This document shows positions 1 to 64,000 of a stretch of DNA of 64,000 bases, piece by piece. Numbering within the stretch: position 1 is the first letter of the stretch; the number at the start of each line of letters is the position of its first letter. Below the pieces are notes generated by a model. That model did no database searches and was not told the DNA's origin. It saw only the letters and a program-made list of their open reading frames with translations. The stretch lies in NCBI GenBank assembly GCA_037482015.1, contig JBBFKT010000001.1, forward strand, positions 463,854-527,853, in the 5' to 3' direction. A program made the translations under genes and the position numbers. The stretch is from Thermodesulforhabdaceae bacterium (GTDB lineage: Bacteria > Desulfobacterota > Syntrophobacteria > Syntrophobacterales > Thermodesulforhabdaceae).

Positions 1-52
1 AGATTAAAAGCGTTATAACAAACGTGATAACCTTAATAGATTTGATTTGCAT
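1..52 (-). CDS. Start of an exported protein, probably BamA (partial, runs off the left edge)
   Basis: Only the first 17 codons lie in the window. The ATG at 52-50 follows a good ribosome-binding site (AGGAGTAAGG), and the start reads MQIKSIKVITFVITLLI, a basic N-terminus followed by a hydrophobic stretch as in a Sec signal peptide. The gene lies 64 bp downstream of lolD on the same strand. In many Desulfobacterota the lysS-lolC-lolD block is followed by bamA and an ompH/skp gene, so outer-membrane assembly factor BamA is the likeliest identity. That identity is inferred from gene order only, because no diagnostic residues are visible. Confidence 0.5.
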   Translation of the reverse strand, partial: MQIKSIKVITFVITLLI

Positions 53-116
53 TCCTTACTCCTGGCTGTTGTTTTAACGCCTTACATATTTAACCATTAA
101 ACCATGGACGGTATCA

Positions 117-815
117 TTACTTTTCCTGTATCAACCGCCCATCTACCAGTCTCAGCGATCTATGCATCATGGACGCTAGTTCCATGTTGTGGGTTACCAC
201 GACCATTGTCAACCCTAATTCCTCGTTAAGTTCGACAAGCATTTTATGAATTGTTCGGCTGGTGCGGCTGTCGAGGTTTCCTGTGGGTTCATCGGCGAGA
301 AGAACCGGAGGAGATAGGACAAGTGCTCTAGCAATTGCAACTCTTTGCTGTTCCCCGCCAGAAAGTTCACCAACACGGCGTAAAAGACAATGTCCAAGCC
401 CGAGCCGCTCAAGCCAGTTAACGGCTTTCTCTCTAAGTTTAGATCGAGAACAACCGGCGATAATCCCCGGCATCATAACGTTTTCCAGAGCATTGAATTC
501 AGGCAACAGATAGTGGAATTGAAAAACGAATCCGACGTGAGTATTTCTAAAGTGAGCGCGTTTTTCATCGCTAAAAGCTAGCACATCCTGTCCGTTGTAA
601 TAAACCCGCCCCGCAGTTGGTCTGTCCAAAAGCCCCAAGATGTGAAGAAGAGTTGATTTGCCAACTCCAGATGCTCCCGTAATTGCTACTCTTTCTCCGC
701 TTCTCACCGCCAAATCCAGATCTCTAAAAACTTCCACCTGTTTAATGCCTTCGCCGTAGACCTTAGTAAGCCCCACTGCTTGAATAAGAGAAGCTTCCGA
801 ACGTTTTTCATTCAT
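117..815 (-). CDS. lolD: Lipoprotein-releasing system ATP-binding protein LolD
   Basis: This is the ABC ATPase that powers release of outer-membrane lipoproteins from the inner membrane through the LolC/E permease. The 232-residue protein shows a Walker A motif (GASGVGKST), a Q-loop region ([12 protein letters not shown]), the ABC signature LSGGEQQR, a Walker B with catalytic Glu (VLLADEP) and an H-loop (VVVTHN). The [12 protein letters not shown] stretch and short length are typical of LolD and related MacB-type ATPases. I start at MNEKRSE (ATG at 815), which overlaps the end of lolC by 8 bp. A longer open frame reaches 917 but only reads through lolC. Translational coupling with lolC is likely. 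Confidence 0.92.
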
Positions 816-2064
816 ACCGTAACGCCTCAACAGGATCAAGCTTTGCCGCCTGATGCGCAGGATAAATTGTTGCACCAAAACTGATGATAATAGCAGCCAG
901 ACAGACGAAAAATACATCCCAGAATTCTATTTTTACGGGGAGATTTGAGATGTAGTAAATATCCTTGGGAAGTTCTATAAAATGATATCGTTTAAGAATG
1001 CCGCAGAGAATAAATCCTCCCACCAGCCCAAGAATTGTTCCGCAAATGCCTATAAATAGCCCCACAAGCATAAAGACACGTCGAATGCGTGATGCTGTCG
1101 CCCCCATCGCTTTCATTATTGCGATGTCTTTTGATTTGTCCATTACCAACATTATAAGCGAACTGACAATATTAAAAGCTGCTACAAGTACGATCAGAGT
1201 AAGGATGATAAACATGGCAGTTTTTTCGAGCTTGAGAGCGGAGAAAAGGTTTCTGTTCATCTGCATCCAGTCTCTGACCCAGTAGGAATAACCAAGCTTT
1301 TCCTGAATCATCGATGCTACCCTGGATGCATCATCGGCATCTAGAAGCCAAATTTCAATTCCCATTATTCGATCCGTCATACCTGAAAGTTGTTGAGCCT
1401 CACGAAGACTTATAAATGCAAATGTTTGATCGTAATCATATACTCCCGATTGAAATAAACCAACCACTCGATAGGCTCGGCTTCTCGGAACTTGTCCCAT
1501 AGGAGTAATTCTTCCAGATGGGACGAGAATATTTACAACATCATTGAGGTGAAGGTTCAATTGTTTTGCCAATTCGACACCGAGAATAATACCGGGGGTG
1601 GTTAGCTCTTTTCCTGATAGAGAAGTATTTTCGATGTCATCGATCCGTCCCATGATTAGATTTTTGGCGATCATTTCTGAACGGTCTTTGTGAACATCGA
1701 CACCTCGAATAACTGCCCCGGTTGACCTTCCTCCGGAACTTAACAGTCCCTGAAGGTATATAAAAGGTGATGTAATTCTTATTCCCGGCAGGCTATTTAT
1801 TTCATTAATTACCGATTCGTAGTCCGGAATACTTCCATGAAGACTTCTTACAACCACATGAGCTGTTGCTCCCAGAATTCTCTCCCTTAAATCGCTCTGG
1901 AATCCGTTCATCACAGCAAGCACCACTATAAGAGCCATAACCCCTACTGCGACCCCGGCTATGGATATAACGGTTATAAGAGAAAGAAGCCCTTGTCGTT
2001 TGCGAGCTCGAAAGTATCTAAGCCCCACAAACCACTCAAATGGAAGCCTTTCCTGAAGATACAC
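808..2064 (-). CDS. lolC: Lipoprotein-releasing ABC transporter permease LolC/LolE
   Basis: Inner-membrane permease that hands mature lipoproteins to the periplasmic carrier. The N-terminal region after LPFEWFVGLRYFRARKRQG contains the first membrane helix (SIAGVAVGVMALIVVLAVMNGF), then a large periplasmic MacB-type domain, and three C-terminal helices with the typical AIMKAMGA cytoplasmic loop between them. The length (418 residues) fits the LolC/E family, and one gene probably serves both roles as in many non-enteric bacteria. I choose GTG at 2064, which has an AGAAGGACG site upstream and lies just after the lysS stop. An ATG at 2115 would overlap lysS by 47 bp and add 17 atypical residues. 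Confidence 0.9.
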   Translation of the reverse strand: MYLQERLPFEWFVGLRYFRARKRQGLLSLITVISIAGVAVGVMALIVVLAVMNGFQSDLRERILGATAHVVVRSLHGSIPDYESVINEINSLPGIRITSPFIYLQGLLSSGGRSTGAVIRGVDVHKDRSEMIAKNLIMGRIDDIENTSLSGKELTTPGIILGVELAKQLNLHLNDVVNILVPSGRITPMGQVPRSRAYRVVGLFQSGVYDYDQTFAFISLREAQQLSGMTDRIMGIEIWLLDADDASRVASMIQEKLGYSYWVRDWMQMNRNLFSALKLEKTAMFIILTLIVLVAAFNIVSSLIMLVMDKSKDIAIMKAMGATASRIRRVFMLVGLFIGICGTILGLVGGFILCGILKRYHFIELPKDIYYISNLPVKIEFWDVFFVCLAAIIISFGATIYPAHQAAKLDPVEALRYE

Positions 2065-2068
2065 AGCC

Positions 2069-3562
2069 TTAATCGTCCTTCTTTTCTGGTTTAAGTTGTG
2101 GAAAGAGTATAACATCTCTTATGGATGGCATGTCTGTAAAAAGCATCACTACTCTGTCAATACCAATTCCTTCTCCTGCCGCAGGAGGCATGCCATACTC
2201 AAGAGCGCGAATGTAGTCTTCATCCATTTCGTGAGCCTCCTCATCCCCGGCTCGCTTTGCTTCGATCTGTTTTATAAACCGTTCTTTTTGGTCGCGAGGA
2301 TCGTTGAGTTCCGAAAAGGCATTAGCCATTTCCCTTCCTGCAATAAAGAGCTCAAATCTATCAACAAACTCCGGATTTTCATCGTTTTTTCTTGAAAGCG
2401 GTGAAACTTCAAGCGGGTAGTGAATGATAAAGGTTGGCTGAATGAGTTTTGGTTCAACGGTAAGGTCAAATAGCTTTGTGAGTAACTTTCCGTGTCCTTC
2501 GTATCGTTCTACGGGGATGCCAAGAGATCTTGCGAGTTCGGCGGTTCCTTCAAATGAAACTAGCTTTTCTTCAGGGAGTCCACCAATTACGGAAAGACTT
2601 TCCATAAACTTGTAAACTTTCCAGGGGGGCGAAAGATCGATAAGTTGTCCTTGATAAGTAATTTGCTGATTACCGCCGTTTACAGCATCGCAAAGCGTCA
2701 CAAAAAGTTCTTCCGTAAGTTTTATTAAGTCTTCATAGGTTGCATAAGCCTGATAAAATTCAAGCATCGTAAATTCAGGATTGTGCTGAGTCGATATGCC
2801 TTCATTTCTGAAGTTTCGGTTAAGTTCAAAGACTCGTTCAAATCCACCTACAAGAAGTCTTTTGAGATAAAGTTCGGGGGCAATTCTGAGATATAGATCT
2901 ATTCCCAAAGCATTGTGATGGGTTTTGAAAGGCTTTGCTGTTGCTCCCCCAGGAATAGGTTGCATCATAGGGGTTTCTACTTCCATAAAACCTCTGTCTG
3001 TAAGAAATTGGCGTATAGTTTGGATAATCTTTGTTCTCTTCCGGAAAACTTCACGAACGAAGTCGTTCATAATGAGATCTACATATCTTTGACGGTAGCG
3101 GATTTCGACGTCCTTTAGCCCATGGAATTTTTCCGGAAGGGGTCTGAGGTTTTTAGTGAGAAGCACGAAGTCTTCCACCAGAATGGTTAGTTCTCCTGTT
3201 TTTGTGCGGAAAGCTGGTCCTTGGACTCTAACGATGTCCCCAATATCTATTTTTTTTGCAAAGGCAAACTGGTCTTCCGGCATGCGGTTTTTCTGAAGGT
3301 AAATCTGAAGACGTGCTCGATCGTCTTGAAGATGCATGAAAATAGACTTACCAAAGGAGCGTATCGCCATGATCCGCCCTGCGATGCAGAATCGATCTTG
3401 GGATTCTTCGAGTTCCTCACTCGTTTTGTTCATGAGCTTTTCGACAACATCAGAAAGCTTGTGGGTTACTCTGTAATGATTTGGATAAAGCGGTATACCT
3501 TCCCGCTCGAATGTTTCTGCCTTTTTAAATCGCTCTTTCATTACGATATTCAGATCTTCCAT
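2069..3562 (-). CDS. lysS: Lysyl-tRNA synthetase, class II
   Basis: Charges tRNA-Lys with lysine in the cytoplasm. The 497-residue protein has an N-terminal OB-fold anticodon-binding domain (about residues 55-160, including the IAGRIMAIRSFGKSIFMHLQD strand region) and a class II catalytic core. Motif 2 is FRNEGISTQHNPEFTMLEFY and motif 3 is GIGIDRVVMLFT near the C-terminus. The length is normal. The start ATG at 3562 is preceded by a purine-rich GGTGAAAG. The gene is followed after a few bases by lolC on the same strand, a conserved arrangement in Desulfobacterota and some Proteobacteria. Confidence 0.97.
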   Translation of the reverse strand: MEDLNIVMKERFKKAETFEREGIPLYPNHYRVTHKLSDVVEKLMNKTSEELEESQDRFCIAGRIMAIRSFGKSIFMHLQDDRARLQIYLQKNRMPEDQFAFAKKIDIGDIVRVQGPAFRTKTGELTILVEDFVLLTKNLRPLPEKFHGLKDVEIRYRQRYVDLIMNDFVREVFRKRTKIIQTIRQFLTDRGFMEVETPMMQPIPGGATAKPFKTHHNALGIDLYLRIAPELYLKRLLVGGFERVFELNRNFRNEGISTQHNPEFTMLEFYQAYATYEDLIKLTEELFVTLCDAVNGGNQQITYQGQLIDLSPPWKVYKFMESLSVIGGLPEEKLVSFEGTAELARSLGIPVERYEGHGKLLTKLFDLTVEPKLIQPTFIIHYPLEVSPLSRKNDENPEFVDRFELFIAGREMANAFSELNDPRDQKERFIKQIEAKRAGDEEAHEMDEDYIRALEYGMPPAAGEGIGIDRVVMLFTDMPSIRDVILFPQLKPEKKDD

Positions 3563-3663
3563 CTTTCACCATCCCTTCATCACTTGATTATTAGCATGAT
3601 TTTTAGCACTTTTACCACGCGGTTTCGAAACGCTAGATGAAAGCTTCTATTCAGTCAAGCGGT

Positions 3664-3825
3664 TCATGATCCTGACCTCTTAAAAAATCCCGAGATTGTA
3701 AATCCTATGATTAGAAGCCCTATAATGGCAAGGGTCCACTCATCTTGGGAAACGATTCTTACAATACCAGAAATCAAAACACCTATTCCCCCAATAAGGC
3801 AAAGTATGCGTGTCCCGGTACTCAT
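3664..3825 (-). CDS. Small membrane protein of 53 residues, unknown function
   Basis: A short open frame not obvious from standard length cut-offs. It begins with ATG at 3825 behind GAGAGGAAAG, a strong ribosome-binding site, and ends with TGA at 3664. The product starts MSTGTRILCLIGGIGVLISG and has two hydrophobic segments (about residues 7-22 and 31-44) separated by a short polar turn (RIVSQDEW), ending in a basic tail KRSGS. This hairpin-like topology is typical of small inner-membrane proteins. It lies 101 bp upstream of lysS on the same strand. No family is recognised, and the evidence for translation is the RBS plus the coherent two-helix pattern. Confidence 0.6.
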   Translation of the reverse strand: MSTGTRILCLIGGIGVLISGIVRIVSQDEWTLAIIGLLIIGFTISGFFKRSGS

Positions 3826-3995
3826 TAGTTTGCTTTCCTCTCATTAAATAGCTTTTTCTATAATTAATAATCCCCATCTCATGACGAATTATCCTTTTTA
3901 TTAATCTTTCCTTGCTTAGCTTGTTGTGCTTTTTTACGTGTGATAAATGAAAAAGTCAAAGGAGAGAACAAACGAAAAGGAAGGCGCGATTTTTC
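3826..3995. promoter_or_regulatory. Divergent intergenic promoter region
   Basis: An A+T-rich 170-bp gap separates the leftward small-protein/lysS genes from the rightward ATP-grasp gene, so it must hold two outward promoters. The rightward gene has a clear AAGGAAGG ribosome-binding site at about 3979-3986. I could not assign -35/-10 boxes with confidence. Confidence 0.35.
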
Positions 3996-4841
3996 ATGGC
4001 TAATCTGAACAGAAGCTATGTTCTTTCTTTTAACCCTGTAATCGAATCTGTAAAATACCGGATCTGTGCTGGGAGGGCTTTGAACGAAAAAGACATTTCA
4101 CTCATGAAACGGGCTCGAGCAATTATTTTGCCTCAGGGATGTTCCTCTGAACTTTACTGGGCAGCAGTGCGCTGCTGCCCTAATGTCTTTCCTGACTACC
4201 ACTGCCGTTTCCTTTACCCAGGAAAAACTGGTCAGATCAGGATGTTTAGAGCTTTTGGGATTCCTCATCCTAGAACCATGCTTTTTGGTTCCGTCAGTAT
4301 TTTTTGCTACTCTATGCTGGATTCTCTTTCTTATCCGGTTGTCGTAAAAAGCGCTGTTGGTGGGGAAGGGGAGAATATCTTTTTTGTGCCTGATCGAAAA
4401 ACTATGAATGATGTTCTTGAGCGAATAAGGCTTTTAGAACGATCAGGGGTTTTTGGGTTTCTTATTCAGGATTACGTTCCCAATAACGGTAAAGATCTTC
4501 GAGTTATTATCATGGGTAAAAGGCTTTATGCATATTGGCGTGTTGCTTCGGAAGGAGAATTCCTGCACAATATTTCCAAAGGGGCTACATTAGATCTAAA
4601 GTCAGATGAAAAGAAAATCCAGGCTGGCATTTTGTTAGGGGATACCTTGCGAAAACTCACAGGCATCAACCTTGCCGGGATTGATGTTATTTTCCATAAA
4701 GAAGACCTGGAAGGGAAAAATCCCCTTCTTCTGGAAGTAAACTACTTTTTCGGTCGCAAAGGGCTTGGTGGAGACGCCGTTTATTATCAGCTTCTAAATG
4801 AAACTGTAAGAGAATGGTTGTCATCTTTACCTGGCGATTAA
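3996..4841 (+). CDS. RimK-like ATP-grasp ligase
   Basis: An ATP-grasp enzyme of 281 residues, the fold of RimK (ribosomal S6 glutamate ligase), coenzyme gamma-F420:glutamate ligases and LysX. Visible signs are PVVVKSAVGGEGENIFF (ATP-binding strand with Lys, glycine-rich loop), FLIQDYVPNNGKDLRVIIMG (adenine-contacting strand and the conserved D-R-V pair), and LLLEVNYFFGRKGLGG near the C-terminus (the metal-binding E-x-N motif). The usual N-F(E)-P sequence is replaced by NYFFGRKG, so substrate preference may differ. It likely joins a carboxylate to an amine, but the substrate cannot be read from sequence. It converges with the MoaD-like gene and overlaps it by 4 bp. Confidence 0.72.
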   Translation: MANLNRSYVLSFNPVIESVKYRICAGRALNEKDISLMKRARAIILPQGCSSELYWAAVRCCPNVFPDYHCRFLYPGKTGQIRMFRAFGIPHPRTMLFGSVSIFCYSMLDSLSYPVVVKSAVGGEGENIFFVPDRKTMNDVLERIRLLERSGVFGFLIQDYVPNNGKDLRVIIMGKRLYAYWRVASEGEFLHNISKGATLDLKSDEKKIQAGILLGDTLRKLTGINLAGIDVIFHKEDLEGKNPLLLEVNYFFGRKGLGGDAVYYQLLNETVREWLSSLPGD

Positions 4842-5077
4842 CCGCCCCCTACCGGAGGAAAGAAAGCAACTCTTTCGGATCCCTTTAGCTTATGATCCAG
4901 TGAAGAATGGATTCCATCAACCATGACTATTTTAACTTCTTCTTTTGGAATGCCCAGTATCTCGATAACTCTATTTACGGACGCACCGGGTTCGACAGAC
5001 ACGGAAATTCCCTTTTCCGGATCGTAATCAGGAATAAAACGCCTTAGAGTAGCGGCAAGAAGTACTTGCAGAGGCAT
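4838..5077 (-). CDS. MoaD/ThiS-family ubiquitin-like sulfur carrier
   Basis: A 79-residue beta-grasp protein ending in Gly-Gly-Gly (FFPPVGGG), the C-terminal tail that is adenylated and thiocarboxylated in MoaD and ThiS sulfur carriers. The internal sequence (SVNRVIEILGIPKEEVKIVMVDG) matches the family pattern. The ribosome-binding site GGAGAAG precedes the ATG. It is the last gene of the minCDE run, 12 bp after minE, with no molybdopterin or thiamine gene nearby, so the sulfur acceptor is unknown. It could serve molybdopterin, tungstopterin or another thio-cofactor. Confidence 0.75.
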   Translation of the reverse strand: MPLQVLLAATLRRFIPDYDPEKGISVSVEPGASVNRVIEILGIPKEEVKIVMVDGIHSSLDHKLKGSERVAFFPPVGGG

Positions 5078-5089
5078 AAAAAGCTTCTC

Positions 5090-5374
5090 CTATTTGGCGT
5101 TTGTTGGTTGATGTTGCCCGTGGCGAAAAACTCTTTTTACATGAACATTAGACACAAGAGCTGCGTAATCCTTCCCTTGCTCTACTCGCACATTGATCGT
5201 CTGATGGTCAATTTCCATATACTTTGAAAGTACGGCTATAATATCATTTTTAATTTTTTCCATCACTTCCGGTTCGATGCTCAACCTATCATGAAGAAGC
5301 ACAATCTGCATTCTGTCCCTTGCTATTTTGCCACTTTTTCTGTCGGTAAAAAATCTCTTTATTGCATCGAGCAT
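5090..5374 (-). CDS. minE: Cell division topological specificity factor MinE
   Basis: MinE stimulates MinD ATPase and drives Min oscillation so that MinC inhibits division only at the poles. The 94-residue protein has an N-terminal membrane-targeting/anti-MinCD helix (MLDAIKRFF) and the characteristic ARDRMQIVLLHDR segment, which converts to a helix on MinD contact. The C-terminal topological-specificity domain (IIAVLSKYMEID) follows. Length and motif order are normal. The ATG follows AAGGAGC. It sits 36 bp downstream of minD in the usual minC-minD-minE order. Confidence 0.95.
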   Translation of the reverse strand: MLDAIKRFFTDRKSGKIARDRMQIVLLHDRLSIEPEVMEKIKNDIIAVLSKYMEIDHQTINVRVEQGKDYAALVSNVHVKRVFRHGQHQPTNAK

Positions 5375-5410
5375 TGCTTTAGCTCCTTGTTCAATTAGAG
5401 TTAACCGCTA

Positions 5411-6208
5411 TCAAGCATTCCACAGGAGTTTTTTCACTATTCCCAGCAAGCCACCTTCATGATTATCGGAAGGAATTGGAATGTTTTCTCCTTCTAGCCT
5501 TCCTGCGATTCGCTTAAAAGCTGCTGCTGTATTGCTTTTCTTTTCGTGCACCAGCGGAATTCCACGGTTAGTAGATATAACAACTTCTTCGCTTTCGGGG
5601 ATAACTCCTATAAGTGGTATGGACAGAAGAGAACAGATGTCCTCAGTGGACATCATATCTCCCCGCCGGATCATTTTTTGGTTTACTCGGTTGATTATCA
5701 AGTGAATGTCTTTCAGCATATTAGCTTCCAGAAGTCCGATGACTCTATCTGCATCCCGTATGGCAGACACTTCAGGGGTTGTGACAACAAGGGCTTTTTG
5801 AGCACCTGCGATGGCGTTTCTAAATCCTTGCTCAATACCTGCAGGGCAGTCCACTAGCACGTAGTCAAAGGTTTCGATGAGATTCTCACAAAGCTTTTTC
5901 ATGTCTTCAGGTCTGACGGAGTCTTTGTCGCGAGTTTGAGCTGCGGGAATAAGATAAAGAGAATTGATTTTACGATCGCGAATCATCGCCTGTTCTATGC
6001 GACATCTTCCTTCGACGATGTCAACCAGATGATAAACTATTCTGTTTTCAAGTCCCATTACCACGTCAAGGTTACGTAAACCTATATCGGCGTCCACAAG
6101 GACCACCGATCTTCCTCTCATAGCAAGAGCGGTGCCAAGGTTGGCTACCGTTGTTGTTTTTCCCACGCCCCCTTTTCCGGAGGTAATCACAATGGTTATC
6201 CCTGGCAT
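5411..6208 (-). CDS. minD: Septum site-determining protein MinD
   Basis: A membrane-associated ATPase of the ParA/MinD family that recruits MinC and MinE. The deviant Walker A (GKGGVGKTTT) lies at the N-terminus, followed by switch I (DADIGLRNLD) and switch II/Walker B (YVLVDCPAGIE). The C-terminus (GGLLGIVKKLLWNA) forms the amphipathic membrane-targeting helix seen in functional MinD. The 265-residue length is normal. It lies between minC (19 bp upstream) and minE on one transcript. Confidence 0.97.
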   Translation of the reverse strand: MPGITIVITSGKGGVGKTTTVANLGTALAMRGRSVVLVDADIGLRNLDVVMGLENRIVYHLVDIVEGRCRIEQAMIRDRKINSLYLIPAAQTRDKDSVRPEDMKKLCENLIETFDYVLVDCPAGIEQGFRNAIAGAQKALVVTTPEVSAIRDADRVIGLLEANMLKDIHLIINRVNQKMIRRGDMMSTEDICSLLSIPLIGVIPESEEVVISTNRGIPLVHEKKSNTAAAFKRIAGRLEGENIPIPSDNHEGGLLGIVKKLLWNA

Positions 6209-6227
6209 TTTTGTAACTCTCCTTTTG

Positions 6228-6896
6228 TTAAAAACTCGTAACCTGTATCCGATCGTCTTTTATTTCAGCTATTTCATAGCGTTTGGTCTGCGGCGGTTTG
6301 TCCTCCCGGGGCGGCATAGCAACAAGATCAGCAATTCTGAGTTGGCTAGGTTCGATCGATAGAGCCCATATCTTGGAGTCTCTGTTTCCATAGGCTCCAG
6401 CATGTGCAATGCCCCGTAAGACTCCAAACACAATAATGTCTCTACCTGCAATTATTTCCGCCCCAGGGTTAACATCTCCAAGCACCACACAATCTTGGGG
6501 CGTTTCGATTCTTGTGCCTGAGCGACAGGTCTGCTTTATAATCACAGGTTCTGGTTCTTTTTCCTGAAAGGGAATCTGATGGATTGGAATACCGATTTGC
6601 TTTGAAGCCCATTCAAAAAACGAGTCAAACCTGTGTCCAAGTCTGAGTTCTGTAACATTAGCATGCCACTGATTTTTAAGAAGATCCCTCAGGGCTATGA
6701 TTTCATCGAATCGAAAGGGGCGGAGCCCAAGATCGATTACAATTTTTGCTGACTTGAAAAATCTATTTGATTCCTCCCACCGCTTTTCCAAATATCTAAG
6801 TATCATCTGAAAGGGAAGGGATGGATCCAGGATAAATACGAACTGCCCATCCCTTTGAGCCCTTATTTGAACAGCGTGGGAAAATTCCTTGTTCAT
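6228..6896 (-). CDS. minC: Septum site-determining protein MinC
   Basis: Division inhibitor that antagonises FtsZ. The N-terminal FtsZ-inhibiting domain covers about residues 1-105. The C-terminal beta-helix domain is recognisable by VVLGDVNPGAEIIAGRDIIV and VFGVLRGIAHAGAYGN, which mediate dimerisation and MinD binding. I start at ATG 6896 (MNKEFSHAVQ), immediately after GGGGAGGAAG, which is the best ribosome-binding site in the region. An upstream ATG at 6950 would add 18 residues without homology. Length is 222 residues, normal for the family. Confidence 0.94.
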   Translation of the reverse strand: MNKEFSHAVQIRAQRDGQFVFILDPSLPFQMILRYLEKRWEESNRFFKSAKIVIDLGLRPFRFDEIIALRDLLKNQWHANVTELRLGHRFDSFFEWASKQIGIPIHQIPFQEKEPEPVIIKQTCRSGTRIETPQDCVVLGDVNPGAEIIAGRDIIVFGVLRGIAHAGAYGNRDSKIWALSIEPSQLRIADLVAMPPREDKPPQTKRYEIAEIKDDRIQVTSF

Positions 6897-6965
6897 TCTT
6901 CCTCCCCTTACTAATTCCGGGAGCGCTATATTTAGCCTGGGAGTAAGCACCTGACTTTTTTCAAC

Positions 6966-7646
6966 TTATCGATTTTGCTTAACAACCTTCTCTGGCCAGA
7001 TGACAAATCTTTCCAAATCCCGCCAGTGTGAAATCCGTGGAAAGTCAGTTCCCTTTCTATTCCACGGTTGATCATAGACTATAATCCCAAATCCTTCGGC
7101 TCGCAATTTTACACAGGTATCCCAGCGATCTTCAACAAAGACTTTGATGTTCATTTCTCTGAGAATAGCTTGTTTTCTATCGGGATCACCTGTAGCTACC
7201 ACCTTGATGGCTTCTTGGGGAACATCCGGCAAAATGTTGTGAATCCACCTGGTAATAGATTCAGGCCATATTCTAGCTGTTACAAACCTTAAAGGTGAAT
7301 ATTGGCTCAGTTTTCTAAGAAATTCTGGAGCACCGGGACAGGGTGGCACTCTGAGTGTGTATTCATCACTCAGAACAACGCATATCAGTTCATTAAGAAT
7401 ATCTTTGCTGATTCCAGGAAGACACTTATGAAGTTCATATTCGCAGATGTGCTCTTTTGAAAAATCTTTTATGCCAAGTTTTTCTCTAACCAGATCAACG
7501 AAAACAGCCATTGTGTCGGCTACAACTCCATCAATATCAAAAGCTATTTCCCAGGGAAATGCGGAAACACGATCAACTTTTTCTTCTGGCGACTCAGTCA
7601 GTGATGCATACTTGAGCTGGTTCGTCGAAGCGGAACCATATTTCAT
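6966..7646 (-). CDS. HAD-superfamily 5'-nucleotidase-like phosphatase
   Basis: A 226-residue HAD hydrolase. Motif I is AFDIDGVVADT with the nucleophile and general-acid aspartates. Motif II is likely FVTAR, and motif III/IV lies around FVEDRWDTC, where the acidic pair binds magnesium. The overall order resembles the NT5C 5'(3')-deoxyribonucleotidase branch and related sugar-phosphate phosphatases. I chose ATG 7646 because GGAGGAAGG lies directly upstream. This start falls inside the end of the preceding acetyl-CoA hydrolase gene (53-bp overlap), which suggests translational coupling. Nucleotide dephosphorylation would fit the nearby purA, but the substrate is inferred. Confidence 0.7.
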   Translation of the reverse strand: MKYGSASTNQLKYASLTESPEEKVDRVSAFPWEIAFDIDGVVADTMAVFVDLVREKLGIKDFSKEHICEYELHKCLPGISKDILNELICVVLSDEYTLRVPPCPGAPEFLRKLSQYSPLRFVTARIWPESITRWIHNILPDVPQEAIKVVATGDPDRKQAILREMNIKVFVEDRWDTCVKLRAEGFGIIVYDQPWNRKGTDFPRISHWRDLERFVIWPEKVVKQNR

Positions 7647-9480
7647 AGACACCTTCCTCCAGGTGGCTGTGAATAACATATCCCACCTTATGGAATACGC
7701 TCAGCATCTTTCGGTTTGATGCGAGCACATAAGCACAAAAACCGCTTATTCCCTTACTTTTAGCGATTTCAGACAAATAATGTAATAAAAATGTGCCTAT
7801 TCCTCGCCGTTGATATTCAGCTCTTACTGCAAAATCCACTTCAGCCATATTGGAACGCTGATCAAGAATATAACGTCCCATGGCGATGATGGTTTCCTTT
7901 TTGTTGATTTCTCCCACTATTCCGACAATTGCCATTTCGTGTTCGTAGTCAATATTGCACATTGCCTGGATGTCTCTATGTGGGAAAACTCTCATTGCCG
8001 ATAGAAAACGGTAATAAATATCCTGATCCGGCAGTGAGTAGAAAAATTCTTGAAGAGCTCTTTCATCTGTGGGTTTTATGGGTCTAAAGAAAATCTGTAG
8101 ATTATCCGGGAATACTTGATAAACTTCCCATTGACCGGGGTAAAGGGGTTCGTAAATTGGTGGTAGGATCTGGTCCTGGTAAACATACCGAATGCGTTTT
8201 GCTTCGGCAAGGAGTCGTTCTCTAAATTTGGGATGAGCTATATTGATCAGAGCTAAAGCTCTTTCTCGTATGGCTTTTCCGAAAAGATTGGCGATCCCGA
8301 ATTCATTAACCACATACCAGACCGTACTGCGAGGACTTACAACGCCTGCTCCACTTGAAAGATGAGTCACTATGCGGGATTTTCTGCCGTCAGGACTTGT
8401 TGAAGGCACAAGGATGATCGTTTTGCCATCTTCTGCTTTTGACGCTCCAACCATAAAATCGATGTAACCACCAACGCCGCTGTATATCTTATGCCCGATG
8501 GAATCGGCACACACCTGCCCGGTGATGTCTATTTCCAGAGCCGCATTGATTGCCACCATCTTATGGTTTTGGCTTATGACCATACTGTTATTTACATACT
8601 CCGTTGGATATAGCTCCACCTGGGGGTTATTATGAACAAATCGGTAGAGTCTTTCTGTGCCCAGGCAAAAAGTTGCAACGGCTTTGTGAGGATGAAGAGT
8701 TTTATGTCGTCCCGTAATAACCCCTTTTTCCATAAGCGCCATATGAGTGTCGGTAATCATGTCGGAATGAAGCCCTAAATCCTTTTTGGATGCCAGGTAA
8801 CGTGTTGCCGCATCAGTGATGCGACCGATTCCAGTCTGAATGGTTGAAGAATCTTCCACAAGACGCTCTACATATTGTCCTATACGATCATAGATGGCGC
8901 TTTTAGGTTGTTGAGCAACCTCCAGAAGGGGTTCGGTATGTTCAACGAAGTAGGAAATTTGAGTCACATGAAGGAATGTGTCCCCCATGGTTCGGGGCAT
9001 TTTTTCGTTTACTTGAGCGACGACAAATCGAGCGTGTTGAGCCGCCGTTTTGGTTATTTCAACAGAAATACCAAGTGAGCAAAAACCATGTTCATCTGGT
9101 GGAGTCACATGAATCAAGCATACATCTAAAGGCAAGTGACCCCCGGGTTTGAACATATTAGGAATAGAAGAAAAATATGCCGGGACATAGTCAGCAAGAC
9201 CCCAGTTAACAGCCTGACGTGATCTGGGTCCCAAAAAGAAAGTTTTAAGTCGGCAGTGTTTTTGCCACGGGATCCAATCCTCCGGCATCTCCCCCAAGGA
9301 AAGATTCTGAATAAGTTCTACCTCTGTGTAATGGTGAATAACGCTGAATAGAGCTTTAACCAGGAAGCAAGGTTCACCACAGCCTGGTGCAATATATACC
9401 CGGCATCCGTCTGACAAAACTGATCTTAAGGCTGTCTCAGCATCGACGGTGCGCTCTCGGTAATATGTTTTCCACAACAT
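7594..9480 (-). CDS. Acetyl-CoA hydrolase/CoA-transferase fused to a GNAT acetyltransferase domain
   Basis: Two-domain protein of 628 residues. Residues ~1-450 form a family I CoA-transferase/acetyl-CoA hydrolase unit of the 4-hydroxybutyrate CoA-transferase type. It has an SGVGGYIDFM glycine loop and WYVVNEFGIANLFG, whose Glu is the expected CoA-thioester nucleophile. Residues ~465-628 form a GNAT fold with the acetyl-CoA-binding signature EYQRRGIGTFLLHYL. Such fusions are known in Desulfobacterota and Geobacter-like bacteria; whether the GNAT part acetylates the enzyme or another protein is unknown. The start MLWKTYYRER follows GAGGACG, and the gene begins 11 bp beyond the purA stop. Confidence 0.85.
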   Translation of the reverse strand: MLWKTYYRERTVDAETALRSVLSDGCRVYIAPGCGEPCFLVKALFSVIHHYTEVELIQNLSLGEMPEDWIPWQKHCRLKTFFLGPRSRQAVNWGLADYVPAYFSSIPNMFKPGGHLPLDVCLIHVTPPDEHGFCSLGISVEITKTAAQHARFVVAQVNEKMPRTMGDTFLHVTQISYFVEHTEPLLEVAQQPKSAIYDRIGQYVERLVEDSSTIQTGIGRITDAATRYLASKKDLGLHSDMITDTHMALMEKGVITGRHKTLHPHKAVATFCLGTERLYRFVHNNPQVELYPTEYVNNSMVISQNHKMVAINAALEIDITGQVCADSIGHKIYSGVGGYIDFMVGASKAEDGKTIILVPSTSPDGRKSRIVTHLSSGAGVVSPRSTVWYVVNEFGIANLFGKAIRERALALINIAHPKFRERLLAEAKRIRYVYQDQILPPIYEPLYPGQWEVYQVFPDNLQIFFRPIKPTDERALQEFFYSLPDQDIYYRFLSAMRVFPHRDIQAMCNIDYEHEMAIVGIVGEINKKETIIAMGRYILDQRSNMAEVDFAVRAEYQRRGIGTFLLHYLSEIAKSKGISGFCAYVLASNRKMLSVFHKVGYVIHSHLEEGVYEIWFRFDEPAQVCITD

Positions 9481-9491
9481 GGAAATCGTCC

Positions 9492-10799
<1,308 letters not shown>

Positions 10800-10835
10800 T
10801 CAGACTCCTTTCTGAGTTCTTTTTGTGCCTTGCCC

Positions 10836-10876
10836 ATAAAAAACCCTGGGCATCCTTTTTAAGGGAATGTCCAGGG
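10836..10876 (-). terminator. Terminator-like hairpin in the purA leader
   Basis: On the minus strand the stem CCCTGGACATTCC pairs with GGATGCCCAGGG (one mismatch, one G-U) across a short A-rich loop and is followed by TTTTTT. It lies 40 bp upstream of the purA start, and no gene precedes it on that strand. It either ends a short upstream transcript or acts as an attenuator for purA. Confidence 0.6.
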
Positions 10877-10905
10877 CTAGGATAAAGCAAAAACTTGTTA
10901 TTTGC

Positions 10906-10921
10906 CACAATTTTTATTGTG
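10906..10921. promoter_or_regulatory. Palindromic operator-like site upstream of purA
   Basis: A perfect inverted repeat CACAAT-TTTT-ATTGTG lies about 110 bp before purA, flanked by two copies of ATTTGCC. Its position in the presumed promoter region suggests a regulator-binding site. No regulator is identified. Confidence 0.35.
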
Positions 10922-10985
10922 TCATTTGCCTTACAATACACATCACGATTTTTTAGAAGGCTTAGTCATGGCTAACCTGACAATG

Positions 10986-11141
10986 TTAGGAAAAGAGCCC
11001 GCTGACAACTCTCACGGTTACCCTATCGTAGAGGCATGGCATGCCATGCCCCTACTTATGGTGCACTACTCCAGCGATCTTGCTCCAAACGTCCTCAAAA
11101 AGCAGTGGGTTAAAATGATCCCAGGTAAGGGATAATTTTCG
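10986..11141. repeat. Extended GTAGGGGC palindromic element, copy A
   Basis: A 28-bp palindrome at 11028-11055 (arms GTAGAGGC and GCCCCTAC around a central GGCATGCC) is embedded in about 150 bp that match copy B at 23397-23556 on both sides. The right flanks share a TTAAAA, CCA, GGATAATTT order. A short open frame across it is not convincing as a gene. Confidence 0.75.
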
Positions 11142-11218
11142 CATAGGCCCAGGCTAACCTTCAAATTTTTCCCACCCACTTCAAATTGAACCCTATTGTG
11201 GCTCTAAGTATTCTTCAC

Positions 11219-12424
11219 TTACTTAGCCTCACCCGCGGGTTCTGCGGTACTTTTGGGCGCAACCATAAACGTTTTATACTTGTCTACGGAGCTTTTAGGC
11301 ATAACCATCAAAGTTCCATACTTATCATAAATAACATATTTGCCTTCAACTTGGGAAAGCACAAAGTTTTTCACCAGACTTGCCGCCGCATCCTGAATGG
11401 CTCGAGCAAGTAGGACATCCGGGTCGTGTTCTCCATAGACAGACCGAGGAGTTGTCTTTACTTCAGCCCGATTTGCCCAAACAATCTCGCCTGTATCAGC
11501 ATCCTGTACGATGACTCTTATTTGCACGATAGCTTTATCCACTCGTCCGCCCTTATGAGCAAGATAAGCGGCTCCAGAGCCGACCAGTCCCCAGATAGCC
11601 ACATTTGCCGCACTCCATTTGTTAGATTCCACAATACCACCGCCAAATCGTGGATGTCCCTCCACCGATTCGGTCGGCTCAATGGGCACTCGATTGCTAC
11701 CCAGCGTAAGCCCCATTAGACCTCCAAGCGCCATCTTGTCGATCATTTCGTAAGTATCAGACTGAGCTATTCCAAAGACCGTTCTTGATCCTACTTTGAA
11801 GAAGAATGGAAGGATACCTGTCTGGACTGGATTGAAACTATCATCTTGCCCCGTGGATATGTCAATAACACGCCCACGCACTATGAATCTGGCATTAAAC
11901 TGCTGTCCAAGCTGGTTAAGAGTTTCTTTGTTAAGCGATATAAGGCGCTGTTGATTCCAGAATTTTTCTTCAGAAGTTCTGGACTGGCTGATGTTACGGT
12001 AAATAGAAAGAGCGATCTCTTGCTTCATCACATCGCTCCAGCTGGAAGAAAGTTCTTCCTGTAGGGCTGCCACTTCCGGATGAACTGGGTGGTTGGCTGG
12101 GGCTTCCTGAATAATGCCTTTGTCAAGGAGGTATTTAATCACATCTTCTTCTATGGCAATGCCAAAACCGTATTTTTTGAATTCGTCCTGTAAAGCTTCC
12201 ATAACAAGAATGTTTCTGCGCCAATACTCATATGGAGTGCCTCCAGAAGTATAATCGGCAAAGGGGAGGATCACTACTTTATTATCCCCGCCGAATGGAG
12301 ATTGCTGAACAGTAGGTGATATAGTTTCTACCGATTTATGCCCGCAGGCGAGCATAGCAAATAAAACCAAAACTCCTATACACATCAGACCAAAATGTTT
12401 GTTATTGATTTTGTAAATTTTCAT
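11219..12424 (-). CDS. Secreted lipoprotein of 401 residues, CsgG-like in outline
   Basis: The N-terminus has a signal peptide of lipoprotein type with lipobox LAC-G (Cys at residue 27), so the mature protein should be lipid-anchored. The body begins KVVILPFADYTSGG, the strand that opens CsgG-like and related lipoprotein domains. It continues with NARFIVRGRVIDIS and VQIRVIVQDADTGEIVWANRAEV, a pattern typical of proteins that combine a TolB-N-like or CsgG core with a C-terminal beta-strand pair. The last 45 residues are low complexity and Lys/Ser/Pro-rich. The ATG follows AGGGGTAACC. Function is unknown, but assembly or export of an envelope component is a fair guess. Confidence 0.68.
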   Translation of the reverse strand: MKIYKINNKHFGLMCIGVLVLFAMLACGHKSVETISPTVQQSPFGGDNKVVILPFADYTSGGTPYEYWRRNILVMEALQDEFKKYGFGIAIEEDVIKYLLDKGIIQEAPANHPVHPEVAALQEELSSSWSDVMKQEIALSIYRNISQSRTSEEKFWNQQRLISLNKETLNQLGQQFNARFIVRGRVIDISTGQDDSFNPVQTGILPFFFKVGSRTVFGIAQSDTYEMIDKMALGGLMGLTLGSNRVPIEPTESVEGHPRFGGGIVESNKWSAANVAIWGLVGSGAAYLAHKGGRVDKAIVQIRVIVQDADTGEIVWANRAEVKTTPRSVYGEHDPDVLLARAIQDAAASLVKNFVLSQVEGKYVIYDKYGTLMVMPKSSVDKYKTFMVAPKSTAEPAGEAK

Positions 12425-12608
12425 AGGTTACCCCTTTCATGCGAGTGAATAAAGCAAATCCCCTACCTCCTCAATCTCTTTCCAAAACAAACAAAAAGCA
12501 AAGGATTTGTCAACCAGCTAGTGAGGACGTTAAATAAAAATTTAGACTGAAAACCTGGACTTTATATTTTAATCATATCATAAGAAACGGTTGATTAAGC
12601 TCAAAGTG

Positions 12609-12790
12609 TTATTTCCTTTGTGTAAAAATCAAGGGGTTGTTGTGGATGTATTGGCGGATGGCGTTCATCACCTGTTCAGTGCGGATAATGTGTTCGTAAT
12701 AATTGCGTTGCCAGATTAGCACGCTGGGTGTCCCGCGATATTGGTTGGTGTGACTGGTAACGGCAGATTTGAACCCAGCAATGAATCGGT
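12609..12790 (-). pseudogene. C-terminal fragment of a REP-associated tyrosine transposase (RAYT)
   Basis: About 60 residues ending in a normal stop match the C-terminal end of RAYT/Y1 transposases: an AGFKSAVTSHTNQY region, then WQRNYYEHIIR, then IRQYIHNNPL. The catalytic N-terminal half with the His pair and Tyr region is missing. Upstream the frame runs into unrelated palindromic repeat DNA at 12787-12856. This is a dead remnant. The open frame can be extended to 12875, but that extension only translates the repeats. Confidence 0.75.
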
Positions 12791-12856
12791 CGCCGAGGAC
12801 GGCGACCCTCCCAATATTTTGACACCGTTTTCGGGGAAACGGTGTCCTCGCCGTCC
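12787..12856. repeat. Nested inverted repeats abutting the transposase fragment
   Basis: Three overlapping hairpins are visible. GTCGCC-gaggac-GGCGAC lies at 12789-12806, and GACACCGTTT pairs with AAACGGTGTC at 12821-12846. GGACGGCGA (12797-12805) also pairs with TCGCCGTCC (12848-12856) around the second hairpin. The block is much more G+C-rich than its surroundings, consistent with inserted repeat DNA. Confidence 0.7.
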
Positions 12857-12860
12857 GTTT

Positions 12861-12888
12861 AAATGGGCGACGCATGCGTCGCCCCTAC
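12861..12888. repeat. REP-like palindrome (GACGCATGCGTC core)
   Basis: A member of the dispersed 28-bp family. The right arm GTCGCCCCTAC is intact, the core GGGCGACGCATGCGTCGCCC is a perfect palindrome, and the first four bases of the left arm have decayed. It sits between the transposase fragment and the intron relic. Confidence 0.8.
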
Positions 12889-12898
12889 ATGCGCATTA

Positions 12899-13069
12899 AA
12901 AGGTGACGGTGGAGAACCGGAGCGAGAAGTCAGCAGATGCCGTAGTAGCTGCCTCCAGAGGCAACCACAAGAGGTCGCCCCTACACTTCTCGAACCACCC
13001 GATGCGGACCTGCATGCCGGGCGGTGTGGGAGGGACTCAGTTAGGTAAACTAACCGCCTCTATCCCAAT
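12899..13069 (+). mobile_element. Group II intron relic (internal deletion)
   Basis: The left part reads GTGGAGAACCGGAGCGAG, then AGTCAGCAGATGCCGTAGTAG, which I recognise as leader DNA common near the start of bacterial group II intron reverse-transcriptase regions. The right part, from about 12991, has a domain V-like hairpin (GAACCACCCG pairing with CGGGCGGTGTGG, with a 2-nt bulge). A second hairpin AGTTAGGTAAACTAAC and an end close to CTATCCCAAT, like an intron 3' terminus, follow. The reverse transcriptase is deleted, and a half REP palindrome (GGTCGCCCCTAC, 12973-12984) lies at the junction. This is recognition from memory of typical intron ends; a covariance-model search would settle it. 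Confidence 0.5.
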
Positions 13070-13081
13070 AGAACGCTTTTT

Positions 13082-13936
13082 CTAAAAAGCCATTGCTCTT
13101 AGTCGCCTGATACGTTCTTCGATGGGGGGATGAGTGCTGAAAAGGCTTAGGATACCACCCCCAGTAAGAGGATTTACAATGAACATGTGAGCTGTCGCAG
13201 GTTTTGCTTCTTCCATTGGAATTCTTTCCGTAGTGTAGGCGAGTTTCTCAAGAGCGCTCGCAAGAAATTCGGGATTTCCAGAAAGTTTTGCTCCCTCTTC
13301 ATCAGCGAGATATTCTCTTGATCTTGAAATTGCCATCTGGATAAGGATCGCTGCGAGAGGAGCAATTATCGACATTACAATAACTCCTATGATTCCTAAA
13401 CCACCGCCTTCCTCTTCGTCTGAACGACCTCCACCAAAAATTGCTGCCCATCTAGCCATGTCAGCAAGAACCATAATAGCACCTGCGAAGGTGGCAGCAA
13501 TGGAACCAATAAGAATATCGCGATCTTTGATGTGAGCTATCTCATGAGCAAGAACCCCCTTGAGTTCATGGGGCTTCAGGATTTTCAGAATCCCCTCAGT
13601 TACGGCAACGACAGCGTGTTCTGGGTTTCTACCGGTAGCGAAAGCATTGGGGCTTTCACTGGGAATAATGCAAACCCTTGGCATAGGCAGTCCTGCCCTA
13701 TAAGCAAGTTCTCTCACCATAGCGTAAAGCTCTGGTGCTTCGTCCTCTCTCACTTCCTGAGCTCCATACATAGAAAGCACAATCTTGTCCGAAAACCAGT
13801 AGCTTCCGAGATTCATAATGGCCGCTATAGCAAAGGCAAAGATCATTCCCTTCGATCCCCCAATCGCTTTACCTATAAGCACAATCAGTATGGTAAGGAG
13901 ACCTAGGAGTAAAAACGTTCTGAGTTGATTTCCCAT
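13082..13936 (-). CDS. htpX: Membrane-bound zinc metalloprotease HtpX
   Basis: An M48-family protease that degrades misfolded membrane proteins alongside FtsH. The 284-residue protein has two N-terminal helices, the zinc motif HEIAH near residue 140, two further helices ([17 protein letters not shown] and [17 protein letters not shown]), and the downstream EYLADEEGA with the third zinc ligand Glu. The C-terminus [14 protein letters not shown] is a family hallmark. The start ATG at 13936 follows GGGGAGGTTG. Length and motifs are normal. Confidence 0.95.
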
Positions 13937-14127
13937 AGTTACAACCTCCCCAGGTTGATATAGGTATTTATTACTCTCACAATTTATAAGAAAGTAAAAC
14001 TTTCAAATCTGTCAAGCATAATCGGTCTTACAAGAACCCTTCTTAAAAAGGCTTTTCGGATAGTCGTTAACAGTATATATTTTAAACGACTTTGCCTTGT
14101 CCAAACCATAAGAAAAGGCTATCCAAG

Positions 14128-15303
14128 ATGAGAAAAAGGAATGTGTTTTATGTGTTAGTTTTTTTTATCCTGGTGTCAGTTGGTTTCCTGTGGCTATTTC
14201 ACAGGAAAAAACCTCCCATAGTTATTGGATTTATGGGTCCCCTTACCGGAAAATACTCTGATCTGGGTGTTTTAGGCAGAAATGGTGCAATGCTTGCTGT
14301 GGAGGATGTCAATGCTGAAGGTGGTATTAATGGGCACCTTTTAGTGCTTATACCAGAGGACGATAAGGGCACTCCGGAAGGCACAAAGGAGGTTTTTCAA
14401 AAGTTACGGGATGCTGGAGTTGTGGCAATTGTTGGGCCTATGCTCAGCACAAATGCTGTCACCCTAAAACCTTTGATTGACGATGCCCGGTTAGTAGCTG
14501 TAAGTCCTACTGTTTCAACGTCAAGGCTTTCTGGATTGAAGGATTATTTCTTTCGGGTAATGAACGATAACAAAACGCGGGCTCGGGGGCTTGCTCAGTT
14601 TGCCATTGAAACCTTGCCAGAACCTCCTAACCCACCGAGACTCTGGTGTCTCGTTTACGATATAGGCAATTGGGAATATACATCTGATTTTATAGAAAAT
14701 TTTGTGACTACCGTTGAAGTTCAAGGAGACCTTACAGCATACCGTGTTGCTTACCTATCAAAAAAAGAACTGATTCCAGAAGAAGTCTTTAAGTCTATTG
14801 AAGTAGTCAAGCCAGATGTCATAGTGTTAGCTGTATCAGCCATAGATGCTTCTCAAATAATCGGTTGGCTTGCAGATAATTTCCCGGATATTCCTGTTTT
14901 TGCTGGAGCCTGGGCGATGACCCCGGAATTGATATCCCACCTTCCATATATATTTCATCGAAATACTGTCAATGTTTTTGCTGAACATGTCGCACCTCCT
15001 GAGAATATTAGAGAAATTCAAAGTTTTGAGGATCGGTTCAACAAACGATATGGCAAGAAGATGGCTTTCCCTGCATTGTATGCCTACAATGCTGTTAGGA
15101 TTCTTGCCAAGGCGCTCAAGGAAAATGGTGGGAAGGTCGAGAAACTGAAAGAGACCCTCTCTTCCGGTATAAATTGTGATTGTATTTCAGGGAAAATTTT
15201 TGTTGACGAATTTGGGGATTGTTATCATCCATGGTGGATTTACAAATTGGAAAAGGATGGGCCTAAATTTGTCAGGGAGGTTCTTCCACAATGGCAGAAG
15301 TGA
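14128..15303 (+). CDS. Periplasmic ligand-binding protein (branched-chain amino-acid type) paired with a sensor kinase
   Basis: A type I periplasmic-binding fold (Peripla_BP_6) of 391 residues. After a single N-terminal hydrophobic segment it reads IVIGFMGPLTGKYSDLG and GAMLAVEDVNAEGGINGH, the usual opening of Leu/Ile/Val-binding proteins. AIVGPMLSTNAV and the later NDNKTRARGLA hinge region follow. It has no lipobox and may remain membrane-anchored. I start at ATG 14128 (MRKRNVFY), since the longer frame uses a TTG without a site. No ABC permease or ATPase gene follows. Instead the stop overlaps the start of a hybrid histidine kinase by 13 bp, so the protein probably acts as the periplasmic sensor for that kinase. 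Confidence 0.8.
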   Translation: MRKRNVFYVLVFFILVSVGFLWLFHRKKPPIVIGFMGPLTGKYSDLGVLGRNGAMLAVEDVNAEGGINGHLLVLIPEDDKGTPEGTKEVFQKLRDAGVVAIVGPMLSTNAVTLKPLIDDARLVAVSPTVSTSRLSGLKDYFFRVMNDNKTRARGLAQFAIETLPEPPNPPRLWCLVYDIGNWEYTSDFIENFVTTVEVQGDLTAYRVAYLSKKELIPEEVFKSIEVVKPDVIVLAVSAIDASQIIGWLADNFPDIPVFAGAWAMTPELISHLPYIFHRNTVNVFAEHVAPPENIREIQSFEDRFNKRYGKKMAFPALYAYNAVRILAKALKENGGKVEKLKETLSSGINCDCISGKIFVDEFGDCYHPWWIYKLEKDGPKFVREVLPQWQK

Positions 15304-17926
15304 AAAAGCCTTCTCTTTCCAGCATTGTTAAAAAATATATATTTTGGTGGAATATAGCTATTCCAAGTGTGATCCTTAGTATTACTATAGTTCTGATGAT
15401 TTTTCCTCAAATTCAAATCCTTAAAGATCAAATGACTCACAAAGCTAAAATATCTTCAGCAGTGGTTCAGGATTATTTTGATGATGCTTTCAGGCTAATT
15501 CGAGTTTATTCCACCAGTTTAAATGTTCGGGAACCGAGTTCATTTTCCATAGAGTACTTCATGGTAAGTCGCTATTTTCACCATATGTTTGCTGTGAACA
15601 AAAGCAGTCACGATGTCTTGGAACTTGTTTCGCCGCTTGGCGCAGTTAAAGGTCGTTTTTTTTTCATTCTTCCTTTCCACCATCAAAACTTGGAAACATT
15701 AACATTATTCCGCCTTATTACTCCCCCGTTTCCAAAACGATCACTCTAGGGATTCGATATGATAATCATCCGGATCACGCTATCATTGGTGAAATCGACC
15801 TCGAAAGGTTGTGGAATTTTGTCCAATCATCCGTAAGATTTCCCGATCAGCTGTTTTTGGTTGACGGGTTCGGCAATTACCTAGCCCACACAGATTACGC
15901 CAAGGTTTATAGACAGGAAAACATCAGTGGCTACAGATGGTTTGAAAACAAAAAGTTAATTTCTTACTTTACCATAGGATATTACGAAAATTCCCTTTTT
16001 TTCATAGCAGGTTATTACAATCCCACAGTTGGTATATGGTCTATAGTGCTTACTCCATTCTGGGGCATTATAAGACCAACTTTATATGCAATCAGTTGTT
16101 TAGCGATTTTTGGAATGTGTATGGTGATTGTTTTCCAAAAATCGACTAAAAGCTGGATAACTAAGCACTTTATAATGCCTCTTGATCTGTTTTCCAGCTA
16201 TGTGAAGGGAGAAATCAGCAGTAAAAATAGAGATTCTGTGATGATCAAAGGGTTTTTCCCCTTCCGCGAAGGGGAAATTCTGGAGGAAAGTTTCAGTCAG
16301 GCTTTTATAGAAAACTACGAATACCAGAAAGCTCTCAGAGAAAGTGAAGAAAAATTTCGGCTAATTGCAGAAACTGCACCAATTGGTATTTTTATATTCC
16401 AAGATGACCGTCTCGTTTATGCAAACAAGTTTGGGTCTGCCATATTGGGGTATTCCGAGGATGAATTATTTAACATCGTGCCCTTCTGGAAACTTGTAAA
16501 AGAGGAATATCGTGATGTGGTAGCCTATAACGCCACAAAAAGACAAAAGGGGATTCTCAAAGATGTTGTCAGTTATGAGTTCCCAACAAAGACAAAAAAC
16601 GGCGAAGAAAAATTTGTAAGGGTTTCTGTTAGTTCTATCTTATTCAGAGGAAAACCAGCCGGTATTATCGTAATGGCGGATGTAACGCCTTTCAAAAAGG
16701 CGGAAGAAGAAAAAAGGCATTTGGAAGCCCAGCTTGAAAGAACCCAGCGGCTTGAATCTTTAGGAACTCTCGTGGCTGGTATTTCTCATGAGTTTAACAA
16801 CATATTGCAGGCAATAGCTCTAAATATCGAACATTTGTCTTCGAAGTTAGCAGAACTTCTTGGAGAAAACGATTTCTGGCGGAGGCATATTAAAGATGTA
16901 ACCGTTCTTCAGCACAGAGCAGGAAATATTGTTAGAGAACTTCTTGCATTTGCCAGATCACAGCGAGGAGAGAAAAAAGAGTTTTCGCTCAAAAAGGAAA
17001 TAGACAGAGTGGTGAGATTGAGTCGTCAGGTATTCCCGCGATCTATAGAAGTTAAAGTTAGGTTTGAAGGAGATGATTTCACCGTTATTGCTGAGGAAGG
17101 TCAACTAGAACAAATTTTTCTTAACCTGCTGAACAACGCGAAAGACGCTATTGAAGCTAAAGAAGAAGGCTTTGGAGTTATCGAAATCATAATCGAACCT
17201 ACAAACATTGATGATATCTCTGATGGATCTGATTTGGTTGTGGGAAGATATGCAAAGATAACTGTGAGAGACAACGGTATTGGGATGGGGCCAGAGACGA
17301 TAGAAAGAATTTTTGATCCCTTTTTTACTACTAAACCTGTGGGTAAAGGTAGTGGTTTAGGTCTTTCGGTCGTTTACGGCGTTGTTAAACAGCTCGGTGG
17401 AGGCATTTCCTGCGAGAGTCAGCTAGGCAAGGGCACCAGGTTTACTTTGTTTTTACCAGTTTATCGAAGGAAAGAATCAGCAAGGGTAGAGCTGGAAAAG
17501 GTAGATGAAGAAAAGCTTGAAAGAATCAGGGAAGATAAAAAGTCTTTTAGACCGTTAAGAATCCTGTTTGTTGAAGATGAACCTGCTGTGAGAGATCTTA
17601 TGGCAGAGTTTCTTCGTAAAGAAGGTTACGATGTGGATAAAGCCTCAGATCCGGAGGAGGCTCTTAAATTCATTGAAAGTTCTTCCTACGACCTGATCAT
17701 AACCGATCTTGGACTTCCAGGCATTGGAGGCGAAGGTTTGCTGAAAGAAATAAAGTCAAAAGGGATAAAAGTGCCAATAATAGTTGCAAGTGGGTATTTA
17801 CATGGTAAAGTTCTTGAAAATCTCGAACGTTATGGAGTGGTGCTCTCTCTAACTAAGCCCTTTACCATATTGGCTCTTAAAGAAGCGATCAAGAAGGTTG
17901 AGGAAAAACAGAGGGGAATCAGCTAG
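15291..17926 (+). CDS. Hybrid sensor histidine kinase with PAS and receiver domains, frameshifted
   Basis: Reconstructed across a frameshift, this is one protein of about 880 residues. It has a membrane helix ([17 protein letters not shown]), a periplasmic sensor domain, a second helix ([15 protein letters not shown]) and a PAS domain from about [18 protein letters not shown]. HisKA follows with phospho-acceptor His in GISHEFNN. The HATPase then has N-box [10 protein letters not shown]1 DNGIGMG and G2 [11 protein letters not shown], and a receiver domain (FVEDEP, phospho-acceptor in [10 protein letters not shown], conserved Lys in LTKPF) ends the protein. Frame one stops at 15749, and the second frame is open from at least 15660. 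The two join smoothly if one T is added to the nine-T run at 15656-15664. Whether the break is real, slippage-corrected or a sequencing error is undecided. Confidence 0.8.
15656..15664 (+). other. Nine-T run at the kinase frameshift
   Basis: Reading ten T instead of nine carries the frame from [13 protein letters not shown] directly into [13 protein letters not shown] and on to [12 protein letters not shown] with no stop. A homopolymer of this length is a typical site for indel errors, slipped-strand mutation or transcriptional slippage. Confidence 0.8.
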
Positions 17927-18136
17927 GTAGGTTAACTGGTTTTGTTTTCGTGTTGCTTTTTTAGGTTGGGTAAATTAAAAACATTTTTGCTTTTCTCAAG
18001 CTCTGCCACGAAGGCAGCATAATTTTATATCAGCGTTTTTCCTTAAAATTCCTTAATTTTTCATGTTTGAAGAAACTCCGAGTCAAGAAGGCTCAAGATG
18101 AAGTTAAAGGCTTTTTATGCATTGAGGAGGTGAATC

Positions 18137-20095
18137 ATGCAGAAGGAAAACTTTGTGCTGGTTTTGTTTTTAGTTTGTTTTTACGCTGTCTCTTCATACT
18201 TTTGTCCATGCCTGGCTTACGAAAATGATGCTGGGGAACTTACCACCATTCTGGTCACCGCAACGCCCATAATTGAAGGCAATGAGCGAGATCGGTATGG
18301 TAGTGAGAAAACCATTGTCAGTGAAGAGCAAATGGAAGACCTGAATGCTCAGGATCTCAGCACTGCCCTGAGGCGTACCCCCGGGGTTAACATTTCTAGA
18401 TACAACATGATTGGAGCTTTTGGGGGAGCAACAGGAGGAGGTATTTTTATCCGGGGCATGGGGGCAAGTAGACCAGGGGCAGAGATAAAGACTTTTATAG
18501 ATGGAGTGCCCATGTTTATGAGCGTCTGGAATCATCCCCTTCTCGATCTTATGTCTATCGATCCTGCTGAGTCCATCGAAGTTTACAAAAGCCCTCAGCC
18601 ATATATGTTTGGAAACGCCCTTGCTGTGGTAAATATTGTGCCCAGAGTAAAGACAACAGAGGGCTTCGCTACTAAGCTTTCCTTTTCTGGAGGGGCTCAC
18701 GAAACCTATATTGCGAAGGGCGAACAGGGGGGCAAGGTAGGACAGTTTGATTACTATCTCGGCGGTGGATATAAGACTTCAGATGGGCATCGGGAAAACT
18801 CGGACGGCGAACTCAAGGATTTCTACGGAAGGATTGGATATCAGCTAAGCGACGAATGGCGAGTTTCTCTTTTTGGCTTTCGAACCGACAATTACGCCGA
18901 TGACCCTGGTGTGGAAGGTAAACCGTCCACCAGATTGGGAAGATACAGGACTAAGGCCTGGCTCGGTATAGCCACGATCGAAAACAAATATCCTGTGGCC
19001 GAAGGCTATCTAAAACTTTATCGAAATAGTGGCGATGGGGATTGGCTCGACCAGCCATCGAGTTCCAAAGCTGGTCTCAAGGAAAATCTTTATAACAATT
19101 TCCTGTTTTATGGCGTGAAGGCTCGCGAAACCTTCCACCTTTGGGAAGGTGGAGAAATAGTTACAGGGTTTGATTGGGACTACACCGACGGTAACTACAA
19201 CAAAACCTTCACTGATGGGACTATCGATGTATGGAATGGGCACGATTACGATATTATTTCGCCCTACGTAGCTATTAGCCACCAGTTCGGGAAAAAAGAT
19301 GGTTTTTACTTAATACCGTCTGCGGGCTTTAGATATTACGACCACTCCGATTTTGGATCGGAAGTAGCTCCCCACGCTGGAATTGTCGCCGGTTATAAGG
19401 ATACCATCGTTCATGTGGGATACTCCAAAGGGATACTGTATCCGGGGCTTGACGTAGTGGTTGTTTCAGAAAAAGTTAATCCTGCCTTGAAGACAAGCTG
19501 GCAGGATCTCAATCCGGAAAAGATGGATCATCTGGAAGTTGGGCTTAAACAGTCCTTTTTTGATAAACGTTTGGATCTAGACGTGACCTGGTTTTACAAC
19601 GATGGTAAAAACCGATACATTATCGTTCCTCCGCCTCCACCCCCACCTCAATATGCTAACATTGGAGAATACAGAACAAAGGGTGTTGAAGTATCCATAA
19701 CGGCTAATCCTACGAATAACATTTCGACTTTCGTAGGAGTTACTTTTCTGGACAAAGATCCAGAATCTACCCCTTATGCTCCCGATATAACTCTTAGTGC
19801 CGGTGTTAACTGGCGGTTTTTAGATAACTTCAAGCTAAGCGTGGACTGCCAGTATGTGGACAAAATGTATGTGGACACTAAAGCCAGACGCCTGGGAGCT
19901 GTAAACACGGCAAACATCGACAGCTACTTTTTACTTAACGGAAAACTTAGTTATCAACTGCCTCTTCCAACTAAACGGGTGCAGGGGGAAGTTTTCCTTG
20001 CTATCGAAAATCTTACTGACACAAATTATGAATATTATCCAGGTTATCCCATGCCCGGCACAACCTGGATGATAGGAGGAAAAGTGACTTTCTAA
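18137..20095 (+). CDS. TonB-dependent outer-membrane receptor
   Basis: A 22-stranded barrel receptor of 652 residues that imports a chelated metal, cofactor or other solute with TonB energy. It has a signal peptide ending near CLAYENDAG, then a TonB box TILVTA close to the mature N-terminus. The plug domain follows (LSTALRRTPGVNISR, GIFIRGMGASRPG, VYKSPQPYMFGNALAVVNIV), then barrel strands ending in Phe (WMIGGKVTF). A run of seven prolines sits in a surface loop near residue 505. The ribosome-binding site GAGGAGGTGAAT is strong. I saw no cobalamin or other known riboswitch upstream. The methyltransferase 25 bp downstream is probably co-transcribed. Substrate unknown. Confidence 0.9.
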   Translation: MQKENFVLVLFLVCFYAVSSYFCPCLAYENDAGELTTILVTATPIIEGNERDRYGSEKTIVSEEQMEDLNAQDLSTALRRTPGVNISRYNMIGAFGGATGGGIFIRGMGASRPGAEIKTFIDGVPMFMSVWNHPLLDLMSIDPAESIEVYKSPQPYMFGNALAVVNIVPRVKTTEGFATKLSFSGGAHETYIAKGEQGGKVGQFDYYLGGGYKTSDGHRENSDGELKDFYGRIGYQLSDEWRVSLFGFRTDNYADDPGVEGKPSTRLGRYRTKAWLGIATIENKYPVAEGYLKLYRNSGDGDWLDQPSSSKAGLKENLYNNFLFYGVKARETFHLWEGGEIVTGFDWDYTDGNYNKTFTDGTIDVWNGHDYDIISPYVAISHQFGKKDGFYLIPSAGFRYYDHSDFGSEVAPHAGIVAGYKDTIVHVGYSKGILYPGLDVVVVSEKVNPALKTSWQDLNPEKMDHLEVGLKQSFFDKRLDLDVTWFYNDGKNRYIIVPPPPPPPQYANIGEYRTKGVEVSITANPTNNISTFVGVTFLDKDPESTPYAPDITLSAGVNWRFLDNFKLSVDCQYVDKMYVDTKARRLGAVNTANIDSYFLLNGKLSYQLPLPTKRVQGEVFLAIENLTDTNYEYYPGYPMPGTTWMIGGKVTF

Positions 20096-20120
20096 AAAGA
20101 ATGCGGAGGCGCCTAGTTAT

Positions 20121-20732
20121 ATGAAAGGAAATAGGAGCAAAAAAGAGTTTTTTGACAAAGAAGCCCTCGTCTGGGAGGAGAAACATTATCCCTCAGAAGT
20201 AAGGCAAAGACTGGAAGATCTTATCAAGTCGGAATTTTTTATTGCCCCGGGCACTTATGTGCTTGATGTTGGAACAGGGACAGGAATTCTTATTCCTTAT
20301 CTTGTGAAGTTTCTTGGCTCTCTTGGGCTAATCTGTTCCCTTGATCTTTCCTTTCCTATGGTGAGAGAAGCAAAACGAAAATTATCGAGAAGTCAAGATG
20401 GAGTGCTTTGTGCTGATATTCATCACTTGCCTTTTCGATCAGAAATTTTTGATCAAGTTATATGCTTTGCGGCTTTTCCCCATTTTGATGATCCTAAAAG
20501 GGCAATGGAAGAGATGTCGCGAGTAACAAAAAGAGGGGGACGGCTTGTAATTGCCCATTTATTAAGCCGTGAAGAACTTGCTCGACATCATGCATCTAGG
20601 AACGAAGTTTCCGATGATCTGTTGCCCAATGACGAGACATTCCACCGCCTTGCAGAAGCGGTTGGGTTGCAGATAGAAAAAATCGATGACCGACCTGGTC
20701 GATTTGTCTTAAGAGCTCGAAAAAGATATTAG
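20121..20732 (+). CDS. Class I SAM-dependent methyltransferase
   Basis: A 203-residue Rossmann-fold methyltransferase. Motif I is VLDVGTGTGILIPYL, the acidic residue ending strand 2 is in CSLDLSFPMV, and motif IV lies around DQVICFAAFPHF, with post-motif MEEMSRVTKRGGRLVIAHL. A HH-ASRNEV-DDLLP segment near residue 155 is a feature I associate with methyltransferases found beside metal or cofactor uptake genes. It follows a TonB receptor closely, so it may modify the imported compound. That role is inferred. A GGAGG site lies 11 bases before the ATG. Confidence 0.8.
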   Translation: MKGNRSKKEFFDKEALVWEEKHYPSEVRQRLEDLIKSEFFIAPGTYVLDVGTGTGILIPYLVKFLGSLGLICSLDLSFPMVREAKRKLSRSQDGVLCADIHHLPFRSEIFDQVICFAAFPHFDDPKRAMEEMSRVTKRGGRLVIAHLLSREELARHHASRNEVSDDLLPNDETFHRLAEAVGLQIEKIDDRPGRFVLRARKRY

Positions 20733-20789
20733 ATGCATGTTGTAAGGGATGGTGTGCACGATTGTTTGCCTGTGCTGGACGCACTAAAT

Positions 20790-21411
20790 GTAGGGGCGAC
20801 GCATGGGTCGCCCCTACGTGAGATGCACAACCGCTGAATTTACGCCATTTCGCCTTGATCACGAGAGCTTCGCGGACTCAGTCCCGCTCGCCCTGCTACA
20901 AACTCCCTCCCCGTTGACGGGGATAGCCGGGGATGTGTCCGGTTCTTGTTCATCGGCTCGCAGTTTCGTTCCAAGCTTTCTCCCCACACTCGGTCACCCT
21001 CGTGTAGTTGCGCTTCACTTAGCTCGCTGTGATCAACTCACGGGAGGACTCTCACCTCCAAGAGCACGTCCATGCCGGGCGCACCCAATGTAGGGGCGAA
21101 AAATTTTTCGCCCCTACTGCACAACCGCTGAATTTACGTCATTTCGCCTTAATCAAGAGAGCTTCGCGGGCTCAGTCCCGCTCGCCCTGCTACACACTCC
21201 CTCCCCGTTGACGGGGAGGGCTGGGGAGGGGTCCGGTTCTTGTCCATCGGCTCGCAGTTTCGTTCCAAGCTTCCTATCCACACTAGGTCACCCTCGTGTA
21301 GTTGCGCTTCACTTAGCTCGCTGTGATCAACTCACGGGAGGGTTCTCACATCCAAGAGCATGTCCATGCCGGGCGCACTAAATGTAGGGGCGACGCATGC
21401 GTTGGTCCTAC
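20790..21411. repeat. REP array: three palindromes alternating with two 294-bp direct repeats
   Basis: Two tandem units (20824-21117 and 21118-21411) of exactly 294 bp align along their whole length at roughly 90% identity by eye. Each ends in a GTAGGGGC-type palindrome (21090-21117 intact, 21384-21411 with a decayed right arm), and a third palindrome (20790-20817) precedes the first unit. Within each unit is an internal hairpin CCCTCCCCGTTGACGGGGA and a G+C-rich segment ending in CATGCCGGGCGCAC. Short open frames here are not credible genes. The block fills most of the 900-bp gap between the methyltransferase and queF; I see no gene in 21412-21631. Confidence 0.85.
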
Positions 21412-21631
21412 AAGTGGCGTTTGGTCTAATTTGATGCGGCACGGTGGTTAATAGCCTGTTTGCCCTATAGTTACGGCTGTGTTATGGAAATAAAAAAGTG
21501 GAATCTTAATTGGCTTGAGTATAATTAACTCTGGTGCTTTACCACTTAGAATGGGTTTTTACTAGTGACACTGGGGACAGACTGCCTAATTTTTGCAGGA
21601 AATTATAATTTAGAAGAGAGGGAAAATTATT

Positions 21632-22090
21632 ATGGAAAAATATCGAAGAATTATAACTCAGCTTGGAAAACCAACGGCTACTCCATCATCCCCTGAGGAA
21701 GCAGTTCTTGAAACTTTTCAGAATCCCTATCCCGGGAGAAATTATGTGGTCAGGCTTACAGCCCCTGAATTTACAAGCCTTTGCCCCATAACCAGCCAGC
21801 CCGACTTTGCTACAATCATTGTGGATTACGTTCCAGATATGTGGCTCGTGGAAAGCAAATCATTTAAGCTTTTTATCGTTAGCTTCAGAAATTACGGCAC
21901 ATTTCAGGAGCAGGGCACGGTTTATATTCATGATCGCCTGAAGGAAGCCATGGATCCAAAGTATATTCGAGTCATAGGCTTATGGAATGCTCGCGGAGGT
22001 ATAAGTATAGATGTGTGTGTAGAAACTGGAGTCCTTCCCCCTAATTGCCAGCTTCTCCCGATTCCATCCAGGAAGGTTGTTATAGAGTAA
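21632..22090 (+). CDS. queF: NADPH-dependent 7-cyano-7-deazaguanine (preQ0) reductase QueF
   Basis: Reduces the nitrile of preQ0 to preQ1 in queuosine biosynthesis. The 152-residue protein is the short, unimodular QueF form. It shows EFTSLCPITSQPDFATI with the catalytic Cys, the Asp a few residues on, and the family motif ESKSFKLFIVSFRNYG with the substrate-binding Glu and following NADPH-binding residues. Normal length. The ATG follows GAAGAGAGGGAAAA. No preQ1 riboswitch was recognised upstream, and the other que genes are not in the window. Confidence 0.95.
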   Translation: MEKYRRIITQLGKPTATPSSPEEAVLETFQNPYPGRNYVVRLTAPEFTSLCPITSQPDFATIIVDYVPDMWLVESKSFKLFIVSFRNYGTFQEQGTVYIHDRLKEAMDPKYIRVIGLWNARGGISIDVCVETGVLPPNCQLLPIPSRKVVIE

Positions 22091-22124
22091 CAACAGAGGC
22101 CGTTGTAGGCTAATTCACTACCCG

Positions 22125-22158
22125 GGTGCGACACCGTATATGATGTGCCGCACCTTTT
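22125..22158 (+). terminator. Terminator between queF and the radical SAM gene
   Basis: GGTGCG-ACA pairs with TGT-(GC)-CGCACC around a 10-nt loop, with a 2-nt bulge, and is followed by TTTT and a second T run. It lies 35 bp after the queF stop, and the convergent radical SAM gene ends at 22166. Confidence 0.55.
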
Positions 22159-22165
22159 ATGCTTT

Positions 22166-23302
22166 TTATGAGATGCCTAATAAGTCCGAATATGCGTGCT
22201 TTACGATCCACTGTAATGAATAAATAAAGGATTTTGAATAGTGATACGTTTGGAAATTACAAGTGCTAAGGCAGTGTTTAGAACAATTTTTCTTCATTTC
22301 GGAGAGAGCACTTCGATCGAACTTGGGACCTTCGAAAAGATTTCCCCAGTCTTCATCGGCTCCGTATAATTCAAAACAGGGTGAGAAGCTACCATCGAGG
22401 CGTATTACCATTGTTAGCTCTCCAGCACGGCAGTTCCAGGGTTTAAGTCTCCCTCTGATGAAATCCTTTATTGCTGCAAGATGCTCTATAGAGTTTACCA
22501 TTGTGTAACCGGCTTTGTTTTTTTCAATTAACCAATCTACCAGCTTGTCAACAGCTTCAAATTCGTTTGGTGTAATCCACCATCCATCGTCGTGGTGATG
22601 GAAATTTTCGTAAGTTATTGGAGGAGGTTCGTTGATGTGATAGTCCGTTGCTATGCCAAGTTTGTTGGCTATTTCGGTAAGTTCTTTTGCATCTTCAATG
22701 TTGTAGCGAGTGATGTTAATGTTCAGAAAAGTAATGTAGCCGTATTCTGGTTCTTTAGCTATAAGGTATTCGAGTTGATCTCGTATCCTGCTTAGAGCTT
22801 TCGGAAGACCATCTTTAGGTTCCACCACATCAACCGCCAGATTTATAGTTGCAACACCGGCTTTGCCTATGGCGTTTATAAAATCTTCGTCCAGCAAGAT
22901 GCCGTTTGTGGGAAGATAAACAAAAAAGCCTTTTCTTGTAGCATATTCTGTGAGTTCAATAATAAAGTCCTTTCTTATAAGAGGTTCACCTCCCATGTAA
23001 GCTAACACCCGGCAACCGATGGAATCCAGCCAATCTACAGCCTTAATGGCTGTTTCAAAGGTCATTCCTGGTATGTGTTTACCTCGGCTGTAACAGTAGC
23101 GGCACGACATGTTACAATCAAGGTCGGTGTAAAGATAAGCCAACACGGGTTTAAAGCTATCATATGCTATGCGCGATTTGATGTAAGGAATCAGCCATGA
23201 ACTAAAAGCTCGAACAAAGTTCTGGACATAGTAGGATCGCCCTTTTTTGGGTAGCCTGCCTGTCATTGGCTTAATAAATTCCTGCCATGCTACAGTTTTC
23301 AT
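22166..23302 (-). CDS. Radical SAM/SPASM-type protein
   Basis: A 378-residue radical SAM enzyme. The [4Fe-4S]-SAM motif is CNMSCRYC (Cys-x3-Cys-x2-Cys), followed by the SAM-binding YMGGEPLI. A C-terminal cysteine-rich region (PWNCRAGE, FSPCFELYG, NCSKHCLSTC) resembles a SPASM or twitch domain that carries extra iron-sulfur clusters. Such enzymes mature peptides or modify lipids and cofactors. No precursor peptide was found beside it, so the substrate is unknown. I start at ATG 23302 (MKTVAWQEF) after GGGGGAGG; the frame extends upstream to 23449 but lacks a site. Confidence 0.82.
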   Translation of the reverse strand: MKTVAWQEFIKPMTGRLPKKGRSYYVQNFVRAFSSWLIPYIKSRIAYDSFKPVLAYLYTDLDCNMSCRYCYSRGKHIPGMTFETAIKAVDWLDSIGCRVLAYMGGEPLIRKDFIIELTEYATRKGFFVYLPTNGILLDEDFINAIGKAGVATINLAVDVVEPKDGLPKALSRIRDQLEYLIAKEPEYGYITFLNINITRYNIEDAKELTEIANKLGIATDYHINEPPPITYENFHHHDDGWWITPNEFEAVDKLVDWLIEKNKAGYTMVNSIEHLAAIKDFIRGRLKPWNCRAGELTMVIRLDGSFSPCFELYGADEDWGNLFEGPKFDRSALSEMKKNCSKHCLSTCNFQTYHYSKSFIYSLQWIVKHAYSDLLGIS

Positions 23303-23396
23303 ACCCTGGTTACCTCCCCCTTTCCTGTTGGATTTTCGCGTTACGTTAAACTTAATTATTTTCCTCGGATTCCGGAAAGACAAGAAGCAGAGGAGG

Positions 23397-23556
23397 GTGT
23401 TCGAAAAAAATCGCAACGATAACCCGAGGTTGCTGTATCGTAGGGGCATGGCATGCCATGCCCCTACATATGGGGCGCTATTCCAACCAACGATCTTATT
23501 CCAGCGTGATCAAAACGTAAGAACTTAAAAAGATTCCAAATAAAGGATAATTTCCG
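23397..23556. repeat. Extended GTAGGGGC palindromic element, copy B
   Basis: Holds a perfect 28-bp palindrome at 23440-23467 (core GGCATGCC). The left flank (GTTCG, ATCGC, GATAACCC, GGTTG) recurs before the palindrome in the copy near 63240, and the right flank recurs in copy A near 11060-11141. It fills the gap upstream of the radical SAM gene. Confidence 0.8.
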
Positions 23557-23659
23557 AACAGTCTTTCGGAATCATCTGTCGCATCTTATTGATAATGGAG
23601 CAGGGTGATTGTATCATTTCAAAGTATCGGTTCAATTCGGATATGGAGGCTTATTGTAT

Positions 23660-24169
23660 ATGAGCAAAGCCAAGCTTTTTATCGATGCTGTCTTAAAAAC
23701 CTCTATATGGTCTGGTCTTTGCTTGCTTTGGAATATCGGATGTCCCAACCTTGCTTTCTCCTTACAGCTCCATGGAGATCCCGAAGGGCTTTATGTGCAT
23801 CAAATAGCCCACTTTTTCTTTGTTATTTCCATGACGATACTTATTTACTGGCTTTTTCGTATGAAACTCCTGTTTCAGCGTGGATGGCGCTTCATTGGAT
23901 TAGGTGCTACCTTTTTAATCCTGTGGAATATTGATGCTTTTGTAGGTCACTGGATTGAGGGAACAAATGGGGTTAATATGATCGTCAAGGGAAACCACTG
24001 GAGCGGCACAATAGAGTTTCCATCTCTTAGCGAAAATATGGCTGTGCTTTATTATCTCTTAAAACTAGACCATCTGCTTTGCGTTCCAGCCATTGCAAGC
24101 ATATTCTTAGGATTAAGAGAACTTTATACCGATTCAGTTAAAACACTTCGCCAAAGGCAAGAATCATGA
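23660..24169 (+). CDS. Four-helix membrane protein with conserved-looking histidines, partner of a sensor kinase
   Basis: A 169-residue protein with about four hydrophobic segments (roughly residues 12-34, 47-66, 78-98 and 127-152). Histidines lie in or at the ends of helices: YVHQIAH (residues 47 and 51), VGHW (97), GNHW (113) and LDHLL (138). This spacing suggests metal or heme binding, but that is inference. I start at ATG 23660 after GGAGG; a TTG at 23609 would add 17 residues. Its stop overlaps the next gene, a histidine kinase, in an ATGA, so the two are translationally coupled. The family is not recognised. Confidence 0.65.
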   Translation: MSKAKLFIDAVLKTSIWSGLCLLWNIGCPNLAFSLQLHGDPEGLYVHQIAHFFFVISMTILIYWLFRMKLLFQRGWRFIGLGATFLILWNIDAFVGHWIEGTNGVNMIVKGNHWSGTIEFPSLSENMAVLYYLLKLDHLLCVPAIASIFLGLRELYTDSVKTLRQRQES

Positions 24170-25656
24170 TCTTTCCCTTTTTCCCCTTTTGGTTTGTTGA
24201 TGTGCTCGGTTCTCTTTTGATGGTTCTTTTCGGACTTCTTTGCGTTATTAAGGCTTTTTCTCTTCGCAGAATGGATCCTGACAATGTTATATGGGCTTAT
24301 CTTTTGTGGCTTTCTATGGCTCTTTCTTTTTTTGCCTTATCACGATCAATTGGACATATAGTGCAGCATATCCTTATAGCCACAGGGTATAAACACACAT
24401 GGGAGATGTTACGTCCTTATAGTGGTTCCCTTAATACTCTGGCTTTTGTCGTAGGTGGTGCAGTCACTCTCTTTTTTGAACGCATATGGGGGATTTATCA
24501 TAGAATTATGAGAGATCAGGAATCCCTTAGAGATGCTCATGACAAATTAATCTTCATTAACCGACATCTGGATGAACTAGTCAGAGAAAGGACTCGAGAG
24601 CTTATCGCATCAGAGCGCAAATATCGGCGCCTCTTTGAAGATGCTCAAGAAGCTATAATTATTGCCTCCCCAGAAGGAAATATTGTGGACATTAACACTG
24701 CCGGGCTGAGACTCTTCGGGCATGAACGGAAGGATATTATCGGAGAAATAAGGCTAGAGGACCTATTTCAAAGTTCAGAAGAATTTCAGCGTTTCTTGGA
24801 AAAAATCAAACAGGATGGATATGTGACGAACTGGGAATGCGTTCTTCAAAAGCCTCGAAACGGTGAAAAACTAGTTGTGCTTATAAGCGGTTCCAGAGAG
24901 GAGTATGGTGAACGATATGTGCTTTGGCTTAGAGACATTTCTCAAAGGAAAATTCTGGAACGTCAACTTCTTAATGCCGATAAGCTGTCATCCATTGGTA
25001 GGCTTGCCGCCGGTATTGCTCACGAGATCAACAATCCCCTTGGCATTATCCTTGGCTATACTCAACTTCTCCTCCGTTCTGAACCACCTGATTCGGAACG
25101 TTACGAAGATCTTAAAACCATAGAAAAACATGTAAGGATGTGTAAAAACATTGTGGGAGATCTTCTCAAATTTTCAAGAATGACCCCGACAGAAAGGCAA
25201 CTTACTGACATTCACTCTGTCATAGAGGAAGTTCTTGCTATGCTTCACCACCAGTTTGAAAGATCCAACATTGTGGTTGAAAAAGATTTTGACAGATCGA
25301 TACCCGAATTTTCTCTGGATGTGTCCAAAATGAAACAAGTTTTCATAAACATCCTTATAAATGCTCGTGATGCCATAGGCGATAAGAAGGGAGGGCAAAT
25401 ATTTATTAGAACTAAAAGACAACAAAGTCAGGATTCTGTATTGATACAAATTGAAGATAACGGTTGTGGAATTCCTCCAGAGCATCTTGGTAAGATTTTT
25501 GAACCTTTTTTTACCACCAAACCGCCCGGCAAAGGCACTGGTTTGGGGCTGGCTGTAAGCTATGGTATTGTGGCGGAGCATGGGGGAGACATCATGGTCG
25601 AAAGTACCGAAAGCAAAGGGGCCATTTTTACCATTGTTTTGCCCCTTCGACATTAG
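24166..25656 (+). CDS. Membrane sensor histidine kinase with PAS domain
   Basis: A 496-residue kinase. The N-terminal 105 residues hold about three membrane helices, with [12 protein letters not shown] (His 64 and 68) after the second. A coiled linker leads to a PAS domain ([20 protein letters not shown]) at about 152-260. HisKA has the phospho-acceptor in [11 protein letters not shown]. The HATPase shows the N-box [18 protein letters not shown] and [13 protein letters not shown]. All catalytic boxes look intact. No large periplasmic domain exists, so the signal is probably sensed within the membrane or through the coupled 169-residue protein. The cognate regulator follows. Confidence 0.88.
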
Positions 25657-25668
25657 TGAGTGGGCGGT

Positions 25669-27147
25669 ATGGAATACGGCAAGATAAATGCGAGCATACT
25701 GATTGTTGATGATGAGCCAGATTTTTTGAGACTTTTGGGGCGTATCGTCCGGCTTGAACTTCCGGAGTGCGAGGTTCTTTTTGCTGAGTCAGCGAATAAG
25801 GCTCTGGAATTACTTAATATTCATGATGTAGATGTCGCCTGTCTCGACATAAAAATGCCAGATATGGATGGATTCGAACTCCTTAGTTATATAAGGGATC
25901 ATTATCCTCTTATAACGGTTATAATGATAACTGCTTACGGATGTATTGAAGTGGCTGTGCGAGCAATTAAAGAAGGAGCTTACGACTTTATAACCAAGCC
26001 CCTGGAGCAGGATGTGTTTATTCTTACGCTAAGAAAAGCCATAGAACGAGCAAAGCTTCTTCGAGAAAATCTCCGACTTAGAGAAAGCGTTAAACATTAC
26101 GAAGTCTTTCAAAATATTGTTGGATCTAGCCCGGCAATGCGCAAAGTGTTCGATTCAATTCGGATGGTAGCTCCAACAGATGTGACAGTCCTTATACGGG
26201 GAGAATCAGGCACAGGTAAAGAATTGGTGGCAAGAGCCATCCATGAACTCAGTGATCGTCGATCGGGTCCTTTTGTTCCGGTAAATTGTCCTGCTGTTCC
26301 TGAACACATCCTGGAAAGTGAGCTCTTTGGATACAAAAAGGGTGCCTTTACTCACGCCGTTCATAACAGAAAGGGACTTTTTCAGGAGGCTCAGGGGGGC
26401 ACCATCTTTTTGGATGAAATTGGCGATATTCCCATGAACATACAAACGAAGCTCTTGAGAGTTCTCCAAGAAAAAGAAATAAAACCCCTGGGGGATGCTC
26501 ACACAATAAAGGTGGATGTTCGAGTTATCGCATCCACAAATCAGGATCTTGAACGTAAAATTGCAGAAGGAAGCTTCCGAGAGGACCTTTTCTATCGGTT
26601 GAATGTTGTGCCGATCTTCGTGCCGTCTCTTAGAGACCGCCGGGAGGATATTCCGCTGTTGGTTGAGCATTTTTTGAAAAAATATTCTGATAAGTTCAAA
26701 AAATTTGTTCGCCAAATATCACCAGAACTTATGAGATGGCTCATGAATCAGGAATGGAAAGGCAATGTGCGGGAACTGGAAAATACTATCATGAGAGGTG
26801 TGCTTTTTGCTCAAGGCGAAGAACTGCTTTTGAAAGATTTGGGGGCTTCTGTAGAAGGGCGAACAATAGAGCGTTCCTTTGAACTGTTTCCTGATTTTTC
26901 GAAAAATTTCGAAAACTCTGGCGATATGGAACTTTCTTATAAGGATGCAAAAGAGAAAAACCTAAAAGAATTTCACGAACGTTTTTTTGGTCGCTTGCTT
27001 TCCATAACAAATGGTAATATTTCTCAGGCTGCAAGGCTCTGCGGACTTGAACGTCAAGCCTTGCAATACATACTTAAACGATACGGTATCCAGATTGAAC
27101 AATACAAGCGTAGTGAGCAAAACCATGGCGGAACAATACGGAATTAA
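25669..27147 (+). CDS. Sigma54-dependent response regulator (NtrC family)
   Basis: A 492-residue activator. The receiver domain (ILIVDDEP, phospho-acceptor Asp in CLDIKMPDMDG, Lys in ITKPL) is followed by an AAA+ domain with Walker A GESGTGKE, Walker B GTIFLDEIGD and arginine-finger region FREDLFYRL. A C-terminal Fis-type helix-turn-helix (GNISQAARLCGLERQALQYILKRY) ends the protein. The sigma54-contact loop reads GAFTHA rather than the canonical GAFTGA. It lies 12 bp after the kinase gene and is presumably its partner. ATG 25669 is used, with an in-frame GTG at 25660 as the alternative. Confidence 0.92.
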   Translation: MEYGKINASILIVDDEPDFLRLLGRIVRLELPECEVLFAESANKALELLNIHDVDVACLDIKMPDMDGFELLSYIRDHYPLITVIMITAYGCIEVAVRAIKEGAYDFITKPLEQDVFILTLRKAIERAKLLRENLRLRESVKHYEVFQNIVGSSPAMRKVFDSIRMVAPTDVTVLIRGESGTGKELVARAIHELSDRRSGPFVPVNCPAVPEHILESELFGYKKGAFTHAVHNRKGLFQEAQGGTIFLDEIGDIPMNIQTKLLRVLQEKEIKPLGDAHTIKVDVRVIASTNQDLERKIAEGSFREDLFYRLNVVPIFVPSLRDRREDIPLLVEHFLKKYSDKFKKFVRQISPELMRWLMNQEWKGNVRELENTIMRGVLFAQGEELLLKDLGASVEGRTIERSFELFPDFSKNFENSGDMELSYKDAKEKNLKEFHERFFGRLLSITNGNISQAARLCGLERQALQYILKRYGIQIEQYKRSEQNHGGTIRN

Positions 27148-27730
27148 AGAAGCTGCCGAAATGCTGGCTATATCAGAAAAAGAAGTCTTTGATGCTATAA
27201 GAGAAGGCTTACTCCCGGCCAAGCTTGAAAATGACGAATGGCGTATTCCAGACTGGGGTATTAGATCCTTCCTTAGGATGCGCAAGGTATTGGATAAACT
27301 GGAAGGGCGACAACCAGATGATCTGGCTTCAAAAGATAGAGTGCTGGAAGCTATCCTTTGCCGAATTGAGTTAATCCTGGAACAGACTCAGCAGGAGAAA
27401 ATAATCCTGGAACTTATTAAACAGAATGAAGAATTAACGAAAAAGATACTGGAACTTGAGACTGCTCTTAAGGCTAAGGATGCGGAAATTGAAAAGATCA
27501 GAGCTGATTTTATGGAGAAGCTCGCGGAAAAAGATGAAGCTCTAAGAAAAATCTTTGCAGAAGAAAAAGAAACTCTTGAAAATCAAATTAAGACTCTCGA
27601 ACGGAAGCTTTCTTTAAGCCAATCTAGAGATGAACATTTCGGGAACTACCTTTTGCCGGGTGAAACTTCTCATCAGAGCAGAGAAGAAGGGTTTTGGGGT
27701 CGTCTTGTAAAAATGCTTACCTGGGATTAG
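27125..27730 (+). CDS. Helix-turn-helix coiled-coil protein
   Basis: A 201-residue protein. Residues ~1-50 form a MerR/excisionase-like winged helix-turn-helix (YGIKEAAEMLAISEKEVFDAIREGLLPAK, then W-RIPDW). Residues ~75-175 form a long charged coiled coil rich in Glu and Lys. The tail ends in WGRLVKMLTWD. The start ATG lies inside the end of the regulator gene (23-bp overlap), so it is part of that operon. It may be a DNA-binding accessory or a scaffold; no function is established. Confidence 0.7.
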   Translation: MAEQYGIKEAAEMLAISEKEVFDAIREGLLPAKLENDEWRIPDWGIRSFLRMRKVLDKLEGRQPDDLASKDRVLEAILCRIELILEQTQQEKIILELIKQNEELTKKILELETALKAKDAEIEKIRADFMEKLAEKDEALRKIFAEEKETLENQIKTLERKLSLSQSRDEHFGNYLLPGETSHQSREEGFWGRLVKMLTWD

Positions 27731-27740
27731 AGGTTTGAAA

Positions 27741-28322
27741 ATGGACAAAACCATGCTTGATCGGCTCAAAAAAATGATTTTGGAACGCTCTTTTCAATAT
27801 TCTGAAACACCGATTTTTAAGCTCGTTCACGGTGGCATGAGCAATTTCTACTTTAACTGTAAAAAGGTTACTCTCGATCCAGAAGGACAGTTCCTTATCG
27901 GTCAACTTATTTTTGAGCTAATAAAGCATCTTAAGCCTAAGGCTATAGGCGGGTTGACTCTGGGGGCTGATCCCATTGCTATGGCTGTTTCCTATACCTC
28001 GTGGCTTAAAGGAATGCCTATCAGCGCCTTCGTTGTGCGAAAAGAGCCTAAAGGACACGGTGCGATGACCCAAATAGAGGGCAACCTGTCCCCGGGGGAT
28101 CGAGTTGTCGTTGTTGACGATGTGATTACAACCGGTGGATCAACAATAAAGGCTATAGAAGTATGTCGAGCGGCTGGGATGGAAGTCTGTAAAGTAGTTG
28201 TTCTGGTGGATCGGGAAGAAATGAGCGGTAGAGCTAACATCGAGCGGCTTGTGCCGGATGTGGAAGCTCTGGTGACACGGAGCGAAATAATGGAACTCTA
28301 TGAAGTTTGCCGTCAACGTTAG
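27741..28322 (+). CDS. pyrE: Orotate phosphoribosyltransferase
   Basis: Transfers phosphoribose from PRPP to orotate to form OMP in pyrimidine synthesis. The 193-residue protein has the PRPP-binding motif VVVVDDVITTGGST, the catalytic-loop region RKEPKGHG and the substrate end GGMSNFYFNCKKVTL. Length is normal. The ATG 27741 follows AGAGGTTTG. It closely follows the signalling operon but is probably an independent housekeeping function. Confidence 0.93.
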   Translation: MDKTMLDRLKKMILERSFQYSETPIFKLVHGGMSNFYFNCKKVTLDPEGQFLIGQLIFELIKHLKPKAIGGLTLGADPIAMAVSYTSWLKGMPISAFVVRKEPKGHGAMTQIEGNLSPGDRVVVVDDVITTGGSTIKAIEVCRAAGMEVCKVVVLVDREEMSGRANIERLVPDVEALVTRSEIMELYEVCRQR

Positions 28323-28325
28323 AAC

Positions 28326-28353
28326 GTAGGGGCTAAAAATTTTTCGCCCTAAC
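28326..28353. repeat. REP-like palindrome beside the transposase fragment
   Basis: Arms GTAGGGGC and CGCCCTAAC surround an AAAAATTTTT centre. It begins 3 bp after the pyrE stop and 17 bp before the transposase start, so it may also cap the pyrE transcript. Confidence 0.8.
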
Positions 28354-28370
28354 GATAGAAAATCCATCAT

Positions 28371-28751
28371 ATGACTCGCTACGATCCTGAATGCCACCAT
28401 CGCCGATCCATACATTTGAAGAACTACGATTATACCCAACCGGGTTCGCATTTTATCACCCTGTGCACGCACAAATGGGCGCATCTGTTCAGTCGTGTGG
28501 TGGATGGGAAAATGATATTGAACGTATTCGGGAGAATCGTGTGCGAAGAATGGTTCCGCTCAGCGGACATCCGGACAGAAATCAAATTGCGCCATGATGA
28601 GTTAGTCGTCATGCCCAACCATATTCACGGCATTGTGTGGATTGTGGACACCGGGGAAACAATCGTCGGTGACGTAAGGGCGGACGGCCGTGCGCCCCTA
28701 CATCGTCCCCCCGATGTTCATCGCTGGGAGCGTTTTAAGGCTGGCTTTTAG
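28371..28751 (+). pseudogene. N-terminal fragment of a REP-associated tyrosine transposase (RAYT)
   Basis: A truncated Y1-family transposase of 126 residues. It begins MTRYDPECHHRRSIHLKNYD, a typical RAYT start, and carries the metal-binding His pair in VVMPNHIHGIVWI. It then runs into a REP-like palindrome (28674-28701) that is read as RADGRAPLHRP. It ends at AGF and a stop, just where full-length relatives continue into the C-terminal helix with the YYEHIIR region. The end overlaps the convergent rsmI stop. Without the C-terminal third it is probably inactive. Confidence 0.78.
28674..28701. repeat. REP-like palindrome inside the transposase fragment
   Basis: Reads GTAAGGGC then a GGACGGCCG core then CGCCCCTAC. 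It is translated in frame within the RAYT fragment, which is therefore bracketed by two palindromes of the family. Confidence 0.75.
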
Positions 28752-29661
28752 AATTTTCTCTTAACTCAACTATTTTCTTGTAAACACTACGGCGGGAGAT
28801 ACCAAAACGGTTGGCTATTTCATGAGCCAGTTCCCTGGTTGATTTGGTAGGATTTTCGTCAAGCAATTTCTGGATGGTGTCGTCAATAGATGCTTTTTGT
28901 AAAATCTCAAGATCGTGTGATTCTGTGTTGGCACCATAATCTACAAAATCGATACGAGCTTTCCTTTCGGCGATTTGTGCCCCTTCCACCACTATGGTTA
29001 TCTCACCTTTGATTTCATTACTTCTTTCATGCAATGCACTGATTACTTCTAGAGCAGAGCCTCGAAGGGCTTCTTCAAAGATTTTGGTCAGTTCCCTTGC
29101 AACGCAAACCATGGGATTCCCCCACTGGGATGCGATTTCTTCAAGAGTTTTAATCAATCTTACGGGTGATTCGAAAATCACTCGAGTCATGTTTAAATCC
29201 CTGTAGCGAGCAAAAAAACTCTTTCGGGAACTGCTTTTAGCTGGCGGAAAGCCCAAAAAAGCAAAAGGCGTTGGGGGAAAGCCAGAGATAACGAGGGCAG
29301 CAAGAATAGCCGATGGTCCTGGAATTGCTGTTACCGTAAGGCCTTTTTCGATAACCCGCCGTATTAGCCTGAATCCAGGGTCGGAAAAACCAGGCATTCC
29401 TGCGTCGGTTACAAGAGCCCCATTTTCGCCGGTTTTAAGTCTGGAAATTATTTCTTCGTCCCGAGTTACTGGACTGTGCTCGTGATAACTTATTAACGGC
29501 TTGTGGATATTGTGATAGGAAAGAAGTTTGCGAGTTCGGCGAGTATCTTCTGCGGCTATAAAATCCACGGTCGAAAGCACTTCAAGGGCTCTCAAGGTAA
29601 TGTCCTTAAGGTTTCCAATCGGGGTTCCTACGATAAAAAGAATGCCCTTTGGGATGTTCAT
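28735..29661 (-). CDS. rsmI: 16S rRNA 2'-O-ribose C1402 methyltransferase RsmI
   Basis: A tetrapyrrole-methylase-fold enzyme of 308 residues that methylates C1402 in 16S rRNA. The N-terminus reads LFIVGTPIGNLKDITLRALE, then EDTRRTRKLLSYH, ALVTDAGMPGFSDPG and IPGPSA, all RsmI signatures. The C-terminal 35 residues form a helix-turn-helix-like end (ELAHEIANRFGISRRSVYKKIVEL) seen in many RsmI. It is translationally coupled to yraN upstream through a 4-bp ATGA overlap. Confidence 0.95.
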   Translation of the reverse strand: MNIPKGILFIVGTPIGNLKDITLRALEVLSTVDFIAAEDTRRTRKLLSYHNIHKPLISYHEHSPVTRDEEIISRLKTGENGALVTDAGMPGFSDPGFRLIRRVIEKGLTVTAIPGPSAILAALVISGFPPTPFAFLGFPPAKSSSRKSFFARYRDLNMTRVIFESPVRLIKTLEEIASQWGNPMVCVARELTKIFEEALRGSALEVISALHERSNEIKGEITIVVEGAQIAERKARIDFVDYGANTESHDLEILQKASIDDTIQKLLDENPTKSTRELAHEIANRFGISRRSVYKKIVELRENSKSQP

Positions 29662-30038
29662 GATCTTGATTTGCTGGCATCAAAGGCGTTTTTTATCCAC
29701 TTAAGCTCAGGTTCTCTTTCCTTACGCCAGATAATTCCCACAACATCGAACCTCACAGAAGCATTAGCCATCCTGTTACGTTTTAAATACCAGCTAGCGG
29801 CTTTTATTATGCTTAGCTGTTTTTTCTTCGTTACGGATTCAAAGGGATGAACCAGAAATCCTTCCGAAGCTGAACGGACTTCCACGAAAACAACATACTT
29901 ACCGTCCCGTGCCACTATGTCTATCTCACCCCAGCGGCACGAGACGTTACGATCAATAACCTTAATACCCTTGGACTCCAAAAAAGCTTCCGCCACATTT
30001 TCGGCTTTCTGTCCGGTCTCTCTACGATCTTCATTCAT
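29658..30038 (-). CDS. YraN family (UPF0102) endonuclease-like protein
   Basis: A 126-residue protein of the YraN/UPF0102 family, a restriction-endonuclease-like fold of uncertain role. It shows the E-x-A-E segment (GQKAENVAEAFLESKG), the D-(I)-E-(V)-V core WGEIDIVARDG, and the catalytic-like FVEVRSASEG. I begin at MNEDRRETG (ATG 30038), which overlaps the upstream SEC-C gene by 8 bp; longer frames only read that gene. It sits next to rsmI, as in many bacteria. Confidence 0.85.
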   Translation of the reverse strand: MNEDRRETGQKAENVAEAFLESKGIKVIDRNVSCRWGEIDIVARDGKYVVFVEVRSASEGFLVHPFESVTKKKQLSIIKAASWYLKRNRMANASVRFDVVGIIWRKEREPELKWIKNAFDASKSRS

Positions 30039-31323
30039 GACCTTTTTGTCTGAGCCTTGCAAGATCCTTGATAGCTCCGGCGATCTTGCTAAGTTCCCCC
30101 AGTCGCTCCTTCGCTCGTTCAAGATATGGCAGAGCTTCAGGGTTTTGATGATTGCCCAGCGCCTGAGCAACCCAGTTTACCACGTAGGGATTTTCATGTT
30201 CCGTAAGTTTAGTCAGTATCTCGAAGCTTTCAGGGGTTGGGATTTTCCCGAGCACCATGATTATACCCACTTTGAGTTCATCAAAGGCTTTATGCTGTTC
30301 AATGGTTTCTCGAATAATCGGCACTGAACGTTCCCCGAAAGATTCAAGCGCTGTGAGACACATCTGAGCGAAGAAAGGATAGCGGAACATGGAAAGTTCC
30401 GCCAAGAGCTTAAGAGCTTCGTCAGTTGCAATGGCTTGAAGAATTTCCGGCACAAATAGTGTTGCCCACGAGAAATAATAGGTAAGGGGCAGTATGTAGG
30501 GGATTGCATCTGAACCAACGGCTTTAAGTTCGTCAATGGTTGGACTTAAAGCCTGTCGTCTGACCTGGTATCCTTCTTGATCTCGTTGATGAAATTTCTT
30601 CATGTCGTTCGCTGTTTTAAGTTCCGCCACAAGCTCCATAAGCCTTGTGCTAGGTTTCATAGGGAAATGATCTCGGTAGTGGCGAGCTCTTTGGGCAATC
30701 CAGAATTTTTCGAGCCAGGTTGTGGGGGAATAAAAATGCACAAGATGCCCTTTTTGTTCTCTCCTGTGGGAACCACTTTCCTGGAAGACATCTTTTTCTT
30801 CAAGAGCTACCTGCCAGCGGTCCCTAGCAGTATAGAAAGCCCTTTCATAATCGCCTAAGACGATACAGGCGGTAAATAAAATGTCGTGCAGTCGGTCGTC
30901 TTCCGGGTAGTGTTCTAAAAGAGTTTCAGCGTGTTTTCGAGCTTTTGCAAAGTCTTCATGGAAGAGAAAATCAAAGCCTCTCTGAATTTCTTGTTCAAGA
31001 CGCTTTTTCTCTCGAGCTTGCTGTTCTCTCCTGAGCAAGTCATCCTTTGGTATGGTTTTTCTTATCTCTTCGTGTAGCGGCATGCAGCATTTTTTGTATT
31101 TTTTGCCAGATCCGCAGGGACAGAGATCGTTGCGAGAAATTTTATCCGATGGCAATGAATCCTGAAGAGCTGCACGACGGCATAATTCCTGATATTCAAT
31201 AGTCCGACGATTTAATTCTTCTAGACTTATGCCAAAATCTTTGCAGACCTGGTCTGGTGGATTGCCTTTAAGCACTTCAAGGACCGGTTCGAAGGGATGA
31301 GAGATAGGTTTTTCTGGGTTCAT
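30031..31323 (-). CDS. SEC-C zinc-motif protein with TPR-like and HEAT-like repeats
   Basis: A 430-residue protein. Near residue 70 is the SEC-C zinc finger NDLCPCGSGKKYKKCC, as at the end of SecA. The middle region (ARKHAETLLEHYPEDD, YERAFYTARDRW) resembles TPR helices. The C-terminal part has HEAT-type repeats (AIPYILPLTYYF, SVPIIRETIEQH, SFEILTKLTEHENPYVVNWVAQAL). No catalytic motif is seen, so an adaptor role is likely. The start ATG 31323 follows AAAGGAG. It leads a minus-strand operon with yraN and rsmI. Confidence 0.78.
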   Translation of the reverse strand: MNPEKPISHPFEPVLEVLKGNPPDQVCKDFGISLEELNRRTIEYQELCRRAALQDSLPSDKISRNDLCPCGSGKKYKKCCMPLHEEIRKTIPKDDLLRREQQAREKKRLEQEIQRGFDFLFHEDFAKARKHAETLLEHYPEDDRLHDILFTACIVLGDYERAFYTARDRWQVALEEKDVFQESGSHRREQKGHLVHFYSPTTWLEKFWIAQRARHYRDHFPMKPSTRLMELVAELKTANDMKKFHQRDQEGYQVRRQALSPTIDELKAVGSDAIPYILPLTYYFSWATLFVPEILQAIATDEALKLLAELSMFRYPFFAQMCLTALESFGERSVPIIRETIEQHKAFDELKVGIIMVLGKIPTPESFEILTKLTEHENPYVVNWVAQALGNHQNPEALPYLERAKERLGELSKIAGAIKDLARLRQKGHE

Positions 31324-31658
31324 AGCGCTTTTTCTCCTTTCTTCCAAGTAGGAGCAATTTTTAACACAAAGAGATAAAACTTCCAAAGATATTCCTTTGT
31401 TTAAGACGGTTGCCGTTTTAAATCTACCGGTATGTAGTGGTAAGCTCTTTTTATAAAAGAGCTATTCCGAAATTTCTTTGCGTGTAATATGATATTTATA
31501 GTAGAGTTTGTTTGGGTAGCCTATGGAGCTTGCCCTTGGCTGTGGTTAACCCATTGTTTTGGGGATGGGCTAAAAATATGCCCAAGCAGCTAGTCATTAT
31601 CTCCTAAAACGACGTAGCAACGTTAAATACGTTAAGAATAAGGAGGGAGAGTAGATCT
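31324..31658. other. Divergent intergenic region with unexplained hairpins
   Basis: The 335-bp gap between the SEC-C gene and glyQ must hold promoters in both directions. AAGAGCTC-type dyads (GAGCTC near 31441-31462: AGCTCTTTTTATAAAAGAGCT) and a hairpin GATGGGC-taaaaatat-GCCCA at about 31562-31585 are visible. No T-box specifier or AGGGTGG element and no tRNA was found. The glyQ ribosome-binding site AAGGAGGGAGAG is strong. Confidence 0.45.
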
Positions 31659-32531
31659 ATGAATTTTCAGGAAGTAATCCTTGCACTTGATCACTTTTGG
31701 GCTAAGCAGGGCTGTATAATTCAGCAGCCTTACGATCTGGAGGTGGGCGCAGGAACCTTTAATCCTGCTACTTTTCTTAGATCTTTGGGACCTGAGCCAT
31801 GGAAAGTGGCTTATGTAGAGCCATCCAGACGCCCAACAGATGGGCGCTACGGGGAAAATCCTAACCGTCTTCAACATTACTATCAGTATCAGGTCATCAT
31901 TAAACCGTCTCCTCCCGATTCCCAGGGGCTTTATCTTGAAAGCCTTAAGAGCCTCGGAATTGACCCGCTTGATCACGATATTCGATTCGTAGAGGACGAC
32001 TGGGAGTCGCCCACTCTTGGCGCATCAGGTCTTGGATGGGAAGTCTGGCTTGATGGAATGGAAATTACTCAGTTTACTTATTTTCAGCAGGTTGGTGGCA
32101 TACAGCTTCACCCCGTAAGTGTAGAACTTACCTACGGGCTGGAACGAATAGCCATGTATTTACAGGGAAAAGATAACGTTTTTGAACTCAAGTGGAATGA
32201 TTCTATCACCTACGGTGATGTTCATCACAAGGGTGAAGTGGAATGGTCCTATTACAATTTTGAAGAAGCGAATGTTGAGATGCTATTTAAGCTTTTCGAT
32301 ATGTATGAGGCCGAGTCTCTTCGGATGCACGAAAAGTCTCTTGTGCTCCCAGCTTATGATTACTGCCTGAAGTGTTCCCATGTATTTAACCTGCTTGATG
32401 CCAGAGGGGCTATCAGCGTTGCTGAGCGCACTCAGTATATCGCCAGAGTAAGAAATCTTGCGCGCCTTGTGGCTCACGCATACGTAAAACAGCGTGAAGA
32501 GATGGGATTCCCACTGATGAATAGATGGTAG
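31659..32531 (+). CDS. glyQ: Glycyl-tRNA synthetase alpha subunit
   Basis: Catalytic subunit of the bacterial alpha2-beta2 glycyl-tRNA synthetase. The 290-residue sequence is highly characteristic: an opening [19 protein letters not shown], then [40 protein letters not shown], and [18 protein letters not shown], with [14 protein letters not shown] as class II motif 3. It is separated from glyS by 183 bp, an unusually wide gap, but the two are surely co-expressed. Confidence 0.98.
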
Positions 32532-32714
32532 CAATTGCATTCTACGGAGATGAGTCAAATTCCGCGCTTTCATCAGGCGGCGCAGATAATTGACGAGTTT
32601 CAGTAAAATCTAGTAACGTGACATCTGGCGATTGTGTAATGTGGGTGGAAATATAGTAAACGGCAAGGATGATTTGTTAAAAACCGGCAGTTTTGGAAAA
32701 TAGGTGGTAAAGCT

Positions 32715-34805
32715 ATGGAAAAAGCACCTTTTTTTCTTGAAATAGGCTCAGAAGAGATACCAGCCGGCTACATTGATCCGGCTCTGGAAGCTATGAAAGA
32801 ACAGATTGTCAAGTTTATGGACGATTATCGTATCGCTCACGGAACGCCCTTCATAACCGGAACTCCCCGCCGACTTGTGCTTTTCATCCCCGATGTAGCC
32901 CTTCAGCAGGAAAGCACATCCCAAGAAATTATTGGGCCGCCATATCAGGTAGCTTTTAATCCCGACGGAACTCCAACAAAAGCCGCTGAAGGATTTGCAA
33001 AAAGTCAGAACGTAAGAGTTGAAGACTTACAGATAAAAGAAACCCCGAAGGGAAAATACCTTTATGTAGTTAGGATGGAAGAAGGGCTTCCGACAAAAAA
33101 CCTGTTAGCCGATAAACTTCCTGATTTTATCGCTCATATTCCTTTTCCGAAATCTATGCGCTGGGGAAGCGAAACAGTCACTTTCGCCCGTCCTATGCGC
33201 TGGATCGTAGCGCTTCTCGGTGATGAACTGATCCCATTTCGCTACGGCGACATCGAAAGTGGACGTTTTACCTATGGTCATCGTTTTATGAAACCTGATC
33301 CGATCCCTGTTGTGGCGGATTACAACCATTATAGAGAGGAACTTCGAAATGCTTTAGTTATCGTTGACAGAGAAGAACGACGGGAACTTATTCGTTCTGG
33401 CGTGAAGGAATTAGCATCAAAGGTAGGAGGAGAGGTTGTTGATGATGAAGATCTTTTAGCTGAGGTCACTCACTTGGTTGAATATCCATATCCGCTTATG
33501 GGACGTTTCGAAGAAAAATATCTTGAACTTCCTCCCGAAGTCCCAATAACCGTCATGAAAGAACATCAGCGTTATTTTGCAGTTATTGATCGGGATGGAA
33601 AACTTATGCCCTGTTTCATAACAGTGGCTAACACTGTAGCAAGAAACCCTGAAGTGGTGGTTCAGGGAAACGAACGAGTAATAAGGGCTCGCCTTGAGGA
33701 TGCTAGGTTTTACTACGAGGAAGACAAGAAAGTGCCTCTTAGCAGGCGAGTTGAACAGCTCAAGACGGTGGTGTTTCATTCTAAGCTTGGCACGAGCTGG
33801 GAAAAAGTCGAACGGTTTACGGAGATTGCGAAAACCATTGCGGACGCATTGAAACTGGCTTCAGCCGACAAGGAAAAGCTACTTAGAGCGGCGCTTCTTT
33901 GTAAAGCTGATCTTGTAACCGGCATGGTGGGCGAGTTTCCAGAACTTCAGGGCATTATGGGGAGAGATTATGCCTTAAAGCAGGGGGAGGATCCTGAAGT
34001 CGCTCAAGCTATCTACGAACATTACCTTCCAACCAAAGCTGGCGGTGCTGTTCCACAGGGCATCATTGGAGCTATACTCAGTATTGCTGACAAACTGGAC
34101 ACCATCGTGGGATGCTTCAGTGTGGGAATGATTCCCACCGGAACAGCCGACCCCTTTGCTCTAAGACGTCAAACTCTGGGAATCATAAGAATCATCTCGG
34201 AGAAAAACTTGCCACTGTCTTTAGTGGCTCTTGTTAGAGTAGCTATATCTCTCCTAAAAAGATGGGCAACGGAACCCGAACAGGATGTCTTTTCTGGGGT
34301 CATGAACTTCTTCAAAGGACGTCTGGAACACCTGTTAACATCAGCACCCGATTCCCCTTATGTGCTATCTGCAGTGAAATCTGCTCTTGCAGTGCGGCTT
34401 GATGTAATTCCCGATGACATGAGGCGAATTGAAGCTCTGTCAGAATTTGTTCGAAAGCCTGACTTTGAAGTTCTTGCAACAGCTTTTAAGCGTGTCGTAA
34501 ATATCATTAAGGATGAACTCGAAACTGAAAAGGCGGAAGTAAAACCCGATCTTTTCCAGGAAACTCAGGAAAAAGCTTTGTGGGAAGCCTTTACTGTGGC
34601 TAAGAACCAGGTCGGATCTTTGTCCAGGGAAGGAAAATACGCAGAGGCTCTTGGTGTTCTCGCTGAACTGAAATCCCCTATAGATGCCTTCTTCGATTCT
34701 GTTCTGGTTATGGCTAAGGATGAAGCTATTCGCCAGAATCGGCTTGCTCTGCTTCGATCCATTAAAGAACTTTTTGAAGAAATAGGTGATTTTAGACTTC
34801 TCTAG
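32715..34805 (+). CDS. glyS: Glycyl-tRNA synthetase beta subunit
   Basis: The tRNA-binding subunit of the tetrameric glycyl-tRNA synthetase. The 696-residue protein opens with FFLEIGSEEIPAGYIDPAL, a GlyS hallmark, and contains PKSMRWG, FARPMRWIVALLGDE and VMKEHQRYFAV. The HD-like segment DLVTGMVGEFPELQGIMG and the C-terminal anticodon-binding helices follow. Full length. The ATG follows AGGTGGT. A strong hairpin follows at 34834-34869. Confidence 0.98.
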   Translation: MEKAPFFLEIGSEEIPAGYIDPALEAMKEQIVKFMDDYRIAHGTPFITGTPRRLVLFIPDVALQQESTSQEIIGPPYQVAFNPDGTPTKAAEGFAKSQNVRVEDLQIKETPKGKYLYVVRMEEGLPTKNLLADKLPDFIAHIPFPKSMRWGSETVTFARPMRWIVALLGDELIPFRYGDIESGRFTYGHRFMKPDPIPVVADYNHYREELRNALVIVDREERRELIRSGVKELASKVGGEVVDDEDLLAEVTHLVEYPYPLMGRFEEKYLELPPEVPITVMKEHQRYFAVIDRDGKLMPCFITVANTVARNPEVVVQGNERVIRARLEDARFYYEEDKKVPLSRRVEQLKTVVFHSKLGTSWEKVERFTEIAKTIADALKLASADKEKLLRAALLCKADLVTGMVGEFPELQGIMGRDYALKQGEDPEVAQAIYEHYLPTKAGGAVPQGIIGAILSIADKLDTIVGCFSVGMIPTGTADPFALRRQTLGIIRIISEKNLPLSLVALVRVAISLLKRWATEPEQDVFSGVMNFFKGRLEHLLTSAPDSPYVLSAVKSALAVRLDVIPDDMRRIEALSEFVRKPDFEVLATAFKRVVNIIKDELETEKAEVKPDLFQETQEKALWEAFTVAKNQVGSLSREGKYAEALGVLAELKSPIDAFFDSVLVMAKDEAIRQNRLALLRSIKELFEEIGDFRLL

Positions 34806-34833
34806 AGAGCCATCAGTAATTGCACTGAGAATT

Positions 34834-34869
34834 AAAAAACTGTGGGGCATGCCGATGTGCCCCACAGTT
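34834..34869 (-). terminator. Strong terminator of the permease gene
   Basis: A perfect 12-bp stem (AACTGTGGGGCA with TGCCCCACAGTT) and a short loop are followed on the minus strand by TTTTTT-AATT. It ends the leftward permease transcript; on the plus strand, where it follows glyS, the T tract is missing, although A-rich DNA precedes the stem. Confidence 0.85.
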
Positions 34870-34903
34870 GACCCACCTAAATTCAGATCAGAAGTTGTTG
34901 TCG

Positions 34904-36274
34904 TTAATTTCCGAAGAAGTGACCAAAAATCATTCCAACTATAGTGGAAAAGATTACAACAAGTGTTACGTAAATGGCGGTTTTCTTTGTGCCCATAACG
35001 CTTCGAATTACAAGCATATTTGGAAGACTGAGAGCTGGTCCTGCTAGGAGCAAAGCTAGAGCCGGTCCCTTGCCCATTCCTGCACCTAAAAGTCCCTGAA
35101 CTATGGGAACTTCCGTCAGAGTGGCAAAATACATAAATGCTCCAACTATAGCGCTGAAGAAATTTGCCCAGAGGGAGTTGCCGCCAACGAGCGCCTTTAC
35201 CCATTGAGACGGAATAATGCCTTCGTAGCCTGGTCTTCCAAGCAACAAGCCAGCGATGAGCACTCCAAAAAGCAGAAGTGGAGTTATCTGATAGGCAAAT
35301 TCCCAGGTTTTGAGAAACCATTCCTGCATTTCTTTTCTTGAAGTTGTAATAGTGGCTGTGATCGCTACGATTCCGACGGAAAAGGGTATTAGGGGTTCGT
35401 GAGGAGCAACGAAGACGGCTATAGCTACAGCCAGAGCGCTGATAACCACTTTATAAATCTTAACTCGATACCAAAAGATAAGAACCAATCCTAAAGCCAG
35501 AGCACAAACTGCCGTTAGCCACCATTTAATATGGTAGATGGCGTTCCAGATTCCCACTTCCTGGGGGGATTTACCCCAGTTGGCGAAGATTAACACACCA
35601 ACCATGGTGGCGAAGTAGATAACGGTTTGCCACAGAGGTCTTCCCCCTTCTACAGGTGGTAGGTGTATTGCGGCTTCAGCTTTTGCCTGTTCTTCCTTTC
35701 TGAATATCAAATGCATCATAATACCAATGATGATGCTGAAGCCTATAGCTCCCACGGCTCTGGCGATACCAATATCAAGCCCAAGTATTCTTGCGGTAAG
35801 GACTATAGCCAGTATATTAATTGCTGGTCCTGAATATAAAAATGCTATAGCTGGACCTAATCCTGCGCCTCGCTTCCAGATACCGGCAAAGAGTGGTAGC
35901 ACTGTGCAGGAGCATACGGCAAGGATTGATCCTGAAACAGAAGCGACCCCGTAAGCTAGAGCTTTTGGAGCTAAAGGACCTAGGTATTTCATGACGGCGG
36001 CCTGTGAAACGAAACAGCTTATAGCTCCCGCAATGAAAAATGCAGTTACAAGGCAGAGGATTACATGCTCTTGAGCATACCATTTTACGAGGGCAAGGCT
36101 TTCATAAACGGCGTTTTGAAAACGTTGAGACTCTATGGGCAAGAAGAAACAGAGAAGAAAGGCGCCTATCATTACCAACAGAGGTTTCCAGATAGTGCCC
36201 CAGGCGATAATTTTTTCTTCTTGTTCCAGTTCTTCTTCCATGATTTGTTCCTGAGAAACGGTTGAAGTTTTCAT
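34904..36274 (-). CDS. Permease of the ArsP/UPF0718 family
   Basis: A polytopic inner-membrane protein of 456 residues with about ten helices in two similar halves. The first half contains SGSILAVCSCTVLPLFAGIWKRG and SGPAINI; the second repeats MYFATLTEVPIVQGLLGAGMG and AGPALSLPN. This two-fold pattern with the CSC-x-LP element is the permease family that includes ArsP organoarsenical exporters and YraQ/YcgR-like proteins. The true substrate is unknown. The N-terminal 25 residues are Glu-rich and cytosolic. The ATG follows GGAGGGG and the gene is monocistronic, bounded by its terminator. Confidence 0.8.
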   Translation of the reverse strand: MKTSTVSQEQIMEEELEQEEKIIAWGTIWKPLLVMIGAFLLCFFLPIESQRFQNAVYESLALVKWYAQEHVILCLVTAFFIAGAISCFVSQAAVMKYLGPLAPKALAYGVASVSGSILAVCSCTVLPLFAGIWKRGAGLGPAIAFLYSGPAINILAIVLTARILGLDIGIARAVGAIGFSIIIGIMMHLIFRKEEQAKAEAAIHLPPVEGGRPLWQTVIYFATMVGVLIFANWGKSPQEVGIWNAIYHIKWWLTAVCALALGLVLIFWYRVKIYKVVISALAVAIAVFVAPHEPLIPFSVGIVAITATITTSRKEMQEWFLKTWEFAYQITPLLLFGVLIAGLLLGRPGYEGIIPSQWVKALVGGNSLWANFFSAIVGAFMYFATLTEVPIVQGLLGAGMGKGPALALLLAGPALSLPNMLVIRSVMGTKKTAIYVTLVVIFSTIVGMIFGHFFGN

Positions 36275-36415
36275 GACTTAACCCCTCCATGTGGTGTTGA
36301 TTTGTTATCTACATATTTCTATTTAGCAATACGGAATAAAAAGGTCAAGAACAATCTAAGAGTGTTCGAAAAATTTTTCCTTGCAGGGTTGTGCTGGCAA
36401 TAGACTCACAGGTTT

Positions 36416-36443
36416 ATGTGGGCGACGCATGCGTCACCCCTAC
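36416..36443. repeat. REP-like palindrome (GACGCATGCGTC core)
   Basis: Right arm GTCACCCCTAC is intact and the left arm is decayed to GTGGGCGAC. It lies in a 376-bp gap between the permease and the GDT1-like gene; the preceding bases (GTGTTCGAAAAA) faintly recall the left flank of copy B. I see no gene in the rest of that gap. Confidence 0.75.
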
Positions 36444-36650
36444 AGTTACTTGGTAAATCACATATTGAGCTGTCTCCTGGCTACTCGCACCTGGAAGTGT
36501 CTTTCAGGTTAGATTTCATCTCTGTATTTCTCGCTTACTTTAACTCCCCATAGAAGAAGTCCGCGAAGAACCTCAGAGCAATTCTAACCTGCTAAAAAAT
36601 TTCATCCCAGGCTATCCAGGGTAATCCAGGAAAGGGCATCTATGAAACGT

Positions 36651-36920
36651 TCACTTCTTCAGTATCATCCAAATACCTATAGCGATAAAAAGAATGCCTG
36701 CAATCCATCGAATCAGATCAGGAGAAACAAAACGACGCAGCATATCAGCACAGAGCACGGCAATAGCCGATGTTGAAACAAGAGCTGTAGATGCAGCTAA
36801 AAAAACCGTCAATCTGGATTTTGCATCGGAAGCAAAACAAAAGGTCGCAAGCTGAGTTTTATCTCCAAGTTCTGCGACAAATATTGCAAAGAAAGTGCTT
36901 AAAAAAAGTCTCCAATCCAT
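36651..36920 (-). CDS. GDT1/TMEM165-type (UPF0016) membrane transporter, single repeat
   Basis: An 89-residue three-helix protein with one copy of the family motif E-x-G-D-K-T (FVAELGDKTQLATF). UPF0016/GDT1 proteins transport manganese or calcium. Two-motif members are about 200 residues, whereas single-motif bacterial forms such as this work as homo- or hetero-oligomers, often from a gene pair. No second copy lies nearby. It is the last gene of a three-gene minus-strand run with the histone-deacetylase-like protein. Mn/Ca specificity is not decidable here. Confidence 0.85.
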   Translation of the reverse strand: MDWRLFLSTFFAIFVAELGDKTQLATFCFASDAKSRLTVFLAASTALVSTSAIAVLCADMLRRFVSPDLIRWIAGILFIAIGIWMILKK

Positions 36921-36947
36921 TGTTTCGCTCTTTATTTTCCTATTTTG

Positions 36948-38270
36948 TTAGTCAGGATGTCTCCTGGTGAGAAAACGACGATTTTTTCGATCCTGAATAA
37001 AAACGCAGTCAAAAAGCTTAAGGGATGCGTTCTCATACCATTCGTAACCTAGATTTTCACAAGTACTGCAGGCCTTCCTGGGAACGTGAACAGCGTATAT
37101 GCGTCTTCCTCGGTCTGTCCAGGACTCAATTGCCCATACACCGCTACAATCCGTACACACTCGAATTTTTTCTCGCTGATTTTCAAGAATGTTGTCGGTG
37201 TCGTAATAGATCGTCCTTTCTCGCTCTTTAATCCCTCCCTGGTTTAGGAGCTTTTCTTTAATCTCTGGAACCTGATGCCAGTATTCCATGACTCGATCGG
37301 CTACTTTCTTTATATGCTGAGTAACATCTGGTGTTTGGCGCAACTTTTCTGGATCGTAATCTGGTTCTTTAACGTGGGAAAAATCAAGTCCTGCCAGAGC
37401 GAGTATAATACCAACGTTTACATAGGGGAGAGCGCCTTCAATTGAGTATCCGCCTTCCAGCACTGCAATGTGAGGTCTAAGTTTTGTCGTGAGTTGAGCA
37501 TATCCCTGGGCAGAAAATCTCATGTTGGTTATTGGATCTGTGTAGTGGTTATCCTGTCCTGCTGAATTAATGATGAGTTCAGGTTGAAAAGATTCCAGAA
37601 TTGGGAGAATCACATTGTCTGTTACATAAAGAAAACCTTCTTCGGATGTTAGGGGAGGAAGAGGAATGTTTATGGTTGTCCCAAAAGCGGTAGGACCACC
37701 TAGTTCATGAGGGAACCCAGAGCCGGGGTAGAGAGTGCGTCCATCTTGATGGGTGGAGATAAAAAGGGTGTCGGGATCGTGCCAGTAGATGTCCTGAGTC
37801 CCATCGCCATGGTGGCAGTCCGTATCAACAATAGCGATTTTTTCAATACCATAGGCATCCCTAAGGTATTCAATCATTATGGCTTCTATGTTTATGTTGC
37901 AGAAGCCTCTAGCCCCGTGAACTACTCTCATGGCATGATGACCAGGGGGACGCACAAGAGCAAATCCTCGCTCTACAACTTTATTTACAACCATCGTGGC
38001 TATAGTCTTTGCGCCTCCACCACTTATTAGATGAGAATCCGTTATGACGCTCCATTCATCAGGCACACAGAAATGCACTCTCCGTATATCATCCCTTGTG
38101 ATCATGTCCGGCTTGAATTCAACGATGCCTTCTATATCCAGAAGCCCCTCTTCAAGCACCTGATCCTGAGTATAAAGGAGCCGTTCTTCTCTTTCAGGAT
38201 GGGTTGGAGATATAGCCCAGTCAAAGGCTGGAAAAAAGACAAGCCCTGTTTTATGAACAGCCTTAATCAT
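36948..38270 (-). CDS. Histone-deacetylase-family amidohydrolase with a C-terminal zinc-ribbon-like tail
   Basis: A zinc-dependent deacetylase of the arginase/deacetylase fold related to AcuC, acetylpolyamine amidohydrolases and class II HDACs. Core motifs are RPPGHHA (residues 108-113, general-base His), VDTDCHHGDGTQ (metal-binding Asp and His) and the late catalytic loop LEGGY. At 440 residues it is about 70-100 longer than usual. The extra tail has CTDC (372-375) and CSTC (401-404), a plausible zinc ribbon. It starts 3 bp after the hydantoinase gene, suggesting linked amide chemistry. Substrate unknown. Confidence 0.85.
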   Translation of the reverse strand: MIKAVHKTGLVFFPAFDWAISPTHPEREERLLYTQDQVLEEGLLDIEGIVEFKPDMITRDDIRRVHFCVPDEWSVITDSHLISGGGAKTIATMVVNKVVERGFALVRPPGHHAMRVVHGARGFCNINIEAIMIEYLRDAYGIEKIAIVDTDCHHGDGTQDIYWHDPDTLFISTHQDGRTLYPGSGFPHELGGPTAFGTTINIPLPPLTSEEGFLYVTDNVILPILESFQPELIINSAGQDNHYTDPITNMRFSAQGYAQLTTKLRPHIAVLEGGYSIEGALPYVNVGIILALAGLDFSHVKEPDYDPEKLRQTPDVTQHIKKVADRVMEYWHQVPEIKEKLLNQGGIKERERTIYYDTDNILENQREKIRVCTDCSGVWAIESWTDRGRRIYAVHVPRKACSTCENLGYEWYENASLKLFDCVFIQDRKNRRFLTRRHPD

Positions 38271-38273
38271 TTC

Positions 38274-39989
38274 TTATCTCCCTTGGGGAATCTGCATGTA
38301 AGTAGCAGCTTTCTTTTCTCTAGAATCAACCTGATAACCTTCAATAAGCCCAGGTTTGACCTGCACTTTTACTCGGATATTTTTCCCCGTAGTATAAAAA
38401 CCTCTTACCATGTTGAACTGTTGTTCTTCGATAACTTCGGTTTCAATATGTTCTGGCGATGCTCCTTCACGCTGAGCTTTGTCGGAAAGTAGCGACAGGG
38501 CGAGATTTTTCGCCTCGTCAATGGTGAAGTTGTTTCCAACGGGCTTGTAAAAGTCTTCTTCAGGAGCTGAAGCGATGCCTCGCTCTGTATCTACAAACAG
38601 TGTGAGTTCGCAGGTTGTGCGGGATAGAGCCGCACCGATAGCATTTACAACTTCGTGATAGGGAACAACTCGAGCGGAAAGTCCGGACATTTCCGAAAGT
38701 TTAGGAGCAAAATATGGTGCAGGACCACCTATAACGAAAATTTCTTGAGGCTCCACTCGGTATGCATCTAGAAATTCCCGAATTGTGTAAACCGGTCTCT
38801 GGTTGATTCTTTCAATCATCGCTCGGGCAGCCCCAAGAAGAATGTGGCAGAAGGCAGAATAAACTTCTTGAGCTGCCGACTTGGCATCGCATCCTAAAGC
38901 TTCCCCAACTAACGTCATAGCTTTTTCTGCCTGGGCAGGGTTGCCTTCTTTCATAATGCCCAGAACTATGAGAGCATCTGTAGGCGTGGGAGTTGGTCCT
39001 CCAAAAGCCATAGCGGGACCTTCGCGATCGGGTCCAATAAAAATGTGCCCGGATCTTACTCGCACCGCACTGTCTCCGCCAAGGGCGATTGATTCGGTGT
39101 TAAGAGATCTTACAAGAGTCTTTAGTCCGCCAATCTCTATTCCCAGCGGTTCTAACAGAGGCACCTGATCTATCAGTATCCCCATGTCGGTTGTTGTGCC
39201 GCCTATGTCCAGGACGAGCGTTTCAACCTTGGGTTGGACATATGAAAGAGCACCCATTATACTGGCTGCAGGACCAGAAAAAATTGTTTGACCTGGAAAT
39301 TCCATAGACGCTTCTAAAGACATTGTTCCGCCGTCGGCTTTAAGTACATAAATGGGTGCTTTGATCCCCATTTTAGCTATCGACTTTTGTATTGCCTGAA
39401 AGAATAGTTTATAAATGCTTTGAACGGATACATTAAGAAAAACGGTAGCGATACGCCTGGGAAAGTTAAGATTTCCGGAAATTCTGTGTCCAGCAAGTAT
39501 GTAATCGAAACCGTTGTTAAGCTTTTTTATGATTTGGTTTTCGTGAGCAGGGTTTCTAACGGAGAATTTTCCTACAACGCCGACCGACTTTATTCCATCC
39601 GATCTTAGCTTGGAAGCCACAGTTTCTATTTCGAAGGGATTAATAGGCTGAACTTCCCGCCCTCGATGGTCGATATAACCGGATACGGGATAGTAATAAT
39701 TGCCGACCCGAAACAATTCTGGATTTAATCCAGGACCACTTGCGACAATCATACCAGCAGGTTCTGTCTTGCCTTCTAAAATGGCGTTCGTGGTTAGTGT
39801 GGTGCTTAACACTACTCTTTCGATATTTTCTACTCGAACGCCTTTAGTTACTAACTCCAAGCCCGCAATAATCGTTTCGAAAAGCTGGGATTTATCGGTG
39901 GGGACCTTTGCTTGACTGATCAGACCTTCTTTTTTGCCGATCAGCACGGCATCTGTGTGGGTGCCACCTACATCAAGGCCTATAATCAT
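38274..39989 (-). CDS. Hydantoinase/oxoprolinase family protein (HyuA-like)
   Basis: An ATP-dependent hydantoinase/5-oxoprolinase A-subunit-like protein of 571 residues. It has the N-terminal phosphate-binding loop GLDVGGTHTDAVLI, a second actin-fold loop LVLDIGGTTTDMGIL, and FSGPAASIMGA between them. Members hydrolyse cyclic amides such as hydantoins or oxoproline. No B subunit is adjacent; instead a deacetylase-like amidohydrolase follows within 3 bp. Substrate is inferred only at the family level. Confidence 0.85.
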   Translation of the reverse strand: MIIGLDVGGTHTDAVLIGKKEGLISQAKVPTDKSQLFETIIAGLELVTKGVRVENIERVVLSTTLTTNAILEGKTEPAGMIVASGPGLNPELFRVGNYYYPVSGYIDHRGREVQPINPFEIETVASKLRSDGIKSVGVVGKFSVRNPAHENQIIKKLNNGFDYILAGHRISGNLNFPRRIATVFLNVSVQSIYKLFFQAIQKSIAKMGIKAPIYVLKADGGTMSLEASMEFPGQTIFSGPAASIMGALSYVQPKVETLVLDIGGTTTDMGILIDQVPLLEPLGIEIGGLKTLVRSLNTESIALGGDSAVRVRSGHIFIGPDREGPAMAFGGPTPTPTDALIVLGIMKEGNPAQAEKAMTLVGEALGCDAKSAAQEVYSAFCHILLGAARAMIERINQRPVYTIREFLDAYRVEPQEIFVIGGPAPYFAPKLSEMSGLSARVVPYHEVVNAIGAALSRTTCELTLFVDTERGIASAPEEDFYKPVGNNFTIDEAKNLALSLLSDKAQREGASPEHIETEVIEEQQFNMVRGFYTTGKNIRVKVQVKPGLIEGYQVDSREKKAATYMQIPQGR

Positions 39990-40251
39990 GTTGTCTGTCC
40001 TCGCTCTAAAAAGAGGCTACAGTGTGAAAAGCTCTTCCTAAAGCCTTTCATCCATTTTCAAAGCTTGGATGCTAGCGAAAAGAGTAACAAGTGTCAACAT
40101 GCTTCGCCCTGATAGCATAAATTGAATTTTTTACCCATATATCCTGATAATGATCGTCGAAATTTTCCCTGGTCCGAAAAATTTTCTGATTTTTCCCAAT
40201 AAAACATGAAATTGTTTGAGAAATTTTATCGATACGTTGAATTCATTTAGC

Positions 40252-40350
40252 TACAGAGACACAGATGACACAGGGGTTGGACATAGAGATTCAAAAGCGA
40301 TTTGGTTGATCTAATCATTTTATCTCTGTGCTCTCTGTGTCTCTTTGGTG
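40252..40350. repeat. CAGAGACACAG-type inverted repeat element
   Basis: ACAGAGACACAGATGACACAG at the left faces CTCTGTGCTCTCTGTGTCTCT at the right, about 50 bp apart, making a loose ~100-bp inverted repeat. A weaker third copy (CAGAGAATC, AACACAGATGAT) follows the next gene at 41272-41312. Such CACAGAG repeats are common in several phyla. It lies in a 584-bp gap (39990-40573) where I find no gene. Confidence 0.6.
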
Positions 40351-40573
40351 AGTCATTACTTAGGTCGTTTACTATTCTCCTGCTCCCGGAAAGGTTTTCC
40401 AAATAAAAAATGGATTCTTGTAATTTCATCAGTAAGGGAATTTTCGAATATACTCAATAGAACCTTGAGAAGACTAACCATATAAGATTATAATGCCAAG
40501 GTCTAGGTTGTAACACCAGGTTCCAACCGGCTTAGCCAAATCTATGGAACCTTTGAAAGAGGGGTTCGAACAT

Positions 40574-41269
40574 ATGCAAGAAACTATTTCCAGAAATGAG
40601 ATAGAAGAACTCGTAAGATCTATAGTTCAGAAGAGCCTTGAAGCGGCGGTGGAGGAATTTGTTCGCAGAAATGAGCATAGGGCAAAAGAGTTTTCGCTGA
40701 TGGAAAGAATTGTAAGGGTGGAAGAAGAGTTAAAAGCTTTAAGAGAGATAGAATTGGCAAGATTTGAGGCTTCTGAAAAGAAATTCGAGGCTCTTCAAAG
40801 AGAAATGGCAGCCAGGTTCGATGCTATGGATAAGCGATTTGAAGCTTCTGAGAAACGATTCGAGGCTTTGCAAAGAGAAATGAACTCAAGATTTGAAGGC
40901 TTGCAAAGAGAGACAAGCTCGAGATTTGAAAGCTTGCAAGTAGAGATGAACTTAAGATTTGAAACCTTGCAAAGAGAGACGAACTCAAGGTTTGAAACCT
41001 TGCAAAGAGAGACGAACTCAAGGTTTGAAGCCTTGCAAAGAGAGATGAACTCAAGGTTTGAAACTATACAAAAAGAAATGACAGCCATGTTCGAAGCTTC
41101 TGATAAGAGGTTTGAAGTAATAGAAAAGCGCTTTGAGACTATTCAGAGGGAGATGAGCATAAGGTTTGAATCTCTTGAAAAGAGACTAGCATTTACTCAA
41201 TGGTTCATTGGTATAGGGTTTGCCTTAATGACGGCTGCTATGACAATATTAAAAATATATGCTAAGTAA
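40574..41269 (+). CDS. Hendecad-repeat coiled-coil protein with C-terminal membrane anchor
   Basis: A 231-residue protein that is almost entirely coiled coil. From about residue 75 it consists of 11-residue repeats of the type RFEALQREMNS, encoded by near-identical 33-bp DNA repeats between about 40780 and 41070. The C-terminus (LAFTQWFIGIGFALMTAAMTIL) is one membrane helix with a short basic tail. The N-terminal ~45 residues look like a separate helical head. I start at ATG 40574 after AGAGGGG; an upstream ATG at 40544 lacks a site. The architecture resembles DUF1640- or Bdr-like anchored coiled coils; function unknown. Confidence 0.7.
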   Translation: MQETISRNEIEELVRSIVQKSLEAAVEEFVRRNEHRAKEFSLMERIVRVEEELKALREIELARFEASEKKFEALQREMAARFDAMDKRFEASEKRFEALQREMNSRFEGLQRETSSRFESLQVEMNLRFETLQRETNSRFETLQRETNSRFEALQREMNSRFETIQKEMTAMFEASDKRFEVIEKRFETIQREMSIRFESLEKRLAFTQWFIGIGFALMTAAMTILKIYAK

Positions 41270-41428
41270 GACAGAGAATCAAATCGCATAGAGTAACACA
41301 GATGATATTTTATAAAGATATCCATGGCTTGGAAGACTAAATAAACAAATGAATTATTCCTGCAATTTTTTTTCTAACGCTATTGGTTTGGGGAGAATGG
41401 CTTATTGAAAAGCACAGAGGGAAAGCTT

Positions 41429-42415
41429 ATGAGTGAAAAAAAATTGAAAGTGCTGGCTCAAGAAGAGTTGGTTGGAAGTTTGTCAAGGATGTCTCATGCT
41501 CATTTTGGAGCTTATTTTGCCATGTATTCGAGTTGGTTTGGGGGCATAATAAAAAATCCTGCCTTTATGATGATACCCATTGACGATCACATGGTTCATA
41601 GAGGCGATGGAGTGTTTGAAGCTATTAAATGTGCCAATGGAAAACTCTATCTTTTTGATCGCCATATTGATAGATTGTTTTATTCGGCTAAGGCAATAAA
41701 GCTTGATTTTCCGGTTAGTCCTGAAGAACTAAAAAACATTGTTGTTGAGACAGTGCGAGCAAGTGGAGCGAGAGACGCAGTAGTGCGGATTTTTGTATCC
41801 CGTGGTCCCGGGAGCTTTTCGGCGGATCCTGCTGAATCCGTGGGTTCCCAGTTGTATGTAGTTGTCACAAAACCCTTAATTCCGCCTCAAGAACAGTATG
41901 ATAAGGGGGTAACAGTTAAGAGAAGTAAAGTTCCGATGAAACCATACCACATGGCACACATAAAAACCTGCAACTACCTCCACAGTGTCCTTATGAGTCT
42001 CGAAGCTCGAGTGGAAAAGGTAGATTTTGCCGTTTCTGTTGATGAAGACGGATGTCTTGGTGAAGGTCCTACGGAAAATATTGGTATAATCACAAGCAAT
42101 TATGAATTCTTAGTGCCTAAGTTTGGAAGAGTTTTGCGGGGAACTACCATATCAAGAGCTATGGAGCTGGCTAAAGACCTTGTAAAATCAAAGGTTTTAT
42201 CCAGAATTGCCGAAGAGTGTATCCCCATTGAGGAAGTTTACCGGGCTCATGAAGTCATGATGTTCGGAACCACCTTTGATGTTCTTCCTGTTGTGAAGTT
42301 CGATGATAAGAAGATCGGACCAGGGCAACCAGGTCCATTTTATAAGAAGTTTCTTAAACTCCTGAGAGAAGACATAGAAAAAAACCCAGATGTTTGCACT
42401 CCGGTTTTTGAATAG
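41429..42415 (+). CDS. PLP-dependent class IV aminotransferase (branched-chain/D-amino acid type)
   Basis: A 328-residue fold-type IV aminotransferase. The PLP-Lys is in AHIKTCNYLHSVL, and GPTENIGI and RGTTISRAMELA match the family's cofactor-phosphate-binding loops. The N-terminal HRGDGVFEAIK is the usual pattern near the active-site entrance. Branched-chain, D-alanine and 4-amino-4-deoxychorismate enzymes share this outline, so the exact substrate is open. ATG 41429 follows GAGGGAAAG. The gene precedes gmhA by 21 bp and may be co-transcribed. Confidence 0.88.
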   Translation: MSEKKLKVLAQEELVGSLSRMSHAHFGAYFAMYSSWFGGIIKNPAFMMIPIDDHMVHRGDGVFEAIKCANGKLYLFDRHIDRLFYSAKAIKLDFPVSPEELKNIVVETVRASGARDAVVRIFVSRGPGSFSADPAESVGSQLYVVVTKPLIPPQEQYDKGVTVKRSKVPMKPYHMAHIKTCNYLHSVLMSLEARVEKVDFAVSVDEDGCLGEGPTENIGIITSNYEFLVPKFGRVLRGTTISRAMELAKDLVKSKVLSRIAEECIPIEEVYRAHEVMMFGTTFDVLPVVKFDDKKIGPGQPGPFYKKFLKLLREDIEKNPDVCTPVFE

Positions 42416-42436
42416 CTGAGGAGATTCCAGAATCTT

Positions 42437-43027
42437 ATGAGCAACTGGGAAGAAAACCATGTTAAAGAGGGGGTGGAGGAGCTTATAAACCTCTTGGGGA
42501 CCCTCCTTCCCTTGATAGAAACAAAGCTTGTGAACGTTGCTCATATGCTTGCAACCGTTTTTAGATCCCGCCATCGGCTTTTTATTTTTGGAAACGGGGG
42601 TAGCGCTGCCGACGCTCAACACATAGCTGCTGAATTTGTAAACCGCTTTGAGCTTGATCGACCCGCTTTGCCAGCCATCGCTCTTACTACCGATACTTCG
42701 ATCCTGACAAGCGTTGCCAATGATAGAAGCTTTAGCGAGATTTTCTTGCAGCAGCTTAAGGCTATGGCCGAACCAGGCGATATGGCTCTAGGGATCAGCA
42801 CCAGCGGTGCATCGTCAAACGTTATTCTGGCTCTTAAGTGGGCTAAAGAGAATGGCCTTCACACGGTGGGGTTCATGGGACAGGCGATTACAGAAATGGA
42901 TGTCTACTGCGATGTGGCTATTCATGTTCCCTCACTAAAAACACCCAGGATTCAAGAATGTCATATCCTTATGGGGCATCTTTTATGCGGGCTGGTGGAG
43001 AAAATCATGGAAAAAGGGAATCAATAG
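42437..43027 (+). CDS. gmhA: Phosphoheptose isomerase GmhA (SIS-domain)
   Basis: Converts sedoheptulose 7-phosphate to D-glycero-manno-heptose 7-phosphate for lipopolysaccharide core. The 196-residue SIS protein shows FGNGGSAADAQHIAAEFVNRFE, the GmhA signature, then TTDTSILTSVANDRSF, GISTSGAS and the C-terminal QECHILMGHLLC. The related DiaA replication factor shares the fold, but the residues and length fit GmhA. It is followed at 2 bp by a conserved hypothetical gene. Confidence 0.92.
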   Translation: MSNWEENHVKEGVEELINLLGTLLPLIETKLVNVAHMLATVFRSRHRLFIFGNGGSAADAQHIAAEFVNRFELDRPALPAIALTTDTSILTSVANDRSFSEIFLQQLKAMAEPGDMALGISTSGASSNVILALKWAKENGLHTVGFMGQAITEMDVYCDVAIHVPSLKTPRIQECHILMGHLLCGLVEKIMEKGNQ

Positions 43028-43029
43028 AA

Positions 43030-43980
43030 ATGCCTTGGGAATTGCTGTCTTTTGATAGTCTTAAAACTGTTTCTCTTTTTGATCGTCCCAGTAAGGTTTC
43101 CTATAAAGATTTTGCGAAGGAATGGCGAATTGGAGGCCGCCTTCTGGATTTTCTTAATGTAATCCCTAACATCCTTGCTGGATCGAATTTTTCAGAAGCG
43201 ATCAGGTTAACGGTTGCGGCTTTGAAAAACTCCAGGCTAGTTCTTTCCGGTATGGGAGCTCACGTTGTTAAGGTTGGGCTTAGTCCGGTAATTATTCAGG
43301 CGCTCGAAAAACATATCCTCAGCGGTATAGCTGTTAACGGAGCTTTCGTTATACACGATGTGGAGGTTGCTCTTGCTGGTAAAACCTCCGAAGATGTCGA
43401 AGATCATCTTCAGAAAGGATACTTTGGTGCTGTTGAAGAAACGGCTCGCTTTATTCACGAAGCTATTCGAGAAACTGTGGATAAATACTCGTCTCGAGGT
43501 TTAGGATGGGCCGTAGGGCGTAAAATAATAGAAGAAGGGTTGCCTTTTTCTCACATCAGTGTCCTGGGAAGTGCTTATCGCCTTGAAAAACCTCTAACCG
43601 TCCATGTGGCCATTGGGACTGATATTATACACATACATCCTCTTATGGATGGATCATCCACTGGAGAACTTTCCTACAGAGATTTTAGACTATTTTGTCG
43701 TCTCGTAAGCAACCTTCGCGAAGGTGTTTATATTAACATCGGTTCGGCGGTTATACTTCCAGAAGTTTTTCTCAAAGCTGTAAGCGTTGTAAAAAACCTT
43801 GGGTTTGTTCTGGATTCCTTCACCACAATAAACATGGATTTTCAACAACAGTATCGACCGATGAAAAATGTGGTCGAACGACCCGTAAAACCTCTGGGTA
43901 AAGGCTTCCATTTTACGGGACATCATGAAATAATGGTCCCGCTTTTTATGGCTTTGGTTATGGAGATGTTACAAGAATAA
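43030..43980 (+). CDS. Conserved protein of 316 residues, function unknown
   Basis: Tightly packed behind gmhA (2-bp gap, AAGGGAA site), starting MPWELLSFDSLKTVSL. It has alternating hydrophobic strands with glycine turns suggesting an alpha/beta Rossmann-like protein: SRLVLSGMGAHVVKVGLSPVI, then GIAVNGAFVIHDVEVALAG, GTDIIHIHPLMDGSSTGEL, YINIGSAVILPEVFLKAV and FTTINMDFQQQYRP. The GTD-H-HP-DGS cluster and GMGAH suggest a ligand site. A distant resemblance in motif style to deoxyhypusine-synthase-like proteins is possible, but I do not assign it. The gmhA linkage hints at sugar or envelope metabolism. Confidence 0.72.
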   Translation: MPWELLSFDSLKTVSLFDRPSKVSYKDFAKEWRIGGRLLDFLNVIPNILAGSNFSEAIRLTVAALKNSRLVLSGMGAHVVKVGLSPVIIQALEKHILSGIAVNGAFVIHDVEVALAGKTSEDVEDHLQKGYFGAVEETARFIHEAIRETVDKYSSRGLGWAVGRKIIEEGLPFSHISVLGSAYRLEKPLTVHVAIGTDIIHIHPLMDGSSTGELSYRDFRLFCRLVSNLREGVYINIGSAVILPEVFLKAVSVVKNLGFVLDSFTTINMDFQQQYRPMKNVVERPVKPLGKGFHFTGHHEIMVPLFMALVMEMLQE

Positions 43981-43992
43981 AGGGGGCTGGGG

Positions 43993-44373
43993 ATGCCAGC
44001 AGAAATAAAAATTCGCACAGGAAAGATTGAACTTGAAGCCGAACTTAACGATTCTCCAACAGCTCAGGCGATTGTCCAGGCGCTACCGATTACTGCAATA
44101 GTTCAAACCTGGGGGGATGAAGTCTATTTTCCCATTCCAGTATCAATGCCCCTTGAGCAAGATGCTAAGTCTATCGTATCTCTGGGAGACATTGGTTACT
44201 GGCCTAGAGGAAAGGCTTTTTGCATATTCTTTGGGCCAACTCCAATCAGTAAAGGAGATGAGATAGTTCCAGCAAGTGCTGTAAATATTGTGGGACGTGT
44301 TAAGGGAGACGCAAGGCTGCTTAAAGAAGCAAAGGATGGGGATGAGATAAAGATCGAGCTGATCAGTAAATAA
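43993..44373 (+). CDS. Cyclophilin-like domain protein (DUF369/TM1367 type)
   Basis: A 126-residue protein of the cyclophilin-like beta-barrel family typified by Thermotoga TM1367. It reads IELEAELNDSPTAQAIVQALPI, then WGDEVYFPIPV and VSLGDIGYWPRGKAFCIFFGPTP, the family's characteristic run. No proline-isomerase activity is established for the group. The start follows AAAGGGGGC, 12 bp after the preceding gene, so it belongs to the same operon. Confidence 0.82.
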   Translation: MPAEIKIRTGKIELEAELNDSPTAQAIVQALPITAIVQTWGDEVYFPIPVSMPLEQDAKSIVSLGDIGYWPRGKAFCIFFGPTPISKGDEIVPASAVNIVGRVKGDARLLKEAKDGDEIKIELISK

Positions 44374-44462
44374 GTTGCTTTTGGAAGACAAAATATGGAA
44401 GCTTTGATAAAAGCAATCTGACTATTGGATTGTGAGCGCCATAATCAAAAGGGGGGTTAATT

Positions 44463-44699
44463 ATGCCTATTTTTGAGTATCGTTGCGGAAAATGCGGGAA
44501 AGATTTTGAGGTTCTGGTTTTTCGGCAGGATGAAGCGGTAAACTGCCCTGAATGTGGTTCCTCAGAAGTAAACAAAAAAATGTCCCTTTTTGGCTTCAAA
44601 AGTGGTGGAGATAAGGGAGCGGTAAGCAGTAGAGTAGGATCATCAACAGCATCCAGTTGCGCAGGTTGCACAGCTTCGTCCTGTTCCTCCTGTCATTAA
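44463..44699 (+). CDS. FmdB-family zinc-ribbon protein
   Basis: A 78-residue regulator-like protein with the N-terminal zinc ribbon MPIFEYRCGKCGKDFE and NCPECGSSEV (two Cys pairs), as in FmdB of methylotrophs and many other bacteria. The tail is rich in Ser, Cys and Gly (SSCAGCTASSC), another usual trait, possibly a second metal site. The ATG follows AAAGGGGGG. It lies directly before hemC (10 bp), a position that may reflect co-expression. Confidence 0.88.
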   Translation: MPIFEYRCGKCGKDFEVLVFRQDEAVNCPECGSSEVNKKMSLFGFKSGGDKGAVSSRVGSSTASSCAGCTASSCSSCH

Positions 44700-44709
44700 A
44701 GAAAATCCT

Positions 44710-45648
44710 ATGAATAAGCGCCGCTTAGTGATTGGGACTCGTGGAAGCAAGCTAGCCCTTCGTCAGAGTCTTACAGTAAAAGAATTGCTTGAAAGTCTTT
44801 GGGAAGGGTTAGAAATCGAACTTTCTATTATCAAAACCACAGGCGATAAAATTACCGATGTGCCCCTTGCTAAAGTTGGAGGCAAGGGGCTCTTTGTTAA
44901 AGAAATTGAAGATGCTCTTATTGCCGGAAGCGTCGATATTGCTGTTCACAGTATGAAGGATGTGCCCGCCGAATTGCCTCCAGGACTTACCATAGGAGCT
45001 ATTCCTAAAAGAGAGGATCCTCGCGACGCGCTGGTTTCTGTTTCTTTTTCAAGGCTTATGAATCTTCCCGAAGGTGCCATCGTAGGCACCAGCAGTTTGA
45101 GAAGAACCGTTCAGCTTAGAATGCTCAGGCCAGACCTGAGAGTTGAGACTCTTCGTGGAAATCTTGATACTCGTCTTAGAAAACTCAAAGAGGGACTTTT
45201 TGACGCTGTTATTCTTGCCGCCGCCGGTATTCATCGTATGGGGTGGCAGGATGTTATAACAGAGTATCTCGACCCTAACGATTTTCTTCCAGCAGTGGGG
45301 CAGGGCGCTCTGGGAATTGAAATTCGAAAAGATGATGATGAAGTAGCAGAAATCATATCAAAAATCCACGATAAGACTACGGCTCTTTCGGTCAAGGCAG
45401 AACGAAGCTTTCTTAGAGAGTTAGAAGGTGGATGTCAGGTGCCAATTGGTTGTCACTGCTTTGTTGAAGATGGCAACGCTAGGCTTGTGGGAATGATCGC
45501 ATCCCTTGATGGAACTGTGGCTCTTAAAAGTGAAATAAGAGGCAGACTGGAAGAAGCCGAGATGCTGGGAGAAAAACTCGCTCAGGAATTACGCCTCAAG
45601 GGCGGTGAAGAAATTCTTCGGTCGATTTACGGGAAGGTAGAAAAATGA
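44710..45648 (+). CDS. hemC: Hydroxymethylbilane synthase (porphobilinogen deaminase)
   Basis: Joins four porphobilinogens into hydroxymethylbilane. The 312-residue protein starts with IGTRGSKLALRQS and has AVHSMKDVPAELP, GTSSLRR and ETLRGNLDTRLRKL. The dipyrromethane cofactor-binding Cys is in LEGGCQVPIG. Length is normal. Its stop overlaps the start of cobA-hemD by 4 bp (ATGA), indicating translational coupling of consecutive tetrapyrrole steps. Confidence 0.97.
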   Translation: MNKRRLVIGTRGSKLALRQSLTVKELLESLWEGLEIELSIIKTTGDKITDVPLAKVGGKGLFVKEIEDALIAGSVDIAVHSMKDVPAELPPGLTIGAIPKREDPRDALVSVSFSRLMNLPEGAIVGTSSLRRTVQLRMLRPDLRVETLRGNLDTRLRKLKEGLFDAVILAAAGIHRMGWQDVITEYLDPNDFLPAVGQGALGIEIRKDDDEVAEIISKIHDKTTALSVKAERSFLRELEGGCQVPIGCHCFVEDGNARLVGMIASLDGTVALKSEIRGRLEEAEMLGEKLAQELRLKGGEEILRSIYGKVEK

Positions 45649-47174
45649 ATGTTGTAAAGGGAAAAGTCTATCTCGTAGGAGCTGGACCTGGAGATCCGGG
45701 GCTTATAACCGTCAAAGCTCAAAATCTCATCGCTAAAGCCGATGTGATTGTCTATGATTATCTGGCTAATGAATCGCTGCTTAGCCTAGCAAAACCTGAA
45801 GCAGAAAAAATTTATGTAGGGAAAAAAGCGGGTGCTCACACTCTGTCCCAAGCAGAAATAAACCAGCTTTTGATCGATAAGGGGCGTAACTCTGTTGTTG
45901 TGCGACTTAAAGGGGGAGATCCTTTTGTGTTTGGCCGTGGCGGCGAGGAAGCTCAAGCCCTTGCTTCTGCCGGCATTCCCTACGAAGTTGTGCCTGGAGT
46001 CACAGCAGCGGTTGCAGTGCCTGCCTACGCTGGTATTCCCCTTTCTCATAGAGATATCACTGCTTCAATGACCTTTGTTACTGGTCATGAAAAGGAAGGG
46101 CAGGAAGATTCCAAGATAAATTGGGAGGCTCTGGCAAAGCTTGGCGGAACTCTTGTGTTTTTCATGGGAGTCAAAAATATCTCTCTTATCGCTTCTCGAT
46201 TGATTGATAACGGCTTGTCGCCTCAAACTCCTGCCGCTGTAATCCGTTGGGGTACAACCCCTCAACAAAAAACCGTATGTGGGGTTCTTGGTAATATTGC
46301 ATCCCGGGTAGCTGAAGAAAACATAACGCCTCCTGCTATCATCGTGGTTGGAGATGTGGTGCAGCTTAGAGAAGAATTAAACTGGTTCGAGAAAAAACCT
46401 CTTTTTGGCAAAACCGTTGTGGTTACAAGAACTAGAACTCAAGCAAGCCGACTGGTAGAACTCCTATCAGAATACGGCGCTTCCTGTATTGAGTTTCCTA
46501 CCATTGCCATTGAACCACCCCCTTCCTGGGATGATCTGGACAGAGCCATTGATGAACTGAGCCGGTATGATTGGGTCATTTTTACGAGCGTAAACGGTGT
46601 TGAGAACTTTTTTGCTAGAGTCTGGGAGCGAGGCGGGGATGTTAGAAGTCTTACTGGAGTATCCGTTGCTGCTATTGGACCTGAGACAGCAAAAGCGGTT
46701 GAGAACCGAGGCATACGGGTTGATTTTGTCCCGAAGAGTTATAGGGCTGAAGACCTGGCGGAAGGGTTTCCTGAGAGTGTAATTAGAGGTAAAAGAGTGC
46801 TTATACCCAGAGCTATGGAAGCTAGAGAGATATTGCCTCAGATTCTTGAAGATAGAGGAGCTTACGTTGCTGTAGTGTCGGCATACCGAACGGTTATGCC
46901 GTCTAACGAATCTTCCGAAAAACTTGCCCAGGCAATAAAGGATGGCATCGTTGACTGCCTGACCTTTACTTCTTCTTCCACCGTGCGGAATTTTGTGAAG
47001 ATGATCGGACCGTTTTTGAACATAGAGGATCTCAACAAATCCGTTGTTGCCTGTATAGGACCAGTCACAGCTCAGACAGCGCAAGAACTTGGACTTTCAG
47101 TTAATGTTGTGGCTAGCAGCTACACTATAGAAGGACTCGTGGAGTCAATTGTAGATTTCTTTTCAGCCAGATAG
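45645..47174 (+). CDS. cobA-hemD: Fused uroporphyrinogen-III C-methyltransferase/uroporphyrinogen-III synthase
   Basis: A 509-residue two-domain enzyme. Residues 1-250 form a CobA/SUMT methyltransferase (VGAGPGDPGLITVKA, VRLKGGDPFVFGRGGEE, PGVTAAVAVPAYAGIPLTH-like and VFFMGVKN), which makes precorrin-2. Residues ~255-509 are HemD uroporphyrinogen-III synthase (KTVVVTRTRTQASRLVELL, WVIFTSVNGVENFF, LTFTSSSTVRNF). The fusion supplies siroheme, heme d1 or cobalamin precursors and is common in Desulfobacterota and clostridia. It overlaps hemC by 4 bp. Confidence 0.96.
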   Translation: MNVVKGKVYLVGAGPGDPGLITVKAQNLIAKADVIVYDYLANESLLSLAKPEAEKIYVGKKAGAHTLSQAEINQLLIDKGRNSVVVRLKGGDPFVFGRGGEEAQALASAGIPYEVVPGVTAAVAVPAYAGIPLSHRDITASMTFVTGHEKEGQEDSKINWEALAKLGGTLVFFMGVKNISLIASRLIDNGLSPQTPAAVIRWGTTPQQKTVCGVLGNIASRVAEENITPPAIIVVGDVVQLREELNWFEKKPLFGKTVVVTRTRTQASRLVELLSEYGASCIEFPTIAIEPPPSWDDLDRAIDELSRYDWVIFTSVNGVENFFARVWERGGDVRSLTGVSVAAIGPETAKAVENRGIRVDFVPKSYRAEDLAEGFPESVIRGKRVLIPRAMEAREILPQILEDRGAYVAVVSAYRTVMPSNESSEKLAQAIKDGIVDCLTFTSSSTVRNFVKMIGPFLNIEDLNKSVVACIGPVTAQTAQELGLSVNVVASSYTIEGLVESIVDFFSAR

Positions 47175-47199
47175 GGGCAACCTGGTATAAAGTTGCCCC
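47174..47199 (+). terminator. Hairpin ending the hem operon
   Basis: GGGGCAAC pairs perfectly with GTTGCCCC around a 10-nt loop, starting 1 bp after the cobA-hemD stop. A TTTTG tract follows 8 bp later. The weak U tract makes an intrinsic terminator likely but not certain. The convergent mlaA gene ends at 47212. Confidence 0.55.
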
Positions 47200-47211
47200 A
47201 GCCCCATTTTG

Positions 47212-47964
47212 TTATTCTCTAATTTTCTTCTGCCTGTTTTGAATATAAGCATCGCGGACTGCGATATAGGGATCAAGAGCTGATTTCTTGAGATCTTCAT
47301 ATTCTCCAATGTGCATCGAAGTGTAGTTGGTTACTTCGCCACCCTTTACTTCCGCTTTAATAATGAAATCAGGAATAATGTAATTTAGAGGATCTAGAAA
47401 AAAATCCACCGCCATTCCAAAAGAATCTCTTACCGTAGATGGTCCAAGAAATGGCCAGACTAGATAGGGACCGCTTTTTACACCGTAAAAGGCAAGAGTC
47501 TGTCCAAAGTCTTCATCTTTTTTGGATATGCCAAAATGACGTTCGGCAATATCAAAAAATCCCCCTATCCCAAGAGAGGAGTTAATGACAAATCGTTCTA
47601 GTTCCTGAACTGCATATTCAGGTTTCCCCTGAAAGATATTGTTGAAAAAGCGAATTGGTGTTCTTATATTGTCGAATGCATTGGCAATCCCTTGACGAAT
47701 TCCCGTGGGAAGGAAGGTTTTATATACGATGGCGACTGGTTTTAAGACCCAGAAATATAATCGGTCGTTAAATGTGCCCACAACCCTGTTTCCCGGTTCC
47801 AGGGGATCCGAAAATGCTATTTCCTCCCCAAATTCCTCAAAGGATGTTTCCCCATTATTGTTTGTTTTTCCATATACCATTGTAGAATGCCCCACACTTA
47901 CAATCAAAAGGAGCATTAGTCCTAAGCCAATCGTAAGCGTTGGTTTAATAAAAGAATTCATCAT
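47212..47964 (-). CDS. mlaA: MlaA/VacJ family outer-membrane lipid-asymmetry protein
   Basis: A 250-residue MlaA-type protein, which extracts misplaced phospholipids from the outer leaflet of the outer membrane and passes them to MlaC. Typical stretches are DPLEPGNRVVGTFNDRLYFWVLKP, FFNNIFQGK, RFVINSSLGIGGFFDIAE and GPYLVWPFLGPSTVRDS. A signal peptide is present, but no lipobox Cys is visible, unlike most VacJ lipoproteins. The rest of the Mla system is not in the window. It is divergent from ftsH with a 95-bp shared promoter region. Confidence 0.9.
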   Translation of the reverse strand: MMNSFIKPTLTIGLGLMLLLIVSVGHSTMVYGKTNNNGETSFEEFGEEIAFSDPLEPGNRVVGTFNDRLYFWVLKPVAIVYKTFLPTGIRQGIANAFDNIRTPIRFFNNIFQGKPEYAVQELERFVINSSLGIGGFFDIAERHFGISKKDEDFGQTLAFYGVKSGPYLVWPFLGPSTVRDSFGMAVDFFLDPLNYIIPDFIIKAEVKGGEVTNYTSMHIGEYEDLKKSALDPYIAVRDAYIQNRQKKIRE

Positions 47965-48059
47965 TTAAGCCTCCTTAGGTAAGAAACACCATCTTTGCCT
48001 GACAAGAGAAAAATATATAGAAGCAATTAAGTTGAATCAATAAAAAGAGGAGATCGAGC

Positions 48060-50024
48060 ATGAATGATTCTAACATCAAGAGCAATCCTCTCGACTCAAT
48101 CAAGGAACAATTAACTAGTGGAGGGCAACCACCTCATCCGCCTGATCGCCATGATATGTCTAAGAAAATGCATTTTTCTATCTGGTATTTCATACTGGTG
48201 TTCCTTTTCCTTTCCTGGCTTCATGATCTGTGGATCTTCAAGCAGAATGTTGCAAACTTGCCTTATTCAACCTTTAAGACCATGGTGAGCGAAGGTAAGG
48301 TGGAACGAGTTGTTATCGGGGAAGATACTATATCCGGTGTCTTCAAGTCTTCTGAAGATGGCAAGAAATATTTTTCTACAGTAAAACTTCAAGATTCGGA
48401 TCTAATATCCTTTCTGGATCGTTATGGCGTAACCTATTCGGGAGAAAAGCAGAATAAGTTACTTAATGCCATACTTTCGTGGGTTGTGCCCCTGGTAATA
48501 TTTATAATTGTGTGGAGCTACGTCCTCAGGCGAATGGGGGGACCTCAGGGAGTTCTTTCCTTTGGGAAAGCTCGAGCCAAAATCTACGCCGAAAAAGATG
48601 TTGGAGTTACCTTTGACGATGTTGCTGGTATAGATGAAGCCAAGAGAGAACTGCAGGAAATAGTTGAGTATCTCAAGAACCCGGAGAAATTTGTGCGGCT
48701 TGGAGCTAAAATTCCAAAGGGTGTTTTGTTGGTTGGAGCTCCAGGAACAGGAAAAACTTTACTTGCTCGAGCAGTGGCGGGGGAAGCCAGCGTGCCATTT
48801 TTCAGTATGAGTGGGTCCGATTTTGTGGAAATGTTTGTGGGTGTGGGAGCCGCTCGAGTCCGCGATCTGTTCGCTCAGGCGAAAGCCAACGCCCCCTGTA
48901 TTATTTTTATCGATGAGCTGGACGCTCTTGGGAAAGCCCGCGGTATCAATCCTCTGGGAAGTCATGACGAACGAGAACAGACCCTTAACCAGTTGCTCGT
49001 AGAAATGGATGGATTTGATTCTTCATCGGGTGTCATTATCATGGCTGCCACCAATCGTCCTGAAATTCTCGATCCGGCTCTTTTGAGACCCGGCCGTTTC
49101 GACCGTCATATTGCAATAGATCGTCCGGATATCAAGGGGCGAGAAGCAATTCTTAACATTCATACGAAAAAAATAAAGCTTTGCGATGATGTTGATCTGA
49201 AAAAGATCGCTGCCATGACCCCGGGATTTGTCGGAGCAGATCTGGCGAATCTTGTTAATGAAGCGGCTCTTATGGCTGCAAGAAGAGACGCCGATTGCGT
49301 GAATATGAAGGATTTTCAGGAAGCTCTCGATCGCATAATCGCCGGACTTGAAAAGAAAAACCGGGCAATTAACCCGAGAGAAAAAGAGATAGTAGCTTAC
49401 CACGAAGCTGGGCACGCTCTGGTGGCAATGGCAGTGCCTAATGCTGATCCGGTGAATAAAGTTTCTATCATTCCCAGAGGGATCGGAGCCCTTGGATACA
49501 CTCAACAGATGCCCACCGAAGATCGATACCTTCTGACTCGACAGGAACTCATTGACCGAATAAGCGTCCTTCTCGGAGGACGTGTGGCGGAGGAACTGGT
49601 CTTCGGTGACGTCTCAACAGGGGCGATGAATGATCTTCAGCGCGCAACAGACATTGTAAAGCGTATGATCACTGAATACGGAATGAGTGAGCGACTGGGA
49701 CCTCTTACTTTTCGCCGCGAAGCAAGATCACCTTTCCTTCAAACGGAGTCTGCTCCGCCTTTCCTTACCGAACGCGACTTCAGCGAACGCACGGCTGAAA
49801 TGATAGACGAGGAAATGAAAGAACTGATTGAGAAGATTCACGCTCGAACTCGAAATATTTTACAAAAGTCTCGCAGTTGGCTCGATCGTATGGCTCGCGA
49901 ATTGCTAGAAAAAGAAGTTTTGGAAGGGGAAGATTTAGAACGATTTGCGCAGGAATTCAAAGCATTCTGGCAAACGGTGGAAACCGAGGAGAAGCTCAAT
50001 GAACAAAAGGAAGGAAGTGTTTAA
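48060..50024 (+). CDS. ftsH: ATP-dependent zinc metalloprotease FtsH
   Basis: A membrane-anchored AAA+ protease of 654 residues. After an N-terminal extension of about 40 residues come two membrane helices around a small periplasmic domain. The AAA domain then shows Walker A GAPGTGKT, Walker [13 protein letters not shown] and the SRH ([15 protein letters not shown]). The M41 protease has the zinc motif HEAGH and a later third ligand Asp in [18 protein letters not shown]. The extension with [13 protein letters not shown] is longer than in E. coli. It is followed immediately by an RND pump operon whose first gene begins inside its end. Confidence 0.97.
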
Positions 50025-51195
50025 GGGCGTTGGAAGTCTGGCGCTGCTTCTCCTGATGATGGCGTGGCTTTCTGGTGCCTTCGTTAGCAAGGTAAAGCCC
50101 GGAGAGGCGAAAATTACCGAGCCGGCAGCAAAGCCACAGGAAACGGTGCCTGTTAGGGAAGTGGCTTATCCCTTCGAAGCCGAACAGGTTGGAACGATAA
50201 GAACTAAAGCGGATACTTGGGTTTCAAGTCGCATCATGGCTCAGGTTAAGGAAATCCTCGTTTCGGAAGGAGCATCTGTCCGGGGAATTGAAACGGGCGC
50301 CCCTACCGTTCTTGCTCGTCTCGACGATCGTGACCTTAGAGCAAAGGTTCAGCAGGCTGAATCAAATCTTCAAGCGGCTAAAAGAGCTGTAGAGATGGCT
50401 AAGGCTCAGCTTGAAGCAGCAAAGGCAAACCTGTCTTCGGCAAAAGCTCAAAAAGAGCGCGTCTCTGCTGACTACCGAAGATATCAAGAGCTTTACAAAC
50501 AGGGAGCAGCCACTGCTCAGCAGCTGGAACACATGAGAGCTCAGTTTATTACGGCTGAATCCCAATATTCTGGGGCTTTCAATCAAGTGCAATCGGCTCA
50601 AGCAGACCTTTCCCGTATGGAAGCCCAGGTATCGCAGGCGGAAGCCGGTCTTGCCGAAGCGAGAACCATGCTTGATTATGCCGTTATTCGAGCTCCCTTC
50701 AGCGGCAAAGTTGTTAAAAAGATGGTCGAGGTGGGCACAATGGTTTCCCCTGGACAGCCCCTTTTTTACATCGAAAGTCCTTCTCAGCCAGAACTTCATG
50801 CCTGGGTGGCGGAATCTCTTCTTCCTTTTGTTTCTGTGGGAAGTCGCTTCGACGTGACTATTGACGCTCTCAAGAAGACAATCCCGGGAGTTGTTCGGGA
50901 AATCGTGCCCCAGTCTGAGTCATCGACCAGAACAGTGCTTGTTAAAATTGCCCTCCCGCCGGAAAAAGATCTTGTTAACGGCTTGTTTGGAAGATTTACC
51001 ATTTCTTACGGTTCTTATTCGACTTTAGTGATTCCTAAAAAGGCTATAAAAGAAGTTGGGCAGATCAGGATAGTCCACGTATTGAAGCCGGATGGCTCTG
51101 TATCAAGGAGATTTGTAACTGTTGGACGAATTCATGGTGATTTTATAGAGGTGCTTACAGGGCTTATCGCCGGAGAAGAGGTAGTAGTGCAATGA
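49999..51195 (+). CDS. RND efflux system periplasmic adaptor (membrane fusion protein)
   Basis: A 398-residue adaptor linking an inner-membrane RND pump to an outer-membrane channel. The N-terminus has a hydrophobic anchor but no lipobox. It then shows the lipoyl/barrel-sandwich half TWVSSRIMAQVKEILVSEGASV, a long Ala-rich helical hairpin (about residues 110-215), and the returning half YAVIRAPFSGKVVKKMVEVGTMV, followed by beta-barrel and membrane-proximal domains. ATG 49999 follows GAGGAG and overlaps ftsH by 26 bp. Its stop overlaps the pump start by 4 bp. No TolC gene is nearby. Confidence 0.92.
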   Translation: MNKRKEVFKGVGSLALLLLMMAWLSGAFVSKVKPGEAKITEPAAKPQETVPVREVAYPFEAEQVGTIRTKADTWVSSRIMAQVKEILVSEGASVRGIETGAPTVLARLDDRDLRAKVQQAESNLQAAKRAVEMAKAQLEAAKANLSSAKAQKERVSADYRRYQELYKQGAATAQQLEHMRAQFITAESQYSGAFNQVQSAQADLSRMEAQVSQAEAGLAEARTMLDYAVIRAPFSGKVVKKMVEVGTMVSPGQPLFYIESPSQPELHAWVAESLLPFVSVGSRFDVTIDALKKTIPGVVREIVPQSESSTRTVLVKIALPPEKDLVNGLFGRFTISYGSYSTLVIPKKAIKEVGQIRIVHVLKPDGSVSRRFVTVGRIHGDFIEVLTGLIAGEEVVVQ

Positions 51196-54100
51196 CTCAA
51201 AACGGCTCCCACCATCATCACTGGATGAACAGCATTGTTGAAGCTTTTCTCCGAGGCAATCTTTCCGTTTTGTTGATTATAGTAAGTTTCGTTGCCGGTT
51301 TTATTGCTCTGAGTTTTACCCCTCGTGAAGAAGATCCCCAGATTGTTGTGCCCATTGCGGATGTGTTCGTAAATATGCCCGGCGCATCAGCGGCGGAGGT
51401 TGAAAGGCAGGTTTCCACACGGCTGGAAAAACTGCTCTATCAAATAGACGGTGTTGAGTATGTCTATTCTATGAGCTTTCCTTCTAGAGCTGTGATTACT
51501 GTGCGTTTTTACGTGGGGGAGGATCGGGAGCGTAGCTGGGTTAAGCTTTACAATAAAATCTACGCCAATATTGATCAAATACCGCCAGGGGTTACAGGCT
51601 GGGTGGTAAAGCCCGTGGAAATAGATGATGTTCCCATTGTGAATCTTACTATCTATAGCGATCGCTACAGCGATTATGAACTGAGGCGGCTCGCAGAAGA
51701 GCTGGAGATAAGGCTACAGGGAGTAAAGAATGCAGGAAAAACTTACATTGTCGGAGGATCCCCGCGCCGCATCCTGATTTCGCTTGATCCTTATAAAATG
51801 GCTGCCCACGGCATATGTCTTCAAGATATTCGAACGGCTATAGCTGCTGCAAATGGTGTCTTGCCTTCGGGCGAATTAACCATCGGAAACGAAGCTTTCT
51901 ACGTAGAGGCTGGAAAATTCCTCACTTCTGCCGATGATGTCGGGAATCTTATAGTAGGTGTTCACGATGGAAAGCCCGTTTATCTGAAAAATGTTGCCGA
52001 AATAAGAGACGGTCCTGATGAGCCAAAGATCTACACCAGGATTGCCTTCGGTCCCAGTGCATTCTCAAAGATAGATCCCGCATCGGAAGTAAAGGAACGG
52101 AGAGAACCTGAAGGAGTCGAAAGATTTACTGACTATCCAGCCGTGACCGTGGCGGTAGCAAAGCATAAGGGGACTAATGCTGTCACCGTAGCCAGAGAGA
52201 TTATCAGGGAAGCGGAGAAGTTCGCCAAGGAGGTTTTTCCAGAGGGAGTCCATCTAAGGATCACGAGAAATTACGGGAAAACTGCAGATGAGAAGGTTAA
52301 CGAGCTTGTTGAAGCTCTTGTGGTTGCAATTGCTATCGTGATTCTTCTACTTGCTTACAGTATTGGGTGGCGTGAAGGATTGATTATAGCTTTTGCAGTT
52401 CCCATAACCTTCAGCCTTACGCTTCTAATTAACATGTTTCTTGGTTATACCATAAATCGAGTAACGCTCTTTGCTCTCATACTTTCCCTGGGACTTGTCG
52501 TGGACGATCCAATTGTGGATGTTGAAAATATTCACCGCCATTTTGTCCTCCGCAAGGAACCGCCGTTTCAGGCGGTTATTACGGCGGTTTCTGAAGTAAG
52601 GCCTCCAATCATCTGGGCAACCTTTGCGGTCATTATGTCCTTTCTTCCCATGTTTTTCATAACGGGCATGATGGGTCCTTATATGGCGCCTATGGCGGTG
52701 AATGTTCCTGTGGCTATGTTCATGAGTCTTGTGGTCTCTTTTACGATAACCCCATGGCTTTCTCTTCATGTGCTGGGAAAGGTCTATGATCGCCCTGTTC
52801 ATCATGAAAAACCCTTCGTGCTAGAAGAAACTCTTATTTTTCGGATTTATAATCGAGTAATGACCCCTGTTATCGAAAATTCCAGGATTCGCATGGCTGT
52901 TATAGGTGTTATTCTGTTGCTGTTTGCCTTTTGTGGATGGCTTGTTGTGAGCAAACGAGTTCCTCTCAAGATGCTCCCCTTTGACAATAAAAACGAACTC
53001 CAAGTTGTGGTTGATATGCCTGAAGGAACCTCTCTTGAAAGAACTGAAGCTGTAACTTATGAACTTTCCAGGTATTTGCTGAGCCTTAAGGAAGTGACCG
53101 ATGTTACCTGGTATGTTGGAACTGCGAGTCCGATAGATTTTAACGGTCTTGTAAGGCATTACTACCTGCGCGAAGGGTCAAATGTGGCGGACATAAGAGT
53201 AAACTTTGTGGGAAAGAAGAGACGTGCTCAACAAAGTCACGCTATCGCTCTTCGGATTCGAAATAACCTTACAGAAATTGCCAGGCGCTACGGAGCTAAT
53301 ATAAAGATTGTTGAAGTGCCCCCGGGACCTCCGGTGATAGCCACTATTGTGGCTGAAATTTACGGTAAAAGCCTGCTTCAGTCCTATGATGAGCTTATCG
53401 GTGCGGCGAAGCAGGTGCGGAATATTATGGAAAGTATTCCCGGCATCGTGGATGTGGACGATACTCTTGTAACACCTCAAAAAAAGGTGGTCTGGGCTGT
53501 GGATCGTATAAAAGCCGGCGTAATTGGTATAAACAATAACCAGGTTGCCCAGCTTGTGTCGGACATGATTGAAGGCGGAGAATATGGTTCTCTCCGGCTT
53601 CCCGATCAGGTTCATCCTGTGAAGATAGTGGCGAGACTTCCCAGAGCCAGCAGATCGGTTCCGGAAGAAATTGGAACCTTTATGGTTAAGAACCCGAAGG
53701 GACAAATGGTTTATCTGTCTGAGCTGGGCTGGTTTGAGGAACGCACGATCGATCAGCCAATTTACCATAAAAACCTTAAGCCAGTAGTGTATGTTTTTGC
53801 CGAAACTGCAGGTCTTCCTCCGCCGGAAGCCATTTTCATTTTGAAAGATGCTGTCTCTCGCAATGCTTCTCTAGAAAACTTTGACATAGTCTGGTCTGGA
53901 GAAGGAGAATGGGACATCACGGTGAGAGTTTTCCGCGACCTCGGAATCGCCTTTGGTGTGGCAGTGCTCGGTATTTATATCTTGCTTCTTTACCAGACGC
54001 AAAGCTATCTCTTGCCCGTTATTCAGCTTATAGCTCTTCCTCTATCCATTATCGGCATTATTCCAGGATTTTGGATTTTGAACCTTATTTTTGGGGAAAC

Positions 54101-54461
54101 GGTTGGAGGCTGGCAAAACCATGTGTATTTCACAGCCACAGCCATGATCGGCATGATAGCTCTGGCGGGTATCGCTACCAGAAATTCCATTCTTCTCATT
54201 GAATTCATCGAAGAACGTAAGAAAGAAGGAAAGCCTCTGGTTAGGTCTCTTATTGAAGCGGGGGCGGTCAGAATGCGAGCAATTTTTCTGACTTCTCTTG
54301 CCGCTATGCTTGGTGCCTGGCCTATTACTCTGGATCCCATCTTTTCCGGGCTTGCCTGGTCGCTAATACTGGGAATAAGCGTCTCCACTTTCTTTACTCT
54401 GATAGTTGTTCCGATGGTTTATTTCATGGCTTATGGACGTAGGGAAAAAGAAATCGTTTAA
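51192..54461 (+). CDS. RND family efflux transporter permease
   Basis: An inner-membrane proton-driven pump of 1089 residues. It has an N-terminal helix, a large porter domain beginning PREEDPQIVVPIADVFVNMPGASA, then a helix bundle with TM4 GLVVDDPIVDVENIHR, whose acidic pair relays protons. A second half repeats the design, ending with IALAGIATRNSILLIEF and LGISVSTFFTLIVVPMVYF. The amphiphile/acriflavine (HAE) group is the closest outline, though the PREEDPQI start is typical of a Desulfobacterota/Proteobacteria subset whose substrates are unknown. It is translationally coupled to its adaptor. Confidence 0.94.
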   Translation: MTQNGSHHHHWMNSIVEAFLRGNLSVLLIIVSFVAGFIALSFTPREEDPQIVVPIADVFVNMPGASAAEVERQVSTRLEKLLYQIDGVEYVYSMSFPSRAVITVRFYVGEDRERSWVKLYNKIYANIDQIPPGVTGWVVKPVEIDDVPIVNLTIYSDRYSDYELRRLAEELEIRLQGVKNAGKTYIVGGSPRRILISLDPYKMAAHGICLQDIRTAIAAANGVLPSGELTIGNEAFYVEAGKFLTSADDVGNLIVGVHDGKPVYLKNVAEIRDGPDEPKIYTRIAFGPSAFSKIDPASEVKERREPEGVERFTDYPAVTVAVAKHKGTNAVTVAREIIREAEKFAKEVFPEGVHLRITRNYGKTADEKVNELVEALVVAIAIVILLLAYSIGWREGLIIAFAVPITFSLTLLINMFLGYTINRVTLFALILSLGLVVDDPIVDVENIHRHFVLRKEPPFQAVITAVSEVRPPIIWATFAVIMSFLPMFFITGMMGPYMAPMAVNVPVAMFMSLVVSFTITPWLSLHVLGKVYDRPVHHEKPFVLEETLIFRIYNRVMTPVIENSRIRMAVIGVILLLFAFCGWLVVSKRVPLKMLPFDNKNELQVVVDMPEGTSLERTEAVTYELSRYLLSLKEVTDVTWYVGTASPIDFNGLVRHYYLREGSNVADIRVNFVGKKRRAQQSHAIALRIRNNLTEIARRYGANIKIVEVPPGPPVIATIVAEIYGKSLLQSYDELIGAAKQVRNIMESIPGIVDVDDTLVTPQKKVVWAVDRIKAGVIGINNNQVAQLVSDMIEGGEYGSLRLPDQVHPVKIVARLPRASRSVPEEIGTFMVKNPKGQMVYLSELGWFEERTIDQPIYHKNLKPVVYVFAETAGLPPPEAIFILKDAVSRNASLENFDIVWSGEGEWDITVRVFRDLGIAFGVAVLGIYILLLYQTQSYLLPVIQLIALPLSIIGIIPGFWILNLIFGETVGGWQNHVYFTATAMIGMIALAGIATRNSILLIEFIEERKKEGKPLVRSLIEAGAVRMRAIFLTSLAAMLGAWPITLDPIFSGLAWSLILGISVSTFFTLIVVPMVYFMAYGRREKEIV

Positions 54462-54514
54462 TTCTGAATGTCTCTAATAGACAATGAGGGTTAGCGGACT
54501 GGCGGAGTGTAATT

Positions 54515-55174
54515 GTGGATCCAATGCGAGGCACGATTTTACTCATTGAGGATGATGTTTTACTTGGGGATAGTCTCAGAGACTATCTGAAAATGCACGG
54601 GTTTTCGGTTACCTGGGTTAAGGAAAGATTTGCTGAGATCGAGCAAGAAGTTGACTTCTCCCGTTTTGACCTTGTTATTCTGGACTTGATTCTACCTGAA
54701 AGATCAGGCGAAGAGATTTTAGATATAATACGTTCCCAATCGCCTGTTATTCCGGTTCTGGTGTTAACGGCGAAAAGTAGCATTGAATCCAAAAAAGATT
54801 GTTTTGTTCGAGGAGCCGATGATTACCTCGTTAAGCCCTTTGAAATGGAGGAACTTCTCCTGCGGCTTGATGCTTTGCTTCGAAGAACGGGTGCTGCTTC
54901 GCGCCACATAATAGAAGATTGCGTGGTGGATCAGTTTTCGGGTGTAGTTTTTAAACAGGGGCAAGAAATAAAATTGAGTCGAAGAGCCTGGGATCTTTTA
55001 ATATACCTTGTGAAAAATCGAGGACGCATAATTGATAAAGATGAACTTTTAAAAAATGTCTGGACTGATGCTGTTGTTACCGAAGAAACTCTCCGAGCTT
55101 ATATAAAAGAACTGAGAAAACTGTTTCCTCGAGCCATTGAAACTTACAAGGGAAGAGGTTACAGGCTGGTTTGA
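54515..55174 (+). CDS. OmpR-family response regulator
   Basis: A 219-residue regulator. The receiver domain has IEDDVLLGDSLRDYL, phospho-acceptor Asp in LVILDLILPERSG and Lys in YLVKPF. The C-terminal winged helix reads IKLSRRAWDLLIYLVKNRGRIIDKDELL and ends in KGRGYRLV. The start is GTG at 54515, since GGAG lies 8 bases upstream; an ATG three codons later is less well placed. It overlaps the downstream kinase by 4 bp and may respond to envelope stress or control the neighbouring RND pump, by position only. Confidence 0.92.
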   Translation: MDPMRGTILLIEDDVLLGDSLRDYLKMHGFSVTWVKERFAEIEQEVDFSRFDLVILDLILPERSGEEILDIIRSQSPVIPVLVLTAKSSIESKKDCFVRGADDYLVKPFEMEELLLRLDALLRRTGAASRHIIEDCVVDQFSGVVFKQGQEIKLSRRAWDLLIYLVKNRGRIIDKDELLKNVWTDAVVTEETLRAYIKELRKLFPRAIETYKGRGYRLV

Positions 55175-56010
55175 AGGAAAAAATCTCTCTTATATTACGA
55201 TTTTGCTTCATTATTGGGTTAGCCTTTTTGTGCCTCTGGATTTGGTCCTGTGCCTACTTTTTCATGAAAATATCAGTTGTTGATCCTATCTATGCCTATG
55301 AATCAACAGTAATTTTTGGAGCAAGTCTTTTCTTTTGGATCTTGGGGCTTTCAGCTCTGGCGGTTGTGCTGTTTTATGAGCTACTCGTCAGGTATGTTGA
55401 TCAGCGTGAAAAGTCCTATCGTTTTAAGCAGACAATTTCCCAGGTACTTTCGCATAAGTTTGGAAATTTTCTTATAACTCAAAAGCTAAATCTTTCCATT
55501 ATGGAAAGTCGGTTTTCTCATGAGGTATTAAACCGAGCTAAGCTAAGCCTTCAGGAGATGGAGTCCGAGTTCAAAAATATTATAAAGGTGATAGAGGAAT
55601 TTCGACCAGAACATCTAGCCAGGATGATTGTTGATCTGAAAGAGATTGTTCTTGATATAGTGAAGGGTTATTTTGAAAAACACTCACAGCTTTATGTCAA
55701 ATTAAGACTTCAACCTGCTAAAGTTTTCGTAAACACTCAGGAAACTTCAATATTTCTCCAGCTTATCATCGATAATGCTTTCAGATATGCGGATAAAAAG
55801 GTGTATATCCGCACTGGGGTTTTCCGCCGGAGACCCTATCTGGTCGTCTTAAACGATATTGAGAGAGAAACCGCCGCTCACGGTGCCGGTATAGGGCTTA
55901 TTATAGCTCGTAATATAGCCGCAGGCCTTAATATTTCTCTCACTACAGTTTCCAGAAAAAACCGCTATTTTGTTATCGCTTTCCTGCCCAGAAAAAGGTG
56001 GTTTGAGTAA
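55171..56010 (+). CDS. Small sensor histidine kinase
   Basis: A 279-residue kinase starting with TTG that overlaps the regulator stop (TTGA). Two N-terminal membrane helices (ILRFCFIIGLAFLCLWIW and SLFFWILGLSALAVVLFYEL) flank a periplasmic loop of only about 20 residues. The HisKA region has LSHKFGNFL with the phospho-acceptor His. The HATPase has an N-box LIIDNAFRYADKK and a glycine-rich AGIGLIIARNIAAGL, but the G1 box is reduced to VVLNDIERETAAHG. Lack of a sensing domain suggests membrane-stress sensing or dependence on a partner. Confidence 0.84.
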   Translation: MKEKISLILRFCFIIGLAFLCLWIWSCAYFFMKISVVDPIYAYESTVIFGASLFFWILGLSALAVVLFYELLVRYVDQREKSYRFKQTISQVLSHKFGNFLITQKLNLSIMESRFSHEVLNRAKLSLQEMESEFKNIIKVIEEFRPEHLARMIVDLKEIVLDIVKGYFEKHSQLYVKLRLQPAKVFVNTQETSIFLQLIIDNAFRYADKKVYIRTGVFRRRPYLVVLNDIERETAAHGAGIGLIIARNIAAGLNISLTTVSRKNRYFVIAFLPRKRWFE

Positions 56011-56025
56011 ACCTAACCGACATTA

Positions 56026-56041
56026 TGGCATTCCTTTTGCT
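56026..56041 (+). promoter_or_regulatory. Sigma54 (RpoN) promoter of the flagellar operon
   Basis: TGGCAT-tcctt-TTGCT matches the -24/-12 consensus TGGCAC-N5-TTGCW with exactly ten bases between the invariant GG (56027-56028) and GC (56039-56040). It lies about 45 bp upstream of flgB, giving a short leader. Sigma54 control of basal-body operons is well known in delta- and epsilonproteobacteria and Vibrio. Confidence 0.75.
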
Positions 56042-56083
56042 CTTTTTTTCAGTGGCATCCAATCTATTCAGGGAGGAAGTGTC

Positions 56084-56485
56084 ATGAAGACCACCGGTGT
56101 CTTTGAAAAAACCGTCCGTTTAATTGAAGACCGTTTATCACTTAACACCAGACGTCAAGAACTTGTCGCATCTAACATCGCTAATGTTGACACTCCCGGT
56201 TATGTAGCAAAAGATATCTCTTTCGAAGAAGTTCTTAAGAAAGCTATGGAACCGAAACTCCAGCTAGTTTCATCGCATCCTCAGCATGTTAAAAATCCAG
56301 AACCTGAAGAAGTTCTTAAGAGAGAAGCTGATCGAGTCAATATCGAAATGACAGGACCAGTAGATCTTGAAGAAGAAATGGCAAAGCTTACTCGCAATAA
56401 CATCGAATATCAGTTTCTTGTAACCATGCTTAATAAGAAATTTGCTCTTTTGAAGTTAGCTCTTACCGAAGGGGGAGGTGTGTAA
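56084..56485 (+). CDS. flgB: Flagellar basal-body rod protein FlgB
   Basis: Proximal rod protein of the flagellar basal body, 133 residues. It shows the rod-family N-terminus RRQELVASNIANVDTPGYVAKDISFE and C-terminal NNIEYQFLVTMLNKKFALLKLALTEG. ATG 56084 follows GGAGGAAGTG. First gene of the flagellar operon, preceded by a sigma54-type promoter. Confidence 0.95.
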   Translation: MKTTGVFEKTVRLIEDRLSLNTRRQELVASNIANVDTPGYVAKDISFEEVLKKAMEPKLQLVSSHPQHVKNPEPEEVLKREADRVNIEMTGPVDLEEEMAKLTRNNIEYQFLVTMLNKKFALLKLALTEGGGV

Positions 56486-56488
56486 ACT

Positions 56489-56923
56489 ATGAGTTTCGAT
56501 AAAATATTGAAAATCAGTTCGTCCGGGCTTAGTGCAAACAGAGCCTGGATGACAACGGTGGCCGCCAATCTCGCTAACGTTAATACAACCAGAACTGACG
56601 ATGGACAGCCTTACAGAAGAAGGACGGTAATTTTTGAAACTGCTCCAGTAGAGGAAAGTTTTTCTGCTGTTCTAAAGCGTCAGGAAGATGCTCTTGAGAA
56701 AGTCAGAGTAGCCGACATTGTGCCGGATGGAAGAGATTTCAAGGAGGTTTATGATCCGTCTCACCCCGATGCCGATGCCCGAGGTATGGTAAAATATCCA
56801 AATATCAATCCCGTAGAAGAGATGGCAAATCTTATGGAAGCGTCGAGAGCCTATGAAGCCAACCTTACTGTGCTTGATACGACCAAACAGATCATTCTTA
56901 GGGCTTTGGAACTCGGAAAATAA
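56489..56923 (+). CDS. flgC: Flagellar basal-body rod protein FlgC
   Basis: Second proximal rod component, 144 residues. The N-terminus GLSANRAWMTTVAANLANVNTTRT and C-terminus VEEMANLMEASRAYEANLTVLDTTKQII are typical of FlgC rod proteins. It starts 3 bp after flgB with a GGGGGAGG site and is followed by fliE. Confidence 0.96.
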   Translation: MSFDKILKISSSGLSANRAWMTTVAANLANVNTTRTDDGQPYRRRTVIFETAPVEESFSAVLKRQEDALEKVRVADIVPDGRDFKEVYDPSHPDADARGMVKYPNINPVEEMANLMEASRAYEANLTVLDTTKQIILRALELGK

Positions 56924-56976
56924 AAATTATTGTCATAGCCTTAAAATAGGCAAAATAAAAATTGGAGAGAGTTGAA

Positions 56977-57288
56977 ATGAGCATTAACGGCGTTTCTCTA
57001 AATAAACTAGTCAATATGGAAGTTACACCAAAGAAAGAAGTAGTTGAGAAAGGTGGAGAAGATGGTTTTCCATCTTTTGTCTCGGAAGTTGGAAACGCCA
57101 TAAAGAAAGTTGACGCCTCGCAGAAGGAAGCTGATCAGGTCATGGAAGAGGGGGCTATTAAGGGTGTTGAGGATATTCACGAAGCCATGATAAAACTTCA
57201 GGAAGCGGAGATAAGCTTGAGACTCTTTATGCAGATCAGGAACAAAGCCATTGATGCTTACAGGGAAATTATGAGAATGCAGGTCTAA
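56977..57288 (+). CDS. fliE: Flagellar hook-basal body complex protein FliE
   Basis: Adaptor between the MS ring and the rod, 103 residues. The C-terminal two thirds (DIHEAMIKLQEAEISLRLFMQIRNKAIDAYREIMRMQV) are diagnostic for FliE. The ATG 56977 follows GGAGAGAG; a TTG at 56962 is rejected. fliF starts 15 bp after the stop. Confidence 0.94.
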   Translation: MSINGVSLNKLVNMEVTPKKEVVEKGGEDGFPSFVSEVGNAIKKVDASQKEADQVMEEGAIKGVEDIHEAMIKLQEAEISLRLFMQIRNKAIDAYREIMRMQV

Positions 57289-57302
57289 AGTAGGGAGTTT
57301 CT

Positions 57303-58895
57303 ATGGCTCTGGAACGTTTCAAAAATATATCTAGTAGCTTGCGGGATTGGTGGGGGAAGGCAACACTTCCCCAAAGGATCTTTGTTGTGGGTTCCATCCT
57401 GGCTGTTCTGGGGAGCGTCGGCTTTGTTTTGTATGAAATCAACAAGCCGGATTATGTGCTGCTTTACGGCAATGTCCCAGAACAGGAGATGGCATCCGTT
57501 GTGGATCATCTCAAGCAGGCAAAGATCCCGTATAGAATTGAAGAAAGTCGTATATTTGTCCCAAGAGCTAATCTCTATGACGCTAGACTTTCTCTGGCAA
57601 AAGCCGGGATACCCAAAGGAAGCGGCGTAGGGTTTGAAATCTTCGATGAGCAAAAACTTGGTAGCACAGAATTTGTTCAAAAAGTCAATTACCAGCGAGC
57701 TCTTCAAGGGGAACTTGCCAGAACCATAGCCCAGCTTGAAAAAATTGAAGATGCCAGAGTTCACCTGGTGCTTCCGGAAGAATCTCTTTTCGTCCGAGAT
57801 GAAAAACCGCCCAGTGCCGCTATCGTAGTGAAGCTAAAAAGGGGGCAACAACTTAGTCCATCTGAACTTCAGGGCATAGTGCATTTTGTCTCTAGCGCCG
57901 TTAAGGGTCTTACCGACGATCACGTGACCATCATGAGCACCGATGGTCAGGTTCTTTTCAAAAAAGATCCGACTCAGTCTTCTTTTGAACTTTCCGATCT
58001 ACAACTCCGATATAAACAGCGACTTGAAGAGGAGCTTCAGCGTAAAATTCAGTCTATGCTTGCACCTGTGATAGGCAATGAAGGAGTTATCTCAAGAGTG
58101 ACGTTGGATCTCGACTTTAACCAAATAAAAATTTCAGAAGAGATGGTAGATCCTGATAGTGCAACGCCTCGAAGTCAACAACGTATTGTGGAGAAAATGC
58201 AGGGGGCATCCAAAAAACCAAAAGGAAACCCTGATGTTCCTATTAACGTGGAGAGCAAGCTTCTCACCAGTAGCCCGAATAAACCCGAAGAAGCTGGGGG
58301 CGGTCAGAGTTCGGAACGTCAGGAAGAAATTGTAAATTACGAACTAAATAAAACAACACGTCAGGTTGTTTATGCACCGGGAACAATAAAACGCCTTTCT
58401 GTTGCCGTGTTAGTTGATGGCCCCTATAAAGAAGAAAAAGACAAAAAGACTGTCAAAAAGGTATTTGTTGGTCGTAGTTCTGATGAAATGAAAGCGATTG
58501 AAGACATTGTAAAAAAAGCTGTTGGTTATAATGATGTTAGAGGCGATCAGGTAAGTGTTACCAACATACCCTTTGCAGGGGAAGTTCCACCTGTTTTGCC
58601 ACCCGTGCAGAGATGGATCGCTCTGGCCAGGGAACATTACAAGCCATTTCTTAATCTCCTTCTTGTGGTCCTAGTCTTCTTCTTGATCGTAAGACCTGTT
58701 CTTAAAAGGCTTGAAAGGATGGCACCTCCTGAGGCTGTCAGGGAACTTCCACCGGTAGAGAGAATGGAGGCGCTTCCTCCGGTTGAAGAAGCTCCAAAAG
58801 AGCTTTCTCCTCGAGAAAGAGCGATTATAATTGCTAAGGAACAACCTGAAAAAGCGGCGGAAATTATTCGCGCCTGGTTAAGAGAAGAGGTGTAA
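57303..58895 (+). CDS. fliF: Flagellar MS-ring protein FliF
   Basis: Forms the membrane-supramembrane ring that nucleates the flagellar basal body. The 530-residue protein has a first helix (FVVGSILAVLGSVGFVLYEI), the ring-building motifs VLLYGNVPEQEM and ARVHLVLPEESLFVRDEKPPSA, then the NYELNKTTRQVVYAPGTIKRLSVAVLVDG domain. A second helix (LLLVVLVFFLIVRPVL) precedes a cytoplasmic C-terminus for FliG. Normal length. fliG begins 1 bp after its stop. Confidence 0.97.
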   Translation: MALERFKNISSSLRDWWGKATLPQRIFVVGSILAVLGSVGFVLYEINKPDYVLLYGNVPEQEMASVVDHLKQAKIPYRIEESRIFVPRANLYDARLSLAKAGIPKGSGVGFEIFDEQKLGSTEFVQKVNYQRALQGELARTIAQLEKIEDARVHLVLPEESLFVRDEKPPSAAIVVKLKRGQQLSPSELQGIVHFVSSAVKGLTDDHVTIMSTDGQVLFKKDPTQSSFELSDLQLRYKQRLEEELQRKIQSMLAPVIGNEGVISRVTLDLDFNQIKISEEMVDPDSATPRSQQRIVEKMQGASKKPKGNPDVPINVESKLLTSSPNKPEEAGGGQSSERQEEIVNYELNKTTRQVVYAPGTIKRLSVAVLVDGPYKEEKDKKTVKKVFVGRSSDEMKAIEDIVKKAVGYNDVRGDQVSVTNIPFAGEVPPVLPPVQRWIALAREHYKPFLNLLLVVLVFFLIVRPVLKRLERMAPPEAVRELPPVERMEALPPVEEAPKELSPRERAIIIAKEQPEKAAEIIRAWLREEV

Positions 58896-58896
58896 C

Positions 58897-59913
58897 ATGC
58901 CGGAGAAAAAGGATAAGAAGCTTTCAGGACCTCAGAAAGCCGCCATCCTGGTATTAGCTTTAGGAGAACAGGTAGCTGCAGAAATAATCAAACATCTTAA
59001 TGCCGACGAGATTAAAAAGCTCGGTGTTGAAATGAGCAATCTTAGAGGGGTAGATCCAAAAACCACGACAGAGGTCTTATCGGATTTTTCTGAACAGTTT
59101 CAAGATTCGGAAGCTATTCGTATTCTTGGTGAAGAATATTTTAGGCAGCTTTTACCAAATGCTTTGGGACCCGATGCGGCTCAGGATGTGATTAAGTCCA
59201 TAGAAAAAGAGAAAGAAAAGATCCCTTTCAAAAACATCCGTGATATGGACGCTCGAGTCCTGGCGAATTTCCTTAGAGCAGAACACCCGCAAACGATTGC
59301 TCTTGTTATGTCCCATTTGGGGGAAGATAAGGCAGCTCAAGTTCTTGCTAATTTACCTCCAGGACTCCAATTCGAAGTGATAAACCGTATCGTCAATCTG
59401 GAAACTGTTCCTGCTGAAATTGTTAGAGAAGTTGATGAAGCTCTTGAACGGGAACTCTTATCTCTGGGCGGTGAAATGCAACAGGTACTTGGTGGAGTAA
59501 AAAAAGTTGCGGAAATTCTGAACCGCTGTGATCGTAAAACCAGCGATTCAGTTATTCAGGCTCTGGAAGAAGCGGATGCTGAAACGGCGGAAAAAGTTCG
59601 TAAACTTATGTTCGTCTTTGACGACCTTGTGGCCGTGCCCGACGTGGGCATCCGTGAGCTTCTCAAGGAAGTGGACAACAAGGATCTCGTGGTTGCGCTC
59701 AAGACTGCCTCGGAAGAGCTTAAGCAGAAGATTTTAAGGAATCTCTCCAAACGCGCCGCCCAGATTCTCGAAGAAGATCTTGCTGTGCTTGGTCCTGTTA
59801 GACTGAGCGAAGTCGAAGCGGCTCAGCAGAGAATTATTGAAGTGGCTCGTCGGTTGGAAAAGGAGGGGCGTATAATTCTTGCAGGTGGCGAAGGAGGCGA
59901 TGCTCTTGTCTAA
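58897..59913 (+). CDS. fliG: Flagellar motor switch protein FliG
   Basis: C-ring component that binds FliF and interacts with the stator, 338 residues. It begins with LSGPQKAAILVLALGEQVAAEIIKHL, has HPQTIALVMSHLGEDKAAQVL in the middle domain, and ends with MFVFDDLVAVPDVGIRELLKEVDNKDLVVALK, where the charged residues facing MotA lie. All three ARM-like domains are present. The end overlaps fliH. Confidence 0.97.
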   Translation: MPEKKDKKLSGPQKAAILVLALGEQVAAEIIKHLNADEIKKLGVEMSNLRGVDPKTTTEVLSDFSEQFQDSEAIRILGEEYFRQLLPNALGPDAAQDVIKSIEKEKEKIPFKNIRDMDARVLANFLRAEHPQTIALVMSHLGEDKAAQVLANLPPGLQFEVINRIVNLETVPAEIVREVDEALERELLSLGGEMQQVLGGVKKVAEILNRCDRKTSDSVIQALEEADAETAEKVRKLMFVFDDLVAVPDVGIRELLKEVDNKDLVVALKTASEELKQKILRNLSKRAAQILEEDLAVLGPVRLSEVEAAQQRIIEVARRLEKEGRIILAGGEGGDALV

Positions 59914-60670
59914 AGGAGGGATTATTAAAAAATCTTATGAAGCCTCCGACGTTGAGCCTTTTTCCTTTGAGAACTTTGACGAGTCAGTCAGTCAAGGTCG
60001 TGATTTAGTACAGGTGGAACCAACGGAAGAAAAAAGTGAAGGTGAAGAAAGAAGTGATTCGGTCCGAACAGATTTATCAAATGAGGTTCGGATGGAACTT
60101 CTTCAGCCTCCGGACATCGAGGAGCTTGTTATAAAAAGGCTCAGCGAGGTTGAACGGGAGGCTCAGGAGATCAAGAATCGGGCTTTCGAAGAAGGCCGTG
60201 CCGAGGGATACCAGGTTGGTTATGAGCAGGGTATGGAGGATGCTCGAGAAATAGCTAGACAGTGTGGAGAAACTCTAAAATCGCTAAGTAATCTTCCTTA
60301 TTCCATTATGAACGATTACAAGGAGTGGCTCATCGAAGCGGCTTTCACCATTGCAAAGCATATTATTCAAGGAGAACTTACAACCAAGCCCCAGGCACTA
60401 CTTGGATTTATCGGAAGGCTTGCAAAAGAAATGGAGGATAACGTTCCAATAACGGTCTTTCTTAATCCTGAAGATCTGTCTTTACTTAGAATTGGGTCCG
60501 ATTTTGACGAATGGGCTCGCACTCAGGGAAAGGCATTGAGGCTTGCGGAAGATCCTGCTCTGGAGCGGGGAAGTTGTCGGCTTGAGAGCGATCTAGCTTT
60601 GTTGGATGCGACTCTTAGCAAGTTGTTGGAAGAGATGAAAAGAGAAATATTTATAGAATCTGCAAGATAA
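59900..60670 (+). CDS. fliH: Flagellar assembly protein FliH
   Basis: Negative regulator of the FliI export ATPase, 256 residues. It has a divergent acidic N-terminus, then the AEGYQVGYEQGMEDAREIAR glycine-spaced helix and a C-terminal V-ATPase-E-like domain (WLIEAAFTIAKHIIQGEL, RGSCRLESDLALLDATLSKLLEEM). AGGAGG lies too close to the ATG (2-3 bp) but is ideally spaced for a TTG two codons on (59906), so the actual start may be the TTG. The gene overlaps fliG by 14 bp and precedes fliI by 7 bp. Confidence 0.88.
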   Translation: MLLSKGGIIKKSYEASDVEPFSFENFDESVSQGRDLVQVEPTEEKSEGEERSDSVRTDLSNEVRMELLQPPDIEELVIKRLSEVEREAQEIKNRAFEEGRAEGYQVGYEQGMEDAREIARQCGETLKSLSNLPYSIMNDYKEWLIEAAFTIAKHIIQGELTTKPQALLGFIGRLAKEMEDNVPITVFLNPEDLSLLRIGSDFDEWARTQGKALRLAEDPALERGSCRLESDLALLDATLSKLLEEMKREIFIESAR

Positions 60671-60677
60671 GGAAACA

Positions 60678-62006
60678 ATGGCGATCGATAAAGACTATTT
60701 AGGACTTTACGAAATATTGAATCGCGGCTTTAAGTCTGCTCCCTTTGTAAAATACGGGCGAGTGATCAGACTGGTGGGAAATCTTATTGAAGTAGAAGGA
60801 TTGAACTGCGCTGTGGGTGAACTTTGTTCAATTTACCCGGGCGACGGATTTGATCCTATAATTGGGGAAGTGGTGGGCTTTCAGGAAAAGCGAATGAAGT
60901 TAAGCCCCATGTCGCCCATTAGAGGAATTCGTCCTGGATGCCTTGTTAGGCGGTATGAAGCTTCAGATTCCATTATTGTTTCTGATGAACTTATCGGAAG
61001 AGTCATAGACGCTGTAGGAAGTCCGATAGATGGCAGAGAATTACCAAACACTCATGGAATTCCCTATCCTCTTAAAAGTTCTACCGTTAATCCTCTTACT
61101 AGACCCCTTATTACTCAACAACTAGACGTAGGGATTCGAGCTATTAACGGTCTTCTGCCTATAGGAAAAGGACAGAGAATGGGAATCTTTGCAGGATCAG
61201 GTGTGGGCAAAAGCACTCTTCTTGGGATGATCGCTCGCTACACCTCGGCTGACATCAATGTCATAGCTCTTGTTGGTGAGCGAGGACGAGAAGTGCGAGA
61301 ATTTTTAGAGCGAGAATTGGGCGAAGATGGTTTGTCTCATTCGGTTGTTATCGTGGCAACATCTGACCAGCCGGCAACTCTTCGCATAAGGGCTGCCTAT
61401 GTTGCTTGCGCTATAGCCGAATATTTTCGAGATAAGGGAAAAGATGTTCTTCTTTTGATGGATTCTGTGACTCGCTTCGCTATGGCCGCTCGTGAAGTAG
61501 GTCTTGCCGCTGGAGAGCCTCCAACAAGCAGAGGATACACCCCAAGTGTGTTCAGTATGTTACCTCAGTTGTTGGAAAGAGCTGGAAATTTTGAAAGAGG
61601 ATCTATCACGGGAATTTACACTGTTCTCGTTGAAGGTGATGATATGGACGATCCAATTGCCGATACAGTTCGATCTATACTTGATGGGCACATTGTCTTA
61701 GATAGAGGACTTGCTCAGAACCGCCATTATCCTGCCATTGATGTTCTTAAAAGCGTCAGCCGTCTGACAGATCAAATTGCTTCACCAGAACATCGTAACC
61801 TTGCAAAAAGATTTATAGAAATTCTAGCGCAGTATAAACGTAATGAAGACATGATAAGAATTGGAGCTTATGTTAAGGGCTCTCATCCTGAAACCGATTA
61901 CGCTATCAGCATGATTGATAAGCTAAATGCTTATCTTCGCCAACCCATTGAGGAAAAATGCACTATAGAAGAATCCATATCAATGTTGAGAGCACTTCTT
62001 GGCTGA
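60678..62006 (+). CDS. fliI: Flagellum-specific export ATPase FliI
   Basis: Export-gate ATPase of 442 residues, related to F1-beta. It has Walker [32 protein letters not shown], Walker B LLLMDSVTRFAMAAREV and the conserved AAGEPPTSRGYTPSVF. Motifs and length are intact. Start MAIDKDYLGL at 60678, shortly after the fliH stop with a small AAGGAAAC site. Confidence 0.97.
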   Translation: MAIDKDYLGLYEILNRGFKSAPFVKYGRVIRLVGNLIEVEGLNCAVGELCSIYPGDGFDPIIGEVVGFQEKRMKLSPMSPIRGIRPGCLVRRYEASDSIIVSDELIGRVIDAVGSPIDGRELPNTHGIPYPLKSSTVNPLTRPLITQQLDVGIRAINGLLPIGKGQRMGIFAGSGVGKSTLLGMIARYTSADINVIALVGERGREVREFLERELGEDGLSHSVVIVATSDQPATLRIRAAYVACAIAEYFRDKGKDVLLLMDSVTRFAMAAREVGLAAGEPPTSRGYTPSVFSMLPQLLERAGNFERGSITGIYTVLVEGDDMDDPIADTVRSILDGHIVLDRGLAQNRHYPAIDVLKSVSRLTDQIASPEHRNLAKRFIEILAQYKRNEDMIRIGAYVKGSHPETDYAISMIDKLNAYLRQPIEEKCTIEESISMLRALLG

Positions 62007-62025
62007 TGAAGGTTGGAGGTGATTT

Positions 62026-62475
62026 ATGGCTTTCAAGTTCCGATACGATGGTTTGCTAGAATATCGAGAGAAGCTTCTTGAACGGGAGCAGTATGAACTG
62101 GCAAAGATTGCTCAGGAGGCAAGCTCGATCGAAAAAGAATGTCTTAGGCTCGAGATGGAACGATTCAAATGGTCGGAAATTTTTTCAGCTAAGCAAAGTG
62201 AAGGGATTTCTCCTGAAGAATGTCGTTTGTTTTCGGAAAATCTCGAGGCTTTGGAACGTCGTTTGCTTGCCGAACAGGCTAAGTTGCGAGATGTTATGAA
62301 AAGGCTTGAACAGCAACGTGAGAAACTTATTGAGATGAAGAAAAAAGTTGAGATGTTAAAAGCGTTGAAAGAACAGGAAGAGGAACGATACAGGAAGGAA
62401 GAGACAAAACTTGCTCAAAAGGCAAGTGATGAAATGGTAGTCCTTAATTGGGGAAAGGATTCCAATGATGTCTAA
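62026..62475 (+). CDS. fliJ: Flagellar export chaperone-like protein FliJ
   Basis: A coiled-coil protein of 149 residues in the FliJ position and with its profile: N-terminal FKFRYDGLLEYREKLLEREQYELAKI and two long helices with very few Gly or Pro. FliJ stimulates the FliHI export complex. Identification rests on position and profile, since FliJ sequences are weakly conserved. GGAGGTG precedes the ATG, and the end overlaps the next gene by 11 bp. Confidence 0.88.
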   Translation: MAFKFRYDGLLEYREKLLEREQYELAKIAQEASSIEKECLRLEMERFKWSEIFSAKQSEGISPEECRLFSENLEALERRLLAEQAKLRDVMKRLEQQREKLIEMKKKVEMLKALKEQEEERYRKEETKLAQKASDEMVVLNWGKDSNDV

Positions 62476-63223
62476 ATTTTTCAGGCTCGTTCTAATTATG
62501 AGCATTGTATTGTCAACTGTGGGATTTGTATTTCGCCTTAGCCCTTTGATAAAGAGTCTGCCCTTTTTGTCTAAAAACGAAAATCCTGCGAAATCTCAAT
62601 TTTCACAGACAAAAGATGGTAATGTTAACGATAGAGAAAATTCTCAACTGTCCGTGACTGAAGCTTACGCACAGTCAACGAAGACTTTGAAAAAAGGTGC
62701 ATCATCTCAGAATCTCACTACCATGAAAGATTCTTCGGGAGCGTCCAAGGAAGAAGCGGCTGGTGAAACCAAAATGGATGGTGGGGGATCAGTCTCAGGA
62801 GGAGTATCTTCCACGAGAGGAGCACCACCTGAATGCACTGGTTTTATCGAGAAAAGAGAACGAGAACTTAGCGAGAAAGAGAGAGCCTTAGCTGAAAAGG
62901 AAGCTCTATTAAAGTCTCTTCAGAAAGATATTGAGGGAAAACTCGCAAGACTTGAAGAAATTCAAAGGAATATTGAAGCCTTCCGAAAAGAACAGGAACG
63001 CCTCAAAAATGAAAAGATAGATTCGCTGGTAAAAATTTATGGAACCATGAAGCCCAAGGAAGCGTCAAAGCTACTTGAAAAGCTCGATGATGATCTTGTG
63101 GTGAATATCATATCTAGAATGACCACGGAACAAGCGGCAAAAATTATAGCCAACATGGATGTCAAAAAAGCAGCGGAGATTTCCCAAAAACTATCTAAGG
63201 TTAAAAACTCTGGGGCCCAGTAA
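62465..63223 (+). CDS. MotE-like periplasmic protein (MgtE-N-type C-terminus)
   Basis: A 252-residue protein with a signal/anchor helix (LVLIMSIVLSTVGFVF), a Ser/Thr/Gly-rich linker (residues ~40-125), a coiled coil (ERELSEKERALAEKEALLKSL) and a C-terminal domain of MgtE N-terminal type (KIYGTMKPKEASKLLEKLDDDLVVNIISRM, QAAKIIANMD). This matches MotE, a chaperone for the MotC periplasmic stator component in alphaproteobacteria, and related proteins at the end of many flagellar operons. The specific MotC partner is not in the window. Confidence 0.8.
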   Translation: MMSKFFRLVLIMSIVLSTVGFVFRLSPLIKSLPFLSKNENPAKSQFSQTKDGNVNDRENSQLSVTEAYAQSTKTLKKGASSQNLTTMKDSSGASKEEAAGETKMDGGGSVSGGVSSTRGAPPECTGFIEKRERELSEKERALAEKEALLKSLQKDIEGKLARLEEIQRNIEAFRKEQERLKNEKIDSLVKIYGTMKPKEASKLLEKLDDDLVVNIISRMTTEQAAKIIANMDVKKAAEISQKLSKVKNSGAQ

Positions 63224-63236
63224 TGGCAAAACCAGG

Positions 63237-63309
63237 GTCGTTCGCAAAAGATCGCGCTGATAACCCTCAAGGTTGTCATATAGTAGGGGCACGGCATGCT
63301 GTTCCCTAC
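63237..63309. repeat. Extended GTAGGGGC palindromic element, copy C (left half)
   Basis: A decayed palindrome at 63283-63309 (27 bp, GTAGGGGC with TTCCCTAC) is preceded by GTTCG, ATCGC, GATAACCC and GGTTG at the same spacing as copy B. The right flank does not match, so it is a truncated copy. It fills the gap between motE and the TPR gene. Confidence 0.75.
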
Positions 63310-63380
63310 CTGGCCAAATAAGCGAGATTTTTCAAACACTATATAAAAATACCTTGTAACACGTTTCTGCTTTTGTATTA

Positions 63381-64000
63381 TCAAGAACTTTTCTTTATCA
63401 GCCGCCTTTGGATTTTTTCTCTTTGTTTCAGGTAATAGTCTTTTGGTGGAGAATTCAGATCAATGGCTTTATTTATGGCTTCCAGAGCTTTTTCGTAGGA
63501 ACCATAGGAGTAGTATGCTTCGGCTAAAGTGTCCCATATATGGGCGCTTTCTGGGCTTAGTTTTGTTGCCTTTTCAGCAAGTTCAACAGCTCTAGCAGGG
63601 TTTCTAAGTGGAGGGGGAGCAGTTGCATAAAGCCATGCTAGAGTATTCAAAATTTCTGGATCATCTTTGAAAAGTAAAAGTCCTCTGGTAAGAACTTTCT
63701 CGGCGTATTCGTAAGATCCCTTTTCTATTAGATACCCGCCATAAGCGGCATAGAAACGGGGATCCCAGAATGATTGGTTGACAGCAGTGGCTACAACCTT
63801 AAGATTTGTGTCCAACATGGCACGCTCAAACCACGAACTTTTTTTGATTGCTAAGCCACAAATTACCAGAAGCACCACCACTAAGAACCAGATTTTCATT
63901 TTGGTAGCGAGTTTTTTGTTGTGAGCTTCCCCTACAGAAGGATTATAGCCTGCTTCCTGAATAAACTCTATGCGCTCTATTATACTGTAATGATGCCAGT
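63381..64000 (-). CDS. TPR-repeat membrane protein (partial, runs off the right edge)
   Basis: The frame is open from the stop at 63381 to the window edge, and the residues upstream of the first ATG (63899) look coding (YSIIERIEFIQEAG, then NKKLATK) with no ribosome-binding site at that ATG. The gene therefore probably starts outside the window. A membrane helix (IWFLVVVLLVICGLAI) is followed by TPR repeats: YEYAEKVLTRGLLLFKDDPEILNTLAW, ARAVELAEKATKLSPESAHIWDTLAEAYY and YEKALEAINKAIDLNSPPKDY. TPR repeats mediate protein interactions; the role is unknown. Confidence 0.8.
   Translation of the reverse strand, partial: WHHYSIIERIEFIQEAGYNPSVGEAHNKKLATKMKIWFLVVVLLVICGLAIKKSSWFERAMLDTNLKVVATAVNQSFWDPRFYAAYGGYLIEKGSYEYAEKVLTRGLLLFKDDPEILNTLAWLYATAPPPLRNPARAVELAEKATKLSPESAHIWDTLAEAYYSYGSYEKALEAINKAIDLNSPPKDYYLKQREKIQRRLIKKSS

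Follow-up and report, generated by a model that had tools for sequence, protein, structure and literature searches.

Previous studies have shown that bacterial tracts of nine A or nine T provoke slippage (PMC5009743, PMC1088944), and that T runs of nine or more, on which RNA polymerase is documented to slip in bacteria, require no extra signal (PMC1088944, PMC5009743). In Shigella flexneri, the two overlapping ORFs of mxiE are fused by an inserted U, which gives a longer, active product (PMC1088944). In Citrobacter rodentium, tssM1 is interrupted while its orthologues are whole, and slippage on an A11 tract rescues the gene and yields two length variants (PMC4256274). Frameshifts at long poly(A) are tolerated in insect endosymbionts, because slippage corrects 12–50% of transcripts (PMC5009743). 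In 2005, Baranov et al. surveyed genes with 9A/9T tracts and placed in a weaker class those that are split and have single-ORF homologues elsewhere. Their stricter, conserved class held 9A sites, 6 of 7 of them from IS elements, and included one conserved candidate outside IS elements, at 9A (PMC1088944).

Here, we analyse a window of 64,000 nucleotides from a Thermodesulforhabdaceae bacterium (genome G000), in which a run of nine T interrupts a sensor kinase gene. The features of the kinase locus are:

14128 to 15303, + strand: solute-binding protein of the Peripla_BP_6 family, 391 aa from ATG 14128 (Pfam PF13458, E=8e-36)
15291 to 15749, + strand: kinase ORF1, 152 aa, with the N-terminal hydrophobic segment and the first half of the periplasmic sensor region
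15656 to 15664, + strand: run of exactly nine T, the frame-transition site
15650 to 17926, + strand: kinase ORF2 frame, open for 758 codons, with the rest of the sensor, the second hydrophobic segment, PAS, HisKA, HATPase_c and receiver
18137 to 20095, + strand: TonB-dependent receptor (Pfam PF07715), the conserved 3′ neighbour of the kinase

The nine-T split is real as a sequence feature, as originally predicted. Stops in the second frame (TAA, 15647–15649) and in the first (15747–15749) confine the frame change to 15650–15746, and the 28 codons of ORF1 that lie 3′ of the run form an out-of-frame tail. One extra T, or a −1 ribosomal slip, joins the two frames; losing two T also works. Both pieces align in order with one protein, the 867-aa kinase of a sister species in the same genus (G001; the MAG SKW214, Syntrophobacterales bacterium), which rules out a chance pair of ORFs. 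The ORF1 piece matches residues 1–119 of that kinase (E=4e-17, about 25% identity; this part is fast-evolving), and the ORF2 piece is 52% identical over 748 aligned residues. Similarity stops near position 15647 in frame 1 and resumes near 15671 in frame 2, about 25 nt later, and the T9 run is the sole homopolymer within this interval. The claim that one added T restores a continuous sensor kinase is thus borne out.

So is the claim of full downstream domains. PF00512 (HisKA), PF02518 (HATPase_c) and PF00072 (receiver) exceed Pfam gathering scores in the ORF2 frame, as does PAS_8 its Pfam cut-off, and by its combination of HisKA, HATPase_c and receiver the predicted product is a hybrid histidine kinase. 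The run falls between the two hydrophobic segments, which would locate it in the periplasmic sensor region; ORF2 taken alone would lack the N-terminal anchor. An AlphaFold model of the sensor region of the sister-species kinase (mean pLDDT 50) was too poor for use. The end of the solute-binding protein gene and the start of the kinase overlap by 13 nt, and the order solute-binding protein, kinase, TonB receptor is the same in both genomes, the two receptors being 74% identical. This linkage (14128–20095) suggests that the kinase senses the solute of the receptor, and the solute-binding protein is likely the partner of the kinase sensor.

The sister-species gene is the only other orthologue among the 59 genomes searched, and no copy from another strain was matched in plasmids, viral contigs or the rest of the genome collection. 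It is a single uninterrupted ORF with no T run at the corresponding site. The split is specific to the present lineage, and the comparison gives no sign of selection for the split itself; nor can the ancestral T count be read from a gene that lacks the run and differs in length.

How old is the kinase split? Downstream of the run, 753 codons are free of stops, where 87.5 stops would be expected per substitution per site. The probability of finding none is 0.07 at 3% neutral change and 0.013 at 5%. These figures imply that the split is recent, that the frame past the run remains in use, or that the sequence is in error. Together with the intact PAS_8, HisKA, HATPase_c and receiver domains, they exclude an old pseudogene, in agreement with the original prediction, which had seen no decay.

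A rival explanation is replication slippage. The length of the T tract may vary between cells, in which case the assembled sequence would represent a heritable OFF state (phase variation); alternatively, the gene may carry a recent null mutation and be heading toward a pseudogene. The stop-free frame is compatible with a split as old as about 3% neutral change, and the split is specific to this lineage, both in line with such an origin. Nine T is short for a contingency locus, which is a point against phase variation. T9 tracts are hypermutable in replication too (PMC1088944).

Homopolymers are the usual place for consensus errors, and the true DNA could have ten (or seven) T and encode an ordinary kinase. 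As a control, every A/T run of at least nine in the genome was located by pattern search and then read in context. The frame state of each was judged by an ORF-geometry test; an earlier codon-usage classifier was too weak and had missed the kinase itself. About half of these runs are intergenic or at gene edges. The clear coding A9/A10 runs are all in frame (7/7: L046, L047, L048, L049, L050, L058, L059). Three T9 runs lie on the sense strand of coding regions: those of the kinase, of a glycosyltransferase gene (L052) and of a YscK-like gene (L060), the last being in frame. Two of the three thus split otherwise intact genes, and both do so in the same direction. No out-of-frame coding A8 or T8 run was found among the sites examined, which for T8 comprised most of the first 100 of 207 in the genome. 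Two candidates from an automatic scan (the T8 in L065 and the A8 in L088) proved to be adjacent genes rather than splits, as did the A8 in L157, where the genes share an ATGA overlap. Since the other clear coding runs examined, apart from that of the glycosyltransferase, are in frame, homopolymer errors are not a general property of this assembly, and the nine T's are probably real in the DNA.

Within the window, no further gene was clearly split among the long ORFs. T runs of at least eight are rarer than expected (6 observed, 20.4 in dinucleotide shuffles), which agrees with the avoidance of slippery runs described by Baranov et al. (PMC1088944). Intact genes contain T9 runs as well, five in the sister-species genome and one in the present genome, so a T9 run by itself is no proof that slippage is used. 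The intact gene of the present genome, on the minus strand of L060 (G000:C8), encodes a YscK-like type III secretion component (PF06578), with its in-frame T9 at 2001–2009 and a T8 at 2303–2310. Slippage in this gene would be expected to give truncated products. Such products have been reported for some Shigella secretion genes.

Of the two split genes, the glycosyltransferase, a GT4 family member to which the kinase led, makes the stronger case and the more interesting one. Its features, in the coordinates of L052 (G000:C3:116230-120230) and L119 (G001:C22), are:

L052:1587-2713 (G000:C3:117816-118942): GT4 gene of the present genome, upstream of an ABC-transporter ATPase gene
L052:1587-2012: first piece, an ORF of 141 aa
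L052:2002-2010: T9 run at which the gene is split
L052:2000-2713: second piece, an open frame of 234 codons
L119:1084-2216: GT4 gene of the sister species
L119:1501-1510: T10 run at which that gene is split

By Pfam, Glyco_transf_4 occupies piece 1, with its end opening piece 2, which also holds Glycos_transf_1. The two species are split at homologous codons and shifted by the same one base: AGA ATT TTT TTT / (T)TA ACC GCT in the present genome and CGA TTT TTT TTT / (T)TA ATC GCC in the sister species. The difference between T9 and T10 is an ATT to TTT substitution (ATT TTT TTT TAA versus TTT TTT TTT TAA), not an indel, and a TAA stop directly follows the run in both. Three more distant members of the family, from other genera (G003, G002, G004), encode the enzyme in one ORF. 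At the equivalent site G003 reads TAT AAG TTT TTT TTC TCA, and the joined products of the two split genes align with it gap-free; in the present genome the predicted junction reads RIFFLTAF.

Between the two species, the first halves of the GT4 protein are 46% identical and the second halves 55%. The corresponding dN values are 0.52 and 0.36, with dS saturated or near-saturated (for the second halves, about 2 or saturated). In the second halves, strong similarity sets in with the very first post-run codon, 5′ of any start usable for re-initiation. Unless the two genes were broken independently and recently, this means that ribosomes have read the second halves as continuations of the first ever since the species parted. 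The GT4 split fits an inherited recoding event, most simply transcriptional slippage, in two genomes of which one is a MAG, and its run is a candidate conserved transcriptional slippage site.

These observations bear on both of the explanations raised above for the kinase. A shared frame state whose tract lengths differ by substitution is unexpected for a switching tract. Because the sole comparable gene, GT4, is in one and the same frame state in both species, phase variation is less well supported for the kinase, and replication slippage, with or without switching, seems to us possible but somewhat unlikely. Recurrence of the GT4 split in a separate assembly, a MAG of another species, argues in the same way as the in-frame coding runs against a consensus or assembly error, which we regard as quite unlikely. 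Of the three options in the original prediction, then, transcriptional slippage is strengthened by a second gene that is split at T9 in the same way and keeps this split in a sister species, and a general homopolymer consensus problem loses ground, since other coding A/T runs of 8–10 are in frame.

A further option, absent from that prediction, is −1 ribosomal frameshifting, which would make the identical fusion when a U9 mRNA is translated. The relevant features at the kinase run are:

15659 to 15665, + strand: T_TTT_TTC heptamer (U_UUU_UUC in the mRNA), a slippery sequence of the X_XXY_YYZ type, in register for a −1 slip
15690 to 15735, + strand: weak 8-bp hairpin, UUGGAAAC / GUUUCCAA, lying 24 nt 3′ of the heptamer, with a loop of about 30

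A −1 slip here would give a protein identical to the product of a 10-U mRNA, with the predicted junction sequence RFFFHSSF. The GT4 genes of both species similarly have U_UUU_UUU followed immediately by a UAA stop. RNA folding found no stimulator at about 5–9 nt from the kinase heptamer. The hairpin there (−7.0 kcal/mol, z −2.8 for 80 nt) is too distant and too weak for a classical stimulator, and the 161 nt around the run fold no more stably than shuffled sequences (z +0.6). In the GT4 genes, a stable post-run hairpin in the sister species (z −2.3) has no counterpart in the present genome (z +0.6). As no RNA stimulator is consistently present, transcriptional slippage is preferred to ribosomal slippage, and we consider the latter very unlikely at the kinase. 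Re-initiation was also considered, and is unlikely in either gene. The earliest ATG, GTG or TTG in the kinase ORF2 frame is a TTG at 15809, 60 nt past the ORF1 stop. In the second GT4 frames the first starts are TTGs at non-homologous places (L052:2039 and L119:1632).

For the kinase, we think there is about an even chance that the T9 run is a recent change and that full-length protein is still partly made by transcriptional slippage. RNA polymerase would slip on the tract and produce a mix of U9, U10 and other transcripts. Those with U10 would fuse the frames and encode the complete hybrid sensor kinase; those with U9, the majority, would encode a 152-aa truncated membrane piece. Three things are presumed here: slippage does take place at the run in the bacterium concerned, the run is a recent change to a formerly intact gene of this lineage, and the level of full-length kinase is of consequence to the cell. 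A bolder proposal is that, in this genus, slippage on long T runs is a regular means of adjusting how much of a stable chromosomal protein is made; the GT4 split would pre-date the separation of the species and the kinase would have joined later, to give a permanent mix of truncated and full-length sensor. On present evidence, we think this rather unlikely.

Transcriptional slippage at the kinase would have clear parallels among the systems described above. Like mxiE, the kinase consists of two overlapping ORFs from which an inserted U gives a longer product (PMC1088944); mxiE, however, is an experimentally proven regulator of a secretion system, whereas the hybrid histidine kinase is known from sequence alone. 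Like tssM1, it is an interrupted gene with a whole orthologue, and the slippage rescue and two length variants seen there (PMC4256274) are what we propose here, with the difference that tssM1 has an A11 tract and both of its forms were shown to be needed, while the kinase has T9. Insect endosymbiont genomes are very AT-rich and reduced, in contrast to the present genome of 2.7 Mb and a window of about 44% GC. The kinase combines a run of at least nine A/T at its frame transition with a fused product homologous to a single-ORF protein. It is, as far as its sequence tells, a new instance of the weaker class of Baranov et al., and the GT4 gene belongs to the stricter one (PMC1088944).

No histidine kinase or glycosyltransferase that uses transcriptional slippage was found in the titles and abstracts of the open-access papers retrieved. 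If the proposed slippage is correct, two genes that annotation pipelines would label pseudogenes are working genes, and the conserved GT4 gene is a rare case of a poly-T slippage site that different species have inherited in a bacterial gene outside mobile elements. cDNA from the two loci would then show, quite simply, to what extent ordinary proteins are rescued or dosed by slippage. A version of the run broken by synonymous codons is TTCTTCTTC.

Finally, we also observe several repeats elsewhere in the window. Two 276-nt direct repeats, 92% identical, lie at 20824–21393, and each has an Rfam match to group II intron domains D1–D4 on the minus strand (20904–21003 and 21103–21297). No intron-encoded protein was seen at these repeats. 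Copies of a 45-nt repeat that bears a palindrome (GTAGGGGCGACGCATG...) frame the pair. At 12609–12905, an 88-aa ORF without a match in a Pfam search resembles the end of a REP-associated transposase and adjoins another GTAGGGGCGACGCATGCG-like palindrome.
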